64,000 nt of DNA from Acidobacteriota bacterium (GTDB taxonomy: Bacteria > Acidobacteriota > Terriglobia > Versatilivoradales > Versatilivoraceae). Of the stretch, positions 1 to 64,000 are shown one piece after another. Both the position numbers and the translations under genes were made by a program. Location: positions 1-64,000 of the forward strand of contig JAJDUG010000079.1 of the NCBI GenBank assembly GCA_022826755.1, given 5' to 3'. Under the pieces are notes generated by a model. The model saw only the letters and a program-made list of their open reading frames with translations. It ran no database searches and had not been told where the DNA came from. Numbering within the stretch: position 1 is the first letter of the stretch; each line of letters begins with the position of its first letter.

Positions 1-535
1 CTCCTACGACGAGAAGCCGGGCATCCAGGCGGTGGGCGGGGTGGCGCCCGACTTGGCGCCCAAGCCGGGCCGGCATGGCTGCACCGGGCGCGACTACGAG
101 TACCGGCGGCACGGGACGCTGACGCTGATGGCCGGACTGGATCTGATGACCGGTCACGTGCACCGAGCGGTGGTGGAACGGCACCGGAGTCGGGAGTTTG
201 TGGCGTTCCTGCGGCAGTTGGACCGGGCCTATCCGCCGGGGGCACGCATCCGGCTGGTGCTTGATAACCATTCGGCGCATGTTTCCAAGGAGACCCTGGC
301 CTACCTGGCGACCATGGCGAACCGATTCGAGTTTGTCTTCACGCCCAAGCACGGGTCCTGGCTGAACGTGGTCGAGTCATTCTTCGCGAAGCTGACCAAC
401 ACGCTGTTGCGCGGGATGCGGGTGGAATCCAAGCAGGAGCTGCAGCAACGCATTGAAGGCTACATCGACCGGCTGAACGAAGACCCGGTTGTGTTCAAGT
501 GGACCTACAAGATGGACGAGATCTCCGTTGTGTAG
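1..535 (+). CDS. IS630-family transposase, 3' part (5' end outside window)
   Basis: The reading frame is already open at base 2 and ends at TAG 533-535, so only the C-terminal DDE catalytic half is present. All three catalytic positions are visible: the Asp of SYDEKPGIQ near the left edge, the Asp of LVLDNHSAH, and the Glu of HGSWLNVVESFF. The closing block RGMRVESKQELQQRIEGYID is typical of IS630/Tc1-mariner-like transposases, which insert at TA dinucleotides. The catalytic half shows no frameshift, so the copy may be intact, but its N-terminal helix-turn-helix lies outside. I could not place the right terminal inverted repeat with certainty. Confidence 0.88.
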   Translation, partial: SYDEKPGIQAVGGVAPDLAPKPGRHGCTGRDYEYRRHGTLTLMAGLDLMTGHVHRAVVERHRSREFVAFLRQLDRAYPPGARIRLVLDNHSAHVSKETLAYLATMANRFEFVFTPKHGSWLNVVESFFAKLTNTLLRGMRVESKQELQQRIEGYIDRLNEDPVVFKWTYKMDEISVV

Positions 536-876
536 ATGTTGATATGTTATTATGGAATCGTTCTACTAGACGATCTACACCAGGAGTTCGAAGGCCAGCT
601 TGGCCGCCGGCAATGCCGCCGATCCCCGCACCGTCCCGACAGCCGCAGCCACCTCCCGATGCGGCAGGGCCTTCATGTGTTGGGCAACGTGTTGTTGGAC
701 ACCCAGCACCGGTCCTATCCGGTCGCACGGGTTGTCGATCCCGCAATCGGTCTTCTGATTGATCTTTACTGTTGGCTCCGGCGGGAGATGGTCGCCGGCT
801 AGGCAGACCCCGCCTTTCCCCTTCCGCCCTTCGCCACCGGGGTCCAGAAGGACCGTCGCTCAGACGGACGGCCCCG
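536..876. other. Intergenic stretch between the transposase and the LRR gene
   Basis: No convincing gene is present. Short overlapping frames on both strands have no recognisable domain and no good ribosome binding site. It contains one copy (728-785) of a degenerate sequence repeated at 6704-6761, and probably includes the right end of the IS630-type element. Confidence 0.5.
728..785 (+). repeat. Degenerate direct repeat, copy A (partner 6704-6761)
   Basis: About 58 bases align by eye with 6704-6761 at roughly three quarters identity with one small gap. Both end in the same 15-base stretch GTTGGCTCCGGCGGG. The two copies lie in the same orientation and bracket the LRR and relic region. The origin is unknown: it could be an insertion-sequence end or a dispersed intergenic repeat. 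Confidence 0.5.
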
Positions 877-3800
877 CTACGGCTGAGCCGGCAGGTAGGC
901 GCCGTCGCCGCTGCGCTGTCCAGGGGCCCCGCCGTCGTTGATCACTCCGTAGGCCAGGAAGGGGTTGTTGCCGGAGATCTTCGTGATCCGCACATAGCCT
1001 TGGGTGGTTTCCGGAGCGTAGCCGGCCAGGATGCTGTTGATCTGATACCAGCCCCCGGCCTCAACCCTCAGGCCGGTCACGGTGTTGGCTAACGTCCCCG
1101 TCAGGCGGTGACTGCCGAGATCCACCGACGGCGTTCCGTCGTAGATGTCCAGTTGAAAAACACTGGGACTCCCGTCGACTTCTCCGGTGTTGACCAGCGC
1201 CAGGTTCGACCGGTTCTCCTCGTTCTGCTGCAACCCGTACACCCAGGCGCTGTTGCCGAAGGCCTCCCCGTAGGGCACCGCGTTGTAGAAGACGCCGTAC
1301 CGCCCACCACCTCCGGGCGAGCTTGTCCGGGCTCCGATCGCAATGCCGCTCATGTCCCCCTCCGCCACTGTGGCGAACAATGCCCCGGCGAAGGTCTGTC
1401 CGGAGGGGCCAATCCCGGGCGTGCCTATCTTGCGCATCATCTCCACTATGTTGGGGACAATCACCTGCTGGCCGGGTTGAAAGTTCCATTCCACGACGGC
1501 CGTCTTGTCAGGAGTCTGCACAGCTTCAGCTCTGAAGCGGAAAGTCACCATCTTGGGCACGTTTGAAAAGTTGGTCACCATCAGTTCGCTGGTGAAGACG
1601 TTCGTTTCGACGATGACCGGCAAGGTCTGTCCCATGGCTCCTGCCAGCGAACCCTCCCGGACCGCAGAGACAAAGGAGCCGTCCGAGTTGGCCTGGTCGT
1701 TGATGACGCCGTAAGCGTAGAACGGCGCCGTCCCCTCTACCCGTTCCACCCTGGCGTAGCCCTGGGTGAAACCGGCCCTCTCCAACAGCCCCGAATACTG
1801 ATGGAACCCTCCCGGCGCCAGGGTCACGTCCTCCAACACGCGGGGACCCCCACCGTCTACATCTCCAGAGAATACCGTCGTCCTCAATGTGACCGCACCG
1901 TCTCCCGAGTTCCCCATATTCTGAAAGGCCAGGTTGGAGCGGTCCTGTTCGTTCTGGCGCAGGCCGCACACGTACACGGCTTCGTCGCCAAAACCGGTCT
2001 CTGCGGGAATCGCCGGGTAGGCCAGGCCGGCGCGGCCCTCGGGGACCGGCGTAGTGGTCCGCACCGTGACGGCCACGTCGGAGGATGAAAAGCCTCTGAA
2101 CCCTACCCGTAAGGTCCCGATCTGATCCTCGGTGGCGAGAATGGTGGCGCCCCGGTTGCCCCCGCTCTTGATGGGATCGATGGCACTGAGGGCGAAAGTG
2201 GCGAAAGTGCGGATCCGGCCACCCCCGGTCTTAATGTAGCCGATGGCATTGGGAATGATCTTTTGCTCTCCCGGATGCAGAATGTCACTAACGACGCTGC
2301 TTCCCCCTCCAATATGGGCCGTATAGGTAAGACTCAGGTTTGCCGACACGGTTCCTCGATTGGTCAAGGTCAGCTCCGAGGTAAAGAAGGACTTGTTTCT
2401 CCCGGCAGCACTGAGGATCACCGGAACAAAGGCTGTCGAGCTGGAGTAGTCCTGATCCCGGAGTTCCCCGATGCCGTCCAGCCACTCCCGGAGGGCCATG
2501 TCAGACGGAACGCTCAGACCGGGATTTCCATAAAAGTAGAAATACTCCAGCGTCAGGTTGGTGAAGCTCTCAGGGATGGGCCCGGTCAGTTGGTTGTTGC
2601 CGAGACTCAGTGCACTGAGGCCGGAGAGATTGCCCAACTCCGGGGGGATGGGTCCCGTCAGGTGGTTGCCGGAAAGATTCAGCGACCTGAGGCTGGAGAG
2701 ATTGCCCAACTCCGCAGGAATCGGGCCCGTCAGGCGGTTGTTATAGAGACTCAGCTGCGTGAGGTAGGAGAGCTTGCCCAACTCCAAGGGAATGGGGCCT
2801 GTTAGGCGGTTGTCGGAGAGATCCAGTCCCAAGAGGCTGGAGAGGTTGCCTAACTCCGAAGGAATGGGGCCTGTTAGGCGGTTGTTGTAGAGACTCAGAC
2901 CCCGGAGGCTCGTAAGCTTGCCTAACTCCAGAGGAATCGGGCCCGTCAGGTGGTTGCGGCTGAGGCTCAGAGTCCAGAGGCTGGAAGGGTCGCCCAACTC
3001 TGGAGGAATGGGGCCCATCAGGCGGTTGTCGGAGAGATGCAGATCCGTGAGGTTGGAGAGGTTGCCTAACTCCGAAGGAATGGGGCCCGTCAGGCGGTTG
3101 TCGGAGAGATCCAGATCCGTGAGGCTGGAGAGGTTGCCTAACTCCGAAGGAATGGGGCCCGTCAGGCGGTTGTTGTTAAGATTCAGCACCCTGAGACTCA
3201 AGAGATTGCCTATCTCGGGGGGAATCGATCCCTCCAATCCCACTTCATAAGACGAGCCTGATTCAGAGACCCACTGTGGATTGTTTGAGACATACAGATG
3301 GGTGAGATTGACAAGGTTGCCCAGCTCGGCGGGGATGTCCCCCGTCAGGTAGTTGTAGGAGAGAAATAGATCCGTGAGGCTGGAGAGGTTGCCCAACTCC
3401 GAAGGAATGGGGCCCGTCAGGCGGTTGTTATAGAGACTCAGCACCCTGAGGCCGGAGAGCTTGCCCAACTCTGGAGGAATGCCGTCCGTCAGGTAGTTGT
3501 CGGCGAGATCTAGGTACACGAGGTTGGAGAGGTTGCCCAGCTCGGGGGGAATGGGTCCCGCCAGTTCGTTGCCGATGAGGTTCAGCTCCGTGACGCGGCC
3601 ATCGCGGACGGTGATGCCATCCCATTCGTCGAGCGGCTCATCGGATAACCAATTCTCGTTGCGTTCCCAATTGGGTCCATCGGTGGCATTGTAGAGGGCC
3701 ACCAGCGCCTGCCTGTCCCCCTCGTGGACCCCAGTCGGGGCTCGGAGATCTTCGATGCCGTCGAGCCACGCCAGTAGATCGGCATCCTCCGGAAGGGTCA

Positions 3801-4941
3801 GATCGGGGTTCCCATCCAAGTGCAAAACCTCCAATGTCAGGTTGGCGAAACTCTGGGGAATGGTGCCTATGAGTTGGTTGCCATTGAGATACAGCACTCT
3901 AAGGCTGGAGAGGTTGCCAATTTGAGTGGGGATGGCCCCTGTCAGTTGGTTATTGGAGAGATTCAGCGTTTGGAGGCTGGAGAGATTGCCCAACTCGACG
4001 GGAATGGGCCCCGTCAGTTGGTTGTCGGCAAGCCACAGCTTCCTGAGGCTGGAGAGGTCACCCAACTCCGAAGGAATGGGTCCCGTCAATTGATTGCGTT
4101 CGAAGTATAGATCCGTGAGGCTGGAGAGACTGCCCAGTTCCGAAGGTATCAGTCCGGCAAGTTGGTTGTCGGAGAGATACAATTGCCCGAGGTTGGAGAG
4201 ATTGCCCAGCTCGGCGGGGATAGGTCCCGCCAGGTAATTGTTGTAGAGAATTAGTTCCACGAGGCTGGAAAGCGTGCCCAACTCGGCAGGGATGGGTCCC
4301 GTTAGGTGGTTGCTGGCCAGCCACAGCGCCTTAAGGCTGGAAAGGTCGCCCAACTCCGGAGGAAGGGGTCCGGTCAGTTGGTTGTCGAAGAGATACAGTT
4401 GCCCAAGGTTGGAGAGGTTGCCCAACTCGGCAGGGATGGGTCCCGTCAGTTGGTTGTTGTTGAGAAAAAGCCCCCTGAGGTTGGAGAGGTTGCCAATTTG
4501 GGTGGGGATGGCCCCTGTCAGTTGGTTAATGGAGAGACGCAGCGTTTGGAGGCTGGAGAGATTGCCCAACTCGGCGGGAATGGGCCCCGTCAGTTGGTTG
4601 TCGGCAAGCCACAGCTTCCTGAGGCTGGAGAGGTCACCCAACTCGGCAGGGATGGGTCCCGTCAATTGGTTGTTGAATAGAACTACCTCTGTAACGCGCC
4701 CATCGCTGACGGTGACGCCGTGCCAATCCTTGAGCGGCTCATCGCTCAACCAGTTCTCGTTGTCTTCCCAATTCGCGCCATCGGTGGCGTTGTAGAGCGC
4801 TACGAGTGCCTGCTTGTCCCCGGCGTGGTCCTGAGCCTGGGCCTCGCCCCCCGGACCCATCGTCGCGACACTGGCCAGCAGGAACGACAGCACGGTTTGG
4901 AATTTGAATCGGTGCAGGCGGGATGAGTTCTCTTTGTTCAT
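877..4941 (-). CDS. Giant secreted leucine-rich-repeat surface protein, 1354 aa
   Basis: It starts with a signal peptide (about residues 1-37, ending AQAQD). It then has two LRR lobes, each opened by the same cap (ALVALYNATDG.NWE.NENWLSDEPL, a plant-type LRRNT analogue). Lobe 1 has about 12 and lobe 2 about 14 repeats of 24 residues with the consensus LTGPIPAELGNLSSLxxLxL. Each lobe closes with a degenerate ESF/QSFxNLTLE repeat. Lobe 2 carries a short insertion (about 14 residues, PQWVSESGSSYEVG) in one repeat. The last ~480 residues hold a tandemly duplicated module (about 870-1105 and 1110-1354) with matching motifs FFTSELTLTNRG / VFTSELMVTNFSN and GLRQNEQDRSNLAFQN / GLQQNEENRSNLALVN. Plant-type LRRs in bacteria are usually cell-surface binding proteins; the ligand is unknown. 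The ATG at 4939-4941 was chosen because it gives a clean signal peptide. Confidence 0.9.
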   Translation of the reverse strand: MNKENSSRLHRFKFQTVLSFLLASVATMGPGGEAQAQDHAGDKQALVALYNATDGANWEDNENWLSDEPLKDWHGVTVSDGRVTEVVLFNNQLTGPIPAELGDLSSLRKLWLADNQLTGPIPAELGNLSSLQTLRLSINQLTGAIPTQIGNLSNLRGLFLNNNQLTGPIPAELGNLSNLGQLYLFDNQLTGPLPPELGDLSSLKALWLASNHLTGPIPAELGTLSSLVELILYNNYLAGPIPAELGNLSNLGQLYLSDNQLAGLIPSELGSLSSLTDLYFERNQLTGPIPSELGDLSSLRKLWLADNQLTGPIPVELGNLSSLQTLNLSNNQLTGAIPTQIGNLSSLRVLYLNGNQLIGTIPQSFANLTLEVLHLDGNPDLTLPEDADLLAWLDGIEDLRAPTGVHEGDRQALVALYNATDGPNWERNENWLSDEPLDEWDGITVRDGRVTELNLIGNELAGPIPPELGNLSNLVYLDLADNYLTDGIPPELGKLSGLRVLSLYNNRLTGPIPSELGNLSSLTDLFLSYNYLTGDIPAELGNLVNLTHLYVSNNPQWVSESGSSYEVGLEGSIPPEIGNLLSLRVLNLNNNRLTGPIPSELGNLSSLTDLDLSDNRLTGPIPSELGNLSNLTDLHLSDNRLMGPIPPELGDPSSLWTLSLSRNHLTGPIPLELGKLTSLRGLSLYNNRLTGPIPSELGNLSSLLGLDLSDNRLTGPIPLELGKLSYLTQLSLYNNRLTGPIPAELGNLSSLRSLNLSGNHLTGPIPPELGNLSGLSALSLGNNQLTGPIPESFTNLTLEYFYFYGNPGLSVPSDMALREWLDGIGELRDQDYSSSTAFVPVILSAAGRNKSFFTSELTLTNRGTVSANLSLTYTAHIGGGSSVVSDILHPGEQKIIPNAIGYIKTGGGRIRTFATFALSAIDPIKSGGNRGATILATEDQIGTLRVGFRGFSSSDVAVTVRTTTPVPEGRAGLAYPAIPAETGFGDEAVYVCGLRQNEQDRSNLAFQNMGNSGDGAVTLRTTVFSGDVDGGGPRVLEDVTLAPGGFHQYSGLLERAGFTQGYARVERVEGTAPFYAYGVINDQANSDGSFVSAVREGSLAGAMGQTLPVIVETNVFTSELMVTNFSNVPKMVTFRFRAEAVQTPDKTAVVEWNFQPGQQVIVPNIVEMMRKIGTPGIGPSGQTFAGALFATVAEGDMSGIAIGARTSSPGGGGRYGVFYNAVPYGEAFGNSAWVYGLQQNEENRSNLALVNTGEVDGSPSVFQLDIYDGTPSVDLGSHRLTGTLANTVTGLRVEAGGWYQINSILAGYAPETTQGYVRITKISGNNPFLAYGVINDGGAPGQRSGDGAYLPAQP
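1500..4700 (-). repeat. 72-bp coding tandem repeat array (LRR)
   Basis: Within about 2570-4700 the DNA repeats with a 72-base period that matches the 24-residue LRR unit. Neighbouring units are often almost identical at the nucleotide level (for example around 3061-3170). Such an array can expand or contract by recombination. The part from 1500 to about 2500 encodes the non-LRR C-terminal module and is only a two-fold repeat at protein level. Confidence 0.75.
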
Positions 4942-5292
4942 TTGGGTAATGTCCCAAGGAGTTGTGCAGTAGCTGCTACATAGCTTACAGATGGAAGAGC
5001 ATTGAGCTTATCAGAAAAATTTGCGGTCATAAGTCGGCGCAAACTCTGCTCATTGATTGAGTCTACGGGTGCAGACCAGGGACCGCTCGACGACCTCGGT
5101 AATGGTCGGGTTTCAGTATTTGCTGCTTCTGGCCCGGACAGTGATGGTGAGTCCGACGGGGTCGGGGGCAGGGCCTTGGGATTGCAACCTGCATCCAGAC
5201 TTCCCCAGGAGCTATCGGGGAGGCGGGTAGGTCTCCAGCCCTCGATGGGCGCAGGCGAAGGCGTCGGAGTGTGATCGGCGGCGGCAGGGGAT
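4942..5292. other. Intergenic stretch upstream of the LRR gene
   Basis: It holds the promoter region of the minus-strand LRR gene, but I see no clear -10/-35 pair. A plus-strand frame at 5002-5274 (90 codons) and a minus-strand frame at 4938-5408 are open but match nothing I know. The plus frame is in phase with the VMO-I-like ORF that follows and is separated from it by TGA 5272-5274, so it could be the broken 5' part of that gene. Confidence 0.4.
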
Positions 5293-5661
5293 TTGGGACT
5301 GAGGCCGATTAAGACATCGGAATTATTGAAGTCAACCGAGATACAGATTGACGCGATTTCAAGTAGCTTATTGACACACACGGACTTTATTGATCGTGTC
5401 AACGGCATGGACGAATTTAAGAAGTTTCCTAGACACGACCCCGTGCGGATCGAAGTTAATGGAGGTGCACGTTGGGGTAGTTGGCGCGAAGCGTCATACT
5501 GTCCTCCGAACTACTATGTTTGCGGATTGAGCCAAAGAGTAGAAGGCCGTCAAGGAAGAGGAGACGACACAGCCTTGAATAGTGTCGCGTTGGAGTGCTG
5601 TCCGCTGTTTGATGGAGCCTCGCAGGCTGAGGTTGCGGGGCAGATGGGTACTACGGATTGA
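5293..5661 (+). CDS. VMO-I-like (vitelline membrane outer layer I) domain protein, short
   Basis: The 122-aa product contains WGSWREASYCPPNYYVCGL, then QRVEGRQGRGDDTALNSVAL and ECCP. This is the signature of one beta-prism repeat of the VMO-I family: W-G-x-W ... Cys-Pro ... a G-x-x-x-x-V-E turn, QG-x-GDDTALN, then a Cys pair. Eukaryotic and bacterial VMO-I proteins normally have three such repeats (about 160-190 residues), so this copy holds only one. It starts at a TTG (5293) with no strong ribosome binding site and has no obvious signal peptide, so it is probably truncated or a decayed remnant. The function of bacterial VMO-I proteins is not established; carbohydrate binding is suspected from the fold. 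Confidence 0.55.
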   Translation: MGLRPIKTSELLKSTEIQIDAISSSLLTHTDFIDRVNGMDEFKKFPRHDPVRIEVNGGARWGSWREASYCPPNYYVCGLSQRVEGRQGRGDDTALNSVALECCPLFDGASQAEVAGQMGTTD

Positions 5662-6310
5662 CTTTCGGAAAGTTGCTGATAAGCCATCCCGATGGATTCA
5701 CTTGGCACTATCCGCCCCTGTCACTTCCCGGTGAGTAGGTTGGTCAGGCTATCTTGGGTACAGAAGAAGTTCCCGCTTGGACAGATAAAACGCACCATAC
5801 TTAAGTGGCCGGTTGCAAGGCAAGCTGGACTGTCGAAGTCTTTGCGGTCACTGGGGACCAGCACCATCTCGACCGCACCCGGTGCGTTCTACAGACCTGA
5901 ACACCCCGGGACCCAGGCGTGGTCACGCCAGCGGCGGCCCTCCGGCAAGCCATCGCTGATGCCGATTGGGACACGGGCGAACGCGATGGCGGCCTCGACG
6001 CCCTCATGGATAAATTCGACCAAACGGTCGACGATTTCCGTCTCCGGGGGTCAAGCAGATGCCGCCGTATGGGTGAAACGGTTACAACCTGACGATGTTC
6101 ACCCAGCCGTTTCATGATTTCGACACCCACAACGCCTTTCTCTCAGAGGGCGGGGCCGTCTTCGCTGTGGTTGGAGACTCTCACGAAACGCCGCACTGGA
6201 CGCGGGACAACATGGAATTCCCGCGTCTGATGCGGCAAAGCGAAGCGAGGCTGCGCCTCGCGTGTCCCCACTCGCCTGGTGCGGTGGCGCGCCGCACAAG
6301 AGGGGTGCTG

Positions 6311-6421
6311 GTGGTGAGAGTGGCCCCCGTCTATTGACTGCTAGTGCGGCATCGGGGAGGGTTAGCCGTTTCACTTCACAGTTCACGGTTAACCCTCTCC
6401 TCGGAGGGTCGCTCTCACCAC
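6311..6421. repeat. Nested inverted repeats (hairpin)
   Basis: An inner 13-bp stem (6357-6369 with 6385-6397, one G-T mismatch that would be a wobble pair in RNA) encloses a 15-base loop. It lies inside an outer 10-bp inverted repeat (6311-6320 with 6412-6421). There is no T-run after the stem, so it is not a classic terminator. It could be the end structure of a small mobile element; the neighbouring IS256 relic fits that idea. Confidence 0.5.
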
Positions 6422-6472
6422 AGAGATCCCTGTCGGAAGGCCGTCGAACCGATGAGGAAGCCGGGGAGGCCA

Positions 6473-6640
6473 CATCGACCATAGGCAGTGTGCCATGCGC
6501 ACGAAAACTCCGACTCAGGCAGCAACAGCCCGAAAGTGATGCGGGTCGAAAAGGGTGCCGTCGAGATGGCCCTCGTCCCGCGTCGACGACGATCCGTTCG
6601 ACCCTCTCATACAACCGGGCGACTCAGGTTTTCATTCGAT
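6473..6640 (+). pseudogene. IS256 (mutator)-family transposase remnant, frameshifted
   Basis: In the frame running through 6488, the peptide HAHENSDSGSNSPKVMRVEK followed by GAVEMA matches the conserved start of IS256 transposases (GNSRNG..KTV.T..G..E...PRDR). After about base 6570 the continuing similarity (RVDDDPFDPLIQ, compare PRDRDGSFDPLI) moves to the next frame, so a frameshift lies there. An upstream in-frame TAG also breaks the 5' side, and nothing after 6640 resembles the DDE domain. Only a scrap of the gene is left. Confidence 0.5.
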
Positions 6641-6703
6641 GAGCCGCACAGCCTCAGCATGCTGCTACCTTGTCAGCTCATCCCTGAGGGACGCACTGCC
6701 GTA

Positions 6704-6761
6704 CGGTTGCCGTCCCGGCAATCGTTACTTTCGATTGAGCTTTGCAGTTGGCTCCGGCGGG
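6704..6761 (+). repeat. Degenerate direct repeat, copy B (partner 728-785)
   Basis: Second copy of the ~58-base sequence described at 728-785, in the same orientation and ending in the identical 15-base stretch. Confidence 0.5.
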
Positions 6762-6966
6762 GGCTTTCTGCTTCCTGTTTTTTCGCCTTTTTCTGAGTGC
6801 CTGTGGAAAACCGGTTCCAAAAACCGCTTCCCGCGCGCGTATCTAGGGGGGGGAAACCCTCTGAGAGCGAAATTCGGGCCTGGGAGTGCTTTTGAGGTAT
6901 TCTGTGCGCCGTAGGCCGAGAAACGACAGCCTGGCCGCCAAAGCGCAAGAATTTAGGGGGTGTCTG

Positions 6967-7212
6967 ATGGAAATCATGTTCAGTTACGAACGAGATGTCC
7001 GGGAGACAAAACCCGACAAGAACCAGCGTAGAAAAGCCCGCTTTCGCAAAGGTTGGTGGGACGCCCTAGCGGCCATTAGTGACCCAAAGAATGGGTACAC
7101 CGTGGCGACGCTTAAACGGCTTACTTGGCAAAACCTGGGCTTTCGTTTCGGAAGCTTTTTTGGTCGAGCGACCAACTGTCAGATTAACAAGCTATACGAT
7201 TTGGTGCGTTGA
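6967..7212 (+). CDS. Conserved hypothetical protein, 81 aa
   Basis: I chose ATG 6967 because the run AGGGGG lies 7-12 bases upstream; the frame is open further 5' but that part looks non-coding. The product is small and basic (MEIMFSYERDVRETKPDKNQ at the start) and ends with TLKRLTWQNLGFRFGSFFG and a Cys-containing tail. The block L-T-W-x-N-L-G-x-R-x-G-x-x-F-G recalls short uncharacterised proteins found beside restriction and HNH-type genes, but I cannot name the family. It stands alone here, just before a toxin-antitoxin pair. Confidence 0.6.
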   Translation: MEIMFSYERDVRETKPDKNQRRKARFRKGWWDALAAISDPKNGYTVATLKRLTWQNLGFRFGSFFGRATNCQINKLYDLVR

Positions 7213-7345
7213 ACAACAGCCGAATCAAGCTACTCGGAGTTGAACCCGGGCGGCAAGAACTCCAACCCCATATTTCTGCTTCAACTCGTTGTCAATCTTT
7301 TTGGCGTAGCAGGGCGCCGGTTCAGCCGTGGCAATGGATCGATGT

Positions 7346-7370
7346 GTGATGCATGATGTGCTAGCATCAC
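7346..7370. promoter_or_regulatory. Candidate VapB operator (GTGATGC-N11-GCATCAC)
   Basis: A perfect 7-bp inverted repeat with an 11-base spacer sits 31-55 bases before the vapB start codon. VapB-VapC complexes usually bind inverted repeats of this size over their own promoter. The match to that arrangement is seen in sequence; binding is inferred. Confidence 0.45.
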
Positions 7371-7400
7371 GCTTTGCTGCCTTCCGGCCGGGACTCATCC

Positions 7401-7652
7401 ATGCGAACCACTTTGAATATCGACGACGATCTGCTGATCGCCGTCAAGGAAGTCGCGCGACGCGAGTCAAAGTCAGCCGGGGCGGTGGTGTCGAACCTGC
7501 TCCGGCAATCGCTGGCGCGCGGCGGTCGGGACGGCCCGGAGGTCCAGGCGGACGAACCCGGGGCCGAGTTCGGCTTTCGCCCGTTCCCCAAGCGTGGGGG
7601 CCTCCTCACCAACGAATTGATCGACCGGCTGCGAGAAGAGACGGGCGACTGA
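7401..7652 (+). CDS. vapB: VapB-type ribbon-helix-helix antitoxin
   Basis: 83 aa starting MRTTLNIDDDLLIAVKEVAR. The N-terminal beta strand plus two helices (residues 1-38) are a ribbon-helix-helix DNA-binding domain. The C-terminal part (RPFPKRGGLLTNELIDRLRE) is the kind of flexible tail that wraps the toxin. Start ATG 7401 begins exactly at the RHH strand. Its TGA (7650-7652) overlaps the vapC ATG by one base, so the two genes are translationally coupled. It should neutralise VapC and repress the operon through the 7346-7370 palindrome. Confidence 0.85.
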   Translation: MRTTLNIDDDLLIAVKEVARRESKSAGAVVSNLLRQSLARGGRDGPEVQADEPGAEFGFRPFPKRGGLLTNELIDRLREETGD

Positions 7653-8080
7653 TGCGTGCGCTGTTGGATGTGAACGTGCTGATCGCCTTGCCGGATGCCG
7701 AACACCTGCACCACGAGTCGGCCAGGCGGTGGCTCAGGGACAACGTCCGGCATGGTTGGGCGACCTGCCCAATCACCCGGAACGGGTGTCTGAGGATCAT
7801 GGCGCACCCAGCCTACCCGAATCGCTTGTCGGCGCCTCTCGTCGCCCAACGGCTCCATGAAGCAACGGCCACCGACTATCATCGATTCTGGCCCGATGAC
7901 GTCAGCCTGTTGCACCCGGACGTTGCCGACTGGAGTCAGGTCATCGGCTCCAACCAGATCACCGATGTTTATCTCTTGGCGCTCGCCGTCGGAAACAAGG
8001 GCCGATTTGTAACATTTGACGCCCGCATCGCGCCGGGCACGGTTCCCGGGACTGGCGATCGGCGCTATGGCGTGATTTAA
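7652..8080 (+). CDS. vapC: VapC-type PIN-domain ribonuclease toxin
   Basis: 142 aa PIN domain, a Mg-dependent endoribonuclease that in this family usually cuts tRNA or rRNA. Asp6 (LLDVNVLI), Asp105 (ITDVYLLALA) and Asp123 (TFDARI) are the expected metal-binding acidic residues. The segment CPITRNGCLRIM is where many relatives have an acidic residue (TENG); here it is Arg-Asn, a substitution worth noting, although variants are known in this subfamily. The start ATG overlaps the vapB stop by one base. The gene is full length and looks active. Confidence 0.87.
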   Translation: MRALLDVNVLIALPDAEHLHHESARRWLRDNVRHGWATCPITRNGCLRIMAHPAYPNRLSAPLVAQRLHEATATDYHRFWPDDVSLLHPDVADWSQVIGSNQITDVYLLALAVGNKGRFVTFDARIAPGTVPGTGDRRYGVI

Positions 8081-8118
8081 TCTGCCGGATGTAGCCTCAA
8101 CTAAAGACGCTTACCGCC

Positions 8119-9480
8119 ATGAAACGGAAACTGGCCATTGTGGGCGGCAATCCCGCCATGCCGGAGGGGATCGAACGGGCCCGTTGGCCGCGCTACACCC
8201 AGGCGGAACTCGATGAGCTGTGCCGGGTCCTGAGAGAGGAGCAGCTCGGCGGATGCGACGCGCCCCAGATCGCGGCGCTGGAGCAGGAGTGGGCGCGGCG
8301 CATGGGTACTCCCTATTGTTGTGCCGTGGGCGCCGGCTCCGACGCTCTGCACATGGCGCTGTGGGCTGCCGAGGTCGGTCCCGGCGACGAAGTTCTGGTG
8401 CCGGCCTATACCTTTCTCGCTGGGGCGCTCACCGTCCTCCATCAAGGGGCGGTGCCTGTCTTCGTGGATGTCCATCCCGACTCCTGCAACATGGATCCGG
8501 CCCGGATCGAGCAACACATTACCTCCAGAACCAAGGCCATCCTGCCGGTCCACCTTTCGGGACTGCCGGCCGACATGGACGAGATCAACGCCATCGCAAG
8601 GCAACACGATCTGTGCGTCATCGAGGATGCCGCCCATGCTCCCGGGGCGACCTACAAGGGCCGGTCGGTCGGGACCCTGGGAGACGCGGCCGCCTTCAGC
8701 ATCAACGCCATGAAGAACCTGCCGGCAGGGGAAGCCGGAATTTTCGCCACCCGCCACCGGCACTTTTTCGAGCGGGTGGACGGCCTCTGGCTGCGGGTCC
8801 GCTTTCACCAGCCGCGAGAGGAGCAAAAGTACCCGCTGGCGACCCTGGGCCACAACTATCGCTGCAGCGTGGTCTCGGCTACGCTGGCCCGAGGCCAGTT
8901 GGCCCGAATCGACGAGTTGAACGGCGAGAGACGATCCCTGTGCGAGCGCCTGACCCGGCAGATTCAGGATTTGCCGGGGGTGATCCCGCCGCGGGTTCCT
9001 CCCGACCGAAGCCACGCCTACCATCTCTACCGGGTGCGCTTCGACCCCGCCGCAGCCGGTGTGGATCTGAATCCTTCCGAATTCCGCGCCAAGGTCGTGG
9101 CAGCCCTGGGAGCGGAGGGGGTGTTGTGCCGCTCCTGGATGAACTGGACCATTCCTTCTTTGCCCCTCTTCACCCGGCCGGAGGAGTTTGAGGCCAACCA
9201 TCCCTGGCGGCGCCCCTGGGCCGCCGATCGTGCCTACGATCCCCTGGACTACCCGGAGGCTACCAGGGTCGTGGAGGAGACCTCTCTGGTCATGGAGGCG
9301 CCCACCGCGGCCAGCAGGCAGATCATCGATTTCATGGGAGAAGGGTTTCGCAAGGTCTTCTCCCAGATCGACGAGGTCGCCAAACTGCAACTTCCGGGGG
9401 AACTGCTGGACGGAGGCGCGGCCAACCTCGACGAAATCCGGCGCTGGTTGGGCTCCGCCCTGCCGGTGCGGTCAACCTGA
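8119..9480 (+). CDS. DegT/DnrJ/EryC1/StrS-family PLP aminotransferase, 453 aa
   Basis: This is a fold-type I aminotransferase of the family that aminates keto-sugars and keto-cyclitols. Visible features are GSDALHMAL (phosphate-binding loop), VIEDAAHAPGA (Asp contacting the PLP ring) and the Schiff-base Lys199 in SINAMKNLPAGE. It is about 70 residues longer than simple family members, with the additions in the C-terminal half (VLCRSWMNWTIP onward). It precedes a Gfo/Idh/MocA oxidoreductase by 18 bases, a common pairing in amino-sugar, aminocyclitol or 3-amino-5-hydroxybenzoate-like pathways, where the partner supplies the keto substrate. No glycosyltransferase or nucleotidyltransferase lies nearby, so the exact substrate is open. 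The ATG at 8119 has only a weak ribosome binding site. Confidence 0.88.
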   Translation: MKRKLAIVGGNPAMPEGIERARWPRYTQAELDELCRVLREEQLGGCDAPQIAALEQEWARRMGTPYCCAVGAGSDALHMALWAAEVGPGDEVLVPAYTFLAGALTVLHQGAVPVFVDVHPDSCNMDPARIEQHITSRTKAILPVHLSGLPADMDEINAIARQHDLCVIEDAAHAPGATYKGRSVGTLGDAAAFSINAMKNLPAGEAGIFATRHRHFFERVDGLWLRVRFHQPREEQKYPLATLGHNYRCSVVSATLARGQLARIDELNGERRSLCERLTRQIQDLPGVIPPRVPPDRSHAYHLYRVRFDPAAAGVDLNPSEFRAKVVAALGAEGVLCRSWMNWTIPSLPLFTRPEEFEANHPWRRPWAADRAYDPLDYPEATRVVEETSLVMEAPTAASRQIIDFMGEGFRKVFSQIDEVAKLQLPGELLDGGAANLDEIRRWLGSALPVRST

Positions 9481-9498
9481 GACAGGACACTGGGGGCC

Positions 9499-10620
9499 GT
9501 GGCGAATTCTCTGCGAGTCGGAATCATCGGAACCGGTCGTGCCGGACGCTGCCAGGCCCGGGCTTTTGCGCGCCTCCCGGGCGTCAGCGTGACCGCCCTC
9601 TGGAACCGCACCCGGGCCAAGGCCGAGAGGCTGGCCGCAGACCTGAAGACCCCGGGACTGGAAGTCTTCGACGACTGGCGCCGAATGATCGACAGGAGCC
9701 GGGTCGACATCGTCAGCATCGCCACCGATCCGGTTCTCCGCCTGGAGCCCTTTGCCTACGCTCTCGCCAAGGGACGCCACGTTCTGGTGGAAAAGCCGCT
9801 GGCCTGGGACGTGCCGGAAGCCGAGGCCATGGCAAGGGCCGCCGACCAGACGGAAACGGTCACGGCCATCAGCTTCAACTGGCGGTATTCTCCGGCCTGT
9901 CTGACCTTGTGGCGGGCGCTCCGGGAAGGCCAGATCGGCGAACCGCTGGACATCCAGACCGAGTGGCGACTCTGCTTCAACCCGGGGTCGGATCCCTGGA
10001 GGGCCAACAGCGGGGTGCTCCGAGAGATGGGCAGCCATGAACTCGATCGCGCCCGGCACCTCACCGGATGGCAGTTCCTGCGCCTGGCATGCTCGCTGAG
10101 ATCGGCCCCCGGCTCTCAGGATCGGACCCGACCCGGACGGAAGAGCAGGGAGACCTTTGCTTCGGTGCTGGCCGAGACTGCCGATGGGGCTGTCGGGAAC
10201 TTTCGCTTGCTGATCAACCCCGGCCAGCCGGAACGGAGAATCGTCCTCGGCGGAGCGGAGGGCACGTTGACCTTGAGCAGCCAATGGTTGAGCGTGCCGC
10301 AGGACCAGGACAGCCAGCGCCGAATGACACTCTGCAACGAACTGCAGGTCATCAGGCAACGGTCCCGGGAAGAGGATCCATTCGTCCTGGAAGCGGCCGA
10401 CGCGGACTGCCAACCTGGGGAGGTTCTCTCGGGCCAGCACACCTGGAATCGACTGATTGCCGATTTCGTGTCAGCCGTCCGCAATAATGACCGGGGGCAC
10501 TGCGGCGTGCCTCACCTGCCCCACATCTCCGACGGGCTGGCTGCGCAACGGCTGATTCAGGCCTGCGAACTGTCCAACTCCGAGGGGCGCTGGATCGACC
10601 TGTCCCCGCCCGAGCATTGA
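9499..10620 (+). CDS. Gfo/Idh/MocA-family NAD(P)-dependent oxidoreductase, 373 aa
   Basis: An N-terminal Rossmann fold with GIIGTGRAG (residues 8-16) binds NAD(P). The family EKP motif is present (Glu98-Lys99-Pro100), with the catalytic Lys99. The C-terminal half is the alpha/beta substrate domain (MGSHELDRARHLTG carries the usual His/Asp pair). The start is GTG 9499, preceded by a G-rich stretch and only 18 bases after the aminotransferase stop, so they form an operon. The likely role is oxidising a hydroxyl of a sugar or cyclitol to the ketone used by the neighbouring aminotransferase; this is inferred from the pairing. Confidence 0.88.
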   Translation: MANSLRVGIIGTGRAGRCQARAFARLPGVSVTALWNRTRAKAERLAADLKTPGLEVFDDWRRMIDRSRVDIVSIATDPVLRLEPFAYALAKGRHVLVEKPLAWDVPEAEAMARAADQTETVTAISFNWRYSPACLTLWRALREGQIGEPLDIQTEWRLCFNPGSDPWRANSGVLREMGSHELDRARHLTGWQFLRLACSLRSAPGSQDRTRPGRKSRETFASVLAETADGAVGNFRLLINPGQPERRIVLGGAEGTLTLSSQWLSVPQDQDSQRRMTLCNELQVIRQRSREEDPFVLEAADADCQPGEVLSGQHTWNRLIADFVSAVRNNDRGHCGVPHLPHISDGLAAQRLIQACELSNSEGRWIDLSPPEH

Positions 10621-10655
10621 CCCGTCTGTGCGCTCCGGCAGGAAGACTTGACCCG

Positions 10656-10880
10656 CATTTCAGACAAGCCGGGCCCCCGCCCCCCACGACGGGACGGATC
10701 ATTCGAGAGAGAAACAGGGGACCTGGATGGCCTATCGGGAGCACGGAAAGGTTCCGGTTCCCCTCGGCGTCTCGCTTCGTGTGTCTTCGTAGTCCTTCGT
10801 GTGTCTTCGTGGATAACTCTTTTTTCTGTAGTTTCAGACAAGCGCTGCCCTGCCGGACAGATCATTGGAGGAAGAAACCA
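10656..10880 (+). repeat. Two degenerate direct repeats around GGATCATT
   Basis: Copy 1 (about 10656-10712) and copy 2 (about 10828-10880) share TTTCAGACAAGC, then after a GC-rich spacer GGAC(G/A)GATCATT and GAAAC. A third relative lies near 38170-38195 in another gap. This looks like a dispersed non-coding family of unknown role. Confidence 0.45.
10805..10823 (+). repeat. Dispersed repeat CTTCGTGGATAACTCTTTT, copy 1
   Basis: This 19-base core is preceded by short tandem units ending in TTCGTG (around 10781-10805). Relatives lie at 11272-11290, 12481-12499 and 29678-29696, always in gaps. The shared layout is TTCGTG-type units followed by the core. Confidence 0.6.
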
Positions 10881-10963
10881 ACGATTGTTGTTCACGACAA
10901 AAGACGAGTAAGCACCAATACCGATGGGCCTCCTTTGTTGCGACGACGTTACGGGTTGAAGTC

Positions 10964-10992
10964 CACCCGGGAGCGCGGGCGTCCCGCCCGCA
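10964..10992 (+). repeat. 29-bp inverted repeat, left arm
   Basis: Perfect reverse complement of 11145-11173. The arm is itself partly palindromic (GGGCGTCCC-like core), reminiscent of REP elements. The arms enclose 152 bases with no gene. Confidence 0.75.
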
Positions 10993-11144
10993 CAAGTCTT
11001 GGCACAGCTTGGGCCATCGGCTTCATCCGGGCCGATCGGCAACGGCGCCAGGACTCTGCTTCGGCCGGCCCCATGCCGTGCCCGCCGGCAGGGTGGCCGG
11101 GTGCCGCATCGCGGGGAAACTGAGCGGCACGCAACGGGATAGCA

Positions 11145-11173
11145 TGCGGGCGGGACGCCCGCGCTCCCGGGTG
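11145..11173 (-). repeat. 29-bp inverted repeat, right arm
   Basis: Perfect reverse complement of 10964-10992. Together they could form a long cruciform, or they could be the ends of a REP-pair or miniature element. Confidence 0.75.
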
Positions 11174-11271
11174 GGGCATCCTCCCATCGCTCTTGCTGCT
11201 CAAGGGGGCACGCGCCGACTCGTCGGGCCGCGGCCCGTGCCGATGCGGCAGCGCCGCCACGCTTGATCGCC

Positions 11272-11290
11272 CTTCGCGGATAACTCTTTT
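11272..11290 (+). repeat. Dispersed repeat CTTCGCGGATAACTCTTTT, copy 2
   Basis: One mismatch from the copy at 10805-10823, same orientation. It lies about 80 bases before the start of the composite pseudogene. Confidence 0.6.
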
Positions 11291-11368
11291 TGCCCCGTCG
11301 CATGCTGCGCGAAACCGGGTTGCCTCGTGCAAGTCGGATCGGGGCATCCGGACAGAGGAGCTTGGCTG

Positions 11369-12364
11369 ATGTGGTTTCGCCTGGCGGTGGCGCTGACCTT
11401 GCCGGCTCTCCCGGCCTGGGGAGGGGCTTGGGAGGAGCCCCAGGGTGAGTTCTTCGAAAAGAGAATTCGTCCGGTTCTGGCCATCCACTGCGCTCCTGCC
11501 ACGGTCCCGAGAGGCAGGAATCGAGCCTCCGCCTGGACACCCGATCCTTCCTGCTCGAGGGCGGCAGGTCAGGGCCGGTGGTAACGCCCGGACAACCCCT
11601 CCGAAGTCGTCTCTACCAGGCCGTCACCTACCGTGACCCGCATTTGAAGATGCCGCCGCCGGGACCGCTTCCGCCATCGGTCGTCGAGGACATACGGGTC
11701 TGGATTGAAGCCGGAGCCCCCTGGCCCGAAACGGAACCCGGCCCAAATCGCGGAACTTCCGCCGAAGCCTTCGACCTTGCGGAACGCATGCAGCGATACC
11801 CCTGGAATTGCCACCGGTTGGCCCTTTTTCGGTGAAGAGGAGGATTCTCCGGTTGACCTGCGCCAGGATGAAATCGAACGGCTCGACAACCGAATCGATG
11901 TGTTGAGCAAGACCTTCCTCGGATTGACGGTGTCCTGCGCCCGCTGTCACGACCACAAGTTCGACGCCATATCTCTGAACGCCCTGGCCACCGATCAGCC
12001 GATCGCGGCGCTGCTGGCCGACTTGAAGCGTTGCGGCCTGCTGGAGGAAACCCTGGTCTTGTGGGCGGGTGAGTTCGGCCGCACGCCCTTTGTCCAAAAG
12101 GAAGACGGGCGCGACCACAACGAGTTCGGATTCACCGTTTGGATGGCGGGCGGCGGAGTCCGGAGCGGAACGACCTACGGCGGTACCGACGAGTGGGGCT
12201 ACAAGGCAGTGGAGAACCCAGTGGAGATGCATGATCTCCATGCAACCATCCTGCACCTTCTGGGGCTGGATCACACCCGTCTCACCTATGGCTTCGGTGG
12301 ACGGGACATGCGCCTGACCGACGTCTACGGTAGAGTCGTCAGGGAAATCATGGCCTCCGCCTGA
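11369..12364 (+). pseudogene. Composite relic: PSCyt1 + DUF1549 fragment fused to DUF1501 C-terminus
   Basis: The frame from ATG 11369 gives a signal peptide and FFEKRIRPVLAIHC, the start of a planctomycete-type cytochrome C (PSCyt1) domain. Exactly inside its CxxCH haem motif (around 11495) one base is missing. The domain continues in the next frame (CHGPERQESSLRLDTRSF ... [20 protein letters not shown]). From about 11830 a third frame carries [20 protein letters not shown] and ARCHDHKFD, a piece of DUF1549. At about 11975 this runs without a stop into DUF1501 C-terminal sequence ([14 protein letters not shown] ... GEFGRTPF ... [15 protein letters not shown]). Large parts of both ancestral genes are deleted. 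The intact counterpart pair is at 31,244-35,091. The final frame (11705-12364) is still open and could be translated. Confidence 0.82.
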
Positions 12365-12507
12365 CCGGCGCCCCCTGCCGCTTCATGGCTTGCGACCCTG
12401 TACTGCAGTTGGTTCGAGGAAATATTTCCAATCGTCAATAAAGACGAACCACGAATGGACACAAGTGGTCCTTCGCCGTCCTTCGTGGACAACCCTTTTC
12501 GCTGGCG
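12365..12507. repeat. Intergenic gap with dispersed repeat, copy 3 (12437-12499)
   Basis: It holds GACGAACCACGAATGG (12444-12459), followed by TTCGTGGACAACCCTTTT at the end (12481-12499). These are the two halves of the repeat family also seen at 29657-29696 (reverse form of the first half) and 38274-38289. It lies between convergent genes. I see no clear terminator. Confidence 0.5.
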
Positions 12508-13476
12508 CTACTCCTCCTCCGCCAGGATCTGAGCCAAGAGTTCGGGATCGACGTTTCCGCCACTGATCACCGTGACGCTACGCCGGGCAGGCGGCAGTTC
12601 CTGTTGATGATAGAGAAAGGCGGCGAAGGTCACCGCCCCGCTGGGCTCCACCACCAGCCTGGCATCCAGGATCAACCTTCGCACCGCCTTGCGAATCTCG
12701 TCCTCGCTGACAGTGATGATGTCGTCCACAAAGGTCCGAATATGTTCGAAGGTGATGTCGCCAATTCGCGTGGCTCTCATGCCGTCGGCGATGGTTCTTC
12801 CGGTCTGTTCGATGGGAAGTTCCACAATCCTGCCGCTTCGCAGGCTGGCTTGAGCGTCGTTGGCCCACTCCGGCTCCACGCCCACCACGCGAATGTCGGG
12901 GCGGCTGAGCTTCAAGGCCGCGGCCACTCCACTGATGAGGCCCCCTCCACCTATCGGAACCAGGACCAGTTCCACATCGGGAAGGTCCTGGAGGATCTCG
13001 AGACCGACCGTGGCCTGGCCGGCAATGATGGTTTCGTCATCGAAGGGCGGCACCATGGCCAACCCCCGCTCGGCCGCCAGAGTTTCCGCCTCCACCCGCC
13101 ATTCCTCTTCCCCGCCCTCTTCCACGGTGACAATCTCGGCGCCCAAATGCAGAGTCTTGGCCCGTTTGATGGCGGGAGCCCGGGCAGGCATGACGATGAC
13201 CGCCCGAACACCCATGGCTCGGGCGGCGTAGGCTACTCCCTGGGCGTGGTTGCCGCTGGAGAAGGCGATGACACCCTGTCGCCGCTGGTCCGGAGAGAGC
13301 GAGGCGATCTTGTTGTAGGCGCCGCGAAGCTTGAAGGCCCCCACCGGTTGAAAGCTTTCCGGCTTCGGAAATGTCTGCCGGTCGGTGGAGAAATCGGTGA
13401 AGTGCACCAGTGGAGTGTTGACCGCCACCCCGGCAATCCTGGCCTGGGCCGACTTGACGTCTTCCAGGGTAATCAT
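12508..13476 (-). CDS. Threonine/serine dehydratase family PLP enzyme, 322 aa
   Basis: A fold-type II PLP enzyme related to biosynthetic threonine deaminase, serine racemase and hydroxyaspartate ammonia-lyase. The PLP Lys49 sits in GAFKLRGAYN. The Asn loop is SSGNHAQG (73-80) and the phosphate-binding glycine loop is PIGGGGLISG (174-183). The length without a C-terminal ACT domain means it is not the feedback-regulated IlvA type; it fits the short catabolic/racemase type (about 320 aa). The start ATG 13476 is preferred over a longer frame because GAAGG lies 7 bases upstream and MITLEDVKSAQARI is the usual N-terminus. The segment FSTDRQTFPKPESFQP is shorter than the usual LYLKxExxQ region. It stands alone, so the substrate cannot be read from context. 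Confidence 0.87.
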   Translation of the reverse strand: MITLEDVKSAQARIAGVAVNTPLVHFTDFSTDRQTFPKPESFQPVGAFKLRGAYNKIASLSPDQRRQGVIAFSSGNHAQGVAYAARAMGVRAVIVMPARAPAIKRAKTLHLGAEIVTVEEGGEEEWRVEAETLAAERGLAMVPPFDDETIIAGQATVGLEILQDLPDVELVLVPIGGGGLISGVAAALKLSRPDIRVVGVEPEWANDAQASLRSGRIVELPIEQTGRTIADGMRATRIGDITFEHIRTFVDDIITVSEDEIRKAVRRLILDARLVVEPSGAVTFAAFLYHQQELPPARRSVTVISGGNVDPELLAQILAEEE

Positions 13477-14130
13477 GGGGCCGCCTTCACTTGAGCACCC
13501 TCGACTGGCATTGTCCACCCGTCCGCATGAAGCCGGAAGGAAATGCATCCAATCGCGGACGCGGAAATCGACAAGCGGGTTTCAGGAGTATCAGTCAACT
13601 GCAAAACAACAGATCTTCGTGATCTTCTCCTTCAACCCGCCCCCACATCAGTGGAATCCACGGTAGCTGCGGTTTGTTGCCAGGGCGGCATTCTATATGA
13701 CCTGCCCGCCGCGGCAAAACACTCAGGCGGGGAAAAGGGGGTTCCAAACCGCAACTTGCCACACACCCCCGGATAGAGGCTCGCCACTCAGTCGTCACCG
13801 GAGACCGGGCGCAAGCGGCTCGATGAGGTTCCTATGGCCAAAAGAGTTCGCTGACCCTCGACGCGGGTCCTATTGCGAGTCCTCCCTTTGCCGCGGTGGC
13901 CGATGGTTTCAAACTGCCGTGGGTTGATGTTACACTGTGTCGTGTCCGGCCCTTCCAGAGTTTATATAACCTTTTTATTCAGAGTCATTTAAATCTCTTG
14001 GAGAATTGATGTTGCCGGATCCGGTCCTGGTCACTCCCGCTGATGGTGACCGTGGCAGTCAGAGACATCTTCAGTCGCTTTGGGTGAATAGCCTCAAAGC
14101 TCGTTTTCGACGGTGTGAACGGAGAGGACA
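13477..14130. other. Intergenic stretch before the protease gene
   Basis: No domain-bearing gene here. The part 13940-14000 is AT-rich (TTTATATAACC, TTTAAAT) and is the most likely promoter area for the protease operon. A 44-codon frame (14009-14143) could be a leader peptide; see that entry. Confidence 0.4.
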
Positions 14131-14143
14131 GTGCAAACAATGA
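14009..14143 (+). CDS. Possible 44-aa leader ORF overlapping the protease start
   Basis: ATG 14009 has GGAG 5 bases upstream, and its TGA (14141-14143) overlaps the ATG at 14140 in an ATGA arrangement typical of translational coupling. The peptide (MLPDPVLVTPADGDRGSQRH and on) has no known domain. It may be chance; the good spacing and the overlap are the only support. Confidence 0.22.
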   Translation: MLPDPVLVTPADGDRGSQRHLQSLWVNSLKARFRRCERRGQCKQ

Positions 14144-14880
14144 AATTGTCTCGACTGCAAGTGCTGACCTGTCTGGCCATTTCCGGCTTGGCGCTGGTCT
14201 TGAGTTCCCCTTGTCTTCTAGGGCACGATTCGGAACCGGGGGAAACGGAGATCCCTACGTCCGCCACTGACACTCCAAGAGCAACGGAAGTCGCCTATGA
14301 CTATACGGCTCTGTACGAAAGACTCTCCGGGAGTATCGTCAAGGTCGAAGTGGACAGCGGCTCCGGTTCAGGATTCGTGGTCGATCCCCGGGGCCTGATC
14401 GCTACAAACTACCATGTGGTTCAGAACACCCGTTTTCTGGCGGTTCAGTTTTCAGACTCCGTGCTTGTCCGTGCCGAAATCGTAAAACTGAGCGCCCGTT
14501 ACGATCTGGCCATTCTCAAGGTCCATCAATCTTTTGTCGAAGGGGCGCCGCCACTGAAACTCCTTTCACCCAAGAGAGAAAACATCATCAAGGCAGGAAT
14601 GCCGGTGGTTGCGTTCGGGTCTCCCTTGAGCCAAACGTTCCTTGCGACTCAAGGCATCGTGTCGAAGGTCGAAGAAGTCGCTCTGCTCGGAGACTTTCTG
14701 CTGGAACCCGGGAACTCGGGAGGGCCTCTGGTCAACCTCGAGGGAGAAGTCATTGGGGTCAACACCTTTGGGCTTCAGGGAATTGCCGGAGCTGTCCGTG
14801 TGAGCTACTTGAGAAAGCTGCTGGATGGCCTTGACGCGGACCAACTGGAAGCGGTTGAAGTGAGCGACCACCCCCTTTAG
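14131..14880 (+). CDS. Trypsin-like serine protease (DegP/HtrA type, S1C), 249 aa
   Basis: It has an N-terminal signal peptide (MKLSRLQVLTCLAISG..). The protease domain carries all three catalytic residues: His95 (ATNYHVVQ), Asp125 (RYDLAILKV) and Ser196 (EPGNSGGPLV). The protein should be periplasmic and degrade or chaperone misfolded proteins. HtrA proteins normally continue into one or two PDZ domains. Here the frame stops at TAG 14878-14880, and the same frame reopens directly afterwards and encodes a PDZ domain (14884-15396). GTG 14131 has GGAG 6 bases upstream; ATG 14140 is the alternative start. Confidence 0.85.
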   Translation: MQTMKLSRLQVLTCLAISGLALVLSSPCLLGHDSEPGETEIPTSATDTPRATEVAYDYTALYERLSGSIVKVEVDSGSGSGFVVDPRGLIATNYHVVQNTRFLAVQFSDSVLVRAEIVKLSARYDLAILKVHQSFVEGAPPLKLLSPKRENIIKAGMPVVAFGSPLSQTFLATQGIVSKVEEVALLGDFLLEPGNSGGPLVNLEGEVIGVNTFGLQGIAGAVRVSYLRKLLDGLDADQLEAVEVSDHPL

Positions 14881-14883
14881 ACG

Positions 14884-15396
14884 TTGAGCTTGAAGCGGTA
14901 TCCTATCGAACTCCTCAAGGCCACCTCCAAACTAATCCACCAGATCCGATCCGACTTCCGGGAAGTCCTGGGAGAGGGAGCCGACTACTGGGAAAAAGAC
15001 GGGTCCGATTCGGAGCCGCCCGGAACAGGAGTATTCCTGGTGACGGGTGCTTGGGACGAAGGCTGGACCAGAGTAGGATCGGACGTGTTCCGGACAATGA
15101 CGAATAAAGAAGCCGGAATTGTGGCGCAGAAGGGGAGGGACGGCGTTGACATTATAAGCGTATATCCCGGATCTCCGGCTTATGAGTCCGGGCTGCGAAC
15201 CGGAGATACCGTCTTGTCCATTGACGGAAGAGTCAGTTATCCTAGGGACAACATCACGAGGACGCTCACAGTCAAGTACATGGCCCATGTTCTCAAGAGA
15301 ATAAGAAGGGGCAAGATCCAGGAATCCGAGTGGAAGGTTCGACATCGGGATCAGGAGCGCACGCTACGGGTGACTGCGGCTGACGGCTCACCATGA
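14884..15396 (+). CDS. PDZ-domain protein, in phase with the upstream protease
   Basis: 170 aa from TTG 14884, in the same frame as the protease and only 3 bases after its TAG. The first ~70 residues are a linker (IHQIRSDFREVLGEGADYWE). A PDZ-like domain follows with GVDIISVYPGSPAYESGLRT and GDTVLSIDG (about residues 84-115), the carboxylate-binding and turn motifs of HtrA PDZ domains. No ribosome binding site is seen before the TTG, so independent translation is doubtful. It may be the C-terminal half of the protease cut off by a nonsense mutation, or it may be reached by readthrough. Confidence 0.6.
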   Translation: MSLKRYPIELLKATSKLIHQIRSDFREVLGEGADYWEKDGSDSEPPGTGVFLVTGAWDEGWTRVGSDVFRTMTNKEAGIVAQKGRDGVDIISVYPGSPAYESGLRTGDTVLSIDGRVSYPRDNITRTLTVKYMAHVLKRIRRGKIQESEWKVRHRDQERTLRVTAADGSP

Positions 15397-15696
15397 AACT
15401 CCCCGGAGTGCAGAGGCGGCTCGGACCGGGAGGGGCCGATCGACAGCGAGGTGTCCGTTTCAGGTTTTGGATGAGCTGACCGGGGATTCCGCAGACCGGT
15501 TCCCACGTTCTGCCGGCGCGCTTCCGGTCACGATTTTGTTACCAAACTGTCACACAATACTTTCCGTAGAAAAACACTGTGCAAAGAGGTAAGATTACCG
15601 TATAGTAGGGGCAGAATTCGGGTAGTATGCATAAACCGTAACGCAGGTTGGCGTTTTTCTAGTTGAAGATACAAGTACACCTAGCAGGAGGATTTC
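15397..15696 (+). promoter_or_regulatory. Upstream region of the TonB receptor with candidate promoter
   Basis: This 300-base gap contains a candidate sigma-70 pair: TTGTTA (15536-15541), a 16-base spacer and TACTTT (15558-15563), which would give a leader of about 125 bases. A very good ribosome binding site AGGAGG (15686-15691) lies 5 bases before the ATG. No riboswitch fold is recognised. Confidence 0.35.
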
Positions 15697-18612
15697 ATGC
15701 TGCATAGATTTGCTGTCCTGACGGTTGTGTTTCTGCTGGTCGGGGTTTCCGGCGTGGCCTACGCGCAGGGAACCGCTACCCTGAGCGGCGAGGTAAGCGA
15801 CACCTACGGCTCGGTCATCCCCGCCGCTGACATCATTGCGACCAACGATGCCACCGGAGCCGAGGCAACCGCCACGACGGATGCGGTGGGCAACTACTAT
15901 CTGACCCTGGAGCCCGGGACCTATACGGTGTTCGTGGAGGCTCCCGGCTTCGAGTCCGCCACCGCCAGCAACGTCGCGTTGGCCGCCGGCGCAACGGTCG
16001 AGCGCAACTTCTCGCTGGAGCTGGGAGCGGTCACCACCTCGATCGTGGTGGTGGGTAGCCGGGCCGAGCCCCGTTCGGTGACAGAGTCGACCGTGCCCGT
16101 GGACGTCATCCGGACCGAGGACTTCACCAGCCAGGGGAGCCGGGATCTGGCAACCCAGTTGCGGACAGTGGTTCCCTCCTTCAACATCAACACTCAGCCG
16201 ATCAGCGATGCGGCCACCGTCGTCCGGCCCGCCAACCTGCGCAACCTGGCCCCGGACCATACGCTGATCCTGGTCAACGGAAAGCGCCGCCATCGCGCGG
16301 CCGTCATCACTTGGCTGGGAAACGGTATTGCCGACGGCTCACAGGGACCAGACATTTCCACCATTCCATCCATAGCCGTTCGGCAGGCCGAAGTGCTGCG
16401 CGACGGCGCGGCGGCCCAATACGGATCGGACGCCATCGCCGGAGTCATGAATTTCCAGTTGAAGAACGCTCCCTCGGGAGGCAGCCTGGAATTCCAGACG
16501 GGAGGCTACCTCAACTCAAACCCGGGCGACCCCGCAACCTGCGGGTCGGGGATCATCGGCGACATCAAGCACTCCTGCAACGGAATCGGCGGACACGGCC
16601 AGAACCTGTCGGTAGCCGGCAACGCAGGCTTGCCGCTGGGGGAAAACGGTTTCCTGAACCTCAGCATGGAATACGGCAACGCCGATCCGACCAACCGGGC
16701 CATTCAGCGAAATGACGCCCAGGGCATTATCGATGCGGGCAATACCAATTTGCGCAACACGGCTCAGGTTTGGGGGGCCCCCAGGATCAACCACGACCTC
16801 AAGCTGTTCGCCAACTTCGGCAAGCTGTTCGAGAACAACTGGCAATTCTACGGTCACACCAACTACGCCTCCCGCAAGGTGACCGGCGGCTTCTACTTCC
16901 GGAATCCCCACACCCGCGGCGGGGTCTTCCGCGGTCCCGTGGTGAATGGTCTCCCCACGCTGCTGGTCGGTGACCGGGTCTGGGCCGAGACCGCTCCCAC
17001 CAGCAAGACGCCTCCTCCCGGACGCGAGCCGGGCGCAGGCGGCTGTCCCATTGTCCCCATCATCAACAACGTGCCCGATCCCGATGCGCTGGCGGCCGTC
17101 GAGGCCGACCCGAACTGCTTCACTCTCTACAGCCGCTTTCCCGGAGGCTTCACGCCGCAGTTCGGCGGGGACCTGATCGACTACTCGCTGGTCACCGGCC
17201 TGCGCGGGTTCGCCGACAACGGCTTCACCTGGGACGCCAGTGCCGGCATCGGCACCAGCGAGATCGACCAGTTCATTTTCGATACGGTCAACGCCTCCGT
17301 CGGCTTCGACACGCCCACCTCCTTCAGGCCGGGCATCTACCGGCAGAACGAGGTCAACTTCAACTTCGACGTTTCCTACCCCGTCCATGAGTATGTGCAC
17401 CTGGCCGCCGGAACGGAGTGGCGGCAGGAGACGTTCACCATCGGCGCCGGGGACCCGAAGTCATGGGAGATCGGTCCCTACGCCGCCCAGGGCTTCAGTT
17501 CCGGTTCCAACGGCTTCAACGGCTACCGGGCCGACACCACGGCGGGCGAGTGGAGTCGAAGCAACGTGGCCGTCTACGGCGACGCCGAGTTCTCCGACCC
17601 CGCCGACAAGTGGACCATCGGCACGGCCATCCGGGTCGAGGACTTCGAGGACTTCGGCACCACCGTCAACGGGAAGCTCTCCGGGCGGGTCGAATTGAAC
17701 GACAGCGCCGCCCTGCGCGGCGCCATCAGCAGCGGGTTTCGGGCCCCGACACCCGGTCAGCAGAACGCCTTCAACGTGACCACGGCCTTTATCGGCGGGC
17801 AGTTGACCAACCAGGGCGTGGTCCCCTCCACCTCGGCCGTGGCCCAGGCAAGGGGCGGCGGCCAGCTCCAGCCGGAGAAGTCACTCAACTTCAGCTCGGG
17901 CCTGGTGGTCGAGGAGGGCCCCTTCACCTTCACCGCGGACTATTTCCGAATCGACATCGACGACCGCGTGGCCCTGGCCCAGGAGATCAGGTTGACGGAG
18001 GATGAAATCGAGACGCTACTGGCGGAAGGGATTCCGGAAGCGCGCAACTTTCCCGTGTTCCGTTTCTTCCTGAACGACTTTTCCACCACCACCCAGGGCA
18101 TCGACCTGATCTCGACCTTCCTGGTGGGAAAAACGAGCTTCAGCGCGGTCTACAACTACACCGACACCGAGGTCAAGAACGTTGAGACGTCGGTGATCGA
18201 CCGTTTCCGCATCACCACGCTGGAACGGGGACTGCCCAACACCCGCTGGAACTTCAGCGTCGGCCACGACGCCGGACCGTGGAGCCTGACGGGCCGTTTG
18301 CACTACTACGGCGCCTTCTGGGACAGCGAGGACGGGCGAAACGCCAATGATGTGGCTCCGACGCAGGTGACGGAGTCCTGGCTCTATCCCTCCTATGCCG
18401 GCAGGGCCCTGCTGGATCTCGAGCTGGGTATCCCGCTGGGAGAAAGGGTCAAGCTGGCCCTTGGGGGCGAGAACGTGCTGAACACCTACCCCGAGGTAAA
18501 CCAGTACGGCGCCATGACGGTCGGCAACCAGTACGGCCAGTTCTCACCCTTCGGGTTCAACGGGGCCTACTACTACGTGCGACTCAACTACAGTTGGGGC
18601 GGGGGCCTTTAG
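15697..18612 (+). CDS. TonB-dependent outer membrane receptor, 971 aa
   Basis: Signal peptide (1-24, ending VAYAQ), a carboxypeptidase-regulatory-like beta domain (about 25-105, TATLSGEVSDTYGSVIPAAD), a plug domain (about 120-255) and a 22-strand-type barrel ending in an aromatic-rich strand. The plug has LILVNGKRRHRAAVITWLGN and RDGAAAQYGSDAIAGVMNFQ, which mark the receptor subfamily common in sphingomonads and acidobacteria whose substrates are mostly unknown. It would import a ligand using TonB-ExbBD energy. AGGAGG lies 5 bases before ATG 15697. No transporter or hydrolase lies beside it to reveal the ligand. Confidence 0.92.
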   Translation: MLHRFAVLTVVFLLVGVSGVAYAQGTATLSGEVSDTYGSVIPAADIIATNDATGAEATATTDAVGNYYLTLEPGTYTVFVEAPGFESATASNVALAAGATVERNFSLELGAVTTSIVVVGSRAEPRSVTESTVPVDVIRTEDFTSQGSRDLATQLRTVVPSFNINTQPISDAATVVRPANLRNLAPDHTLILVNGKRRHRAAVITWLGNGIADGSQGPDISTIPSIAVRQAEVLRDGAAAQYGSDAIAGVMNFQLKNAPSGGSLEFQTGGYLNSNPGDPATCGSGIIGDIKHSCNGIGGHGQNLSVAGNAGLPLGENGFLNLSMEYGNADPTNRAIQRNDAQGIIDAGNTNLRNTAQVWGAPRINHDLKLFANFGKLFENNWQFYGHTNYASRKVTGGFYFRNPHTRGGVFRGPVVNGLPTLLVGDRVWAETAPTSKTPPPGREPGAGGCPIVPIINNVPDPDALAAVEADPNCFTLYSRFPGGFTPQFGGDLIDYSLVTGLRGFADNGFTWDASAGIGTSEIDQFIFDTVNASVGFDTPTSFRPGIYRQNEVNFNFDVSYPVHEYVHLAAGTEWRQETFTIGAGDPKSWEIGPYAAQGFSSGSNGFNGYRADTTAGEWSRSNVAVYGDAEFSDPADKWTIGTAIRVEDFEDFGTTVNGKLSGRVELNDSAALRGAISSGFRAPTPGQQNAFNVTTAFIGGQLTNQGVVPSTSAVAQARGGGQLQPEKSLNFSSGLVVEEGPFTFTADYFRIDIDDRVALAQEIRLTEDEIETLLAEGIPEARNFPVFRFFLNDFSTTTQGIDLISTFLVGKTSFSAVYNYTDTEVKNVETSVIDRFRITTLERGLPNTRWNFSVGHDAGPWSLTGRLHYYGAFWDSEDGRNANDVAPTQVTESWLYPSYAGRALLDLELGIPLGERVKLALGGENVLNTYPEVNQYGAMTVGNQYGQFSPFGFNGAYYYVRLNYSWGGGL

Positions 18613-19042
18613 TTCGGACGAAGGCACGGGAAGGATGAACGGCTGCGCTGCTCTGTCGCCCATGTCGCAGCTTCGATTTTCGTCCCAAGTCGATGAACAG
18701 GATGGACAGGAGGAACTTGCAAGCGCTCCTGTCTGTCTTGTCCATCGATGCGATCAGCCTGACTACGCTCGTCGGCCCAAGCGTTCCTCTCCAGCCGATC
18801 GAGTCCTGCCACGATTTGTTTCCTTGAATCCCCCGGTCGTTCTTCGTACCCCGTTGCGGATGTCTCTTGCCGCTGGCATGTCGGTCCGAGGCGCAGCCTC
18901 GCCAACTTGAAACAAATGAATAGGGTCCCTGGTGTGTTAAAGTACGCCCATGACGTCCCACTCAGTGCCAACGTCTTCACCGGTCGCTTTCAGCCGGGCT
19001 CGGCATCGAGTTCCGGATTTCTCCGGCACCGGTCCGCCTCCA
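18613..19042. other. Intergenic stretch with CCTGTCCATC-type repeats
   Basis: Around 18690-18750 it contains GATGAACAGGATGGACAGGA and, inverted, CTTGTCCATCGATG. These relate to the GATGCACAGGATGCACAGG and CCTGTGCATC pair at 29409-29545. No gene is convincing; upstream extensions of the following ORF into this stretch lack a start signal. Confidence 0.45.
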
Positions 19043-19888
19043 ATGAAATCCCTGATCAAGCTGGGATTGGCAGTCTTGCTGGCCCTGGCGGGGCTGACGC
19101 ACCCGCACCTCATTCGGAATGCCGTCGCTCACAGCCCCTCTGCGGCGGAAGAGAGGGTGTTTGGGGAAAGTTGGTCCATGATTCTGGGACGGGTGCGCAG
19201 CAATGCTCTGGCCTACAGCAATCAATTGCCCGATTTCATCTGCAATCAGACAACGCAGCATTTTATCCGCACCCTGGCCCCGACCGTGGTGTGGAGAATG
19301 ACCGGCAGTTTCGTGGCGGCTCTCTCCTACTACGACAAGAAGGAGCACTACCAAATAGTGTCGGTCAACCAGAAACCGGCGCCGGGAGCGACCATGGAAA
19401 ACATGTCCGGATCGCTTTCCATGGGAGAGTTCGGCTCCGCACTGCGAGGCTTGTTCGAACACAGAACCCAGGCCGAGTTCCGGCCCGCGGGGTTCAGGAA
19501 AATCAACAACATCGAGACCCTCTGCATCGCCTTCAAGGTCTCGCAGGGACGGTCCAGACGGTTTATCACCTATGACGATAAAACCATCATAACCGCCTAC
19601 CGGGGACATTGTTGGGTCGACCCCGACAACTATCGAATTGTCCGCCTGGAGAAAAAGGCCGTGGGCATTCCCGGAAGTTTTCCGGTGATCCGGTTCGATA
19701 CCATCGTCGACTATGCGCCCGTCAATATCTCGGGTTCTTCCTACTGGCTGCCAAGGGAAGCCGAGATCTGGATCAGCCGCCGCCTCCCTGGAGTCTCCCT
19801 CAAGAACACCCAAATACGAACCAAGAGCAAAATTCGATTCGACGACTACCGCAGATTCGGAACTGGTGTCAAGCTGGTAACCGAATAG
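19043..19888 (+). CDS. Secreted protein of acidobacterial type, unknown function, 281 aa
   Basis: ATG 19043 was chosen over an earlier in-frame start because it begins a clear signal peptide (MKSLIKLGLAVLLALAGL). The mature part contains YSNQLPDFICNQTTQHFIR, a pattern seen often in uncharacterised secreted proteins of acidobacteria. Its second half (ITAYRGHCWVDPDNYRIVRL ... SSYWLPREAEIW) reads like the beta-strand succession of LolA/outer-membrane lipoprotein-sorting folds. It ends 21 bases before the converging RND gene. Function unknown; a periplasmic or outer-surface location is likely. Confidence 0.75.
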   Translation: MKSLIKLGLAVLLALAGLTHPHLIRNAVAHSPSAAEERVFGESWSMILGRVRSNALAYSNQLPDFICNQTTQHFIRTLAPTVVWRMTGSFVAALSYYDKKEHYQIVSVNQKPAPGATMENMSGSLSMGEFGSALRGLFEHRTQAEFRPAGFRKINNIETLCIAFKVSQGRSRRFITYDDKTIITAYRGHCWVDPDNYRIVRLEKKAVGIPGSFPVIRFDTIVDYAPVNISGSSYWLPREAEIWISRRLPGVSLKNTQIRTKSKIRFDDYRRFGTGVKLVTE

Positions 19889-19908
19889 CCTGTGGGCAGG
19901 AGCGGGTT

Positions 19909-22900
19909 TTACTCCGGAGCAACCGGCAGAACTCCCCCGGGCTCCACATCCCCCGTCCTGTGCATCTCCGGCGGGGACTTGATCCCGAAAACCCAGCGAA
20001 AGATCCGCTTGAAATCCTCCAGGATCAGGTAAAGGGAAGGAACCAGCCCAAGAGTTATGAAGGTGGCGAAGAGGACACCGAAGGCCAGCGATATCGCCAT
20101 CGGGATCAGAAACTGGGCCTGCACGCTCTTCTCCAGGATGAGCGGCGTGATGCCGGCCGCCGTCGTCAGAGAGGTCAACAGAATGGGACGGAAGCGCAGA
20201 ATACCGGCCTGATGAACCGCCTTGACCAGAGGCATGCCCTGCTTGCGATGTTCGTTGATGAAGCTGACCAGGACCAGGCTGTCATTGACCACGATTCCGG
20301 TCAGGGCCACCACCCCGAGAATGGTGAGAATACTGGTGGAATAGCCCAGAATGATGTGCCCCCAGATGGCGCCGACGATCCCGAAGGGTACGGCCGACAG
20401 CACGATCAATGGCTGCAGGTAGGATCTGAAGGGAATGGCCATCATGGCGAAGATTCCCAGCACAACCAGGGAAAAGCCCTGGGCCAGTCCTTCCAGGGTC
20501 TCCTGTTGATCGCGCTGTTGCCCCTCGAAGCTGTAGGCGAATCCCGGAGTTCTCCTCTGCAGACCCGGGAAAAAGCCGGTGTCCATGTCGCCCAGGACTT
20601 CATTGGCGGTCGTTACCGCCGGGTCTACATCCGCCGTGACGGTAATGGTTCGCTGTCGATCCACCCGGGAAATGGTCGCGAAGCCTCGCCCCATCTGGGC
20701 CGTGGCTACCGTTGAGAAGGGGACTTCACTGCCGTTGGGGGTACGAATTCTCATTCTCTCCAGCGTTCCCACCGATCGTCTCTCTTCGGCCGGATAGCGC
20801 ACCATCACTCTTACATCGTCCCTACCCCGTTGAATGCGCTGGGCTTCCTCTCCGAAAAACCCCTGACGGACCTGGCGGCCAAGGTCCTGCAGCGACAGAC
20901 CGAGTGACTCGGCTTTGGGCGTGATGTCCAATTTCAGCTCGGGTTTGCCTCCCCGAAAGGAATCGTTGATGTCGATCACTCCCGGGTACTGGCTCAACTT
21001 TTCCTTGGTGGCATTCGCCAACTGACGGAGTTTGTCGATATCCTGGCTGCTGAGCTGGATATCGATGGCCTTGCCGCTTTGAATCAGGTTCGTATTGAAT
21101 GCGAGCTCCACCGCTCCAGGAACGGGTCCGGCCAGTTCCCTCCACCGGGCGCCGATCTCACGACTGGTGATATTCCTCGATTCCGAAGGAACCAGTTCGA
21201 TCATGACTTCCGCCCTGTAAGGGGTGGAATACCTGTTGGCGTCGCCCGATCGATTGCCGCGCTCGGACTGAGCCCGGTTGGGTTGTTCTCCCACAACGGT
21301 CAGGATATGACGGAACAGGGACCCGCCCGTTTCCTGCTGGATCTCCCCGTCCAGTTGAAAGGCGGCCCTCTCGATCCTCCGAATGGCCTGGGTGGTCACC
21401 GCGACCGGGGTCTCCTGCGGCATCGTCAGATCGACAACTACATAGTCGGATTCGATTTCGGGGAAATAGGTGAAGTCTATCAGACCCCCGGCCACAAGAC
21501 CGGCGGTCAGCAGCAGGGTCGCCAGGGCCACGGCCAATGTCAGGTAGCGCCACTCGAGCACCAACAGGAACAACGGCCGATAAACCCTGTTGATGAATCT
21601 GTCCAGACCATTCCCGAAAAACCCGAAGAAACCGTCCCAGATCCGGGTCAGGAGAGACTTCGCCCTCCCTTCCCGTGGAGGACGATAGTGGGAAACATGA
21701 TAGGGCAGGACCAGCTTGGATTCGATGAGAGAAAACATCAAGGTCGGAATGACGATCAAGGGAATCACCCGCCAGATGGGCCCGGCCGACCCCTGCACAA
21801 ACAGCATCGGAGTAAAGGCCATGGCCGTGGTCAGCACGCCAAAGACCACGGGCACGGTGACTCGCTGTGTTCCCTCGATGGCCGCCGACAACCCCTTCCC
21901 GGTCGCCTCCTGCCTGGAAAATACACTCTCTCCAACCACGATGGCGTCGTCCACCACGATCCCCAGGACCATGATGAAGGAGAACAGGGAAACCATGTTG
22001 ATGGAGACACCGAACACGGGCATCAGGGCCATGGTTCCCAGGAAGGAAATGGGAATGCCGATCGTCACCCACAGAGCCAGCCGAAGACGCAGGAACAGGG
22101 TCAGAACCACAAAGACCAGCAGCAGCCCGGTCAGGCCGTTCTTGATGAGCAGGTTCATGCGGCTTTCCAGGATCGAGGACTGATCCCCCCAGGTGGTGAG
22201 AGCGATGCCGTCCGGCATCCGCCCCTGTGCCTCGGCCACATACTCCTTGACTGCCCGGGCCACCTCCAGGGCGCTTTCATCGCCGACCCTGAAGGCCTGA
22301 ACCATCACGCTCGGCTGGCCGTCGAGCCAGGAAAACTTGTCCGCGTCTTCGAACCCGTCGACCACCCGGGCCACATCGTCCAGTTGCAGGCGACTCCCGT
22401 CCTGCCGGGTGAGCAGGGTCAACTTGGCGAACTCCTCGCCCCGGTAGGCCTGTCCCTTGGTCCGCAGAAGGATTTCCCCGCTCTCGGCCTTGACCGACCC
22501 GCCAGGCAGGTCGAGCGATCTTCGCCGGACCGCTCCCGCCACCTGATCGAAGGTCAGCCCGTGGCGTCGCAGATCTTCCTCGGAAATCTCGATCGAGACC
22601 TCGTAGAGTCGCGCATTCCTCAATTCAACCTGGCTGAGCTCCGGAAGCAGCAGCAACTCATCCCGAACCTGCTCACCGAGCCGTTTCAAGGTCAGTTCGT
22701 CGGCATCCCCCGAGATGGAAACGAAGATCACCTGGTTTCGGATCCTGGCCTCCTCGATCACGGGTTTCTCGGTTTCCTCCGGAAACGTGTCAATGGCGTC
22801 CACCCTCGCCTTGACCTCGTCCAGGAGCATCCTTGAGTCGTAGCCCGACTCGATCTCGATTCGTACCGATCCCATGCCCTCGTTGGCCGTCGACAGAACC

Positions 22901-23139
22901 CTGTCGATGCCCTCCAATCCCTGAAGCGCTTCCTCCACGCGGATGCAGACGGCTTCCTCGACTTCTTCCGGGGCGGCGCCACGATAACTCACCGACACCG
23001 AGATGACACCGACCGCAAATTCGGGGAAGACCTCCTTCTTGAGATCGGGAAGCGTAATGGCGCCCGCCATGACGACCGTGATCATCAGCAGGTTGGCAAC
23101 CACTCCGTTTTGGGCAAACCAGGCAATCAGCCCCTTCAT
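19909..23139 (-). CDS. RND-family efflux pump, inner membrane subunit (AcrB/MdtB type), 1076 aa
   Basis: Proton-driven exporter forming the inner membrane part of a tripartite pump. The twelve-helix two-fold architecture is visible: TM1 near residues 10-30, large periplasmic loops, TM4 with GIVVDDAIVVGE (the Asp pair of the proton relay) and a matching second half (GVVALTGIVVNDSLVLVSFI). The full length is about that of family members. ATG 23139 was chosen because GGAGGAGC lies just upstream. It follows the adaptor gene by 36 bases and belongs to the operon TetR - outer membrane factor - adaptor - RND. The substrate cannot be read; the HAE-type sequence suggests organic compounds rather than metals. 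Confidence 0.94.
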   Translation of the reverse strand: MKGLIAWFAQNGVVANLLMITVVMAGAITLPDLKKEVFPEFAVGVISVSVSYRGAAPEEVEEAVCIRVEEALQGLEGIDRVLSTANEGMGSVRIEIESGYDSRMLLDEVKARVDAIDTFPEETEKPVIEEARIRNQVIFVSISGDADELTLKRLGEQVRDELLLLPELSQVELRNARLYEVSIEISEEDLRRHGLTFDQVAGAVRRRSLDLPGGSVKAESGEILLRTKGQAYRGEEFAKLTLLTRQDGSRLQLDDVARVVDGFEDADKFSWLDGQPSVMVQAFRVGDESALEVARAVKEYVAEAQGRMPDGIALTTWGDQSSILESRMNLLIKNGLTGLLLVFVVLTLFLRLRLALWVTIGIPISFLGTMALMPVFGVSINMVSLFSFIMVLGIVVDDAIVVGESVFSRQEATGKGLSAAIEGTQRVTVPVVFGVLTTAMAFTPMLFVQGSAGPIWRVIPLIVIPTLMFSLIESKLVLPYHVSHYRPPREGRAKSLLTRIWDGFFGFFGNGLDRFINRVYRPLFLLVLEWRYLTLAVALATLLLTAGLVAGGLIDFTYFPEIESDYVVVDLTMPQETPVAVTTQAIRRIERAAFQLDGEIQQETGGSLFRHILTVVGEQPNRAQSERGNRSGDANRYSTPYRAEVMIELVPSESRNITSREIGARWRELAGPVPGAVELAFNTNLIQSGKAIDIQLSSQDIDKLRQLANATKEKLSQYPGVIDINDSFRGGKPELKLDITPKAESLGLSLQDLGRQVRQGFFGEEAQRIQRGRDDVRVMVRYPAEERRSVGTLERMRIRTPNGSEVPFSTVATAQMGRGFATISRVDRQRTITVTADVDPAVTTANEVLGDMDTGFFPGLQRRTPGFAYSFEGQQRDQQETLEGLAQGFSLVVLGIFAMMAIPFRSYLQPLIVLSAVPFGIVGAIWGHIILGYSTSILTILGVVALTGIVVNDSLVLVSFINEHRKQGMPLVKAVHQAGILRFRPILLTSLTTAAGITPLILEKSVQAQFLIPMAISLAFGVLFATFITLGLVPSLYLILEDFKRIFRWVFGIKSPPEMHRTGDVEPGGVLPVAPE

Positions 23140-23175
23140 TGCTCCTCCAGCCACACCCGGCGTTTGCGGTCGTGA

Positions 23176-24360
23176 TCAGGCGGGATCCCGACCCGCGACC
23201 GAATCGTCCACAACTTCAACCCTCATGCCGTTGACCGGCGTCTGCACCACCGACACGCACACCCGCTCTCCCTCGCTGAGACCGGAGGCGATCAACACCT
23301 GGTCGCGCTCGGCTCGCAGAACTTCAACCGCACGGTAGTAGAGACGATCCGCCTCATCCACCACCAGCACCTGGTCGCCCCTCAGGACGGACCGCGGCAA
23401 CACCACCACGTCACTCACCCGCTTCCCCCGAATTTCAGCCTCGACAAACATTCCTACGGCCAGCGGAGGACGACTCCGGTCACTGCCTCTGCCATAGGGA
23501 TCCTCGACCTCGGCGACGGCGTGCACCATTCGGGTGCGGGGATCGATCTCCCCCTCGGTCCGAGAAATCCTGCCCGACCACTGATGCCTCTGCCCTGCAA
23601 ACTCGGCACTCAAAACAACCGTAGGGCCTCCCGCGGGCCGGTTTTGCCCCCGATAGGCAAGAGGCAGGTGAAGAAATGCCAGTTCGTCATCGGGAATCGG
23701 CAAGCGGACCTCGGCAAAATCGACCCCGTAGAGTCGCGCCAGAGCGGCGCCCGGGGCGATGAATTGACCGATATCGACCGTCTCCGACCAGACCCGCCCG
23801 TCGTAAGGAGCCTTGACACGGGTGCGCTCCAGATCATACTCGGCGTGTTCGAGGGCCGCTTCAGCCGCTGCCAGCGAGGCTTTCGCCTCCTCGATCTGGG
23901 GTACTCGCAACACCAGCGAGGTGGGAGGGCCGCTGCCCAGATTTTCCCATTCCTGTCTGGCCAAGGCGGCTTCCTGCTCCTCTGTCGCCAGCTTGAGCCT
24001 GGCCTGGGCCACCGCCGCGCGGGCCCGCACCACCGCCAGTTCATAGACCCTCGAATCGATTCGGAGAAGCACTTCCCCGTCGTCGAAGAAGCCGCCGGCA
24101 ACCAGTGCCGGTGACACCCAGACCACTCGCCCCGATACTTCCGAGGTCAACTGAGAGGTGGTTCTCGGCGCCACCGTTCCCTCGGCGTGCACGGTCAACC
24201 GGCGGCTCTCCGGTTTCACCTCCATGACGTGAACCAGCGGCAGCGAGATTTCCGGCGGACGCTGCTCCGGCTCGGGCTTGGCTCGTATGATCAGCAGGGC
24301 GACGTAGGCGCCCAGGGCCAATACCAAGAGGGGAAGTCCGATCTTGAGTGCTAATTTCAT
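23176..24360 (-). CDS. RND efflux adaptor (HlyD/AcrA-type membrane fusion protein), 394 aa
   Basis: An N-terminal membrane anchor (about 5-27) is followed by the barrel/lipoyl half EVSGRVVWVSPALVAGGFFD, an alpha-helical hairpin rich in Ala/Glu/Gln (about 105-165), the second lipoyl half APYDGRVWSETVDIGQFIAP, and the membrane-proximal domain ending VCVSVVQTPVNGMRVEVVDD. It links the RND pump to the outer membrane channel in the periplasm. ATG 24360 is preferred; GTG 24366 is possible. Confidence 0.9.
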   Translation of the reverse strand: MKLALKIGLPLLVLALGAYVALLIIRAKPEPEQRPPEISLPLVHVMEVKPESRRLTVHAEGTVAPRTTSQLTSEVSGRVVWVSPALVAGGFFDDGEVLLRIDSRVYELAVVRARAAVAQARLKLATEEQEAALARQEWENLGSGPPTSLVLRVPQIEEAKASLAAAEAALEHAEYDLERTRVKAPYDGRVWSETVDIGQFIAPGAALARLYGVDFAEVRLPIPDDELAFLHLPLAYRGQNRPAGGPTVVLSAEFAGQRHQWSGRISRTEGEIDPRTRMVHAVAEVEDPYGRGSDRSRPPLAVGMFVEAEIRGKRVSDVVVLPRSVLRGDQVLVVDEADRLYYRAVEVLRAERDQVLIASGLSEGERVCVSVVQTPVNGMRVEVVDDSVAGRDPA

Positions 24361-24413
24361 ACCCACTTTCCCATGAGACTATAGCTGACTCCAACCCTGC
24401 GAAGAAAATACCC

Positions 24414-25829
24414 TCAGAAGCTCCCTCCCAGGGCCAGGTGCAGGTTGACCCGGTTGTCGAGCTGGAGGCGCCTGAGGGTCAGCAACTGGCTTTCCGAATC
24501 GATGGCCGTCCTCTGGGCGGCCAGCAAGGTGATGATTCCCGCCAGACCCGAGCGGTATCGCTGCTCGGCCAGGTCCCGAGCGGCAACCGATTGTTCCGCT
24601 GCTTCCTCTACCGCCTCCCGCCTGCGTCGGAGCACCTCTTCCGCCGCCAAGGCCGCTTCCACGTCGTTGTAGGCAGCCAGAACGGCGCTCTCGTATCGGG
24701 CTGCCGCCTCTTCCGCCCGCGCCTGGTTGAGGGTAACTCCGGCCTTCAGCCTGCCCCGGTTGAAGACCGGCTGTACCACGTTTCCGATCAGTGACCACAC
24801 CAACAATTCAGCCGACAGCAGGTTTCGCAACTGGTCGCTGGAAGTGCCGAAGGTGGTGGTGAGGCTGAAACGGGGCCGGAGTTGAGCCCTGGCCTCGGCG
24901 ATTCTGGCGTCGGCCGCCAGCAAATCGCGTTCGGCGGCCATCAGGTCCGCCCGACGGTGGACCAGTTCGGAAGGCAGGCCGGTCGGAACCTGTTCGGGTC
25001 CCTCGGGAAGGTCCTTCCCCAGCTCATGGCTGCCGTCCGGATAGTCGCCCATGAGGATCTGGAGCTGGCGGACGCTACGGTCCGCGAGCTCCAGACGCGA
25101 CTGCAGCGCTGCTTCGGCGATTCGCAACTCGGCCAGGGCCAGGCGCAGGTCCAGGGCAGGCCGGACACCGCCTTCAAAGCGGGCCCGAATTCGCCCGGCC
25201 GATATCCGATAGCTCTCCACCGAAGATCGAGCCAACTCGACCTGCCGGTGCGCCTCAATCGCCCCAAACCAGGCTCTGGCTGCCTGCGCCGCAAGCGACA
25301 GGCGGGCCGCCGCCAATTCCGCCCGGCGAGCCTGGGTGCCTGCCATTGCCGCCAGCTTTCCGGCTTTCACCTTCCCCCACAAGTCCGCCTCCCAGCCCAG
25401 ATTGAGCGCCAGGCCCGTGCTCGTGAAAGTCCGGCTCAACACGCTCCCTTCGGCACCGGGCAAACGAAGTCCCAAGAAGTTCTGCTTCCTTCCTCCCAGG
25501 TCGAAGCTTGCGTCCAGTTGGGGTAATTGGGCGGCCGCGGCGATGCGTGCCTGGGCCTGAGCCGCCTCGATGCGAGCCGCCGCCGCTCGCAGGTCCTGGT
25601 TTCTTTCCAGGACTCGCGAAACCACCTGGTCCAAGCTCCCATCGCCAAAAGAGGTCCACCAATCGCCCTGGCCGGCAGCCGGAACCGTTTCCCCACCGGT
25701 CCAGGCATCGGGGACATTAACTATCGAGTCTCGTTGAGGCCTCTGCAGCGATCGATTGCAGCCGGCAGTCACGGCCGACAATGCGACCATGAGCAAGACA
25801 CCGCAAACCCAACGCCCGCCCTGGCTCAT
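24414..25829 (-). CDS. NodT/OprM-type outer membrane efflux lipoprotein, 471 aa
   Basis: A lipoprotein signal with lipobox VTAGC (Cys at about 24) is followed by two tandem OEP domains. Each consists of long amphipathic helices rich in Ala/Glu/Arg (RIEAAQAQARIAAAAQLPQL and the second-half equivalent RDLLAADARIAEARAQLRPR). It forms the trimeric exit duct for the adaptor/RND proteins encoded downstream. Its ATG overlaps the TetR stop by 4 bases (ATGA), so expression is coupled to the regulator. Confidence 0.92.
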   Translation of the reverse strand: MSQGGRWVCGVLLMVALSAVTAGCNRSLQRPQRDSIVNVPDAWTGGETVPAAGQGDWWTSFGDGSLDQVVSRVLERNQDLRAAAARIEAAQAQARIAAAAQLPQLDASFDLGGRKQNFLGLRLPGAEGSVLSRTFTSTGLALNLGWEADLWGKVKAGKLAAMAGTQARRAELAAARLSLAAQAARAWFGAIEAHRQVELARSSVESYRISAGRIRARFEGGVRPALDLRLALAELRIAEAALQSRLELADRSVRQLQILMGDYPDGSHELGKDLPEGPEQVPTGLPSELVHRRADLMAAERDLLAADARIAEARAQLRPRFSLTTTFGTSSDQLRNLLSAELLVWSLIGNVVQPVFNRGRLKAGVTLNQARAEEAAARYESAVLAAYNDVEAALAAEEVLRRRREAVEEAAEQSVAARDLAEQRYRSGLAGIITLLAAQRTAIDSESQLLTLRRLQLDNRVNLHLALGGSF

Positions 25830-26527
25830 CCCAAGACCTCCCTTTTGCCCTCGCCTGCCATTTCCGGGACTTCTGTTTGCGGCAGCGGGGCCTGCAGTCC
25901 GGCGGTGGCGAACCGGGTCAGCCGTTCGATATTGGCCTCGACCTCGTTCCCTTCACCGGCTTGAACGCCCAACTGCCGCACGAAGCCTCCCTGCATCAGG
26001 GTGTGGACCATGGCTCCGATGACAAAGTGCATGCGCCACATGAGTTCGGTCTTGGGCAGTTCCGGCGCCGCCTGCTCGAATGCCGCCGAAAAACGCCGGA
26101 CCACCTCCTGAAAGAGGTCCACGCACATGGTCTGGAGCTGCCCCGAGGACTCGGAGTAGATCCGGCCGCAGAGCCGGGTGAAGGTCTCGCCCTTTTCCGC
26201 CTGCAGCCACAGACGCAGCGGTGGTCCCACCAGGATGCGCACCAGGTCTTCCAATGGGGGCTGTTGCGGCCGGGAGCGTTCGAGCAGATCGTCCAGCAGT
26301 CGCAACCGCTCGCGATTGAGCGGGCCGATACGGCGGGCAAAGACTTCCCTCACCAGGGCTTCCTTGGAGCCGAAGTGATAGTGAATGGCCGCCAGGTTTA
26401 CCCCGGCTTCGGCCGTAATGGTGCGGATCGAGACCCCGTCGATGCCAAACTCGGCAAAGAGTTGCTCGGCCGTATCCAGGATCTGTTCTCGGGTGTCGGT
26501 GGGCAAGGGAGAACTCAATTCAATCAA
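25826..26527 (-). CDS. TetR/AcrR-family repressor of the RND operon, 233 aa
   Basis: The N-terminal helix-turn-helix (about residues 12-58; ILDTAEQLFAEFGIDGVSIR and INLAAIHYHFGSKEALVREV-like recognition helix) is classic TetR. The C-terminal ligand domain (residues ~85-210) resembles the CerR/DUF1956-like type. The start appears to be TTG 26527, directly after a strong palindromic pair (26526-26552), with no clear ribosome binding site. It probably represses itself and the downstream pump genes until a ligand binds. The C-terminus overlaps the next gene by 4 bases. Confidence 0.88.
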   Translation of the reverse strand: MIELSSPLPTDTREQILDTAEQLFAEFGIDGVSIRTITAEAGVNLAAIHYHFGSKEALVREVFARRIGPLNRERLRLLDDLLERSRPQQPPLEDLVRILVGPPLRLWLQAEKGETFTRLCGRIYSESSGQLQTMCVDLFQEVVRRFSAAFEQAAPELPKTELMWRMHFVIGAMVHTLMQGGFVRQLGVQAGEGNEVEANIERLTRFATAGLQAPLPQTEVPEMAGEGKREVLG

Positions 26528-26552
26528 ACGTACGAATTAAATCATACGTATG
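26526..26552 (-). promoter_or_regulatory. Candidate TetR operator: two palindromes CGTACG and CATACGTATG
   Basis: CGTACG (26529-26534) and CATACGTATG (26543-26552) have centres 16 bases apart and lie immediately before the regulator's start codon. The ACGTA/TACGT half-sites match the kind of operator used by TetR/AcrR proteins that bind as two dimers. This is seen in sequence; binding is inferred. Confidence 0.5.
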
Positions 26553-26566
26553 AAAGAATCAGTGTG

Positions 26567-27211
26567 TCAAGGCGCCACCTTACCTTTTTCGGCAAAACCG
26601 CAGATGTGTGGACTCACCACCGGCAACGGCCCCTGAAATTCCTCCCAGTTCAGTTGGGCGAAACCGGCTCGGGCAATCCGTACCCGTGTATCCGCGTCGG
26701 GCCGGCAACCGTCAAGCAGGCCGCTCCACACCGGACGCACTGCACGCTGAATCCATCGCAGCCTACTGCCCTCCGGCGCCGCAACATGCTCCAGGAAGCA
26801 GTAGCGCCCCCCGGGCTTGAGCACCCGCAGAATCTCTTCCAGAACTGCTTCCACCCGGTCAACCGAGCAGAGAACCAGGGTCCCGACCACGGCATCCACG
26901 CTGGCATCCTCCAATCCCAGGTCCTCTGCCAAGCCGATTTTCAATCGAACCCGACGGTCCAGCCGAGCGGCCTCATTCCGGATGTAGGGGTGGAAACAGG
27001 GATTGGGCTCGATGCCGGTCCACCGGGCTTCCCGGGGCAGGTAGGACAAATTGACGCCGCTTCCGGGGCCGATCTCGACGACCTCGCCTGAAAGCCGGCC
27101 CAGCAGGCTCCGCTTCCGCTCGGCCATCCAGCGCTCGTAGGGGCCGGTGCCGTGAGCCATGCCCCAGGCAAAGGCACGGGCTCGCCAACTGTGCTCTCCG
27201 GCTCGACGCAT
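26567..27211 (-). CDS. Class I SAM-dependent methyltransferase, 214 aa
   Basis: Motif I EIGPGSGVN (46-54) binds SAM. The acidic residue closing strand 2 is in TGIEPNPCFHPYI. VVGTLVLCSVDRVEAVLEEI and LRVLKPGGRYCFLEHV match the Methyltransf_11 core. The whole resembles bacterial relatives of METTL7/phosphatidylethanolamine N-methyltransferase-like enzymes; the substrate is not known. ATG 27211 was chosen because upstream sequence in the longer frame is non-coding in character. It lies 39 bases upstream of the TetR gene on the same strand, with the operator candidate between them. Confidence 0.82.
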   Translation of the reverse strand: MRRAGEHSWRARAFAWGMAHGTGPYERWMAERKRSLLGRLSGEVVEIGPGSGVNLSYLPREARWTGIEPNPCFHPYIRNEAARLDRRVRLKIGLAEDLGLEDASVDAVVGTLVLCSVDRVEAVLEEILRVLKPGGRYCFLEHVAAPEGSRLRWIQRAVRPVWSGLLDGCRPDADTRVRIARAGFAQLNWEEFQGPLPVVSPHICGFAEKGKVAP

Positions 27212-27302
27212 GGGGCAAGTATAGCACTGCGGAGTGAGGTGACCCTGCCCGGTGGCTGTGGTATCTTGATTGCGGCTCAATCGGTCGTTCCGGTGGAAAC
27301 CC

Positions 27303-29078
27303 ATGGCGCCCCGGCAACCCCTGGGAAATCTTCGACAGTTTCTGCAACTCCTTCGGCGAGAGAACCAGCTCGCGACCATAGAGGTCGAAGTGGATCCCTA
27401 CCTGGAAGCCGCCGAAATCCATCGGCGAGTGATCCGGCAAGGGGGTCCTGCTCTGCTGTTCAAGCGCATCCGGGGAAGCCGGTTTCCGGTGGTCACCAAT
27501 CTGTTCGGCACGGCGCGGCGAATCGAGCTGGCTTTTGGCAGAGGCCCCCAGCAACTGGTCCAACAGGTCGCCACCTTGGCTCAGACCCTGCTGCCGCCCC
27601 GCCTGGGGCGCCTGTGGGGACACCGCAACCTGGCCCGGGAGGCCCTCAAACTGGGTACTCGCAGGGTCTCGCGGGGACCGGTGCTGGAATCCGACCAGCA
27701 CCCCGCCGACCTCTCCCGCCTGCCGATCCTGACCACCTGGGAGCAAGATGGAGGCCCTTTCATTACTCTTCCCCTGGTCTACACCCAGCACCCCGGCAAT
27801 GGAAGCCACAACCTGGGAATCTACCGCCTGCAGGTCTATGACACCCAATCCACCGGAATGCACTGGCAGATCCAGAAGGGAGGGGGGTTTCACTACGACC
27901 TGGCCGAGTCCTCGAACGAAGCTCTGCCGGTCACGGTCTTCCTGGGGGGCCCTCCGTCGCTGATCCTGGCTGCAATCGCTCCCCTGCCCGAGAACGTGGG
28001 AGAACTGATGGTGGCTTCTCTGCTGGCAGGCCAGCGGATCCCCATGGTTCAGCCGCCCGACAGCCCTCATCCCTTTCCCGCTGAGGCGGAGTTTGTGTTG
28101 CAGGGGATTGTTCCTCCAGGGCGGCGACGCCGGGAAGGCCCCTTCGGCGATCACTACGGCTACTACTCGCCGGCCCACGATTACCCTGTCTTCCAGGTAG
28201 ACCGACTGCAGCACCGGAGCGACGCCGTTTACCCGGCAACGGTGGTGGGCAAGCCACGGCAGGAGGATTTCTTCATCGGGGACTATCTGCAGGAACTGCT
28301 CAGTCCCCTGTTCCCCCTGGTCATGCCCGGGGTGCGGGACCTGTGGAGTTATGGGGAGACGGGGTTTCACTCCCTGGCGGCAGCCGTCGTGCGCGAACGC
28401 TACGGTCGGGAAGCCATGACCTCCGCCTTCAGAATCCTGGGGGAAGGTCAGCTCTCGCTGACCAAGATCCTGATGGCGACCGACACGCCCATGGACCTGA
28501 GGGACTTCCCCGCCCTGCTGCAACACGTCCTGGAGCGCATCGAGTGGGAGACCGACTTCTTCATCCTCTCCAACCTTTCCATGGACACGCTGGACAGTTG
28601 CGGACCGCAGATCAACCAGGGCAGCAAGGCTGTCTTGTTGGGGATGGGAGCCCCGAAGCGCGATCTGCCCCGGCAGTTTCAGGGCGAGGTTCCGGCCGGG
28701 GTGGAAGAGGTCGATGTCTTCTGCCCCGGATGCCTGGTGATCGGCGGTTCAAGCTTCTCGGAAGAGCCCGGGCAACCGGAGCGCCTGGTCCAATGGCCCG
28801 ACTTCCAGCCCTGGCCCCTGCTGATCCTGACCAACGACACCTCCATAGCCGGAGATTCCGCCCGCTTTCTGTGGTCGGTCTTCACCCGCTTCGAGCCGGC
28901 CGCCGACGTCCATGCGGCCCAGACCACGGTCCGGCGCCATCATCTCTGCTACCGAGCCCCGATCCTGGTGGATGCCAGAATGAAGCCTTCCTATCCGCCG
29001 GAGGTCGCTTCCTCGCCCGACGTGGCGCGAACCGTCGACCGGCGCTGGAGGGAGTACTTTCCGAAGTGTGAAGTTTGA
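27303..29078 (+). CDS. UbiD-family prenylated-FMN (de)carboxylase, 591 aa
   Basis: The N-terminal half is the prFMN-binding domain (residues about 100-330, with HWQIQKGGGFHYDLA and EAEFVLQGIVPPGRRRREGP). The conserved ERYGREA near 365 and GEGQLSLTKILMATD are the UbiD catalytic region (Glu/Arg/Glu triad: the Arg and Glu lie in these motifs). UbiD enzymes reversibly decarboxylate aromatic or alpha,beta-unsaturated acids and need prFMN from UbiX; no ubiX gene lies here. ATG 27303 has GGTGGAAA upstream. The last codons run into a simple repeat (29063-29160), so the C-terminus (FPKCEV) may have been altered by it. Confidence 0.9.
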   Translation: MAPRQPLGNLRQFLQLLRRENQLATIEVEVDPYLEAAEIHRRVIRQGGPALLFKRIRGSRFPVVTNLFGTARRIELAFGRGPQQLVQQVATLAQTLLPPRLGRLWGHRNLAREALKLGTRRVSRGPVLESDQHPADLSRLPILTTWEQDGGPFITLPLVYTQHPGNGSHNLGIYRLQVYDTQSTGMHWQIQKGGGFHYDLAESSNEALPVTVFLGGPPSLILAAIAPLPENVGELMVASLLAGQRIPMVQPPDSPHPFPAEAEFVLQGIVPPGRRRREGPFGDHYGYYSPAHDYPVFQVDRLQHRSDAVYPATVVGKPRQEDFFIGDYLQELLSPLFPLVMPGVRDLWSYGETGFHSLAAAVVRERYGREAMTSAFRILGEGQLSLTKILMATDTPMDLRDFPALLQHVLERIEWETDFFILSNLSMDTLDSCGPQINQGSKAVLLGMGAPKRDLPRQFQGEVPAGVEEVDVFCPGCLVIGGSSFSEEPGQPERLVQWPDFQPWPLLILTNDTSIAGDSARFLWSVFTRFEPAADVHAAQTTVRRHHLCYRAPILVDARMKPSYPPEVASSPDVARTVDRRWREYFPKCEV

Positions 29079-29160
29079 AGTTTGAAGTAGGAAGTTTGAA
29101 GTGGGAAGTTTGAAGTGGGAAGTGGGAAGTTTGGAGTGGGAGGTTTGGAGAGTGGAGAGT
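29063..29160 (+). repeat. Simple repeat built from GAAGTTT/GAAGTGG heptamers
   Basis: A run of GAAGTTT, GAAGTAG and GAAGTGG units that drifts into GGAGTTT and GAGAGTGG units. The first copies code for the last residues of the UbiD protein and include its stop codon. It is prone to slippage. Confidence 0.75.
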
Positions 29161-29408
29161 GGTTGGCCGGGCCCGCAATGCCGTGGGAATCATACCAAGA
29201 AAAAACCCGCCCCCCGCCCTTTCGAATTGACATGTTCCGGAACTCCCGTGGCCGCATGATTAGTCAACGCTATTTCAAAACGCAACACCAGGGCACCGAT
29301 GCCATCGCACCAATGGTTTGAATTCGATCCGGATCGGGCGCCGGACTCCGACTTCGAGCCGGGTAACGCTTCCCACCGCATCGTGACTTACAGGAACTAT
29401 TAACATCG

Positions 29409-29545
29409 ATGCACAGGATGCACAGGATTTTTCAGGAAACGGCCGGCTTCCAATGCCGGGAATCCGCAAATCCGCATCGGGTCATCGCCCGAGTTGGCCT
29501 CTGGTGCAGGAAGCTCTCGTCCTGTTAATCCTGTGCATCCGGTGT
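29409..29545. repeat. Inverted CACAGGATGCACAGG / CCTGTGCATC repeats
   Basis: GATGCACAGGATGCACAGGA (29409-29428) contains two tandem GATGCACAG units. About 100 bases on, ATCCTGTGCATCC is their reverse complement, so the two could pair. The similar GATGAACAGGATGGACAGGA lies at about 18693-18712. Confidence 0.5.
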
Positions 29546-29634
29546 ATCCATGTTCAATCAGGTAGATAACCGGATCAACCGGACAGGGTCCTTATTGCCG
29601 ATAGGCCACGAAGAAAAACTGAAAGAAATCCATT

Positions 29635-29696
29635 CGTATTCGTGCCTATTCGTGTCCATTCGTGGTTCGTCGTTCGCCTTCGTGGATAACTCTTTT
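29635..29696 (+). repeat. Dispersed repeat, copy 4 (most complete)
   Basis: Tandem units ATTCGTGCCT, ATTCGTGTCC and ATTCGTGGTT are followed by CGTCGTTCGC and then the core CTTCGTGGATAACTCTTTT (29678-29696). The copies at 10781-10823, 11272-11290, 12437-12499 and 38274-38289 are shorter or in part reverse-oriented versions. Confidence 0.6.
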
Positions 29697-29808
29697 CCCG
29701 TTCGGTCAAGTCATCTAAACTATCGGGCATCGACCGCAAGGGGATCAGCGACATTGGCTGCCCCGCTACCCTCGCCTGCTTCCCCGGCACGGCGATGAAA
29801 GGGATGAA

Positions 29809-30897
29809 ATGGCCTTATTCGACAAGAACGGCGGCGTCAGTCCGCAACAGGTGCTTCAAGCCCTCAGGAACATCCGGGATCCCGACCTGCAGGAAGACAT
29901 CGTCGAACTGAATTTCGTGAAGGATCTCACCGTCAAGGGCTCCAGGGTCGCATTTACCATCGAGTTGGCCAATCCCGCCTGCCCGGTCAAGGACCAGATC
30001 AAGGCCGAAGCCGAACGCCTGGTCGGATCGCTCGAGGGAGTCCGCTCGGTCTCGGTGGAAATGAGCTTCAAGGTGACTCGCAGGCAGGGTTCCCAGAGCC
30101 AGACCCTTATACCCGGAGTAAGCAACACCATCGCGGTGGCCAGCGGAAAGGGCGGCGTGGGAAAATCCACCGTCGCCGCAAATCTGGCTGCCGCGCTGAT
30201 GGAATGCGGGGCCCGGGTCGGACTGATGGACGCCGATGTCTACGGACCCAGCCTCCCCACCCTGATGGGTTCCTCTCAGACACCCCAGGTGGTCGGAAAC
30301 CGGATCGTCCCACCGGTGGTCCACAACGTCAAGATGATATCCATGGGGTATTTTCTTCCCAAGAACGAGGCGGTCATCTGGAGAGGCCCCATGCTGCACA
30401 AGATGATTCACCAGTTTCTGGGTGAGGTGGAATGGGGGGATCTGGACTACCTGGTGATCGATTTGCCGCCCGGAACCGGGGACATCCAGCTCAGTCTGTG
30501 TCAGACCATTCCCCTGACGGGCGCCGTCATCGTCTCCACCCCTCAGGACCTTGCCCTCAAAGTGGCCTCCAAGGCCATCGCCATGTTCAAGAAGCTCAAC
30601 ACGCCCATCCTGGGGGTGGTCGAAAACATGAGCTTCTATACCTGCGCTCACTGCGGGCAACGGGACGATATATTCGGTCACGGGGGCGCCAGCCGGGCCA
30701 GCCGTGAGATGGGCTTTCCATTCCTGGGTGAGATTCCCCTGAGCAGCGAGATCCGGCTTGCCAGCGACAGCGGCGAACCCACGGTACTGGGTCGCAGCTC
30801 CTGCTGTGGAGCCTTCCAGGCCATTGCCAGTGCGGTGGCCGCAAGGGTCAGCGTCGCCAACCACGCCTCCGTCCAGGCCCCGACCATCGAGATCTGA
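29809..30897 (+). CDS. mrp: Mrp/ApbC/NBP35-type iron-sulfur cluster carrier ATPase, 362 aa
   Basis: The N-terminal MIP18/DUF59 domain (about 8-90; NIRDPDLQEDIVELNFVKDL) is followed by a deviant Walker A P-loop SGKGGVGKS (112-120), a Walker B region DYLVIDLPPGTGD and the C-terminal Cys motif CAHCGQRDDIFGHGG, whose CxxC bridges a 4Fe-4S cluster between two subunits. It transfers Fe-S clusters to apo-proteins in the cytosol. The stop is followed after 2 bases by the DUF971 gene, an association seen in many genomes. Confidence 0.94.
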   Translation: MALFDKNGGVSPQQVLQALRNIRDPDLQEDIVELNFVKDLTVKGSRVAFTIELANPACPVKDQIKAEAERLVGSLEGVRSVSVEMSFKVTRRQGSQSQTLIPGVSNTIAVASGKGGVGKSTVAANLAAALMECGARVGLMDADVYGPSLPTLMGSSQTPQVVGNRIVPPVVHNVKMISMGYFLPKNEAVIWRGPMLHKMIHQFLGEVEWGDLDYLVIDLPPGTGDIQLSLCQTIPLTGAVIVSTPQDLALKVASKAIAMFKKLNTPILGVVENMSFYTCAHCGQRDDIFGHGGASRASREMGFPFLGEIPLSSEIRLASDSGEPTVLGRSSCCGAFQAIASAVAARVSVANHASVQAPTIEI

Positions 30898-30899
30898 CA

Positions 30900-31226
30900 G
30901 TGGTTCCCGTTTCCATCAAGCTCTCGGCGCCCGGCGGCGTGGCCATCAGGTGGAGCGACGGGCATACCTCCACCTACTCCTACGCCTACCTGCGCCGGCG
31001 ATGCCCCTGCGCCATCTGCCGCGACACTCCCCCCGTGGTCAAGACCGAGCCCGATCCCTTTCCGATCCTCGGCAAGGGTCCGATAGCAGCCACGGGAGCC
31101 ACTCCCATCGGCCACTACGCCATCCAGTTCCACTGGAATGACGGGCATGCCGAAGGGATTTACTCCTACTCCTATTTACGGGAGATCTGCCCCGGCGAAG
31201 ACCGCCGGGGCGGGGAGACACCGTAG
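30900..31226 (+). CDS. DUF971 (GBBH-like N-terminal) protein, 108 aa
   Basis: RWSDGHTSTYSYAYLRRRCP with CAICRDTPP, then IGHYAIQFHWNDGHAEGIYS and YSYLREICP, is the DUF971 fold, related to the N-terminal zinc-binding domain of gamma-butyrobetaine hydroxylase. Three Cys in CPCAIC plus a later Cys could bind a metal. GTG 30900 starts 2 bases after the mrp stop. DUF971 genes repeatedly accompany mrp, so a helper role in Fe-S cluster work is likely but unproven. Confidence 0.85.
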   Translation: MVPVSIKLSAPGGVAIRWSDGHTSTYSYAYLRRRCPCAICRDTPPVVKTEPDPFPILGKGPIAATGATPIGHYAIQFHWNDGHAEGIYSYSYLREICPGEDRRGGETP

Positions 31227-31243
31227 CGGTTCGGCACTTCCAT

Positions 31244-32686
31244 TCAGGCGAACGCCTCTTCGATCACTTCGCCACCGTTGATGGTGGCCCGCTCCGACCT
31301 GCCGTTGTGCAGATAGGTCAAGTCGAGATGGTTCAAGCCCAGCGCATGCAGGATGGTGGCGTGAATGTCGTGGACATGGCAGGGTCGCTCAGCCGCCCGC
31401 AGCCCGATTTCGTCCGTGCTTCCGATCACCTGTCCGCCCTTGATTCCGGCGCCGGCCATCCAGACGGTAAACCCCCACGGGTTGTGATCTCGACCTTCTC
31501 CCCGTTCGTTGAAGGGAGTCCGTCCGAACTCCCCTCCCCACACCACCAGCGTTTCCTCGAGCAAGCCGCGGGCCTTCAGGTCGGCCAACAATCCTGCAAT
31601 GGGCTTGTCCGTGGACCGGGTCATCCTGGAGTGGTTGCCTTCCAGGTCTTCGTGGGCGTCCCAGCCTTGACCGCTGCCCGAGTAACACTGAACGAATCGC
31701 ACACCCCTCTCGACCAATCGGCGGGCCAGGAGACAGTTTCGGCCAAAGGTGGCCGTCATTTCATCGTCCAGGCCATACAGCCTCCTGGTTGCCTCGGATT
31801 CCCGGCTCAAATCGACGGCCTCAGGGGCCTCCGATTGCATCCGATAGGCCAACTCATAGGAATTCAAACGGGCTTCCAGTTCGGAGTCCTCAGCCTTGTC
31901 GGCCGCATAGAACCTGTTGAGGGCCGCCAGGTAGTCCAGCTTGCTGCGTTGCTGCCTGTCGGTGATCCCTTCCGGAGTCTTCAGGTGGAAGATGGGCGCC
32001 CCCTCCTTGCGGAACAGAGTGCCTTGGTAGGCAGCCGGCAGGAAGCCGGAACTCCAGTTCTTGGGGCCGCCCACCACCTGCTTTACCTCCCTGAGCACGA
32101 CAAAGGCAGGGAGGTTCCGGTTGGCGCTGCCCAGACCATAGGTGGTCCAGGCGCCCAACGAGGGCCGACCGGCCAGGATCGAACCCGTATTCATTTGACA
32201 GAGCGCACCCACGTGGTTGATACCCTCCTGGTGGCAGGATCGGAACACCGCGATATCGTCGACGTGCCGGGCCATCCGGGCATACCAATCGGACACCCAG
32301 AGTCCACTGTCCCCGTACTGCTTCCAACTGCGCTTGGAGGGCATCAGGGTGTTGTTTGCCGTACCCTTGTTGGCCGTGAAGGGACGAACAAAAGATTCGG
32401 GCATGGGTTGTCCCGCCAGCCTGTCCAACTCCGGCTTGGGATCGAACAGGTCGACGTGGCTCGGTCCCCCTTCCATAAACAGCCAAATGACCGATTGGGC
32501 CCTGGCAGGGTGGTGGGGTTGCCTGGCGGCCAAAAAGCCGTTGCCTCCATCCGCTGCGGCATGGGCAAAGAAGCCATCGCTGTCCAGAAGATACGTCAGG
32601 GCGAGAGAACCGAAACCGCTGCCCGCCCGGCACAGAAAATCACGGCGGGAGGCCAAAGGCAGAATGTGAGGGTCTCTTTCAACCAT
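31244..32686 (-). CDS. DUF1501 family protein, Tat-exported, 480 aa
   Basis: The N-terminal twin-arginine signal SRRDFLCRAGSGFG (Arg14-Arg15) predicts folded export. The body is an alkaline-phosphatase-fold (sulfatase-like) DUF1501 domain: SVIWLFMEGGPSHVDLFDPK, the glycine-rich [40 protein letters not shown] and HDIHATILHALGLNH supply the putative metal-binding His/Asp residues. The partner DUF1549/DUF1553 gene lies just upstream. The pair is very common in planctomycetes, verrucomicrobia and acidobacteria, and its biochemical role is not established. ATG 32686 was chosen at the start of the Tat signal. A decayed paralogue lies at 11,975-12,364. Confidence 0.9.
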   Translation of the reverse strand: MVERDPHILPLASRRDFLCRAGSGFGSLALTYLLDSDGFFAHAAADGGNGFLAARQPHHPARAQSVIWLFMEGGPSHVDLFDPKPELDRLAGQPMPESFVRPFTANKGTANNTLMPSKRSWKQYGDSGLWVSDWYARMARHVDDIAVFRSCHQEGINHVGALCQMNTGSILAGRPSLGAWTTYGLGSANRNLPAFVVLREVKQVVGGPKNWSSGFLPAAYQGTLFRKEGAPIFHLKTPEGITDRQQRSKLDYLAALNRFYAADKAEDSELEARLNSYELAYRMQSEAPEAVDLSRESEATRRLYGLDDEMTATFGRNCLLARRLVERGVRFVQCYSGSGQGWDAHEDLEGNHSRMTRSTDKPIAGLLADLKARGLLEETLVVWGGEFGRTPFNERGEGRDHNPWGFTVWMAGAGIKGGQVIGSTDEIGLRAAERPCHVHDIHATILHALGLNHLDLTYLHNGRSERATINGGEVIEEAFA

Positions 32687-32805
32687 TTTCAGATCCTGAG
32701 ACAGAATACTGGAAGCGTCTCCGTCCGGCGCCCGACCGTCTCTCTCCGCACGCCCTTCCGGCGCCGGCCCTCGGCCCACCCACGTCGGGGGTGTGTTCGC
32801 CTCCA

Positions 32806-35091
32806 CTAGTTCCGATAGGCAAACTCGTTTGCATTGATGATCATGTGGCAAAAATCGACCAGTGCCGCCGCCTCTACCGGATCGACGTTATAGGGACGCA
32901 TCAAGGGCAACACCAGCGTCTTCCCCTCCGCGGCATGCTCTGCGATCACTCCACGATGGCGACTCAGGAAATCCAGGGCTTCCTCCTTCTCTTCGCTCGT
33001 CGGTTGCCGGGAATAGGCCAGCCGATAAGCCGTTTCGACTTGGGCATCAGGGTCGAGGCCTGCCGAGAAAAGCAGACGCCCCGCAAAACCTCGAGCCCAT
33101 TCAAGCACCACCTCGCTGTTCAGCAGGGTGAGCGCTTGCAGCGGGCTGGTCGTAATGTCCCGGCGCGGACAACTCTCGTGGGTGTCCGGCAGGTCGAAGG
33201 TCTCGAACATCGGATAGCGCGTGTTACGGCGTATGAATACATAGAGGCTGCGACGATTGCGCTCCGCCGGGTCTTGGGTCGCTTCCCAATTGGCTTTCAT
33301 GCCTGGGGGAATCGGGGGAAAGACACTGGGTCCGCCCATTTGCGGATTCAACAACCCGGAAACCGCCAGTGCCGCATCGCGGATGATCTCCCCTTCCAGG
33401 CGCTTCCGGGGGAAACGCCACAACAGTTGGTTCTCCGGGTCGACTCTTGCCGCAGCTTCACGATGGAGGGAAGCCTGTCGATAGGTATTCGAGTTGAGGA
33501 TGAGCCGGTGCAGGTGCTTGATGCTCCAGTTGTTTCGAATGAACTCGGTGGCCAGCCAGTCCAGTAACCGCGGGTGGCTGGGCAATCCTCCCGAAAGACC
33601 CAGATTGCTGGGTGTTTCCACGATACCCCGACCGAAGTGGTAGTGCCAGACCCGGTTCACCATGACGCGAGCCGTCAATGGATTGTCCGGATCGGCGATC
33701 CAGTTGGCCAATGCCGTACGCCGGCCCGTCGACTCCATCCCTTCCGGCGCCACGATTTTGGCCGGGCCGGGATCGAAGAACGTGGGAAACCCCGGTTCCA
33801 CCTCTTCCCCGGTTGCATCATAAACGCCTCCGGAGAGGATGAACGTTTGGGGCGCCTCGCGTCCGGCGTCCGCGATGCCGATGCCGATTGGCAACTCACC
33901 CGGGTGCAAGTCCGAAAACTTGTCGAGTCTCGCCTCGAGTTCCTTCCAGCGCTTCTTCTCTTCATCCTTCAGTTGGTTGACCACAGCCTGGGTCGGCGCA
34001 TGATAGAGATAGGAGGCCGGGTCCAAAAAGGCCTGCATCTTGTAAACCATCAACCGCTGAAAGGGTGATCGCTTCTCGGATGGGCTTACGATCGCCTCCT
34101 GGACCGCCTCCGGATACCTTGCAATCAATTCGTCGAGAATCTCTTTGCGCTTGGGTTCCTCGAGGGCCGCCATTTCCTGGCGGATCGGGGCTGTCTGTTC
34201 CTCCCACACGGCAAGCTGGCGGCGATGCCGATCGGCGCTTTCCCGGGAGGCAAGCACGATATCGTCCCTGGCGCGGACATTGGCAAAAAAGGCCTGCAGC
34301 CGGTAGTAGTCCGCCTGAAGGAGCGGATCGAACTTATGGTCGTGACAGCGCGCACACTCATAGGTGAGGCCCAGAAAGACCCCGCCCACCACGGAGGTGA
34401 TGTCATGGAGTATTTCCTGTCTCCTCTGCACCAGGTTGCGAGCGTTGTGCTCATCGGGATAAAGACGGTTGAACGCCGTGGCCAAACCGGCATCGGGATC
34501 ATTCGACCACAGTTCGTCACCGGCGATCTGCTCGCGCACGAAGCGATCATAGGGCTTGTCGCTGTTGAATGATCGAATCAGGTATTCCCGGTACCGCCAC
34601 GCATTGGGACGGGTCTGATCGGACTTGAAGCCCTCACTGTCGGCGTAGCGGGCCAGATCGAGCCAGTGGCGGGTCCACCGTTCTCCGTAGTGAAGGGAGA
34701 CCAGGAGCCGGTCGACCATCTCCTCATGGGCCTTGGAGGATTGGTCCGCCAGAAAGGCATCGACGTCTTCAGGCATGGGAGGCAAGCCAATCAGATCGAA
34801 ACAGGCACGGCGGAGAAGGGTCGCCCGATCCGCCGGCGGGGACGGCTCCAGGCCCTCGGCCTCCAGCTTGGCCAGCACGAAGGCATCAATGGGAGTTCGA
34901 ACCCATTCGGAGTGGCGAACTTCCGGCACTTCCGGACGCTGAACCTTCTGAAAGGCCCAGTGCTTCCGCTGATGCGGACTGAAAAGCTCATTGGGTAATT
35001 TCCCTGACCCGGCGGCACTCGACGCCAGCGGCGAAAGCAGACACACCAATGCCGCCAAAGGCCCGAGAGCAACCTTTTTCTGACGCTTCAC
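32806..35091 (-). CDS. PSD1-type protein (DUF1549 + DUF1553), 761 aa
   Basis: The signal peptide comes from GTG 35091 (AGGA upstream; LGPLAALVCLLSPLASSAAG). DUF1549 spans about residues 60-290, with RTPIDAFVLAKLEAEGL, the ADSEGFKSDQTRPNAWRYRE block and a [11 protein letters not shown] CxxCH haem-type motif. DUF1553 covers about 480-750 with LANWIADPDNPLTARVMVNR and VWHYHFGRGIVETPSNLG. It lacks the N-terminal PSCyt1 cytochrome domain that many relatives, and the relic at 11,369, carry. It lies 119 bases upstream of the DUF1501 gene. Function is unknown; a periplasmic redox-linked role has been supposed from the haem motif. Confidence 0.9.
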   Translation of the reverse strand: MKRQKKVALGPLAALVCLLSPLASSAAGSGKLPNELFSPHQRKHWAFQKVQRPEVPEVRHSEWVRTPIDAFVLAKLEAEGLEPSPPADRATLLRRACFDLIGLPPMPEDVDAFLADQSSKAHEEMVDRLLVSLHYGERWTRHWLDLARYADSEGFKSDQTRPNAWRYREYLIRSFNSDKPYDRFVREQIAGDELWSNDPDAGLATAFNRLYPDEHNARNLVQRRQEILHDITSVVGGVFLGLTYECARCHDHKFDPLLQADYYRLQAFFANVRARDDIVLASRESADRHRRQLAVWEEQTAPIRQEMAALEEPKRKEILDELIARYPEAVQEAIVSPSEKRSPFQRLMVYKMQAFLDPASYLYHAPTQAVVNQLKDEEKKRWKELEARLDKFSDLHPGELPIGIGIADAGREAPQTFILSGGVYDATGEEVEPGFPTFFDPGPAKIVAPEGMESTGRRTALANWIADPDNPLTARVMVNRVWHYHFGRGIVETPSNLGLSGGLPSHPRLLDWLATEFIRNNWSIKHLHRLILNSNTYRQASLHREAAARVDPENQLLWRFPRKRLEGEIIRDAALAVSGLLNPQMGGPSVFPPIPPGMKANWEATQDPAERNRRSLYVFIRRNTRYPMFETFDLPDTHESCPRRDITTSPLQALTLLNSEVVLEWARGFAGRLLFSAGLDPDAQVETAYRLAYSRQPTSEEKEEALDFLSRHRGVIAEHAAEGKTLVLPLMRPYNVDPVEAAALVDFCHMIINANEFAYRN

Positions 35092-35219
35092 CCGACAATC
35101 CTCACGCCAACCCGGGAGTCGAGATCCCGTGATCTCTGTCTTCAATGAATGACCAGAACCTACCATCGGCCCCGCCGTGTGTCAATGACTCCCGGGTCGA
35201 GGAACTCCCGCATCGGGCG

Positions 35220-36521
35220 TCAACCGCCCGTTCGTTTCAGTCTCGCGATGGTTTCCATGTGATGGCTATGAGGAAACAGGTCCACGATCTCCAGGGATTC
35301 GATGGCGTAGCCCCTGCCCAGAATGATCGCCAGGTCCCTGGCAAGGGTGGAGGGATCGCAGGAGACGTAGACGACCCTGGAAGCCTTGAGGTCGGCGACC
35401 CGCCCGACAGTGGTCTTGGGGATTCCGCTTCGGGGCGGGTCCAGCAGAACCAGGTCGACCTCTTCCAGGTCGCGGCGCCGGTCTCGCAGGAAGGTTTCGA
35501 GGTCTCTGTGAAAAATGCGACAGTTGCGGCGCCCGTTCGTGCGTGCGTTGGCTTCCATATCCAGGATGGCCGCGGCGTTTTGGTCCACCGCCCACACCAG
35601 CCCGAACTTCTTCGACAGCGGCAGGGTGAAGAACCCCACACCGCAGAAGAGATCCAGGGCGCGAGATCCTTCCAGACCGTGCGTCGCCCGTTGGCTCAAG
35701 GCATCCAGCATGAATTCGTTGATTTGAAAAAAGGATCCACGGCTCACTCGGAATGTCCATTCTCCCACCGTCTTGTGGACAAAGCCGGGCCCCGACACCC
35801 GAAGGGTGCGCTTCTGCGATCGGGACAGGTAGAGGCTTACCGGCCGGCTCTTCCAGTCGAAGCCACCGGCCAGCAGATCCCGCTTGAGGAAGGAGAGATC
35901 TTCAGCGCCCGGCGTCACCTTCAGGTCGATCAAGGCTTCCTCTCCATCTCCCTGGAAGATCTCTACCTCGCTCAGACAGCCCACCGTCATTGGCGAGCGC
36001 TCCAGGAAGGTCCGCAGATCGGGAAGCATCGCCCACAGCCCATCCAGGGCGATCAGGCACCGGTCGACTTCCACCACCCGGTGGGAAGCCCGTTCGAAAA
36101 ATCCCCAGGAGACTTTGCCGTTACGAGCCGACACCTTCAATTGCAAGCGATTCCGGTAGGCTGAGACGGGAGAGGGATTCCGCACGATTCCGCTTTGGGC
36201 GCCGCCAATGCGACCCACCCGCCGCAGAGCATCGGCCAGGATTTCCGCCTTGCTGTCGAGCTGCCTGCGGACCTTCATTTGCTGGAAGTCACATCCCCCG
36301 CAGCGACCAAAGTAGGGACAAGGCGGCCTCTGCCGATCGGGGGAGGCTTCAACCAGCTCGCTGTCCAGGACCTCGAGATAGCTGCCGCGGTCAGCCGCCT
36401 GCTTGACCAGCACACGATCGCCGGGGACTGCCAGCGGGAGAAAGACCGCCCTCTTTTCAAGGAAGGCAATTCCCTTGCCACCCGGGATCATTCGCTCGAC
36501 CGTGACCTGAAAGGTCTCCAT
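35220..36521 (-). CDS. TrmA/RlmD-family RNA (uracil-5)-methyltransferase, 433 aa
   Basis: A TRAM RNA-binding domain (1-60) is followed by Cys residues of the 4Fe-4S cluster (CPYFGRCGGCDFQQ: C68, C74, C77). The SAM domain has ALDLFCGVGFFTLPL and VDQNAAAILD, and the catalytic Cys is in VVYVSCDPSTLARDL. FFQINEFMLDAL is the conserved QxN block. The family methylates U1939 or U747 of 23S rRNA, or U54 of tRNA; the cluster Cys favours an RlmD/RlmCD type. It is the last gene of the coaX-orf239 group, 6 bases after orf239. Confidence 0.9.
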   Translation of the reverse strand: METFQVTVERMIPGGKGIAFLEKRAVFLPLAVPGDRVLVKQAADRGSYLEVLDSELVEASPDRQRPPCPYFGRCGGCDFQQMKVRRQLDSKAEILADALRRVGRIGGAQSGIVRNPSPVSAYRNRLQLKVSARNGKVSWGFFERASHRVVEVDRCLIALDGLWAMLPDLRTFLERSPMTVGCLSEVEIFQGDGEEALIDLKVTPGAEDLSFLKRDLLAGGFDWKSRPVSLYLSRSQKRTLRVSGPGFVHKTVGEWTFRVSRGSFFQINEFMLDALSQRATHGLEGSRALDLFCGVGFFTLPLSKKFGLVWAVDQNAAAILDMEANARTNGRRNCRIFHRDLETFLRDRRRDLEEVDLVLLDPPRSGIPKTTVGRVADLKASRVVYVSCDPSTLARDLAIILGRGYAIESLEIVDLFPHSHHMETIARLKRTGG

Positions 36522-36527
36522 GGCCGG

Positions 36528-37247
36528 TTAATTGAGGGGGAGGTAGAACAAGCTCAGCCGCGGAACGCCAAATTCCTGCAGGAGTTTCTTGCGCATCAAC
36601 TTTCCCTCCAGCATGGCAATGTGCTCGGCCTTCAAGCCCCGCTGGTGCCGGTGGATCTCCTGCCGGGTCTCCTGCTTCGCCTTGAGCAGAGATTCTTCGC
36701 TCATCCCCGAGAAGATGCCCGCCAGGATGCGTTCTTCCAGGGTATTGAGCTTCAGTTCCAGCGCCTCGTAGTCCAGCGACCGGGATGTTCCTATTTCCAG
36801 AATGATCCCGTTCAGCGAGTCGACAACCGTCTCCACTACGGTTTTCAAGGCCGGAAGCTCAAGCGCCTCGGATCGCCCCGGGAGCGCCTCCAGTTGCCGG
36901 CGGGCGCTTTCAAGCAGTTCCAGCAATTGCGATACTTCCAGATCGCCCTGGGCAGCCTGGGCCGCCGGATCGTTGCGTCCGGCCCGACTCTCCTTCCGGC
37001 GCTCGTGTTCGGCCAGAATGGCCTGCGTGCAGTAGGCGAGGCTGTTCACCTTCCCCACCACTCTTCGCCTCTTGGAGCGTTTGTCGAAAGCCCGGTCCAC
37101 GCCGCGCAGCACCGCCTCCAGGGGGACGCCGGCCTCTCGCAGGGATTCGATCAGGGACCAGTCCAGTGGCGATAGAGGACGGGCCTGCCCGCGGCGCTTT
37201 TGGAAGTGCTCCTCGATCTCGGTAAAGTAGTTGAAGTAGTTTTCCAT
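36528..37247 (-). CDS. Conserved hypothetical protein, 239 aa
   Basis: The start MENYFNYFTEIEEHFQKRRG and LSPLDWSLIESLREAGVPLE (an all-helical segment) are followed by a hinge rich in charged residues and a second helical part with coiled-coil character (residues ~165-225, EERILAGIFSGMSEESLLKA). It has no catalytic motif, signal or membrane segment. The arrangement next to coaX and the rRNA methyltransferase and the clean ribosomal context suggest a real conserved gene in this lineage. Function unknown. Confidence 0.8.
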   Translation of the reverse strand: MENYFNYFTEIEEHFQKRRGQARPLSPLDWSLIESLREAGVPLEAVLRGVDRAFDKRSKRRRVVGKVNSLAYCTQAILAEHERRKESRAGRNDPAAQAAQGDLEVSQLLELLESARRQLEALPGRSEALELPALKTVVETVVDSLNGIILEIGTSRSLDYEALELKLNTLEERILAGIFSGMSEESLLKAKQETRQEIHRHQRGLKAEHIAMLEGKLMRKKLLQEFGVPRLSLFYLPLN

Positions 37248-37292
37248 GGCGGCGGGTCCACGGGCGTCTCCCGGCAGGACTGCCCCCGGTTC

Positions 37293-38063
37293 TCAACGAG
37301 GCAGATTTTTCTCGTGGATGAGGCGCAACCCATCCAGCGTCAAGTGGGTATCGATATGTTGAACATGACGGGTGCCGGACCCGAAAAGAGCGGCCTGACC
37401 TCCCGTCGAGACCACCGCGGTTTCAGGACCCAACTCCCCGATCATGCGCTGCAGGATGCCGTCCACCAGGCCGACATACCCGTGATAGAGACCCGACTGG
37501 ATACTGGCGACCGTCGAGGTGCCGATCACGCTGACGGCCGGCTTGACCTCGACTCTGGGAAGGCGGGCTGTTCTGGTGAACAGCGCCTCGGCTGCGATCA
37601 CCGGACCGGGACTGATGACCCCTCCAAGATACTCTCCCTTCCTGGAAATCGCGTCGAAGGTGGTGGCGGTTCCAAAGTCCACCACGATGCAGGGCCCTCC
37701 GTAACGATGAAAGGCGGCGACCGCATTGACGATCCTGTCGGCGCCAACGTCCGAAGGCGGATCGTAAAGGATGGGCATTCCGGTCTTGACGCCGGGCTCG
37801 ACAAACAGGGGGGTAACCTTGAAATACTTCAAAGCCGTCTGTTCCAGAACGGTGTTGAGTGGAGGAACCACTGAAGCAATCGCGATATCCGAGATGCGGG
37901 TGAAATCGATGCCTGCCAGGCTGAAGAGGTTCCTGATCAAGATGCCGTATTCGTCCGCGGATTGACGCTCCTTGGTTTCCAGGCGCCAGTCCATCCTCAG
38001 TTTGGAGCCCTGGTAGATTCCCAGCCAGGTATTGGTGTTGCCGACGTCGATGACCAGCAGCAT
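37293..38063 (-). CDS. coaX: Type III pantothenate kinase
   Basis: 256 aa. ASKHA-fold motifs are IDVGNTNTWLGIYQ (phosphate 1, residues 4-17), VGADRIVNAVAA (around 100-112, Asp in the pantothenate site), VVDFGTATTFDAIS (phosphate 2) and GGVISPG. The enzyme phosphorylates pantothenate as the first step of coenzyme A synthesis; type III enzymes lack CoA feedback inhibition and need a monovalent cation. It lies downstream of birA, a frequent pairing. Confidence 0.93.
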   Translation of the reverse strand: MLLVIDVGNTNTWLGIYQGSKLRMDWRLETKERQSADEYGILIRNLFSLAGIDFTRISDIAIASVVPPLNTVLEQTALKYFKVTPLFVEPGVKTGMPILYDPPSDVGADRIVNAVAAFHRYGGPCIVVDFGTATTFDAISRKGEYLGGVISPGPVIAAEALFTRTARLPRVEVKPAVSVIGTSTVASIQSGLYHGYVGLVDGILQRMIGELGPETAVVSTGGQAALFGSGTRHVQHIDTHLTLDGLRLIHEKNLPR

Positions 38064-38292
38064 CGTCGCTTCACCTCCCGACGCTTTGCCTCTCGGAAAT
38101 TCGGACCGCCGATCTCACCGGGTCATAAGGCACACCATGAAAAGTGGTTAGCAACCCCGCCGCCCCAGACGAAGGGGCGGATCATACAGGGTGAAACAGG
38201 GCCACGTCAGACCAGCCGCCCCCCAGCCCTGCGGTGAGCATCATTCGCTCGAAATCGCCCGATCCTTAACAAAAGACGAACCACGAATGGCG
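38064..38292. repeat. Gap with two dispersed repeats
   Basis: About 38170-38195 carries GGGGCGGATCATACAGGG and then GAAACAGG, a relative of the 10656-10880 repeats. 38274-38289 is GACGAACCACGAATGG, also found at 12444-12459. Otherwise nothing recognisable. Confidence 0.45.
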
Positions 38293-39285
38293 CTACCACT
38301 GAACCACGTCTCCGGCCAGGATCTCCGCCACGCTGCCGTCCTCCCGTCTGATTCGCAAGGCTCCCTGTTCGCTCAACCCGGCAGTGGTCCCCCGAAGGGA
38401 GCGGCCCGCGTTCGAGACCAGGACGGGGCGGCCTCGAACGGAGGAAGAAGACGCCATCCAGCGCTCCAACAGTGGTCCGAGACCCTGGTCCAGGAAAACC
38501 AGGTATAACGCTTCCAGGCGGTTCAACAAGGCTGCCGCCAGCTTCGGCCTGGGCACGGGACCGCCCGCTGCCTGCTCCAGGATGGAAGCCTGACCGGCAA
38601 TGGCATCGGGAAGCGAGGTCCCATTCACATTGATGCCGACCCCTACGATGACGAAATGGATCTTCCCGGGATCGGCGTTCATCTCCGTCAGCACGCCGCA
38701 GCACTTTCCGCCGGGGGTGAGCACGTCGTTCGGCCACTTGAGGTCGGTGGGGATTCCGGAAACCTCCCCGATCGCCTGGCTGGCGGCCAGCCCCACCATC
38801 AGGTTCAAGCCTGGCGCCTGCGCAGGATCCAGATGCGGCCGCAAGACCAGCGACAGAAGGATGTCCTTGCCCTTGCGAGACAACCAGGTTCTGCCCAAAC
38901 GCCCTCGCCCGCCGGTCTGCTCCTCGGCCACCACCACTGTCCCTTCGGCCGCCCCGTCACCGGCGAGGCAGCGGGCGGCGTTGTTGGTGGAGTCGACCCT
39001 GAGGGTGTGATGATACCTCCGACCCAGCCGGTTGGTGGAGAGATGCGGTCGAACCCGGGAGGCCACCGGAATATCCGCAGCCGCCCTGAGCCACACCCGT
39101 TGATCCGAGCCCACCTCCAGGGGCCAACCCTCCGCCTTGAACCAGGCCAGAATCTCCGTCAGTTCTGCCGGAGACACTTCCATGGAACGGGCAAGCTCGG
39201 CTCGGGACCACACCTCCTTCGATGAACCGGCCAGCAACTCGACAAGTCGATCGAGCAGCCGATGGCTGAATGGAAGTTCCCTCAT
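38293..39285 (-). CDS. birA: Biotin--protein ligase / biotin operon repressor
   Basis: 330 aa: an N-terminal winged helix-turn-helix (about 1-65; EVWSRAELARSMEVSPAELT), a catalytic domain with the biotin-AMP loop GGRGRLGRTW, LKWPNDVLTPGGKCCGVLTE and GVGINVNGT, and the small SH3-like C-terminal domain (GTTAGLSEQGALRI). It attaches biotin to acetyl-CoA carboxylase and may repress biotin genes. Its ATG overlaps the nadC stop by 4 bases (ATGA). Confidence 0.92.
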   Translation of the reverse strand: MRELPFSHRLLDRLVELLAGSSKEVWSRAELARSMEVSPAELTEILAWFKAEGWPLEVGSDQRVWLRAAADIPVASRVRPHLSTNRLGRRYHHTLRVDSTNNAARCLAGDGAAEGTVVVAEEQTGGRGRLGRTWLSRKGKDILLSLVLRPHLDPAQAPGLNLMVGLAASQAIGEVSGIPTDLKWPNDVLTPGGKCCGVLTEMNADPGKIHFVIVGVGINVNGTSLPDAIAGQASILEQAAGGPVPRPKLAAALLNRLEALYLVFLDQGLGPLLERWMASSSSVRGRPVLVSNAGRSLRGTTAGLSEQGALRIRREDGSVAEILAGDVVQW

Positions 39286-40142
39286 CGTCCGTCGGGACCG
39301 GCCAACCGCAGTTCCAGGCTGATATCCGCCGCCCTGGCCGAGTGCGTCAAGGCGCCCACCGAGATGAAGTCCACTCCGGTTACGGCATAGTCCCGAATGT
39401 TGTGCAGGTCAATGCCGCCGGAGACCTCCAGAAGAGCCCGCCCCCGGGCGCGGTCGACGCACTCTCTTACCTGGCCCGGGGTCATGTTGTCGAGCAGAAC
39501 GGACTCCACTCCAACCCTCAGGGCTTGCTCCAACTCTTGCAGATTGGACACTTCCACCTCGATCCCTTGCGCGGGACCCGACCCGGAACGAACCCTGGAG
39601 ACGGCCGCCTCGATTCCGCCCGCGGCCAGGATGTGGTTCTCCTTGATCAGAATCCCGTCATAGAGGCCGAAGCGATGGTTCTTCCCTCCTCCCATGGCGA
39701 CGGCATACTTTTCCAGGAAACGCAGTCCGGGGGTGGTCTTGCGGGTATCCAGGACGGCGGTCCCGGTTCCCTCCACGGCGCGGACCATGGCCCGGGTCAG
39801 GGTGGCGATCCCGCTGCACCGCTGCAGGAAATTGAGCGCCACCCGCTCCCCGCCGAGCAGCAGCAACGCCGGCCCGCGGACCGTCCCCAGAAGGCTTCCC
39901 CGGCCCACCCGGTCGCCCTCTCCAAAGAATGCCTCGGAAGCAAAGCGGTCCGACAGAATCCGGAAGGTCTCCGCCACCACCGGCCACCCCGCCAGGACCA
40001 GGTCCGCCTTGGCTCGGAAATCTCCCCGAGCTTGCAGGGAGGGATCGACGGTGAGCCGGCTGGTGATATCGCCGGCCCCACGGTCCTCCGCCAGCGCCTC
40101 CGAGACAATGGGTGTCAGCTTCCGGGAATCCAGTTCCAACAT
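39282..40142 (-). CDS. nadC: Nicotinate-nucleotide pyrophosphorylase (quinolinate phosphoribosyltransferase)
   Basis: 286 aa. DTRKTTPGLRFLEKYAVAMG and GGGKNHRFGLYDGILIKENH form the quinolinate/PRPP site. LLDNMTPGQVRECV, EVSGGIDLHNIRDYA and DFISVGALTHSA form the barrel loops. The enzyme converts quinolinate to nicotinate mononucleotide in de novo NAD synthesis. It lies 38 bases after valS and overlaps birA, so it sits in a cofactor-centred operon. Confidence 0.94.
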   Translation of the reverse strand: MLELDSRKLTPIVSEALAEDRGAGDITSRLTVDPSLQARGDFRAKADLVLAGWPVVAETFRILSDRFASEAFFGEGDRVGRGSLLGTVRGPALLLLGGERVALNFLQRCSGIATLTRAMVRAVEGTGTAVLDTRKTTPGLRFLEKYAVAMGGGKNHRFGLYDGILIKENHILAAGGIEAAVSRVRSGSGPAQGIEVEVSNLQELEQALRVGVESVLLDNMTPGQVRECVDRARGRALLEVSGGIDLHNIRDYAVTGVDFISVGALTHSARAADISLELRLAGPDGR

Positions 40143-40180
40143 GGCGGGAATTCGCTTGAAGATCCAGTGTCTCAGGCCGC

Positions 40181-42853
40181 TTACAGTTGATCCCGATACT
40201 CCCTCAACTTGCCCAGCTTTTCCTGAAACCGGATGAGACGGTTGCGATTGAGTTCGACGACTTTCTCCGGCGCATTGTTCATGAAGGCCTGGTTTTGCAG
40301 CCGCTGTCGGATCGGTGTCATTTCCCGCTCCACCTTGAGGATCTCCCTTTCGATCCGCCCCTTTTCCACTTGCCGGTCGATCAGACCCTCCAAGGGAATC
40401 TCCACCCCCACCCCGGACGCCACCGAGCGAGCCGAATGGTCTTCCCTGCCGACGGCGGCCACCACCTCGACCCGATCGCAGCGGGCCAGGTTGAGGATAT
40501 GGGGCCGGCTTTCCAGCAGGAACGAGCGCACTTCCGGTTCCGGACTGGCCAGCCGGACCGGGATTCTGCGCCCGGGATCCAGGTTGATCTCGGCCCGCAG
40601 GTTTCGGATCTTGGTGATGACGTCCTGCAGCATGCCGACTCGGGCTTCAGCCTCCGAGTCGGCCCAGTCCGGACGACCCTCGGGATAGGACTGGACGGCG
40701 ATGGAGAGCCCCTTGTGCGGCAACCGTTGCCAGATCTCCTCGGTGATGAAGGGCATAAAGGGATGCATCAGCCGAAGGGACTGATCGAAGACGACCAGCA
40801 GCACCCGGTAGGAAAGCCGATCCTCGGGAAGCTTGTCCCGGGCGACGATCTTGGGCTTGACGAACTCGATATACCAGTCGCAAAGCTCTCCCCAGAAAAA
40901 GTGGTAAATGGCGTGGCTGGATTCATGAAACCGATAGGCCTCCAACCCCTGGTTGACCTGGCGGGTGATGCCGGACAGCCTGGAAAGAATCCATCGGTCC
41001 ACCAGGGACAGATCCTTCCACTTGCGGGAAAGCTCTTCCATCTCGGCACCGGCATCGAAGCCCGGCGGCAGTTGGGACCGAATGCCATCCAGGTGCAGGG
41101 TCACCAGGCGAAAAGCATTCCAGACCTTGTTGGCAAAGGCCCGATGGCTGAGGATCTTCTCTTCGGAGAGGCTGATGTCGGTACCCGGCGCGGCCATGAT
41201 GGCCAGGGTGAAGCGAACCGCATCGGTACCGTACTCTTCCATCAGGTCCAGCGGATCCACCACGTTGCCCTTGGACTTGCTCATCTTCTTTCCTTCGGCA
41301 TCCCGAACCAGGCTGTTGATGTAGACGGTCCGGAAGGGGACGTCCCCGGCAAACTTGAGCCCGGCCATGATCATGCGGGCAACCCAGAAGAAGATGATGT
41401 CGAAGCCGGTGATCAGCAGGGAGGTCGGGTAGAACTGTTGCAGGTCCCGGGTCCGCTCGGGCCAACCCAGGGTGGAAAACGGCCACAGGCCCGAGCTGAA
41501 CCAGGTATCCAGGACGTCGGTCTCCGGCGTCAGCTCCCCGCTGGAGCAATGGGCACACTGCCGCGGTTCCTGCCGGGCCACATTGACTTCTCCGCAGTTC
41601 CGGCAGTGCCAGGCGGGAATGCGGTGCCCCCACCACAGTTGCCGGGAGATGCACCAGTCCTTGATGTTTCGCATCCACTCGAAATAGGTCTTGGACCAGT
41701 TGGCCGGCACAAATCGGATTCGGCCTTCCTCGACGGCCCGGATGGCCGGTTCAGCCAGGGGCCTGGTCTTGACGAACCACTGGGTGGAGAGAAGAGGCTC
41801 TATCACATCCTTGCAGCGATCGCACAGTCCCACGCTGTGGGTATGGGTTTCCACCTTTTCCACCAGGCCTTGCCGGTCCAGCTCCCTGACCACTGCTGCC
41901 CGGCAATCCGACCGGTCCAGTCCCTGGAACTCGCCCGCCGCATCGGTCATCCTTCCATCCTCATCCAGCACCGAAATCTGTTGCAGGCGATGTCGCAGTC
42001 CTATTTCGAAATCGTTGGGATCGTGCGCCGGCGTGACTTTCACCAGTCCGGTCCCGAATTCGGGATCCACAAAGGAATCGGCCACAATGGGAATCTCACG
42101 GCCGACCAAGGGCAGCCGCACTCCCTTGCCGGCCAGCCCCCGATACCGCTTGTCCTCGGGGTTGAAGGCCACCGCGGTATCCCCCAGCATCGTCTCCGGC
42201 CGCGTGGTGGCCACCGAGAGCGAACGGGCTCCGTCTGCCAGGGGATAACGCAGGGTGTACAATTTCCCCTGGGCGGGCTCCGCATTGACCTCCAGGTCGG
42301 AAAGCGCCGTACGGCAACGAACACACCAATTGATCAGCCGCTTGCCCCGGTAGATGAGTCCTTCCTCATGGAGCCTCACAAAGACTTCTCTCACCGCCCT
42401 GGACAGCCCCTCATCCAGGGTAAATCTCTCCCGTGTCCAGTCACAGGAGCCCCCCAAGCGGCGCAGCTGCCTCAAAATGGTGTTGCCGCTCTGCTCCTTC
42501 CACTCCCACACCCGACGCTCGAAGGCCTCCCTCCCCAATGCCTGGCGGGAGGTCCCCTCGGCTTCCAGTTGACGTTCCACCACGTTCTGGGTGGCTATGC
42601 CGGCGTGGTCGGTGCCCGGCAGCCAAAGCGTGTTGTACCCTTGCATCCTTCGCCAGCGGACAACGATGTCATGCAGCGTGTAGACCAGCATGTGCCCCAT
42701 GTGCAGAGAACCCGTCACATTGGGCGGAGGAATGACGATCACGAAGGGCGGACGGCCGGATTCGGCGTCGGCTACGAAAAGACGCTCCCTTTCCCAGAAC
42801 TCCATCCAGCCCGGCTCAACCGATTGGGGATCGTACGTCTTTGAAATTTCCAT
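40181..42853 (-). CDS. valS: Valyl-tRNA synthetase
   Basis: 890 aa class Ia synthetase. The HIGH-type motif is PPPNVTGSLHMGHML (about 40-54). The editing domain (about 190-340) contains VATTRPETMLGDTAVA. A zinc-type Cys pair pattern CRNCGEV...CAHCSSGE lies near 415-435. KMSKSKGNVVDPLDL is the KMSKS loop, the anticodon domain follows, and the C-terminal arm (RQVEKGRIEREILKVEREMT) is a coiled coil typical of ValRS. It charges tRNA-Val. A candidate promoter lies at 42918-42945. Confidence 0.96.
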   Translation of the reverse strand: MEISKTYDPQSVEPGWMEFWERERLFVADAESGRPPFVIVIPPPNVTGSLHMGHMLVYTLHDIVVRWRRMQGYNTLWLPGTDHAGIATQNVVERQLEAEGTSRQALGREAFERRVWEWKEQSGNTILRQLRRLGGSCDWTRERFTLDEGLSRAVREVFVRLHEEGLIYRGKRLINWCVRCRTALSDLEVNAEPAQGKLYTLRYPLADGARSLSVATTRPETMLGDTAVAFNPEDKRYRGLAGKGVRLPLVGREIPIVADSFVDPEFGTGLVKVTPAHDPNDFEIGLRHRLQQISVLDEDGRMTDAAGEFQGLDRSDCRAAVVRELDRQGLVEKVETHTHSVGLCDRCKDVIEPLLSTQWFVKTRPLAEPAIRAVEEGRIRFVPANWSKTYFEWMRNIKDWCISRQLWWGHRIPAWHCRNCGEVNVARQEPRQCAHCSSGELTPETDVLDTWFSSGLWPFSTLGWPERTRDLQQFYPTSLLITGFDIIFFWVARMIMAGLKFAGDVPFRTVYINSLVRDAEGKKMSKSKGNVVDPLDLMEEYGTDAVRFTLAIMAAPGTDISLSEEKILSHRAFANKVWNAFRLVTLHLDGIRSQLPPGFDAGAEMEELSRKWKDLSLVDRWILSRLSGITRQVNQGLEAYRFHESSHAIYHFFWGELCDWYIEFVKPKIVARDKLPEDRLSYRVLLVVFDQSLRLMHPFMPFITEEIWQRLPHKGLSIAVQSYPEGRPDWADSEAEARVGMLQDVITKIRNLRAEINLDPGRRIPVRLASPEPEVRSFLLESRPHILNLARCDRVEVVAAVGREDHSARSVASGVGVEIPLEGLIDRQVEKGRIEREILKVEREMTPIRQRLQNQAFMNNAPEKVVELNRNRLIRFQEKLGKLREYRDQL

Positions 42854-43045
42854 GCTGATGACTCTGAACGGCGGGGGTGTGCCGAGCTCTCAGTTCTCAC
42901 CGGGCCGCAGGCAGGCTATTGTAGCGCCGTCCCTCCAAAAGTGAAGGGAAAACACCAGTACCGGGAGGGGATGCATTGCGCGGGGGGACGGGACCCGGCA
43001 GGGGCCCGTTCGGCGGGGCTCCTTCAGTTCGTGTCGGTCGCCTGC
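42854..43045. other. Intergenic region between bamD and valS
   Basis: 192 bases containing the valS promoter candidate (42918-42945). I see no terminator after bamD. Confidence 0.4.
42918..42945 (-). promoter_or_regulatory. Candidate sigma-70 promoter for valS
   Basis: On the minus strand TTCACT (-35-like, 42945-42940), a 16-base spacer and TACAAT (-10, 42923-42918; five of six consensus bases) precede the valS ATG by about 65 bases. Confidence 0.4.
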
Positions 43046-44158
43046 CTACTCTTCGGAACCGGAATCCGGGGATGCCGACTCGTCGTCCTTCTCCCGTTGG
43101 GGACGGGTGACGATCTCGATACCCAGAGAGCCGCTGGGGACAGCGGTTGGAGCACCGGCTGCGGGAGTGGTCGTGGTCGTGGGACCTGCGGGGCCGCCAG
43201 GCTCCAGATTGATCTGCTCCGGTCCCAACAGCAGAGGCGGACGTTCGGCCTTGCGGGCCCGGGAGACATCGGGTCTCTTGGCGAACAGCAGGGCGAAGCG
43301 CCCCATCAGGGACCGCCTGGTCTCGTTTTCCAGGTCTTCCCGGGCGCGTGCCAAGGCGACCGGATCGACATCGGGAATGGGAAGTCCCAGCTTCTCCAGC
43401 TTTTTTCTGGACTCGCCTTCAAATTCGCTGAGCGGGTGGTACCGGACCACCAGGCCGTAGTAATACCCGGCCGCCACGATGTTCTGCTGCCTTTCACGCA
43501 CCCGGCCCAAGACGTAGAGGACCTCGTCCTGCCGGCTGAAATCGGCGTACTTGATGGCCGTTGCCGCGCGGTTGAAGGCCCCCCTGTAGTTTTTTCGAAC
43601 GAACTCGTGCTTGGCCACCCCCAGGTCACCTACCGCCAGGACCTCTTCAACCTCCCGCAGGTACTGGCGCGCTTCATCCACCAGGGGGCTCTCCGGATGT
43701 TCCGCGATAAAGTCCTGGAATTCCCTTTGGGCGGCCCTGGCCTGGGTGGCGTCCCGATTGGGCTTCTCCATCTGGCGATAGTGCGTCAGCGCAATGCGCA
43801 TCTGGGCGTCGTCGAGCTCCTCGCTGGTCGGGAAAAACGTCTTGAAGTCTTCATACTCGGCCTTGGCCTGGAGCAGGCCCGAGGTTCCACCCTGCTTGAA
43901 ATAGGAATCCGCAATGGCCAACTTGGCCCGTTCCTGGTATTCGCTGTCGGGGTAAGTGTTCAACAGGTTTTGAAAGACCAGGCGGCCCACGTCGTAACGG
44001 CCCTTGGCCACATCCTGCAGACCCTTTTCGTAAAGAATCTTGTCGGGCTCAGCCGCTCCGTCGGGGGTGATCACCTCCCCCTTCTTTCCTCCGAAGAAGC
44101 AACCCGAAAAGGTCAGGCTGAGCACAGCCAACCAAGCCAACGGTCTCCGACTTGTCAT
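43046..44158 (-). CDS. bamD: BamD/YfiO-type outer membrane assembly lipoprotein, 370 aa
   Basis: The lipoprotein signal ends TFSGC (Cys at 20). Then about five TPR-like helix pairs follow (residues 40-255: ILYEKGLQDVAKGRYDVGRL, FQNLLNTYPDSEYQERAKLA, PLVDEARQYLREVEEVLAVG, YYYGLVVRYHPLSEFEGESR). It belongs to the BAM complex that inserts beta-barrel proteins into the outer membrane, which this window needs for its TonB receptors. It is about 110 residues longer than the usual BamD because of a Pro/Thr/Gly-rich, probably disordered tail (residues ~290-370, TTTTTPAAGAPTAVPSGS). Confidence 0.88.
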   Translation of the reverse strand: MTSRRPLAWLAVLSLTFSGCFFGGKKGEVITPDGAAEPDKILYEKGLQDVAKGRYDVGRLVFQNLLNTYPDSEYQERAKLAIADSYFKQGGTSGLLQAKAEYEDFKTFFPTSEELDDAQMRIALTHYRQMEKPNRDATQARAAQREFQDFIAEHPESPLVDEARQYLREVEEVLAVGDLGVAKHEFVRKNYRGAFNRAATAIKYADFSRQDEVLYVLGRVRERQQNIVAAGYYYGLVVRYHPLSEFEGESRKKLEKLGLPIPDVDPVALARAREDLENETRRSLMGRFALLFAKRPDVSRARKAERPPLLLGPEQINLEPGGPAGPTTTTTPAAGAPTAVPSGSLGIEIVTRPQREKDDESASPDSGSEE

Positions 44159-44183
44159 GAACTCCTCCAGGAACGTCTCCTGA

Positions 44184-44870
44184 CTATCTCATTCCATGCT
44201 GGCCGCTATCGAAGCAACCAGCCGACCGATCGATCATTTGCCTTACCATGGCGCCGGGGTCCGGCGAGCCGAATATCTGGGAACCGGCAACCAGCACCTC
44301 CGCGCCGCTCCTGACCAGCGCGCACAGGTTGTCGAGACCCACGCCGCCGTCCACTTCTATTTTAACGGATAGTCCGCGCCGATCAATCATCTTTCGCAGG
44401 TCCTCGATCTTCCGCAGGGAGTAGGGGATGAACTTTTGGGCCCCGAAGCCGGGATTGACTGACATGATCAGCACGAAATCGACCAGGGACAGGACGTTTT
44501 CCAGAACCGACAGGGAGGTGGCCGGATTCAGAACCACTCCGGTCGACAATCCGCGGGAGCGGATCCGGTTCAAGGTCCGGTCCAGGTGGGCGCAGGCCTC
44601 GGCATGAACCGAGATCCAGTTGGCTCCCGCATCGGCAAAGGCCTCGATATAGGCGTCCGGATTTTCGATCATCAGATGGACATCCAGGGGAAGCCGGGCA
44701 ATCTTTCGGAGGGACGCCACTACGGGCGGACCCAGGGTGATGTTGGGCACAAAATGGCCGTCCATGACATCCAGGTGGAGCAGATGGGCGCCGGCATCTT
44801 CCACGGTTCGAACCTGCTCTCCCAGGGCAGCGAAATCCGCGGCCAGAATGGATGGTGCGATTTGAATCAT
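44184..44870 (-). CDS. rpe: Ribulose-phosphate 3-epimerase
   Basis: 228 aa TIM barrel. IAPSILAADFAALGEQ (Ser/Asp start), HLDVMDGHFVPNITLGPPVV (metal-binding His/Asp), DVHLMIENPDAYIEAF, MSVNPGFGAQKFIP (metal/catalytic loop), KIEVDGGVG (catalytic Asp) and VAGSQIFG are all present. It interconverts ribulose-5-phosphate and xylulose-5-phosphate in the pentose phosphate pathway. It starts 4 bases after the PASTA gene's stop. Confidence 0.95.
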   Translation of the reverse strand: MIQIAPSILAADFAALGEQVRTVEDAGAHLLHLDVMDGHFVPNITLGPPVVASLRKIARLPLDVHLMIENPDAYIEAFADAGANWISVHAEACAHLDRTLNRIRSRGLSTGVVLNPATSLSVLENVLSLVDFVLIMSVNPGFGAQKFIPYSLRKIEDLRKMIDRRGLSVKIEVDGGVGLDNLCALVRSGAEVLVAGSQIFGSPDPGAMVRQMIDRSAGCFDSGQHGMR

Positions 44871-44874
44871 CGGA

Positions 44875-45630
44875 CTAACGAGCCACCTCGAAATCGACCA
44901 GGCCTGCTTCCAGAATGATGTCGCCGGCCGCCGGGCTGTGTTCCAACACGGTCCCCGGGGCCAATCCTGGAAGGCTCTGGTAGTGGACCTCCCCCAACTC
45001 GATGTCCCACAGCGCCAAGGTTCGGGAGACCTCCGCCAGCCGCTTGCCCACCAGGTCGGGCATCAGGTAAGCCTCCCTGGTCCGGCCCGCCGAGATCAGC
45101 ATGTTGACCGTGGGCGATTGGGTCTGCTGCTCCCCGGGCAGGGGAAACTGGGACAGCACCAGGTCTTTCTTGGTGCTGTCGGAGCTGATGGTCGCGGTGA
45201 AACCGGGCGTGAGTCCCCTCTGGAGGAGCTGATAGCGTCCGGCCCTCAGCGTCTTCCCACGCAAGTCAGGCACCTGGATGCGCCGCGGCCCCAAGCTGAC
45301 CAGCACCTTGACGGTGCCGCGGCTCTTGAGGCGGCTCCCATCCGGCGGACTCTGAGTAATGATTGCGTCCGGGGGCACCTGGTCGTCGAAGCGGTGTCCT
45401 CTCACTTTGAGGACCAGTTCGGCACGGGAAATCCGCCGACCTGCCTCCTCCAGTGAGCGGCCCACCACATCCGGAACCGTGACTTCACTGCCGCGGATGG
45501 CCAAGCGCATGGCTGTCAGGCAACTCAACAAGGCAGCGCTGATGAGCACGCCGGCCAGGACGAGCACCCTCAGAAACCCAACCAGCTTCCCATGCCTCCT
45601 GCGATTCGGCTGGCGATCACGGTCGAACAC
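44875..45630 (-). CDS. Membrane-anchored PASTA-domain protein, 251 aa
   Basis: GTG start at 45630. A short cytoplasmic basic tail (RDRQPNRRRHGK) and one transmembrane helix (about 20-45) precede three tandem PASTA domains: VTVPDVVGRSLEEAGRRISR, IQVPDLRGKTLRAGRYQLLQ and YLMPDLVGKRLAEVSRTLAL begin them. PASTA domains bind muropeptides or beta-lactams. There is no kinase domain, so this is not a PknB homologue; PASTA-only proteins next to rpe are usual in acidobacteria. The role is probably sensing or binding cell wall. Confidence 0.88.
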   Translation of the reverse strand: MFDRDRQPNRRRHGKLVGFLRVLVLAGVLISAALLSCLTAMRLAIRGSEVTVPDVVGRSLEEAGRRISRAELVLKVRGHRFDDQVPPDAIITQSPPDGSRLKSRGTVKVLVSLGPRRIQVPDLRGKTLRAGRYQLLQRGLTPGFTATISSDSTKKDLVLSQFPLPGEQQTQSPTVNMLISAGRTREAYLMPDLVGKRLAEVSRTLALWDIELGEVHYQSLPGLAPGTVLEHSPAAGDIILEAGLVDFEVAR

Positions 45631-45633
45631 GGC

Positions 45634-45673
45634 GAAAATTTACCACAGCCACGACAGGGCTTCACAAATTTTC
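45634..45673. promoter_or_regulatory. 8-bp inverted repeat GAAAATTT...AAATTTTC between divergent genes
   Basis: Two half-sites 24 bases apart lie directly upstream of the divergent PASTA and ROK kinase genes. They could be an operator or simply the AT-rich promoter area. Weak evidence. Confidence 0.25.
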
Positions 45674-45777
45674 TGGCAAAAGAGCGCGCAAGCTGCGACC
45701 CTTTTTCGAAGCCCTGGTGGTGGGTCGGCCATCTCGGGGTCGCTACCGGCCGCTTGCCGCCCGAGAGAGAAGCTCAT

Positions 45778-46779
45778 ATGGGAAAGAAAGATGGCCTCAT
45801 GGTCGGGGTCGACCTCGGGGGGACCAGCTTGACGGCAGTGGCTCTGGACGGCCGGGGCCGCGTGCTCGCCTCCAGGAAGAGGCCCACTTGTCCCGACCTG
45901 GGTCCCGAGGGCGTCACCCGGAGAATCGCGGCAACGGTGCGCAAGCTCCTGAAGGACCTGGGAAAGAAATCGAAACGGGTTCAGGGAGTCGGGATCGGTG
46001 CTCCGGGAACGGTGGATCCCGAGAAGGGAGTGGTGCTCTATGCCCCGAACCTGAGTTGGCAGGACCATCCCTTGGCGGAAATGCTCAGCCGGTTCCTGAG
46101 GCTGCCGGTGACGCTCGACAACGACGTCAACGGAGGCGCAGTCGGCGAACATGTCCTCGGTTCCGGACAAGGCGCCGAAACCCTGGTGGCGATCTTCGTG
46201 GGAACCGGCATTGGTGGCGGCCTCATTCTGAACAACCGGCTCTACCACGGAAGCTGCGGGGGGGCCGGAGAGGTGGGTCACATAAAGATCCTGGCCGACG
46301 GGCCTCTCTGCGGATGCGGGCGCGTAGGCTGCGCCGAAGGATTGGCCAGCCGCACGGCCATGGAGCGCGACATGCGTCGCGCCGTCGATTCGGGGCGTCC
46401 CAGCCTGGTTCCGGGCATCATGGCCAGGATGGGCCGGGAGCGCATGACCAGCCGGGTCATTCAGGAGGCGCTGCGGCAGGGAGACCCCCTCATGCGGGAA
46501 ATTCTGCAACGAGCCCAGAACTGCCTGGGGCTCCTGGTGGCAAGCCTGGTCAACCTGCTGGACCCGGATTGCGTGGTGATTGGCGGTGGCATCGCGGATC
46601 GGTTGCAGGACGAGTTCCTGGGGCCGATTCGGGAGACGGCCGCCCGGCATATTCTCAGGGCGCCACAACTGAAACCGGTCAGAATCGTGCCCTCTCGATT
46701 GGGCGACAACGCCGGCGCAATCGGCGCAGCCGTGATTGCCTGGAACCGGCTGGCAGGCATCGATCCGGTCGATTCCTGA
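45778..46779 (+). CDS. ROK-family sugar kinase (glucokinase type), 333 aa
   Basis: The ATP motif VGVDLGGTSLTAVALD opens the protein. The ROK signature spans GGAGEVGHIKIL, and the zinc motif CGCGRVGCAEGLAS follows. The sugar-site Asp is in LDNDVNGGAVGE, and ATP motif 2 is FVGTGIGGGLIL. There is no N-terminal winged helix, so it is a kinase, not a NagC/XylR-type repressor. It most likely makes glucose-6-phosphate in the cytosol. ATG 45778 was chosen over the longer open frame since GAGAGA precedes it and the ATP motif begins ten residues on. Confidence 0.9.
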   Translation: MGKKDGLMVGVDLGGTSLTAVALDGRGRVLASRKRPTCPDLGPEGVTRRIAATVRKLLKDLGKKSKRVQGVGIGAPGTVDPEKGVVLYAPNLSWQDHPLAEMLSRFLRLPVTLDNDVNGGAVGEHVLGSGQGAETLVAIFVGTGIGGGLILNNRLYHGSCGGAGEVGHIKILADGPLCGCGRVGCAEGLASRTAMERDMRRAVDSGRPSLVPGIMARMGRERMTSRVIQEALRQGDPLMREILQRAQNCLGLLVASLVNLLDPDCVVIGGGIADRLQDEFLGPIRETAARHILRAPQLKPVRIVPSRLGDNAGAIGAAVIAWNRLAGIDPVDS

Positions 46780-46884
46780 AATACAGCCCGCGATGCCGCC
46801 AGAGGGAGTCTGACACGCGAACAGAGCCCCAACGGCACGAATTTGCTTCGGAAGTCGGAGCGGTTGGCGCTAAAATCCTGGATC

Positions 46885-47580
46885 ATGCTTCAGGTCTCAG
46901 TGGCGGCGCCCTGCAACGGCTCCGGTAAAACATCGCTCCTGCTGGCCATTCTGCAAGCCTTTCCGGGCGCTTTTGCAACCGCCAAGTTCACCACCATCTA
47001 TCGGGAGGAACAGTTCTGCCCGGTCGGAGACAGCGGCTGCCCCTGCCATCGCCTGGAGGGGAGTTTCCTGCTGTGCGAAGACCTCGATATTCTGGCTCAA
47101 CCCGATACGGACACGGGGAAACTGGTGCAGGCCGGCGCCAGACAGACATTCTGGGGTGTGGCCCGGCCTGACGGATACCCGGCACTGGTGGATCTGCTCC
47201 GCAGGGATCGCTTCCGCGAAAGCACCCTGCTGTTGACCGAGGGGAACACCGTCCTGGGACACCTGGCGCCCGATTTGCTGCTGTTCGTCGTGAATCCCCT
47301 GCTTCCCCGGGATCGGTGGAAGGGCGACTCCGAACGGCTCCTGGAGGCAGCCGACCTGGTGGTGGTCAACCCGTTCCTTCCGGAAGCCGACCGGTCCGGC
47401 GCCGCCCAAGACCCTTCCATCGGACAGGCATTGGATCGCCATGCCGACAAATGCGTCCGCGGTCGAGCCGGCGTGCGGCTGGACCGCTGGAAAGACCGGC
47501 GCCCCTTCGAGGCCATCCAGGCGCTGCTGAAGGATTCTGCGAGGCCACCCGTCCCGGAGTGGGTGGCGGACGGACCTTGA
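46885..47580 (+). CDS. P-loop NTPase of unknown function, 231 aa
   Basis: ATG 46885 starts MLQVSVAAPCNGSGKTSLLL, with the Walker A motif APCNGSGKT at residues 8-16. A Cys cluster follows (CPVGDSGCPC, residues ~46-55). TEGNTVLGHLAPDLLLFVVN is a probable Walker B/switch region. The layout resembles MobB-like P-loop proteins that hand on cofactors, and the Cys group could bind a metal or Fe-S cluster. I cannot assign it more closely. It follows the ROK gene by 105 bases and precedes slt by 26. Confidence 0.72.
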   Translation: MLQVSVAAPCNGSGKTSLLLAILQAFPGAFATAKFTTIYREEQFCPVGDSGCPCHRLEGSFLLCEDLDILAQPDTDTGKLVQAGARQTFWGVARPDGYPALVDLLRRDRFRESTLLLTEGNTVLGHLAPDLLLFVVNPLLPRDRWKGDSERLLEAADLVVVNPFLPEADRSGAAQDPSIGQALDRHADKCVRGRAGVRLDRWKDRRPFEAIQALLKDSARPPVPEWVADGP

Positions 47581-47606
47581 GCCGACTTCATTCCTTCCCC
47601 ACTCCA

Positions 47607-49868
47607 ATGATCGATTCCAAAGTGGCGGCTTGGCTGGAAAAGGACGCGGCCCCGGATCGCCTCCTCCGGGGCGCCCCTGCGATCCTGCTAATCCTGCTTC
47701 TGTTCCCCTCCGCTTGGGGCGCCGGAGCCCTGGCCCAGGGCTCGGACGAGGTCCGTTTCGAGCAGCTTTGCCGCAATTTGGTGCACGAAAACTCCCCTTC
47801 CGCCCGACAGGAACTGCTGGAGTTCAGCCGACAGAACCCGCAGAGTCCTCTGGCTGCACTCGGGTACTACCTGCTGGGCTACCGGGACCTTCAGCAGGGT
47901 CGTCCGGAATCGGCGCTGGATGCACTGGAACTGGCGCTGCTCGGTGCCGACCAGGTCCCCATCCCGGATTTCATCCTCTATCACCACGCCAAGGCCCTGC
48001 ACGAGCTCAATCGTCCCGCAGGCGCCATCGAGGGGTGGCTGACCTACCTGAGGCGGTTTCCCCGAGGCCATTTTGCCCGGAAGGCCATCGCATTCCTCTG
48101 GGAAGACGCTCTCATGGCGGGAAGCCCTCAACTTATACTTGATTCTCATCGGGATTGGCCCCATCTGTCCAAGTCTGCCGAAGCCCTCTTCTACACCGCG
48201 GCGGCTCATGAGTCCAGGGGAGAAACCCGACGATCCATCGACGGCTACCTCCGCCTGCACTACCGGTTTCCCTTGAGCCGGGTGAGCCCGAAAGCTCTGG
48301 CGGCCATCAAACGCCTGCAGCTCGACCACCCCGGGGAGTCCTTCGAGGTCCCACCTGGCTGGAAGCGGGCGCGGGCGGAAGAGCTCTTCAAGGGAAAACG
48401 CTACCGGCAGGCGGTGGAGGCATTGAACGCAGCCCTGGAAACGACCGGCTCACCCGCCGAAAAGGCCAGGCTTCAGTTGTGGCGGGCCATTTCCGAATTT
48501 CACTCCAGAAGGCAACGGGAATCGCTCCGAACACTGCAGGCCTTGCCGTCCGAATTTGCGCTGCAGCCTCAGGCCTTGTTCTACCGGGCCGAGAACTACC
48601 GCCGACTCGCCGACGACGCTTCATTCCTCCGAACAGTTCGCCGGATAGAGCAGCGTTACCCCAGGTCCTCCTGGCTGGAGAGAGCCTGGTTCAGCCTGGC
48701 GAACTCCCGGTTGGTCAAGCGCGATCTGGATGAGGCCAACCGCTTCTACCGCAAGATGGCCGACCGTTTCGCGAGCGGAGCACGGGTCACACGCGCCCAC
48801 TGGCGTGTGGCCTGGCACCACTACAGGCAACGCAACCATCGCAGTGCCCTTGCCCTGTTCACCGAACACCTCCAGCGGTTTCCGCGATCGCCTCACCGGC
48901 CGGCCGCTCTCTACTGGACCGCTCGCATCCGGGAGGATTCCGGAGATTCCGCCCAAGCCCGGGCCATTTACCAGTCAATCACCGAGCTCTTCAGCAACCA
49001 CTACTATGCTCAACGGTCCAGGGAGCGCCTGGCAGGAAACCCGCCGGCCAGGGAAGACCAGTCGGCGCTGGAGCCGACGCTTTCCGGGATTCTGGACCGT
49101 TTCAAGGGCCGCACCGCCGCCCGATTCTCCTCCAAGGCCGCTCAGGTTCCCGACCTGCCGGGACAGCTCTCCGCCAGAGTCAGGACGCTTGGCTTGATCC
49201 ATATGTTCGAGGCCGCGGCCGGAGAGTTCCTCCGAACCAGCCCGAACACGCGAGGCACACAACTTCAGGCAGCCATGCTCCTCCACCGGGGAGGCCACTA
49301 CCGGGCCTCCACTTCCCACTTGCAGCAACTCTTCCCGGGGTTTGTCTACCGGTCCCTGGCCACCCTTCCCAGAGAAATCTGGCGGATGCTCCTACCCATC
49401 GAATACGCCCCGCTCTTTGCTCGGGAAGCCCGAAGACACGGGCTCGATCCCTACCTGCTGGTGGCGCTGGTCCGCCAGGAATCAGCATTCGACCGCCGAG
49501 CCGTTTCGGTGGCGCAGGCCCGGGGACTGATGCAGCTCATTCCCCCTACGGCCAAAACAGTGGCGCGCCAACTTCAATTGGACCGCTTCTCAATTGACCA
49601 ACTCTTCCTTCCGCAGTTGAACATTCGCCTGGGAAGCCAGTACCTGGCCGACCGCCTGGCACAGTTCGGAGGAAACGTCGACCAGGCCGTGGCCAGCTAC
49701 AACGCCGGGCCCGACCCTGTCACCCTGTGGCTCAGCGAGGGCGACTACCGGGAAGCGGCCGAGTTCGTGGAAAATATTCCCTTCACCGAGACCAGGAACT
49801 ACGTCAAGATCTTCCACCGCAACTACCGTTTGTATCAACAGCTTTACGGTGAGGCCCTCGGAGAATAG
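47607..49868 (+). CDS. slt: Soluble lytic transglycosylase (Slt70-like), 753 aa
   Basis: A signal/anchor segment (about residues 22-45) is followed by a long helical superhelix of TPR-like repeats (about 55-560; FEQLCRNLVHENSPSARQEL, YYLLGYRDLQQGRPESALDA) and a C-terminal SLT domain. The catalytic Glu625 lies in VRQESAFDRR, with GLMQLIPPTA, NIRLGSQYLADRL and AVASYNAGP as the goose-lysozyme motifs. The enzyme cleaves the MurNAc-GlcNAc bond of peptidoglycan to give anhydro-muropeptides. ATG 47607 begins the signal segment; the open frame further upstream is not coding-like. Confidence 0.92.
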   Translation: MIDSKVAAWLEKDAAPDRLLRGAPAILLILLLFPSAWGAGALAQGSDEVRFEQLCRNLVHENSPSARQELLEFSRQNPQSPLAALGYYLLGYRDLQQGRPESALDALELALLGADQVPIPDFILYHHAKALHELNRPAGAIEGWLTYLRRFPRGHFARKAIAFLWEDALMAGSPQLILDSHRDWPHLSKSAEALFYTAAAHESRGETRRSIDGYLRLHYRFPLSRVSPKALAAIKRLQLDHPGESFEVPPGWKRARAEELFKGKRYRQAVEALNAALETTGSPAEKARLQLWRAISEFHSRRQRESLRTLQALPSEFALQPQALFYRAENYRRLADDASFLRTVRRIEQRYPRSSWLERAWFSLANSRLVKRDLDEANRFYRKMADRFASGARVTRAHWRVAWHHYRQRNHRSALALFTEHLQRFPRSPHRPAALYWTARIREDSGDSAQARAIYQSITELFSNHYYAQRSRERLAGNPPAREDQSALEPTLSGILDRFKGRTAARFSSKAAQVPDLPGQLSARVRTLGLIHMFEAAAGEFLRTSPNTRGTQLQAAMLLHRGGHYRASTSHLQQLFPGFVYRSLATLPREIWRMLLPIEYAPLFAREARRHGLDPYLLVALVRQESAFDRRAVSVAQARGLMQLIPPTAKTVARQLQLDRFSIDQLFLPQLNIRLGSQYLADRLAQFGGNVDQAVASYNAGPDPVTLWLSEGDYREAAEFVENIPFTETRNYVKIFHRNYRLYQQLYGEALGE

Positions 49869-49929
49869 CCAGCTTGCAGCGCCCGGACCACGAGTTCGAC
49901 AGCCTCCTCGTGCGAGTCCAACGCCGGCG

Positions 49930-50178
49930 GTTAACCCGCATTTCTCACCAGGGGGCATGATCATGGCGCAGGATTTTTCCCTCCAGCGCGTGCTCGTGAC
50001 CGAAGAGCGTAGCGGTTTCTACGGTCGAGGGAGCATGTGCGCGCTGGAGGGAAAAAGACAAGTCAGGGCATGCCCAGCACAGTCTGCTTTTTTGCAATCC
50101 CCCCAAAGGACCCATAACGTATTGAAAATACACAGTCTCTAACAATGCAGGTGCGTCCTGGTGAGAAATCGGGTTGAC
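49930..50178. mobile_element. MITE-like element, 249 bp, with terminal inverted repeats
   Basis: The left end 49930-49952 reads GTTAACCCGCATTTCTCACC and then AGG. The right end 50157-50178 is its reverse complement except for one mismatch and one missing base, an imperfect inverted repeat of about 22 bp. Inside, near the left end, a 17-bp perfect inverted repeat (49974-49990 with 50040-50056) plus 5 further pairs forms a long hairpin. There is no transposase frame. I could not find a target duplication, so the exact outer ends are uncertain. It inserts between convergent operons, the usual place for such elements. Confidence 0.6.
49974..50056. repeat. Long hairpin inside the MITE-like element
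   Basis: Arms TTTTTCCCTCCAGCGCG and CGCGCTGGAGGGAAAAA are perfectly complementary. The stem continues with TGCTC/GAGCA across a 4-base bulge. The apical part (around 49996-50030) can fold again through GACC...GGTC and CGTAG...CTACG. If transcribed, it would be a stable structured RNA. Confidence 0.65.
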
Positions 50179-50276
50179 TGCAAGCCCTCCACCAGCAGAC
50201 CTCCGCGGGAGCAGCCGTGCGAAGCGGCGGCAGGTTCAACAGGGGAATCGCTTCTCGGAAGAAAGGGAAGGACTTC

Positions 50277-52574
50277 CTACTCCGTGCGGGATCTCGGCCT
50301 GCGAAGCAGTCGCAGGCCGTTGAAGATCACGACGAGGGTTGCGCCCATATCGGCGGCGACTGCCAGCCACAATGTCGCCAGGTTCTGGGCCGCCAATCCC
50401 AGGAAAAGCAACTTGAAGCCCAGGGCAATGGCGACGTTCTGGCGGATCACGCGCAGGCACAGGCGCCCGGTCCGGATGAGATCCGGCAACAGCTCGAGAC
50501 GGGGAGACATCAGCACGACCTGAGCCGACTCCAGGGCGATGTCCGCCCCGCCGCCTCCCACGCCGACGCCGAGCGAGGCGGCGACGAGCGCTTCGGCGTC
50601 GTTGACGCCGTCGCCGACCATGGCGGTACGCCCGCACCTCTTTTCGAGTTCTTCGATGGCGGCGCGCTTGTCTTCCGGCAGGAGGGGGCCTTGGGCCTCG
50701 TCAATCCCCACCTCCTCGCGGACGGCTTCGACCGCGGAGTGATGATCACCGCTCAAAATGGCGGTATGGGTGACTCCGAGTTGGCGCAGCTCCGCGACCA
50801 CGCGGCGTGCCTCCGGGCGGACCGGATCGCGAAGCCGCACAAGAGCCCAGGGCGTCTCACCTTCTCCGCAGATCACGATGGTGCCGGCTTGCGACGCCAG
50901 CAAGGCGTGCGCTTCCGGACCCAAGTCCGCGCCGGCGTGATCGAGCATGCGCGAGTTGCCGGCCCAGAAGCGGGCCGCGCCGATGAGAGCCGAGGCGCCG
51001 ATGCCGCGCTCGATGCGGAACTGCTCGACCTGATGCGGCAAGATGCCCCGTTCGGCGGCATGGGCGACGATCGCACGAGCGAGCGGGTGTTCGCTGTATT
51101 GCTCGAGCGCTGCCAGTCGAGCCAGGATTCCGGAGAGGTCTCGCCCCTGCAGCGGTACGATCTCCTCGACCTCCGGCACGCCGGCCGTCAGCACGCCGGT
51201 CTTGTCGAAGGCGATGGTGCGAACGCGAGCCGCTTCTTCGAGGAAAGCTCCGCCTTTGACCAGCAACCCGCGCCGGGCGGCTTTGGCGACAGCCGCTGCG
51301 ATCGCCACCGGAGTCGAGATGACCAGGGCGCAGGGGCAGGAAATGAGAAGTGTCAACATGCCGCGGTAGAACCACGGCGAAAACGGCGCGCCGGCCAACA
51401 ACGGCGGGCCCGCTGCGATGCCCGCCGCCAACAGAAACATCGCCGGGGTGTAGTAGCGGGCAAAGCGGTCGACGAATCTCTCCGATGGAGCCCGTCGATG
51501 CCGACTCTCCTCGAGCATGCGCAGAACGCGGGCGAGACGGGTGTCGTCCGCGACTCTGGTGGTGCGGATATCGAGCACCCCGTCACTGTTGAAGGTCCCG
51601 GCGTAGACAGGGTCTCCGGGGCGCTTCATGGTCGGCACCGGCTCGCCCGTGAGCATCGATTCGTTCACCCCGGATATTCCGACTTCGACCTCTCCATCGC
51701 ACGGCACATGCTCGCCCGGTCGAACGCGCACCAGGGACCCCACCGCCACAGAAGCGGCCGGGACCCGATGCTCGTGGTCGCCATGAACGACTGACGCCTG
51801 TTGTGGAGCGACCGCCATCAAGCCGCCGACCTCGCGCCGGGCACGGGCCATGCTCCAGCCCTCCAACCGGCCGGCCAATGAGAACAGGAAGGCCAGAGTC
51901 GCCGCCTCCGCCCATTCGTTCAGCCACGCCGCGCCAATGAGGGAGACCACAACCAGAGCGTTCATGTCCGGACGAAGGGCGGCCAGGGACCTGATTCCCT
52001 TGGGGACGACGAGGGCGACGCCGCTGGCGATGGCGACCAGGAAACAGACCAGCGCAGCCGGCGTTTCGCCCACGTGCCGATGGGTGATCGCCGCCATCCA
52101 TTCCCCTGAGCCGGCGGCATGCACAACAAAGCCGAGTGCGAGGGCCAGGCCGCTGACGCCGGCCAGCAGATCCTGTCCCCGGCGCTCGAAGAACGCGCTC
52201 TCCCGAGCCGGCTCTTCCCACGGCTGGCATTCCAGCCCGAGCGCCGAGACCTGCGCGGCGATGTCCCTGGCGGTCAAGGCCCGCGGGTCGAAGGCCGCGG
52301 TCAGCTTTCCCCTGATGACATCGAAGCGGAGTTCCTCGATGCCCGGCTCCCCGTCGAGCCGTCTGCGGATGGCGCCGACCTCTTCGGCGCAATCCAGGCC
52401 GTAGACCCGGTACTCGGCGGTTTCCCTATGTTCGGATTTGGCGGTTGGCAAGAGCGTTGGAGTGCCTGGTGTCCTGTTAACGGTGTCTGGCCTGGGGGCG
52501 ATCTCCAGGGTTTCTCTCGCGACCGATCCGTCTGCATCGATGAACGGGACACATCTCCGGATGGGTGGGAGCAA
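50277..52574 (-). CDS. P1B-type heavy-metal ATPase (Zn/Cd class), 765 aa
   Basis: The N-terminal HMA-like domain has one Cys in VYGLDCAEEVGAIRRRLDG instead of the usual CxxC. The transmembrane metal motif is SCPCALVISTP, the CPC-type sequence found in Zn/Cd/Pb exporters. The phosphorylated Asp457 lies in DKTGVLT (usually DKTGTLT), and the HP motif is SEHPLARAI. GDGVNDAEAL replaces the usual GDGxNDxPAL. The domains are complete and the length is normal. It is the last gene of the metal operon and would export excess metal or load a periplasmic target. The start is uncertain: TTG 52574 is the longest; the HMA domain begins about 52 codons in. Confidence 0.9.
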   Translation of the reverse strand: MLPPIRRCVPFIDADGSVARETLEIAPRPDTVNRTPGTPTLLPTAKSEHRETAEYRVYGLDCAEEVGAIRRRLDGEPGIEELRFDVIRGKLTAAFDPRALTARDIAAQVSALGLECQPWEEPARESAFFERRGQDLLAGVSGLALALGFVVHAAGSGEWMAAITHRHVGETPAALVCFLVAIASGVALVVPKGIRSLAALRPDMNALVVVSLIGAAWLNEWAEAATLAFLFSLAGRLEGWSMARARREVGGLMAVAPQQASVVHGDHEHRVPAASVAVGSLVRVRPGEHVPCDGEVEVGISGVNESMLTGEPVPTMKRPGDPVYAGTFNSDGVLDIRTTRVADDTRLARVLRMLEESRHRRAPSERFVDRFARYYTPAMFLLAAGIAAGPPLLAGAPFSPWFYRGMLTLLISCPCALVISTPVAIAAAVAKAARRGLLVKGGAFLEEAARVRTIAFDKTGVLTAGVPEVEEIVPLQGRDLSGILARLAALEQYSEHPLARAIVAHAAERGILPHQVEQFRIERGIGASALIGAARFWAGNSRMLDHAGADLGPEAHALLASQAGTIVICGEGETPWALVRLRDPVRPEARRVVAELRQLGVTHTAILSGDHHSAVEAVREEVGIDEAQGPLLPEDKRAAIEELEKRCGRTAMVGDGVNDAEALVAASLGVGVGGGGADIALESAQVVLMSPRLELLPDLIRTGRLCLRVIRQNVAIALGFKLLFLGLAAQNLATLWLAVAADMGATLVVIFNGLRLLRRPRSRTE

Positions 52575-52618
52575 GGTGTTGCGGAGCGCCGCTCTCAGGC
52601 TCTCATTTCATTGATCGT

Positions 52619-53197
52619 TCATCGTGAGAATTCGCGGAGATGCGGCCACGGCGCGGATTCGATCTGCTCCGCCAGGGCGCGCCAAGCTTCGGGCAGCCTC
52701 TCCGGAGCCGTCTGGGTGGTCTCCCGCCATCGCGCCAATACGGCTCGCCGATATGACAAGCCGCATCGAGAGAGCGCCCAATCCTCGTAGTCGGCAATTC
52801 TACGGACAGCGGTGGCGGCCAGCTTCAAAATGACGGACGGGTCGGGGGGAGGCCCGCCCGAAGGAATCATGTCCGGCTTCCAGATCGGCCCCCCGACCGC
52901 ATCGAGACCCATCCACTGCGGCCGGAATTGGAAGCGGTTCACATAGATTCCTCCAAGGTCCGGCGTCCCGTAAAAAAAACCGAACCCCCAAAGCATCCAG
53001 CGTCCGGCGCCCACGAGCCGCAACACGTATTGAGTTGATCCCGCGACCCCTTGTGGAGGACGCTGCCTGGTGAAACCCGCCTCCAAGAGCAGGTTGCCTT
53101 CCGGACGCAGGATGTCCTGGCCCCAGATCCAGCACTGCTGGTGGAGGAGTTCCTGCCCCTTGCGTCGATCGGCGCCGGATATCGGGCTCACAGCCAT
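52619..53197 (-). CDS. Unassigned protein of the metal operon, 192 aa
   Basis: ATG 53197 overlaps the end of the FeoB-like gene by 10 bases, a sign of coupled translation. The sequence (MAVSPISGADRRKGQELLHQ, GRWMLWGFGFFYGTPDLGGI, WKPDMIPSGGPPPDPSVILK, RLPEAWRALAEQIESAPWPH) has no transmembrane segment, signal peptide or catalytic motif that I recognise, and only two Cys (QQCWIWG and SRCGLS). It is rich in Trp in the first half and helical in the second. The position inside the operon suggests a cytosolic accessory or regulator of the FeoB-like transporter. Function unknown. Confidence 0.75.
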   Translation of the reverse strand: MAVSPISGADRRKGQELLHQQCWIWGQDILRPEGNLLLEAGFTRQRPPQGVAGSTQYVLRLVGAGRWMLWGFGFFYGTPDLGGIYVNRFQFRPQWMGLDAVGGPIWKPDMIPSGGPPPDPSVILKLAATAVRRIADYEDWALSRCGLSYRRAVLARWRETTQTAPERLPEAWRALAEQIESAPWPHLREFSR

Positions 53198-54816
53198 GCT
53201 CCGCCCCAAGCCAGCAAGGCGCTGAACACGGTGGCCGCTGCAGCCTGGCGCCCCACCAGCCGCAGCGCGAACGCGCGGCTCTGCTCGCGCGCAATCGTCA
53301 AGCAGGTGACCAGGCAAGGCAGCAGCACGCTGGCCAGGTAGACGGCCGTCAACAGTTGGACGCCGCTCAGGCCTGCAGCGAGGCCCGGCTCCGCCAGCAG
53401 CAAAATGCCGTCCTTGCGCACGCTCGCCAGGATTACCGCCAGGGCCGCCTCCGCTGGCAATCGAAAGACGGCCATCGCCGGCTCGATGACGGTCGACACG
53501 GCTCGCAGCGCGCCCAGCCAATGCAACAGAGAAGCCGCGGCCGTGATCAGAAAGAAGACCGGCAAGGCCCTGCGAAAGAACTCCCGAACGACGCCCAGCG
53601 CCTCAAGCCAGACGGCCCTGGGGCGCGGCCAGGTCAGGAAGACCCGGCCCTCGGTCAACAGAACATTGAAGGGAGACCGAGCCGCTTGCGGAGCGATGAG
53701 GCGGGAGTAGGCGAGTGTCGTGGCGCCAAGGTACACCAGGTAGGGCACGACCAAGCCGGGTCGCCCCGCCACGGCGAAGACCGCCAGCGTGGCTCCCAAC
53801 TGATACGAACAGGCCGATCCGAAAGCAATGGCCGAGACGCATACGCCACGCGAGCAGGCCGACGACGAGCGCGCGCTGATGACGGCGGGTACGTTGCAGC
53901 CGAATCCCATCACGACCCGCGCCAACTCCCGGCCCGTCATGCCGAACGGCCGCAGCCACGGATTCATTGCGGCTGTCAGGCGATCGAGCAGGCCGCTCGC
54001 CTTGTAGGCGCCCATCAGCAGCGCATGGAGCACGACCACCGGAGTCGCCCACACCAGCAGCAGCGGCCCCATCGTGACAAAGCCGTAGTCGCCAGCCAGG
54101 ATCTCCGCAAGCGGCTGCGGCCAACTCTCCAGCAACCCGACCAGCGGCTCGGTCCGGGCGCGGACCCAGGGGTCGATGCGACTCGCGAGACGGTTGGCGG
54201 CGTCCACCGCGACCCAGGTGGGCGCCAACAACAGCAGCAGCCCCCAGAAAGGACCAAGGGCGGAGCGATCCAGGAAGAGAGGGCGCGGACGGGCGATCAG
54301 ATCGACGAAGCTCAAACCGGCTTCGGCGGGAATCGGGCCGGGCGCTTCCAGCGCCTGCATCAGCCCTTGACGATCGTTGGCATCCAGTCGTCGAGCGTCC
54401 ACGACGACCACCGGCAACCCCGTCTGGAGGGCCAGCTCTCCCAGCCGCGCCTCCACTTCCGGCCGGGCGAGTCGATCCCGATGGGTCACGACCAGCGCAC
54501 CGAGTCGACCCGCTGCGAGCGGCAGCAGGTCGGCCAAGTCTGCGTCCAGATCGGTTCCCTGGGCGACCAGCAGGACAGTATCATCGCCACGCAGCCGCTC
54601 CAGAGCCAGTCGGGTGGTCTCAACATCGGAGCTTCGCAACAGCCCGGGTGTGTCGATCAGTTCCCAGCCGTTCACCCGGTAGGAGTCGCAACTGAGGTTG
54701 GCGCCTCGGAAGTTCGAGGCAGCACTGGACGCACCCGCCAGCGATGCGGCCAGTTGCGTCTTGCCGACGTTTCCCTTGCCCAACAGAACCACGGTTCGAA
54801 CTGACGTTTGGAGCAT
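53188..54816 (-). CDS. FeoB-like GTPase-permease, shortened, 542 aa
   Basis: The N-terminal small G domain has G1 GKGNVGKT (13-20) and G3 DTPG (55-58). G4 is THRD instead of NKxD. There is almost no spacer before the membrane part. The permease keeps the two FeoB gate motifs: GFGCNVPAVISAR (first Cys-containing gate) and SVRKDGILLLAEPG (compare ALRKDGALL). It has about eight or more hydrophobic segments. FeoB of enterobacteria is 770 aa; this protein lacks much of the spacer and the C-terminal cytosolic end, and no feoA is present. FeoB imports Fe(II). The surrounding zinc-type genes suggest that this divergent form may carry another divalent metal. Confidence 0.87.
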   Translation of the reverse strand: MLQTSVRTVVLLGKGNVGKTQLAASLAGASSAASNFRGANLSCDSYRVNGWELIDTPGLLRSSDVETTRLALERLRGDDTVLLVAQGTDLDADLADLLPLAAGRLGALVVTHRDRLARPEVEARLGELALQTGLPVVVVDARRLDANDRQGLMQALEAPGPIPAEAGLSFVDLIARPRPLFLDRSALGPFWGLLLLLAPTWVAVDAANRLASRIDPWVRARTEPLVGLLESWPQPLAEILAGDYGFVTMGPLLLVWATPVVVLHALLMGAYKASGLLDRLTAAMNPWLRPFGMTGRELARVVMGFGCNVPAVISARSSSACSRGVCVSAIAFGSACSYQLGATLAVFAVAGRPGLVVPYLVYLGATTLAYSRLIAPQAARSPFNVLLTEGRVFLTWPRPRAVWLEALGVVREFFRRALPVFFLITAAASLLHWLGALRAVSTVIEPAMAVFRLPAEAALAVILASVRKDGILLLAEPGLAAGLSGVQLLTAVYLASVLLPCLVTCLTIAREQSRAFALRLVGRQAAAATVFSALLAWGGAWL

Positions 54817-54828
54817 TTCACGGCTCCT

Positions 54829-55956
54829 TCAACAAGCGCATTCATCCCCGCAGCACGATAGATCGTCGAGGTACATTCCGTAGTGGCGGTACTCCTCGAG
54901 CGGCTCCGTGCTGACCCGCATGCGGCGGGCGATCTGGTTGGCCACCACGGCGAAGCGCTGGCGGAACTTGTAGACGAAACAAAAGATGATATCGCCTTGG
55001 CGCACCTGCGGCCCGACCAGGAACAGCCCTTTCGTCACGGTGGACTCGTCGTTTTCCGTCAGCAGCGGAAACTCGTCACCCTGCCATTCGAACAACGAGC
55101 GAACGAGGCTTGCCGAACCGACGAATCCGGAGGCCAGGATCGGCTTCTCGGCGCAGTGGACTACGTTGCCGTTATCGAGCGCCAACTGATAGCCGTTGTC
55201 CGTGGGTCGGACGCCGATAACCGCACGGCCGCCGCGCAACTTCACCCGACCCGAGCCGATAACCGCATTGAGACGCTCCTTCGTAAAGGGCGACAACAGT
55301 TGGCTGGGGTCCGAGCCCTTTCGCTCCCACGGTTCCTCGCGGTCGAAGACGACGGCTCGTCGACCGCTGGCGGCCAGCCCGACAGCGGCGTCGATGCCGC
55401 TCTCGGAGCCGCCGATGATGCATCTCTCCTCGCCGCTGAGATCGCCCCACGAGGTCACCTTGGAGTAGTGCAGGCAATGCTCGGCGCCGCGGAAGCCGCG
55501 GGTTCGCGGGTACTGCATTTCGCCGCCCGCCCAGACCACGAACCGCGCGCGGATGTCGCCGCGACTCGTCTCCACCCGAAACTCCTTGGGTCGACCTCTC
55601 GCAGAGACCGAGAGAACGTCGACCCCGGTCTGTACGGGCAAGTCGAAATACTTCGCAACCCCTCGCAGATAGCCGGCGTACTCCGCTCCCGTGGGGTGCT
55701 CGACGCCGACCGAGAAAGCCGGCGAGGTGTGCAGACAGACGGCGTTCAGGTCCAAGGTGCCGAACTGGTTGCTGTTGAACGACGGCGTGATGAAGCGCGT
55801 TTGCCGCGGCCAGCGCAGGAATGAGGCGCCGACCGCGGTGCGGTCGAGGATTACGAAGTTCTCGATTCCGAGGTCGCGCAGCGTCACGCCCATGCCGAGA
55901 CCGGCGGCCCCGGCGCCCACGATGACAATGTCGATTGATCGAATTCGTTTGGCCAT
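54829..55956 (-). CDS. CzcO-like FAD/NAD(P)-dependent oxidoreductase with Cys-rich tail, 375 aa
   Basis: An N-terminal FAD Rossmann motif VIVGAGAAGLGMG (11-23) and a second dinucleotide motif IIGGSESGIDAAVGL (near 190) mark a flavin monooxygenase/thioredoxin-reductase-like fold. WRPRQTRF-type WPRQTRFITPSFNSNQFG is a block typical of flavoproteins found with cation transporters (CzcO/TrkA-associated group). The C-terminus DDLSCCGDECAC holds four Cys in nine residues and may bind a metal or act as a redox site. It sits 5 bases after the TonB receptor and 12 before the FeoB-like gene. It might reduce the metal or its ligand before transport. Confidence 0.85.
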   Translation of the reverse strand: MAKRIRSIDIVIVGAGAAGLGMGVTLRDLGIENFVILDRTAVGASFLRWPRQTRFITPSFNSNQFGTLDLNAVCLHTSPAFSVGVEHPTGAEYAGYLRGVAKYFDLPVQTGVDVLSVSARGRPKEFRVETSRGDIRARFVVWAGGEMQYPRTRGFRGAEHCLHYSKVTSWGDLSGEERCIIGGSESGIDAAVGLAASGRRAVVFDREEPWERKGSDPSQLLSPFTKERLNAVIGSGRVKLRGGRAVIGVRPTDNGYQLALDNGNVVHCAEKPILASGFVGSASLVRSLFEWQGDEFPLLTENDESTVTKGLFLVGPQVRQGDIIFCFVYKFRQRFAVVANQIARRMRVSTEPLEEYRHYGMYLDDLSCCGDECAC

Positions 55957-55961
55957 GGTTG

Positions 55962-58439
55962 CTAGAAGAAACGCACGATGTAGCTGAATCGGACGCCGCG
56001 CCCCATCTCGGGGGCGAGATCCTTGATGAATGACGAATGGTTCCGGTAAAGCCGGTCCCCGACGTTGAAGACGTCGACCGAAAACTGCTGAATCGCTCCC
56101 GGTGTCGGAATCGTGTACGACGCCCTCAGGTTGAACACGGCGTATCCGGCCGTCGGCGTCTCAAGGTCGAAGGTTTGGCTCTGTCGACTGGCCAGCACAA
56201 GTTCGGGCCTCAAGCTGAACCCCTTGTGTCGGTATCCCAGGCCGACCAGGCCTCGCAAGGGAGGGATGCGCGGCAGCGGAGTGCCGGTCTCGGTATCCTG
56301 CGCGTCCACCACGTCCAGGCCGAGATTGAGCCGGAAGTCCGGACGGAGACCGATGCCAAGCCTCGCCTCCGCTCCGGTGAACCGGCTGTCTCGCTGGACG
56401 AAGTTGACGACGGGCAGGCCGCTCTCTTCCTCGCCCGTTGCGTAGGGGAAGACGAAGTTGCTGAAGTCGTAGTAGAAGAGATTGACTTCGCCGTCGATTC
56501 GTCCCGCTTGTTGACGCAGGGACAGATCGATTCCGTTGCCGCGCTCGGCCGTCAGACCGGGATCGCCCACCTCGTAGATCAATGTGCCCACGTGCGGTCC
56601 CAGGTTGTAGAGTTCCTCGAGTGCCGGAACTCGGTACGAGTGGGAATAGTTGGCGACGAAGGCCCCGCCCTGCCACAAGTCCACGTGCATGCCGGCCGCC
56701 GCGGAGGCGCCTGTGAAGCGGCGTCGAACCGCGTCGGGAATTTCCTCCTCGTGGTGTTCGTCCTCGTGGTGTTCATCCTCCTGATGTTCCTCCTCCTGAT
56801 GTTCGTCCTCGTGCCCAGCCTCGTCCTCATGACCGCGCGCTCGCTCGGCGAATGCAGGATTGTAGCGAGAGGTCTCCAAGCGGCCGCCGAACTGCAGTTT
56901 AACACGTTCGAAAGTCAGTTCTTCCAGGGCAAACAGTGCGAACGACTGCTGATCGACAGGCGGCGCGAGCGCTTCCTCACCCGAGGCGGAGTAATCACGC
57001 TCCAGGCCCGAGAATCCGAAACGACCCGTAAGCGGCCCCCGACGGTTCTGTTCGAATACGCCCCGATAGACGAATTGATCGTTGTCGAAACGGGTTCCGA
57101 TACGGCGTTGGCTGCCTTCGAATTCGATCTCTTCGTGCTGGTAGGTTGCATAGTTCAACTTCATCACGAAGCTGTCAAGCGCCGATCCGAGGTTTCGTAG
57201 CCCCCAGTTGACCTGGTAGGCCTGTTGGCGCATCTCGAGATCGATGCGCAGTTCCTCGTCCTCGTGGTCGCCTTCCTCTTCATGATCGTCGTGGAGTTCT
57301 TCGCCTTCCTCCTCATGGTGGTCGTGCTCATCCTCGCCTTCCTCCTCGTCGTGGCCGTGCTCATCCTCGCCTTCCTCGTCATGGTCGTCGTCGTGATGAT
57401 GATGGCCGTGAAAATCCCCGGCGAAAGGATTTCCATAGGCGCCGTAGTTGGTGCGAACGCCGAAGCTGACGAAAGCGCGGTCGCCAAACCAGCCAAAGCC
57501 GCCATAGCCGTTCGCCGAGCGGGTCCGCGAGTTTTCGATCGGTCCCGCGGGCGTGTCATAGTCCCCGGTTCGGAGGCCGTTGGCACCGCCCCAGAACCGC
57601 CACCCACCCTGAGCGTAGTCCAAGCCGGCCGCTCCTCCGCCCAACGCGTTGGTCGTGCCCGCCGAGCCCTGCAGGTAGCCCTGCAGACCGTCCGGATGGG
57701 AGCTGAAGCCCGCGTGGCTGCTGATGGCGTTGATGACTCCGCCCATGGCATTGCTGCCGTAGAGAAGCGTCGCGGGACCCTTGACCACTTCGACTCTTTC
57801 GAACGCGAGCGGATTGAATGTCTCGGCATGGTCGCCGGAGTTGGAAGAGATGGAGCCGGTGGGCAGATCGTCGGTCATGATCGCCACCCGATCACCGTCG
57901 AAGCCGCGGACCAGAGGTCGTGACGAACCGGGTCCGAATCCGCGCCAGGCGATCCCCGTGCCCGGCTGATTGCCGATCGCTTCGCCGAGGCCGGCGGCGA
58001 TGGCCTCCGCGCGAGCCAGATCGAGCAAGGTCAGCGAATGGGTGGCTTGGAAGGTTTCGAAGGCGGACTCGGGCCTCCCGGTTGCACTCACCGTGATCTC
58101 CGTTCTCTGGGTTGGGAACGAAAGCACCAGTTGCAACCGCGCCGTTTCTCCGCCCGCGGCCACGACGACGTGGGAAACGTCCTGCAACGCGCTACCGATA
58201 CGGGCATGCAGATGGTAGCGGCCCGGCTGCACACCCTCGAACTGGAACTCACCCTGTCGGTCGGTGATCGCCAACGCCCCGGTCTCCAGGAGAATGACGG
58301 TCGCCCCCGCGATAGGCTCTCCGCTCTCTTGGAGTAGAACCTGGCCCTCGATGGAGGCCGGCTCCTCACCGTGGACCACGCACACGGTCAACAGCGCCGC
58401 TACAACGGCGCACACCGCTCTTTTCATCGCACTCTTCAA
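55962..58439 (-). CDS. TonB-dependent receptor with His/Asp/Glu-rich insertions (ZnuD-like), 825 aa
   Basis: A signal peptide and an N-terminal carboxypeptidase-regulatory domain (SIEGQVLLQESGEPIAGATV) are followed by a plug with RGFGPGSSRPLVRGFDGDRV and VEVVKGPATLLYGSNAMGGV, then the barrel, ending in an aromatic strand (FSYIVRFF). Two long insertions, at about residues 340-400 and 530-568, consist almost wholly of His, Asp and Glu (for example FHGHHHHDDDHDEEG and EDEHHEDEHHEEE). In the zinc receptor ZnuD of Neisseria, His/acid-rich external loops capture zinc. This is the probable outer membrane entry of the operon. Start: TTG 58439 has AAGGGG 7 bases upstream; ATG 58427 begins a good signal peptide and is the alternative. 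Confidence 0.93.
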   Translation of the reverse strand: MKSAMKRAVCAVVAALLTVCVVHGEEPASIEGQVLLQESGEPIAGATVILLETGALAITDRQGEFQFEGVQPGRYHLHARIGSALQDVSHVVVAAGGETARLQLVLSFPTQRTEITVSATGRPESAFETFQATHSLTLLDLARAEAIAAGLGEAIGNQPGTGIAWRGFGPGSSRPLVRGFDGDRVAIMTDDLPTGSISSNSGDHAETFNPLAFERVEVVKGPATLLYGSNAMGGVINAISSHAGFSSHPDGLQGYLQGSAGTTNALGGGAAGLDYAQGGWRFWGGANGLRTGDYDTPAGPIENSRTRSANGYGGFGWFGDRAFVSFGVRTNYGAYGNPFAGDFHGHHHHDDDHDEEGEDEHGHDEEEGEDEHDHHEEEGEELHDDHEEEGDHEDEELRIDLEMRQQAYQVNWGLRNLGSALDSFVMKLNYATYQHEEIEFEGSQRRIGTRFDNDQFVYRGVFEQNRRGPLTGRFGFSGLERDYSASGEEALAPPVDQQSFALFALEELTFERVKLQFGGRLETSRYNPAFAERARGHEDEAGHEDEHQEEEHQEDEHHEDEHHEEEIPDAVRRRFTGASAAAGMHVDLWQGGAFVANYSHSYRVPALEELYNLGPHVGTLIYEVGDPGLTAERGNGIDLSLRQQAGRIDGEVNLFYYDFSNFVFPYATGEEESGLPVVNFVQRDSRFTGAEARLGIGLRPDFRLNLGLDVVDAQDTETGTPLPRIPPLRGLVGLGYRHKGFSLRPELVLASRQSQTFDLETPTAGYAVFNLRASYTIPTPGAIQQFSVDVFNVGDRLYRNHSSFIKDLAPEMGRGVRFSYIVRFF

Positions 58440-58522
58440 CGCAATTCCCCTTTCACTCGCTCACAATGCTGTTGGCGGCGCACGCTATTGCGCGGCCGCT
58501 GGATAAGGAACGTGGACGAGAA

Positions 58523-58795
58523 TCAGAGAGGAGGTGCGCGTCCCTGGCTGAGCCGCAAGACCGAGACCAGGGGAGCAAGGTGAGGAAGGGTGTCTGTGGA
58601 GTGGAAGGTTGGAGTTGGGGAGAACAGCCGAGGGGGGCTGCAAACGATCAGCGCGAAACGACTCAGGTGGCAAAGTTCACAGCAAGCCTCGTCCGATTCC
58701 TCCGTTTCAAAGGCGCAGTGAATCTCGGCATAGGTAATCTGCCACAGCCCCAGCGCCAGCAGTGGTACCAGCAGCAGCAGTAGCGGTCGGCGCAT
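58523..58795 (-). CDS. Small Cys-rich secreted or membrane-anchored protein, 90 aa
   Basis: MRRPLLLLLVPLLALGLWQI is a signal peptide or anchor. It is followed by a short domain IHCAFETEESDEACCELCHL with five Cys, including CCELC, and one more Cys in LIVCSPP. The tail is Pro/Ser/His containing (TFHSTDTLPHLAP). Its ATG overlaps the MerC stop by one base, so it is co-translated. A periplasmic metal-binding or redox helper is plausible. It does not match a family I can name; small DUF2946-like periplasmic proteins look similar. Confidence 0.7.
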   Translation of the reverse strand: MRRPLLLLLVPLLALGLWQITYAEIHCAFETEESDEACCELCHLSRFALIVCSPPRLFSPTPTFHSTDTLPHLAPLVSVLRLSQGRAPPL

Positions 58796-59253
58796 CACGC
58801 GAACGGCTCCTCGGCTTGACATCGCGCGCACTGCCGGCAGAGACGGAGGTTGACGAGGTGAGCAGTGGCGAGCAGTGCAGCGCCGGAGGCGACAGTCCAA
58901 GGCTCCCATCGCTCCCCGACCGGCCCGAGCTTGGCCAGAGCAAGCAAACCCGCCCCAACGGCAAACATGGCGAGGCAGCGTTTGCGCCGGTGGCGCCGCC
59001 AGTAGCTGGGTCCAAGGCTCAAGGCTCCCGTCAGGACCGCGGCGGCGAGCAGCAGGGCCTCCGTGGACTCGTCCAAGAGCCAGCCGATGGGCAGACTGGC
59101 CGCAACTCCGATCAGCAGCGGAGTGAAGATGCAGTGCAATCCGCAGGAGAGAGACAAGGCCATGCCGGCGCGATCGATGGTCGCGCCAATTCCATCATTC
59201 CGATCCCTCACCTGCACCTGTCCTGGCAGCACCACTCCTCCGAAATTCCGCAC
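58795..59253 (-). CDS. MerC-domain inner membrane protein, 152 aa
   Basis: Four transmembrane helices (roughly 30-52, 57-77, 88-105 and 118-132). Helix 1 carries the MerC motif DRAGMALSLSCGLHCIFTPL with the Cys-x-x-x-Cys pair (CGLHC). The C-terminus holds CRQCARC. MerC proteins transport Hg(II) in mercury operons, and relatives elsewhere probably move other soft metals. There is no merA, merP or merR here, so a mercury role is unlikely. GTG 59253 is the start used; the first helix begins 26 residues on, so a later start is possible. First gene of the operon. Confidence 0.82.
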   Translation of the reverse strand: MRNFGGVVLPGQVQVRDRNDGIGATIDRAGMALSLSCGLHCIFTPLLIGVAASLPIGWLLDESTEALLLAAAVLTGALSLGPSYWRRHRRKRCLAMFAVGAGLLALAKLGPVGERWEPWTVASGAALLATAHLVNLRLCRQCARCQAEEPFA

Positions 59254-59377
59254 GAAGACAGCAAGAAGGCTATCTTAACCGCAGGGAAGGTGCAAACCGA
59301 AGGAGAATCGACAAGCGGCGGAGTGCCATGGACAAGCGGGTGTGAAGTGCGCGCCGACGGCGCTCCGTCATCGCTCG
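59254..59377. other. Gap between the acyl-CoA synthetase and the metal operon
   Basis: This 124-base stretch must contain the promoter for the seven-gene metal operon, read on the minus strand. I see no clear Zur-type palindrome (GATATGTTATNNTATAACAT-like half-sites) and no good -35/-10 pair, so its control is open. Confidence 0.35.
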
Positions 59378-61087
59378 CTAAGGCGTATCCGAGATCTCTT
59401 CCAACCCCAGTTCCCGGATCGCGATTTCCCGGATCCTGTATTTCTGGATTTTTCCCGTGACGGTCATGGGGTAGCTGTCCACGAACTTGAAGTACCGCGG
59501 AATCTTGAACCTGGCGATCTTGCCCCGGCAGAAGTCCTTGATGTCCCGGGCAGTAACCATTCCCGGTTCTTTCAACTGAATCCAGGCCAGGACCTCTTCA
59601 CCCAGCTTGGCATCGGGAACCCCCACCACCTGAACGTCGCTCACCGCCGGATGGGTGTAGAGAAACTCCTCGATCTCACGGGGATAGACGTTCTCGCCTC
59701 CACGGATGATCATGTCCTTCACTCTTCCGGTAATCCTGCAGTAGTCCTCTTCGTCCAGGGTCGCCAGATCCCCGGTGTGCAGCCAACCTTCCGGGTCGAT
59801 CGCTTGCCGGGTTGCCTTCGGATTCCTGTAATAGCCGCTCATCACCAGGTAGCCGCGCGTGCACAGCTCTCCGGGAGTTCCCCGGGGCGCTAATTCGCCT
59901 GAATCGGGATCGACGATCTTGACTTCGGTGTGGGGCAAGGGCCGGCCCACCGTGGTGACACGGGTCCGGAGCGGGTCGCTCACCCCGGTCTGGGTGATGA
60001 CCGGGGAACTCTCGGTCAACCCATAGGCAATGGTCATCTCCCGGCAGTGCATTTTCTCGACCACCTGTTTCATTACTTCGATGGGACAGGGGGAGCCGGC
60101 CATGATTCCGGTCCTCAAAGACGTCAGGTCGACCCGGGAGAACTGGGGGTGCTCCAGCTCGCGAATGAACATGGTCGGCACCCCGTAGACAGCAGTGCAT
60201 GCCTCATCCTCGACCGCCTTCAGCGTGGACCAGGGGTCGAAGGCCTCGGAGGGAATGACCATGGCTGCTCCGTGGACGGCGCAGGCCATGTTTCCCAACA
60301 CCATGCCGAAGCAGTGGTAGAAGGGCACCGGAATGCAGACACGGTCCCGGCAGGTGAGCTCCATCCGCTGACCCACCAGGTAGGCATTGTTGACGATGTT
60401 GTGGTGGGTGAGCACGGCCCCCTTGGGATAACCCGTGGTTCCTGAGGTGTACTGAATGTTTATCGGGTCATGGTTGCTCAAGGAGACGCCCGTTTCGCCC
60501 TCCGTCTCCCCCGCACCGGCAGCCTGCCCGCCGGAAACCAGCTCATCCCACCTGCCCATGCCGGCCAGGGGCTGCCCCTCTCCGGCCAGAACCAGGTTTC
60601 TCAGGTGAGGGAGGCCCTCCGACCGCCATTCTTTCGGCCCCGCGGCGGCTTCGGGACAGATTTCGGCAATCATCTCCAGGTAGTTCGCCGACCTGAAGCC
60701 GCCAATGGTGATGAGCGTCTGAGTCTCCGACTGATCCAGGGCGTAGTGAAGCTCACGCGACCCGTAACCCGGGTTGATGTTGACCATGATGGCGCCGATC
60801 CGCGCCGTGGCGAATTGGGTCAGCACCCATTGGGAGCGGTTGGTCGACCAGATCGCCACCCGGTGTCCCTTCCCCACTCCCATGGCCGCCAGCCCACGGG
60901 CGACCCGGTCCACCTCTTGGAGGAACTCTCCCCAGCGCAAGCGGACGCCCTCGGCAACCACGACCAGGGCTTCCCGCTCGGGAAACATGGCTGCCGTCCG
61001 CTCCAGAACGGCTCCAATGGTCGAATCGAGCAAGGGAGCGTCCCCGGGTCCGCGAGCGTAGCTCCGACTCTGTTGGCTGGTGTTCAT
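59378..61087 (-). CDS. AMP-forming acyl-CoA synthetase, 569 aa
   Basis: ANL-family adenylating enzyme. The P-loop is YTSGTTGYPKGAVLTH (about 190-205). AYGLTESSP is the A4/A5 core. WLHTGDLATLDEEDYCRITG (A7/A8) and RVKDMIIRGGENVYPREIEE follow. The catalytic Lys is in VTGKIQKYRIRE near the end. It activates a carboxylic acid, probably a medium or long-chain fatty acid, to its CoA thioester. ATG 61087 was chosen because GGAGG lies about 6 bases upstream. It stands alone in this window, so the substrate is open. Confidence 0.92.
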   Translation of the reverse strand: MNTSQQSRSYARGPGDAPLLDSTIGAVLERTAAMFPEREALVVVAEGVRLRWGEFLQEVDRVARGLAAMGVGKGHRVAIWSTNRSQWVLTQFATARIGAIMVNINPGYGSRELHYALDQSETQTLITIGGFRSANYLEMIAEICPEAAAGPKEWRSEGLPHLRNLVLAGEGQPLAGMGRWDELVSGGQAAGAGETEGETGVSLSNHDPINIQYTSGTTGYPKGAVLTHHNIVNNAYLVGQRMELTCRDRVCIPVPFYHCFGMVLGNMACAVHGAAMVIPSEAFDPWSTLKAVEDEACTAVYGVPTMFIRELEHPQFSRVDLTSLRTGIMAGSPCPIEVMKQVVEKMHCREMTIAYGLTESSPVITQTGVSDPLRTRVTTVGRPLPHTEVKIVDPDSGELAPRGTPGELCTRGYLVMSGYYRNPKATRQAIDPEGWLHTGDLATLDEEDYCRITGRVKDMIIRGGENVYPREIEEFLYTHPAVSDVQVVGVPDAKLGEEVLAWIQLKEPGMVTARDIKDFCRGKIARFKIPRYFKFVDSYPMTVTGKIQKYRIREIAIRELGLEEISDTP

Positions 61088-61195
61088 TGCTGGCCTCCTG
61101 GCGGCCGGGGGACGGGCTCGGCGGCCGGCGTGCCGGAGCCGGTTCCCCGAATGCGCATCCGTGTCAATGGGACGCCGTGGAAGAGTCGCCGGCAA

Positions 61196-63742
61196 TTATA
61201 ACCGATGGGCGCCGGCTCGCAGCGCTTCCAGCGGGGGCAGCCTGTTGAGACCGCGACTGGCCAGCACACCGACGAGCACGGTTAGGGCCGTCACCAGCAG
61301 GCATACCCCCAGGCTGGGGAGAACTGCCGGCACAAAGGGGGATTGGAAAACCAGGCGGGCCAGGACCCAGCTCCCCAACCACGCCAACAGCACTCCTCCC
61401 AAGGCGGCCAGGCCCGCCAGGCAGAGGTACTCCACCCCGAGAATCATGAAAATCTGCCGCCTGGAAGCTCCCAGGATCCTGAGCAGGGCGCTTTCCCGCA
61501 GGCGTTGAACCCTGCTGTTCCCCACCACCGCAACCAGGACGGTGAGCCCGGCCACGATGCTGAAGAGGGCCATGAAACGAAGGACGAACGAGACCTTTTG
61601 CAGGAGAGCGTCAACGGTTTCCAGAACCAGGGCCAGGTCAATGACCGAAACGTTGGGAAATCGGCTGAGCGCGGCTCTCTGAATGGCCGCGGCCCTGGGA
61701 CCCGTTTCGGTCCGGGTCACCAGGACGTGAAACTGTGGAGCTTCCTCCAGCACTCCCGGGGGAAAGACCACGAAAAAGTTGGGTTGGACCTTGCGCCAGT
61801 TCACTCTGCGGATGCTGCCCACACGGGTAGCGACCAGCATCCCCTGGACGTCGAAAACCAGCTCGTCTCCCAATCCGGCTTCCAGGCGGCGCGCAATCCC
61901 TTCGTCCAGGGAGACTGGCGGGGGGCCGTCACCCTCCCCGTTCCCAAGCGGCCAGCTTCCCCGAAGCAGTTCCTCGTTCTCCAGCAGCCCTTCCCGGTAG
62001 GTGGACCGGTACTCCCGTCTCAGAGCCCAGGCCGGGATGGTGTTCCCGGGGTCTCTCAACCGCTGGGCGACGCTCCTTCCACGGACCGAGTGCAGTCGCA
62101 TGGCCACCACCGGCACGTCCTGAAGCACGGGCGCTCCGAACCCCCTCAGCAGGTCGGCAAGCTCCGCCTTCTGGTCCCCCTGGACGTCGAACAGCACCAT
62201 GTCGGGCTGACCCGTGCCGGCCGCTCTCAGGATCTGGCCGAGCAGTCCCTGGTGCACCAGGTAGAGCAGCATCATCAGGAAGGTGGCGAAGCCGATGGAC
62301 AGCACCAGGACCACTGTCTGATTGTGGGGACGGTAGAGGTTGGCCAGTCCCTGGCGCCAGGGGTAGGACCAGGAGCCGGGGAAGAACTTTCGGATCAGCG
62401 CCATGCCCAGCCGCGCAGCCGCCGCCAGCAATGCCAACGAGATCAACAGACCGAGCGCAAAGGCCACGGCATCCGTCCAGCGAGGGGTGTGGATCAGCGC
62501 AAACCCCAGGATGGCGGCCACAATGGCCAGGCGAACCAGCCACTGGGCCCAGTCGAAGGACTGCCGGCCCGCCTCGTAGTCCATCCGCAAGGCCGCCAGG
62601 GGTGAGACTCTGCGAATGAACAACAGCGGCTGAATCGAGAACAGCCAGGCCAGAATCAATCCGATGAGCCCGGCTGCGGCCAATGCGCTCCAGGACAGTT
62701 TGAAGGGAATGGCCACGGGCAAGAAGTCCTGCAGGACACCCGGCAGAAAATACTGCAGACCCACTCCCAGCAGGATGCCGCCAAGGATGCCGGCCAGGCT
62801 CATGCCCAGGGCCTGGCAGAGGTAGACGGAAAGCGTTTGAGGCGCCTTGGCTCCCAGGCAGCGCAACAGGGCGGCCGTCGGGACCTTTCGCTTGACGTAG
62901 ACGTGGACCGAACTGGCCACTCCCAGTCCCCCCAGCAGCAGAGCGATAAACCCGACCAGATTCAGGAAATCCGCCGAATTCTCCAAGATACGTCCCAAAC
63001 GGGCCTTGCGCTCGGCCACCGTTTCGGCCCGCAGGCGATACTCCAGCAGTTGCGGCTGGACTCTTTGAAGCAACGCGGCCAGGTCGACCTGGTCATCGAA
63101 CTTGAAGTAGACCCGGTATGAAGCCGTGCTCCCCCACCCCAACAGCCCGGTCTCTTCCAGATAGGCGAGCGGGATGTAGACGCGGCCGCCGACCAGGCTG
63201 CTGCCCAGAAACTCGCCCGGCATTTGCCTGAGGCGCCCCGCGATACGAAACGACCGTTTTCCGATCCGAATGACATCTCCCAGACGAGCCTGGAACTGAT
63301 CCATCAGGCTTTCTTCGACCAGGGCGAAGGGACCCTGATCAAGCCGGGCGGGCGCATGGGGCGGCTCCACCTCCACGGCGCCGTAGAAGGGAAAAGCCGT
63401 CTCGCCGGCCCGCACCTGGGCCAGCCGGCTGCCGTCGCTCCCGGGGAAATGCACCATCGAGGAAAATCGCACCTCGCGGGCCCGTGTTCCACCCAGGCCG
63501 TCCACCAGAGCTTCAGCCTCGCCGGTGAGCGGCTGCCTGCCGCTAAGCAGCAGATCTGCCCCCAGCAAGGACCTGGCCTGGAGGTCCAGCGCCGATTTCA
63601 GGTTGGCGCGGAAGCCGCTGATCGCCACCAGCGCGGCCACGCCCAAAACGATGGAGGCGGCGAACAGCAACAACTGTCCACGGCTGGACCTGCTGTCCCG
63701 CCAAGCCATTTTCCAGGGCCAGGGGGTGAGAATGGATCTCAT
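61196..63742 (-). CDS. ABC exporter permease of the FtsX/MacB type (YbbP-like), 848 aa
   Basis: It has two FtsX-like modules. TM1 lies at about 22-45; a periplasmic part follows; three helices lie at about 255-375; there is then an extra pair of helices near 405-475; a second periplasmic part precedes three C-terminal helices (about 720-835). The layout of 10 helices and length ~800 match YbbP-type permeases, which work with a LolD-like ATPase (YbbA) and probably export or extract lipid-linked or envelope molecules. It starts 10 bases after the ATPase stop. Confidence 0.9.
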   Translation of the reverse strand: MRSILTPWPWKMAWRDSRSSRGQLLLFAASIVLGVAALVAISGFRANLKSALDLQARSLLGADLLLSGRQPLTGEAEALVDGLGGTRAREVRFSSMVHFPGSDGSRLAQVRAGETAFPFYGAVEVEPPHAPARLDQGPFALVEESLMDQFQARLGDVIRIGKRSFRIAGRLRQMPGEFLGSSLVGGRVYIPLAYLEETGLLGWGSTASYRVYFKFDDQVDLAALLQRVQPQLLEYRLRAETVAERKARLGRILENSADFLNLVGFIALLLGGLGVASSVHVYVKRKVPTAALLRCLGAKAPQTLSVYLCQALGMSLAGILGGILLGVGLQYFLPGVLQDFLPVAIPFKLSWSALAAAGLIGLILAWLFSIQPLLFIRRVSPLAALRMDYEAGRQSFDWAQWLVRLAIVAAILGFALIHTPRWTDAVAFALGLLISLALLAAAARLGMALIRKFFPGSWSYPWRQGLANLYRPHNQTVVLVLSIGFATFLMMLLYLVHQGLLGQILRAAGTGQPDMVLFDVQGDQKAELADLLRGFGAPVLQDVPVVAMRLHSVRGRSVAQRLRDPGNTIPAWALRREYRSTYREGLLENEELLRGSWPLGNGEGDGPPPVSLDEGIARRLEAGLGDELVFDVQGMLVATRVGSIRRVNWRKVQPNFFVVFPPGVLEEAPQFHVLVTRTETGPRAAAIQRAALSRFPNVSVIDLALVLETVDALLQKVSFVLRFMALFSIVAGLTVLVAVVGNSRVQRLRESALLRILGASRRQIFMILGVEYLCLAGLAALGGVLLAWLGSWVLARLVFQSPFVPAVLPSLGVCLLVTALTVLVGVLASRGLNRLPPLEALRAGAHRL

Positions 63743-63752
63743 GGGGGGCGCC

Positions 63753-64000
63753 TCAGGCCGGCTCCGATTCGGTTCCGGATGAATCCCGGAGGTGCCCTGA
63801 CAGGGTCTGGTCCGGGACTTGCACCGTTGGACGCAGCGAGACGGATTCCCGATCGGAAGTGATCTTTCCGCCCTTGAGGGTCAGAATCCTCCGGGTCTTG
63901 CCGGAGAGCTCGAGGTCGTGGGTCACCACCAGCAGAGTGGTGCCGAAGTCCCGGTTCATCTCCAGAAGCAACTCGATCACCTTCTCACCGGTATCGGCAT
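63753..64000 (-). CDS. ABC transporter ATP-binding protein, C-terminal part (LolD/YbbA type)
   Basis: The frame runs off the right edge, so only about 82 C-terminal residues are visible. DTGEKVIELLLEMNRDFGTT followed by LLVVTHDLELSGKTRRILTL contains the region between Walker B and the switch His (VTHD). This is typical of LolD/YbbA/MacB ATPases. The last ~30 residues (SDRESVSLRPTVQVPDQTLS and on) are an unusual polar tail. It pairs with the FtsX-type permease 10 bases downstream. Confidence 0.9.
   Translation of the reverse strand, partial: ADTGEKVIELLLEMNRDFGTTLLVVTHDLELSGKTRRILTLKGGKITSDRESVSLRPTVQVPDQTLSGHLRDSSGTESEPA

Follow-up and report, generated by a model that had tools for sequence, protein, structure and literature searches.

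A genus-specific IS1380-type MITE of Acidobacteriota carrying a covarying hairpin that may serve its own propagation

We investigated a stretch of 64,000 nucleotides (the window) from an Acidobacteriota bacterium, located on contig C41 of the source genome G000, which comprises 4.6 Mb in 81 contigs. A 239-bp mobile element there has a gene for a TPR/SLT lytic transglycosylase on one side and, on the other, a convergent gene for a heavy-metal P-type ATPase. The features of the locus are as follows.

47316-49868, + strand: TPR/SLT lytic transglycosylase gene, start uncertain, stopping 66 bases upstream of the element
49931-49934, no strand: left target duplication, TTAA (the empty site in genome G001 reads TTCA)
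49935-50173, + strand: mobile element, 239 bp, hairpin module first, ends set on 99 end pairs
49935-49952, + strand: left terminal inverted repeat CCCGCATTTCTCACCAGG, IS1380-type, common to the PF13701-bearing relic L061
49953-50075, + strand: conserved hairpin module, 39 modelled pairs, covariation on 82 copies, covariance model R1
49975-49991, + strand: main stem, 5' arm
50008-50023, + strand: apical stem-loop CGTAG...CTACG, almost invariant
50039-50055, + strand: main stem, 3' arm
50076-50156, + strand: right half of the element, fast-evolving
50157-50173, - strand: right terminal inverted repeat, CCCGCATTTCTCACCAGG minus one base and thus one base shorter than the family's
50174-50177, no strand: right target duplication, TTGA
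50277-52574, - strand: heavy-metal P-type ATPase gene, convergent neighbour

An earlier note on this DNA, made from the sequence alone, described positions 49930-50178 as MITE-like, with imperfect terminal inverted repeats of about 22 bp, a long internal hairpin with a stem of 17 bp or more and no coding sequence. This description has stood up well, and the three checks suggested there all turned out in its favour: other copies exist, a target duplication flanks the element and a relative has the empty site, and transposase-bearing elements have identical or similar ends. A repeat search of the window returned a terminal repeat of 18 nt (49940-49957/50152-50169, 89% complementary) and a perfect internal inverted repeat of 17 nt (49974-49990/50040-50056). 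With boundaries taken from the family, the element proper is 49935-50173 and its terminal inverted repeats are 18 bp (left) and 17 bp (right) long; they are imperfect in the window copy because the right end lost one base. The region 49930-50178, folded as RNA, reaches -121.4 kcal/mol, compared with -77.0 ± 4.6 kcal/mol for 200 dinucleotide shuffles (z -9.8), and the z value of the minus strand is -5.9. A protein-coding reading was rejected, since the frame changes freely between copies and is broken by an in-frame TAG in copy L066, in which the hairpin is intact. An intrinsic terminator was rejected as well: the 3' arm has A rather than T at its end, and a search for terminators gave none. 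We found no promoter-like site for the element, no Rfam match in the window (up to E 10 there were only chance-level hits, none near a gathering score), and nothing in tRNA and tmRNA searches.

Further copies, which the earlier note had proposed to look for, are numerous. The source genome holds 41 BLAST pieces at E <= 2e-6 in 40 distinct places, a number that includes partial copies and possibly some double counting, as several places touch contig ends or lie 30 bases or less from them. The element is present in all seven genomes of the genus, and covariance model R1 of the hairpin half matches exactly these seven among 299 genomes of the class; the other 292, including five from other genera of the family, gave no match. 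Four named Acidobacteriota MAGs (Candidatus Versatilivorator vitaminiformans m_rhlh7, jk18xAbins.46, SB0661_bin_38 and RHO1_bin_34) contain its exact 27-base core, in 46 stretches altogether, and no stretch of viral contigs does. Comparison with related genomes shows that it was inserted: the two flanking genes are also adjacent in G001, where the flanks run continuously through an empty site, and for six of nine further copies of the source genome the joined flanks align through in relatives. Among the end pairs in the fetched loci, 95 of 99 span 120-244 bp, with family members mostly 240-244 bp. The 95-96 copies analysed below are those neither cut by contig ends nor differing at more than 2 of 15 end bases; the window copy was entered manually owing to its right-end deletion. 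One 2316-bp end pair (L134) was dropped, as an unrelated reading frame of 675 aa lies between its ends on the opposite strand. Short, dispersed, bounded by inverted repeats, flanked by target duplications, matched by empty sites and lacking a transposase gene, the element is almost certainly a non-autonomous MITE.

The target duplications define the insertion site. Identical 4-mers flank 32 of the 95 copies with both flanks (94 fetched end pairs plus the window copy), whereas the next 4-mers outward, taken as a control, are identical in only one. CTAG and TTAA are the commonest duplications, CTAG leads on both sides, and some duplications appear to be 5 bp (CTTAG). The targets are 4-bp palindromes, mostly CTAG or TTAA, in which a stop codon (TAG/TAA) can be read on either strand. 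The duplications of the other 63 copies differ as 4-mers, among them TTAA and TTGA at the window copy; decay, 5-bp duplications or other causes, including an element that carries its own 4-nt overhang, may account for this.

Many copies sit at gene ends. A predicted stop codon inside the duplication is found in 33 of 96 copies, or at 29 of 83 independent sites when shared sites are counted once, according to a home-made gene finder based on codon usage. The window copy is not at a stop codon, and L066 and L183 each lie between two converging genes, both of which terminate at the element. The excess is modest (29 of 83; background of available non-coding or stop sites, 54 of 253; p 0.004), and this background partly contains the elements themselves. 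Nine stop-abutting copies were searched in the genus, and six of them (L009, L010, L045, L122, L125 and L129) have relatives aligned through the junction. In these alignments, judged by eye, nearly all relatives show TAG, TAA or TGA without the element, the exception being L294, a relative of L129. The six tested sites are therefore natural stops, and the duplication restores the stop codon. Since both strands of CTAG and TTAA contain TAG or TAA, a gene hit at its natural stop still ends in one, which helps to explain why many copies lie exactly at stops. We considered an active preference for stop codons; target sequence together with selection may be the cause of most of the excess. A palindromic target can thus render insertions into tightly packed gene ends harmless. 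A TAA target supplies the stop codon of ISPsp10, of the IS5 family (PMC4133298), and QMITE2 sits at the 3' end of enhC (PMC5896051). The present family differs: at many sites its palindromic target restores the stop of the host gene, whichever side the gene lies on.

The ends also indicate the parentage, which the earlier note had called unknown and which can now be assigned to the IS1380 family, with only relics in this genus. In the source genome, the relic L061 has a fragment of PF13701 (IS1380 transposase) between the same ends as the element, and in another family L092 is a full-length PF13701 element of 1729 bp with similar ends and a CTAG duplication. In L104, an IS1380 start is located behind CTAGCCCGAATTTCTCATC. 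The end consensus common to the element and the IS1380 types is CCCG(C/G)ATTTCTCACC, and CCCGCATTTCTCACCAG is the end sequence by which an intact IS1380 copy of the genus could be recognised. The element resembles IS1380 in its CCC ends, its CTAG/TTAA-type target and the same-ended relic, but it has no transposase and apparently shares only its ends with the IS relics; among the 31 loci fetched with PF13701, the hairpin model has no match. Mobilisation in trans by an IS1380 transposase is probable. The seven genus genomes contain fragments of PF13701 but no complete gene, and G005, a single contig, has none although it keeps copies of the element. As the genus yielded no intact transposase, the family may be immobile there today. 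PMC10813416 describes TTAA duplications (rarely TTAG, CTAA or TCAA) and CCC-starting ends for animal piggyBac; the CTAG/TTAA targets and CCC ends of the present family fit the IS1380-piggyBac relationship presented there. The hairpin, the many copies and the intergenic position would also be expected of a REP/REPIN-type element moved by a hairpin-recognising Y1 (RAYT/IS200-like) transposase. This origin is extremely improbable and largely refuted: Y1_Tnp (PF01797) is absent from the source genome while it is matched in 5 of 14 control genomes, and terminal inverted repeats with 4-bp duplications are of the DDE type. We regard the elements as a genus-specific family of IS1380-type MITEs that is new relative to the literature searched, in which we found no description of IS1380-derived MITEs with a CTAG target; subscription journals were mostly outside that coverage.

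Two further observations concern IS1380 relatives. In the genus relics L104 (1389-1480) and L061 (1870-2000), an inverted repeat surrounds the transposase start codon (GCATCGGTTCTC...GAGAACCGATGC in L104), as if the start were hidden in a hairpin. In genome G007, of the same family, one PF13701 fragment (positions 10-92) recurs with equal score in about 20 pieces, many of them near contig ends; an IS1380-like element has probably multiplied recently in this related genus.

We aligned 82 of the 83 distinct left modules, omitting L016, which is cut too short. Across these copies the module folds into a single long hairpin with interruptions, and of 3198 cells 98.1% pair. Both sides have changed in 96 cells, compared with 27.2 ± 3.8 after shuffling and 4-37 in slid controls. 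Counted as pairs with a double change the signal is weaker: there are eight, a number reached by 53 of 500 shuffles. Matched stem triplets include TCC/GGA, TTC/GAA, TAC/GTA and CTC/GAG. On a tree of the right half alone, a standard pair is kept in 18 of 22 changes on inner branches versus 63 of 118 on tips; given the mutation spectrum of the right half, chance would give about 30%. If the tree is built on the hairpin instead, the contrast between inner branches and tips has p 0.066. Events from Watson-Crick to GU exceed those from Watson-Crick to AC by 45 to 16, and for this reason the + strand may be the folded one. This strand signal is weak: the pair-wise count differs from the right half (45:16 against 152:113, p 0.020), whereas for paired columns taken singly (54:29) neither the comparison with unpaired columns (24:23, p 0.14) nor that with the right half (152:113, p 0.25) is significant.

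The matched changes might be a mutational by-product, in which template switching at the inverted repeats rewrites one arm without any selection. The repeat itself suffices for this process, and single stem columns may have been changed in this way. As an account of the module we consider it improbable, since unpaired module columns are as slow as paired ones (1.68 and 1.62 events per column, compared with 6.5 in the right half), so that arm correction does not account for the slowness, and since GU outcomes outnumber AC outcomes.

The constraint on the module appears only over longer distances. The ratio of left to right divergence falls from 0.85-2.0 in close copies to 0.22-0.30 in distant copies. 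In close copies (right-half divergence below 6%) the module diverges at about the rate of the right half or faster, whereas in distant copies it is 3-5 times slower and the ends are likewise slow. Finding the copies by their similarity to the window could contribute to this pattern, but no copy was seen in which the hairpin had diverged while the right half was conserved. Hairpin-less copies lack the whole module, apparently through deletion between short direct repeats. All seven family members among them have a full-length copy as their nearest relative (an eighth short element, L128, was excluded, its interior being unrelated), and for this reason the hairpin-less forms seem to be separate dead ends that do not multiply. 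We read the constraint as acting along the propagating lineage, because the module is slow only between distant copies.

Orthologous sites give a different hint. In eight independent orthologous pairs, the element is far more alike than its flanks in five, about equally alike in one and less alike in two; the differences are, for example, 1/244 in the element and 42/397 in the flanks, or 1/241 and 39/400. These pairs suggest that, at some sites, copies are selected where they lie or exchange sequence with one another. These five pairs, together with the 29 independent sites at stop codons, would suit a hairpin that serves the host where it lies, as a 3' UTR or small-RNA element acting on mRNA stability or RNase processing, like ERIC or Correia. 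Such a role is possible but rather unlikely, considering that there is no orientation preference (22 sense and 25 antisense copies between tandem genes; 19 and 12 among stop-abutting copies, p 0.28), that close copies show no added constraint on the hairpin, and that few sites are common to species among the copies fetched.

We favour a non-autonomous IS1380-type MITE whose hairpin is maintained because, folded as a single strand, it serves the propagation of the element itself, and give this explanation a probability of about 0.75. An IS1380 transposase would act in trans on two ends of roughly 18 bp and insert the element into 4-bp palindromes (CTAG, TTAA and variants), which are duplicated. 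The element is bipartite, with the left hairpin module maintained by compensatory changes. This module would fold as a single strand, most likely RNA read in the + direction of the window, a single-stranded DNA hairpin being possible too, and would be required in cis for multiplication. The role of the hairpin in propagation is deduced here from patterns of sequence change. More broadly, it is conceivable, if tentative, that non-autonomous members of an IS1380/piggyBac-type lineage depend on an element-encoded folded RNA or single-stranded DNA hairpin kept by compensatory evolution. No such hairpin requirement is known for the IS1380/piggyBac group, and MITE hairpins are usually reported as no more than folding predictions. 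The family stands out in two respects: its palindromic targets let it land on stop codons, and its hairpin covaries and behaves as if the element required it. With more than 80 copies in one genus, the needed parts can be separated from the drifting ones, and the hairpin behaves like the ends. A part for a structured strand in IS1380/piggyBac-type transposition, or in the keeping of such copies, would be directly testable.

The Correia/NEMIS, ERIC, RUP and QMITE1/2 elements have ends that differ from those of the present element. They resemble it in their small size, inverted-repeat ends, many copies and stable predicted stem-loops (PMC2229807, PMC10969869, PMC5896051), and they reside in other hosts. 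In the present element, a hairpin module lying within the ends covaries between species and changes more slowly than the remainder; in the literature examined we found no covariation analysis of those MITEs, and the string 'compensat' is absent from the main texts of PMC2229807 and PMC5896051.

Several places show unusual arrangements of copies. At G000:C50:4352-4389 and G000:C46:136060-136098, two family ends stand back to back a few bases apart, which suggests neighbouring insertion. Lone perfect ends at G000:C3:16154, C9:153560, C29:71349 and C51:3844 (L032, L044, L048 and L124) are either truncated copies or another type of element with one diverged end. The stop codon at G000:C22:30226-30348 (L045) carries a short copy in the source genome; in G004 and G006 (L182 and L194) full copies belonging to a different subtype occupy it, and the site is empty in G001 and G002; either repeated insertion or loss occurred at this one position. 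In L131 (about 1125-1215), a truncated copy lies immediately upstream of a gene that, from its protein start, we take to resemble that of ribosomal protein S5.

Follow-up and report, generated by a model that had tools for sequence, protein, structure and literature searches.

Here, we describe a conserved gene pair, a CzcO-like FAD flavoprotein followed by a shortened FeoB-like GTPase-permease, that recurs across Bacteria and Archaea among genes of the zinc-starvation response and forms the heart of a seven-gene operon in a 64,000-nucleotide stretch of Acidobacteriota DNA (the window). The operon is probably a zinc-starvation uptake operon, with its core pair placed under the control of Zur in those lineages that have a readable Zur box. 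A role in zinc acquisition and homeostasis, put forward in an earlier note on this DNA, is well supported by the zinc-regulon neighbours of the pair, Zur-type sites in other lineages, and a receptor whose nearest relative is ZnuD. The proposal that the seven genes make up a single system did not hold, as the conserved core is confined to the flavoprotein and the FeoB-like permease.

All seven genes lie on the minus strand. Gene 1 encodes a MerC-like small inner-membrane protein (58795..59253; Pfam MerC PF03203, 81 bits against a cut-off of 27.6) and is followed by a 90-aa Cys-rich protein with a predicted signal or transmembrane segment and a CCELCH motif (58523..58795), a ZnuD-like TonB-dependent outer-membrane receptor with His/Asp/Glu-rich loops (55962..58439), the CzcO-like NAD(P)/FAD flavoprotein, core gene 1 (54829..55956; Pyr_redox_3, 311 bits), the shortened FeoB-like GTPase-permease, core gene 2 (53188..54816; Gate PF07670, MMR_HSR1, and FeoB_N), a 192-aa protein, p192, outside any Pfam or NCBIfam family (52619..53197), and a ZntA-like P1B-type ATPase, probably a Zn/Cd exporter (50277..52574; TIGR01512 and TIGR01525 above cut-off). 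The coordinates agree with those reported earlier, as do the spacings from MerC to P1B (a 1-nt overlap, 83, 5, and 12 nt, a 10-nt overlap, and 44 nt). The start of the P1B gene is uncertain: the TTG at 52574 sits about 40 residues ahead of the stretch conserved with a Bryobacterales homologue (L056), and the true gap after p192 may thus be about 160 nt. In a genome of the same genus (L014), synteny at 89–94% identity covers the MerC, 90-aa, receptor, CzcO-like, and FeoB-like genes up to the point where the contig stops, inside feoB, and the operon was seen again in two other lineages, with all seven proteins in L056 and without the P1B ATPase in L012. Given this synteny and recurrence, the arrangement is not due to chance. 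Scans of positions 50000–59500 found no promoter, and fewer terminators than expected by chance.

A whole-genome scan yielded at least 579 relatives of the FeoB-like permease. Among 78 true family loci, from Bacteria and Archaea, a CzcO-like gene lies within 10 kb of the permease in 73 and on the same strand, upstream of it, in 68, with a gap of no more than 150 bp in 50 loci; none of 20 canonical FeoB loci has such a neighbour. Linkage of the CzcO-like, FeoB-like, and 192-aa genes, which the earlier note had suggested looking for, extends to distant genomes; the receptor and the P1B ATPase were seen together with the core in few lineages. MerC-like genes were found in 6 of 80 module loci (the Opitutales example checked is PF03203). 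The genes for the P1B ATPase, the receptor, and MerC represent lineage-specific additions to the core. Stop-to-stop ORFs in these regions contained no fusions joining CzcO, FeoB-like, p192, or COG0523 proteins.

Because FeoB transports Fe(II), iron or another metal is a possible cargo of the permease. The permease family (about 540 aa) has the overall design of FeoB (TIGR00437, PF02421/PF07670), with an N-terminal GTPase, two Gate domains whose motifs are both fully conserved, a conserved GxGC, and the pore cysteines C307, C336, and C501. The GxxxxGK[ST] and DxxG motifs of the G domain are also kept (G13, G18, and K19 in 75/75 sequences, D55 in 74/75, G58 in 75/75). The G4 motif, in contrast, is T-x-x-D in place of the N-x-x-D of FeoB (71/75 family members carry T and 22/22 canonical FeoB proteins carry N), GCNV, ACSYQ, and RKDG replace GCDT, PCSAQ, and RRD, respectively, and a CxxC[TSA]R motif has been added (63 of 73 family members versus none of 22 FeoB), the first cysteine of which is replaced by S318 in the window copy. 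A near-constant flavoprotein partner and the zinc-regulon setting further separate the family from FeoB. In the phylogenetic tree, canonical FeoB formed one clade with a support of 1.0, and the members of the family fell outside it; the exceptions within that clade, L134 and L135, are ordinary FeoB matches at 24–26% identity. It is accordingly very improbable that the window holds an ordinary FeoB iron-uptake operon joined by a miscellaneous metal cassette: the window permease does resemble FeoB models weakly (TIGR00437, 86 bits, below the cut-off of 315.65), but no FeoB_C, FeoB_Cyto, or FeoA domain was detected in a Pfam scan of the protein, and CzcO and COG0523 neighbours are absent from all 20 real FeoB loci. 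The tree, the motifs, and the promoters described below largely refute that explanation.

The gene neighbourhoods of the module point to zinc starvation. ZigA/YciC-type COG0523 GTPases are encoded nearby in 49 of 80 module loci compared with 0 of 20 ordinary FeoB loci (p = 1.4e-7), and the other neighbours across the 80 loci, of the classical zinc-sparing kind, include ZnuA (15), HisI (14), CysRS (10), gamma-carbonic anhydrase (9), ribosomal protein S14 (9), and ThrRS (6), along with DksA and FolE2; the neighbouring S14 and DksA copies have lost their zinc cysteines. In Staphylococcus, Paracoccus, and others, the pair, or its flavoprotein, adjoins zinc ABC uptake and COG0523 genes, and annotated plasmids of Klebsiella, haloarchaea, Acaryochloris, and Staphylococcus agree with this neighbourhood, the Klebsiella and Staphylococcus copies bearing no annotation beyond “nucleoside recognition domain protein” or “ferrous iron transporter B.” COG0523, HisI, CysRS, ThrRS, gamma-carbonic anhydrase, DksA, and FolE2-type genes are named as Zur-regulated, zinc-related paralogues by Haas et al. 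2009 (PMC2770081), whose clusters share these neighbours with the loci analyzed here and whose pLVPK cluster resembles the Klebsiella cluster type found here. FeoB, however, goes unmentioned in the main text of that paper, and the flavoprotein, the permease, and p192 are further, undescribed members of such clusters.

Promoter regions of the pair point in the same direction. Using the B. subtilis and E. coli Zur motifs, Zur-type boxes within 2 mismatches were identified upstream of czcO in 9 of 15 Bacilli (0.3% in shuffled sequences) and in 5 of 6 gammaproteobacteria (<1% in shuffles), and Fur-type sites were found in none of the 15 Bacilli. Thus, the outcome that the earlier note gave as refuting its reading, an iron-only transporter under Fur control, runs counter to the Bacilli promoters, which carry Zur-type and no Fur-type sites, as does the ordinary FeoB explanation. 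In cyanobacteria, a Zur-type motif precedes czcO in 12 of 15 cases, with letters identical to the Fur box, and Fur-family genes show no enrichment around the module (17/80 versus 6/20 at FeoB loci). The single Fur-family protein of the window's genome is a Fur-rubrerythrin fusion, and a palindrome scan of the upstream regions in the window yielded no convincing candidate and no recognizable Zur box ahead of 59253. The window operon may be regulated by zinc as in the other lineages.

The flavoprotein matches a Staphylococcus aureus structure over its full length (PDB 3d1c, E = 9e-74); its C-terminus reads CCGDECAC, and 3d1c likewise ends in CCEVSCTC. The two share the two-dinucleotide-binding FAD fold of YpdA/Bdr, ArsO, and CzcO-type flavoproteins, and 3d1c is a full-length member of the family. 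In contrast to those proteins, the family has C-terminal CC-x-C-x-C cysteines, conserved at about 95% across 78 homologues, and a conserved C326, and the window protein scores far below the YpdA (68 bits against 340) and ArsO (49 against 425) cut-offs. MerA also has a C-terminal CC pair, and together with the MerC match and the P1B ATPase, this resemblance could suggest detoxification of mercury or another soft metal by MerC, a MerA-like flavoprotein, and an exporter. Such a function is highly unlikely: the translated flavoprotein lacks the redox CxxxxC pair of MerA in its FAD domain, with only C74, C161, and C179 in its N-terminal half, no MerR, MerT, MerP, or MerB neighbour was recognized, and elsewhere the neighbourhood is that of zinc starvation. 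Mercury detoxification was rejected for lack of the redox pair and for the wrong neighbours.

Among the additional genes, the receptor has ZnuD as its closest solved relative (4rdr, E = 3e-30) and shares its His/acid-rich loops; ZnuD is also its best NCBIfam match (NF038289), albeit at 191 bits against a cut-off of 950, and the receptor differs further in carrying an N-terminal carboxypeptidase-regulatory-like domain. It is 72–91% identical across L014, L012, and L056. The MerC-like protein is 89% identical within the genus and 78% identical in L056, and the 90-aa protein, with no Pfam or NCBIfam match, is kept at the same place at 91% (L014), 40% (L012), and 37% (L056) identity. The P1B ATPase scores 447 bits against ZntA NF033775 (cut-off 1240) and carries the P1B-2 Zn/Cd motif set (CPC-x4-S-x-P in TM6, K in TM7, and DxG in TM8) as SCPCALVISTP, GFK, and DMG; like ZntA-type P1B-2 ATPases, it has the CPC-x4-STP, K, and DxG motifs and an N-terminal HMA-like GLDCAEE, but it is located in a probable uptake operon. 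The L056 copy (82% identical) adjoins a divergent ArsR-type gene.

The earlier suggestion that the operon replaces ZnuABC holds for the genome of the window, which is rated 100% complete and in which no ZnuA (PF01297) was found anywhere. It does not extend further: ZnuA is present in 2 of 7 carriers of the module in the phylum (G468 and G475), compared with 180 of 389 non-carriers, and 15 of 80 module loci contain ZnuA/B genes. The module as a general substitute for ZnuABC was rejected because ZnuA co-occurs with it.

A route for the metal can be proposed. Zn(II) would cross the outer membrane via the ZnuD-like receptor and the inner membrane via the FeoB-like GTPase-permease; with its CC-x-C-x-C tail, the flavoprotein, drawing on NAD(P)H and FAD, might either maintain the cysteine sites of the permease in a reduced state or accept the incoming ion from these sites. 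Zinc would then be handed to ZigA-type chaperones or client proteins, with p192 as a possible accessory at this step in the present lineage, and the P1B ATPase could serve as a safety outlet. More tentatively, at somewhat less than even probability, the FeoB-derived family may constitute a dedicated zinc importer, its gate coupled to an NAD(P)H flavoprotein via cysteine motifs on both proteins and p192 forming a third component with a new fold; this would be a GTP-driven, redox-linked class in Bacteria and Archaea, unlike the ABC (ZnuABC) and ZIP systems.

Zinc starvation could instead induce the pair for the import of a replacement metal, whether Fe(II), Co(II), or Mn(II), destined for FolE2, gamma-carbonic anhydrase, and similar zinc-sparing paralogues, with the flavoprotein keeping that metal reduced. 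This alternative, to which we assign a minor but appreciable probability, is in keeping with the FeoB ancestry and retained C307, C336, and C501 of the permease, with FolE2, gamma-carbonic anhydrase, and HisI as neighbours, with a redox-active metal fitting a flavin enzyme better than zinc does, and with the uptake of cobalt by zinc-starved Cupriavidus metallidurans (PMC11340326). It sits less well with the zinc ABC uptake and COG0523 genes adjoining the pair (or its flavoprotein) in Staphylococcus, Paracoccus, and others, the ZnuD-like receptor in the window operon, the two further FeoB loci, for iron, in the same genome, and the added cysteine motif that FeoB lacks. Less likely still, the FeoB-like protein could be a membrane GTPase sensor or a dock for metallochaperones that, with the flavoprotein, remobilizes zinc from oxidized or low-priority thiol sites. 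Close partnership with COG0523 chaperone GTPases, the cysteine tail and C326 of the flavoprotein, and its occurrence without the permease (Paracoccus and Acaryochloris pREC1) are compatible with such a function, but the two gate motifs of FeoB are fully conserved, as are its three pore cysteines, and this argues for retained permeation.

Bacterial zinc import is usually described in terms of ABC and ZIP systems. No description of the flavoprotein/FeoB-like pair was found in the literature searched, which bears out, to that extent, the earlier view of the gene combination as undescribed. Under the terms searched, zinc papers on S. aureus ZigA, on Paracoccus, on B. anthracis, and on Klebsiella do not mention the pair, and two Zur reviews name no FeoB-type importer (PMC6103462, PMC8000910). 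As it follows the regulon of zinc starvation in taxa ranging from haloarchaea to Bacilli, the pair points to an overlooked zinc-response module, in which 3d1c, an orphan of structural genomics, gains a zinc context.

The same context extends to p192, a new conserved protein family and an accessory of the core pair, present in 16 of 80 module loci. An alignment of 13 sequences has an invariant GxD...NLL...YExW...R pattern, and the confidently predicted model (pLDDT 92.8, pTM 0.88) matched no solved fold in the PDB or viral fold libraries at E ≤ 0.001. In sister operons, a ZigA-like gene directly follows p192. Separately, the genome of the window encodes a CobW homologue (at C54), a weaker, non-ZigA-like match of 87 bits that adjoins a cysteine-desulfurase-like gene.

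The FeoB-like GTPase-permease gene adjoins the CzcO-like flavoprotein gene well beyond the window's phylum, the first sign being a plasmid search that returned the pair from Klebsiella, haloarchaea and Acaryochloris, in surroundings that include FolE2, DksA, carbonic anhydrase, CysRS, HisI, S14, COG0523 and Fur-type regulators. When 84,980 genomes were scanned with a profile, at least 579 relatives of the FeoB-like protein turned up, and 80 loci were retained; because these were picked via two conserved peptides, divergent family members were missed. ORFs in the loci were predicted mechanically, and their clustering used no prior labels. Two loci (L134 and L135) proved to hold ordinary FeoB, and the CzcO-like gene was found in 73 of the remaining 78, on the same strand and upstream in 68 and at most 150 bp away in 50. 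A second FAD/NAD(P) protein, lysine/ornithine-monooxygenase-like, also recurs near the module (cluster c7; 11 loci, e.g. L101, 15300-16562), chiefly in haloarchaea and cyanobacteria.

In the window, the pair lies in a minus-strand row of seven genes (50277-59253), whose strands and spacings, checked in the sequence, are as the earlier note described them. Five families are recognised by Pfam and NCBIfam (MerC, TonB receptor, FAD protein, Gate/GTPase protein and P1B ATPase), and neither database matches the 90-aa or the 192-aa protein (p192). The order MerC, 90-aa, receptor, CzcO-like, FeoB-like is retained in a same-genus locus, L014, whose contig stops within feoB, and in two further lineages. 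In L012, from a different family, the pair is followed by p192, a ZigA-like member of COG0523 and another MerC-like gene; in L056 (Bryobacterales), all seven proteins are present, p192 is followed by a ZigA-like gene, and the P1B ATPase gene is preceded by a divergent one of ArsR type. L056 is the closest relative that has a name, which makes it probable that the window's genome is acidobacterial. Both ZigA-like genes score slightly below the 600-bit cut-off (568 and 558 bits). Around the pair in L049, L050 and L052, the search picked up no receptor gene.

The neighbourhood was compared, using the same profiles, with a small, single-phylum control of 20 canonical FeoB loci, all from the window's phylum. 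CzcO-like genes occur in 73/80 module loci versus 0/20 control loci (Fisher 1.7e-15) and COG0523 genes in 49/80 versus 0/20 (Fisher 1.4e-7); several zinc-sparing genes are individually less common near the module and nearly missing from the control, and Fur-family genes are not enriched (17/80 versus 6/20). The S14 copies at the module have one Cys in Bacilli and two in haloarchaea, and the Klebsiella-type DksA copies have one, which fits zinc-independent paralogues. Such paralogues, with HisI, CysRS, ThrRS and gamma-CA, constitute the Zur set (PMC2770081). In haloarchaeal L045 (7751-7936) and L046 (7766-7951), a short S14 paralogue with half the usual zinc cysteines sits between the flavoprotein and permease genes.

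Linkage, neighbourhood, promoter sites and motif changes are the observed basis for proposing that the permease would import zinc; the main rival is import of Fe, Co or Mn as a zinc substitute. Promoters were scanned over 300 bp upstream of czcO, against shuffled sequences, with the motifs typical of Zur in Bacillus, enterobacteria and cyanobacteria. Among Bacilli, the Zur type TCGTAATNATTACGA occurs at ≤2 mismatches in 9/15 loci (shuffles 0.3%), versus 0/15 for the Fur type and 1/15 for the PerR type. Upstream of czcO, gammaproteobacteria carry TGTTATANTATAACA in 5/6 loci (shuffles 0.8%) and cyanobacteria TGATAATNATTATCA in 12/15 (shuffles 0.3%), the letters of the last fitting Fur as well. 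In the window, a palindrome scan of upstream regions recognised no such site. The sole Fur-family protein of the window's genome is an unusual fusion of a Fur domain (PF01475, 102 bits) with a rubrerythrin/ferritin-like domain (PF02915, 49 bits in two stretches), encoded at L136:1000-2451 (contig C54 near 20458). Directly downstream of its gene, and convergent, is another TonB-dependent receptor gene (L141:13457-15937).

The window permease lacks FeoB_C and scores far below the FeoB model, and a tree built from 75 members of the family and 22 canonical FeoB sequences places the latter in one clade (support 1.0). C307, C336 and C501 are common to both groups, whereas the permease family has T in place of N in the G4 motif and an added CxxC[TSA]R between the two gate motifs (63/73 members versus 0/22 FeoB); the window permease keeps C321 and C326, with S318 where the first Cys is expected. 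In two staphylococcal plasmids, L163 (S. epidermidis) and L164 (S. arlettae), the permease gene is shorter (annotated 385-460 codons) and may be split or truncated; a gene for a GTP-binding protein follows it in L163. The window flavoprotein is homologous over the full length of 3d1c, an unassigned structural-genomics protein of S. aureus, and, unlike TrxR and MerA, has no redox Cys pair of their type. Among 78 homologues, its C-terminal CC-x-C-x-C is kept (C369 in 94%, C373 and C375 in 96%), as is C326 (99%). For zinc import, these two Cys-bearing partners would be in contact, the flavoprotein serving as a reductase or relay and the P1B ATPase as an overflow outlet. Since zinc is not redox-active, thiols are a more plausible target of the flavoprotein than the ion itself. 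In some cases the flavoprotein occurs without the permease, alongside Zur-type, COG0523 and zinc ABC genes.

The suggestion that the row replaces ZnuABC applies at most locally. ZnuA is absent from the window's genome and, in the phylum sample, from G172, G196, G335 and the more distant G272, but is present in G468 and G475 and adjoins the module in other loci; the module therefore generally complements ZnuABC, and in the window's genome it may take its place.

Homologues of p192 were found in 16/80 module loci, including Nitrosopumilus and Verrucomicrobia, often about 50 bp or less from the FeoB-like gene, and in 5/7 genomes of the phylum sample that carry the module versus 3/389 others. Its predicted structure is a confident model that matched no fold in the PDB or viral fold libraries, and so may represent a new fold. 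Two of the three non-carrier copies, which have no FeoB-like gene with them, adjoin a COG0523 gene (L173:8376-10159) or stand next to a Fur-family gene together with a gene for an ArsP-type permease (L171:2909-5211), giving p192 its own link to metal-response genes.
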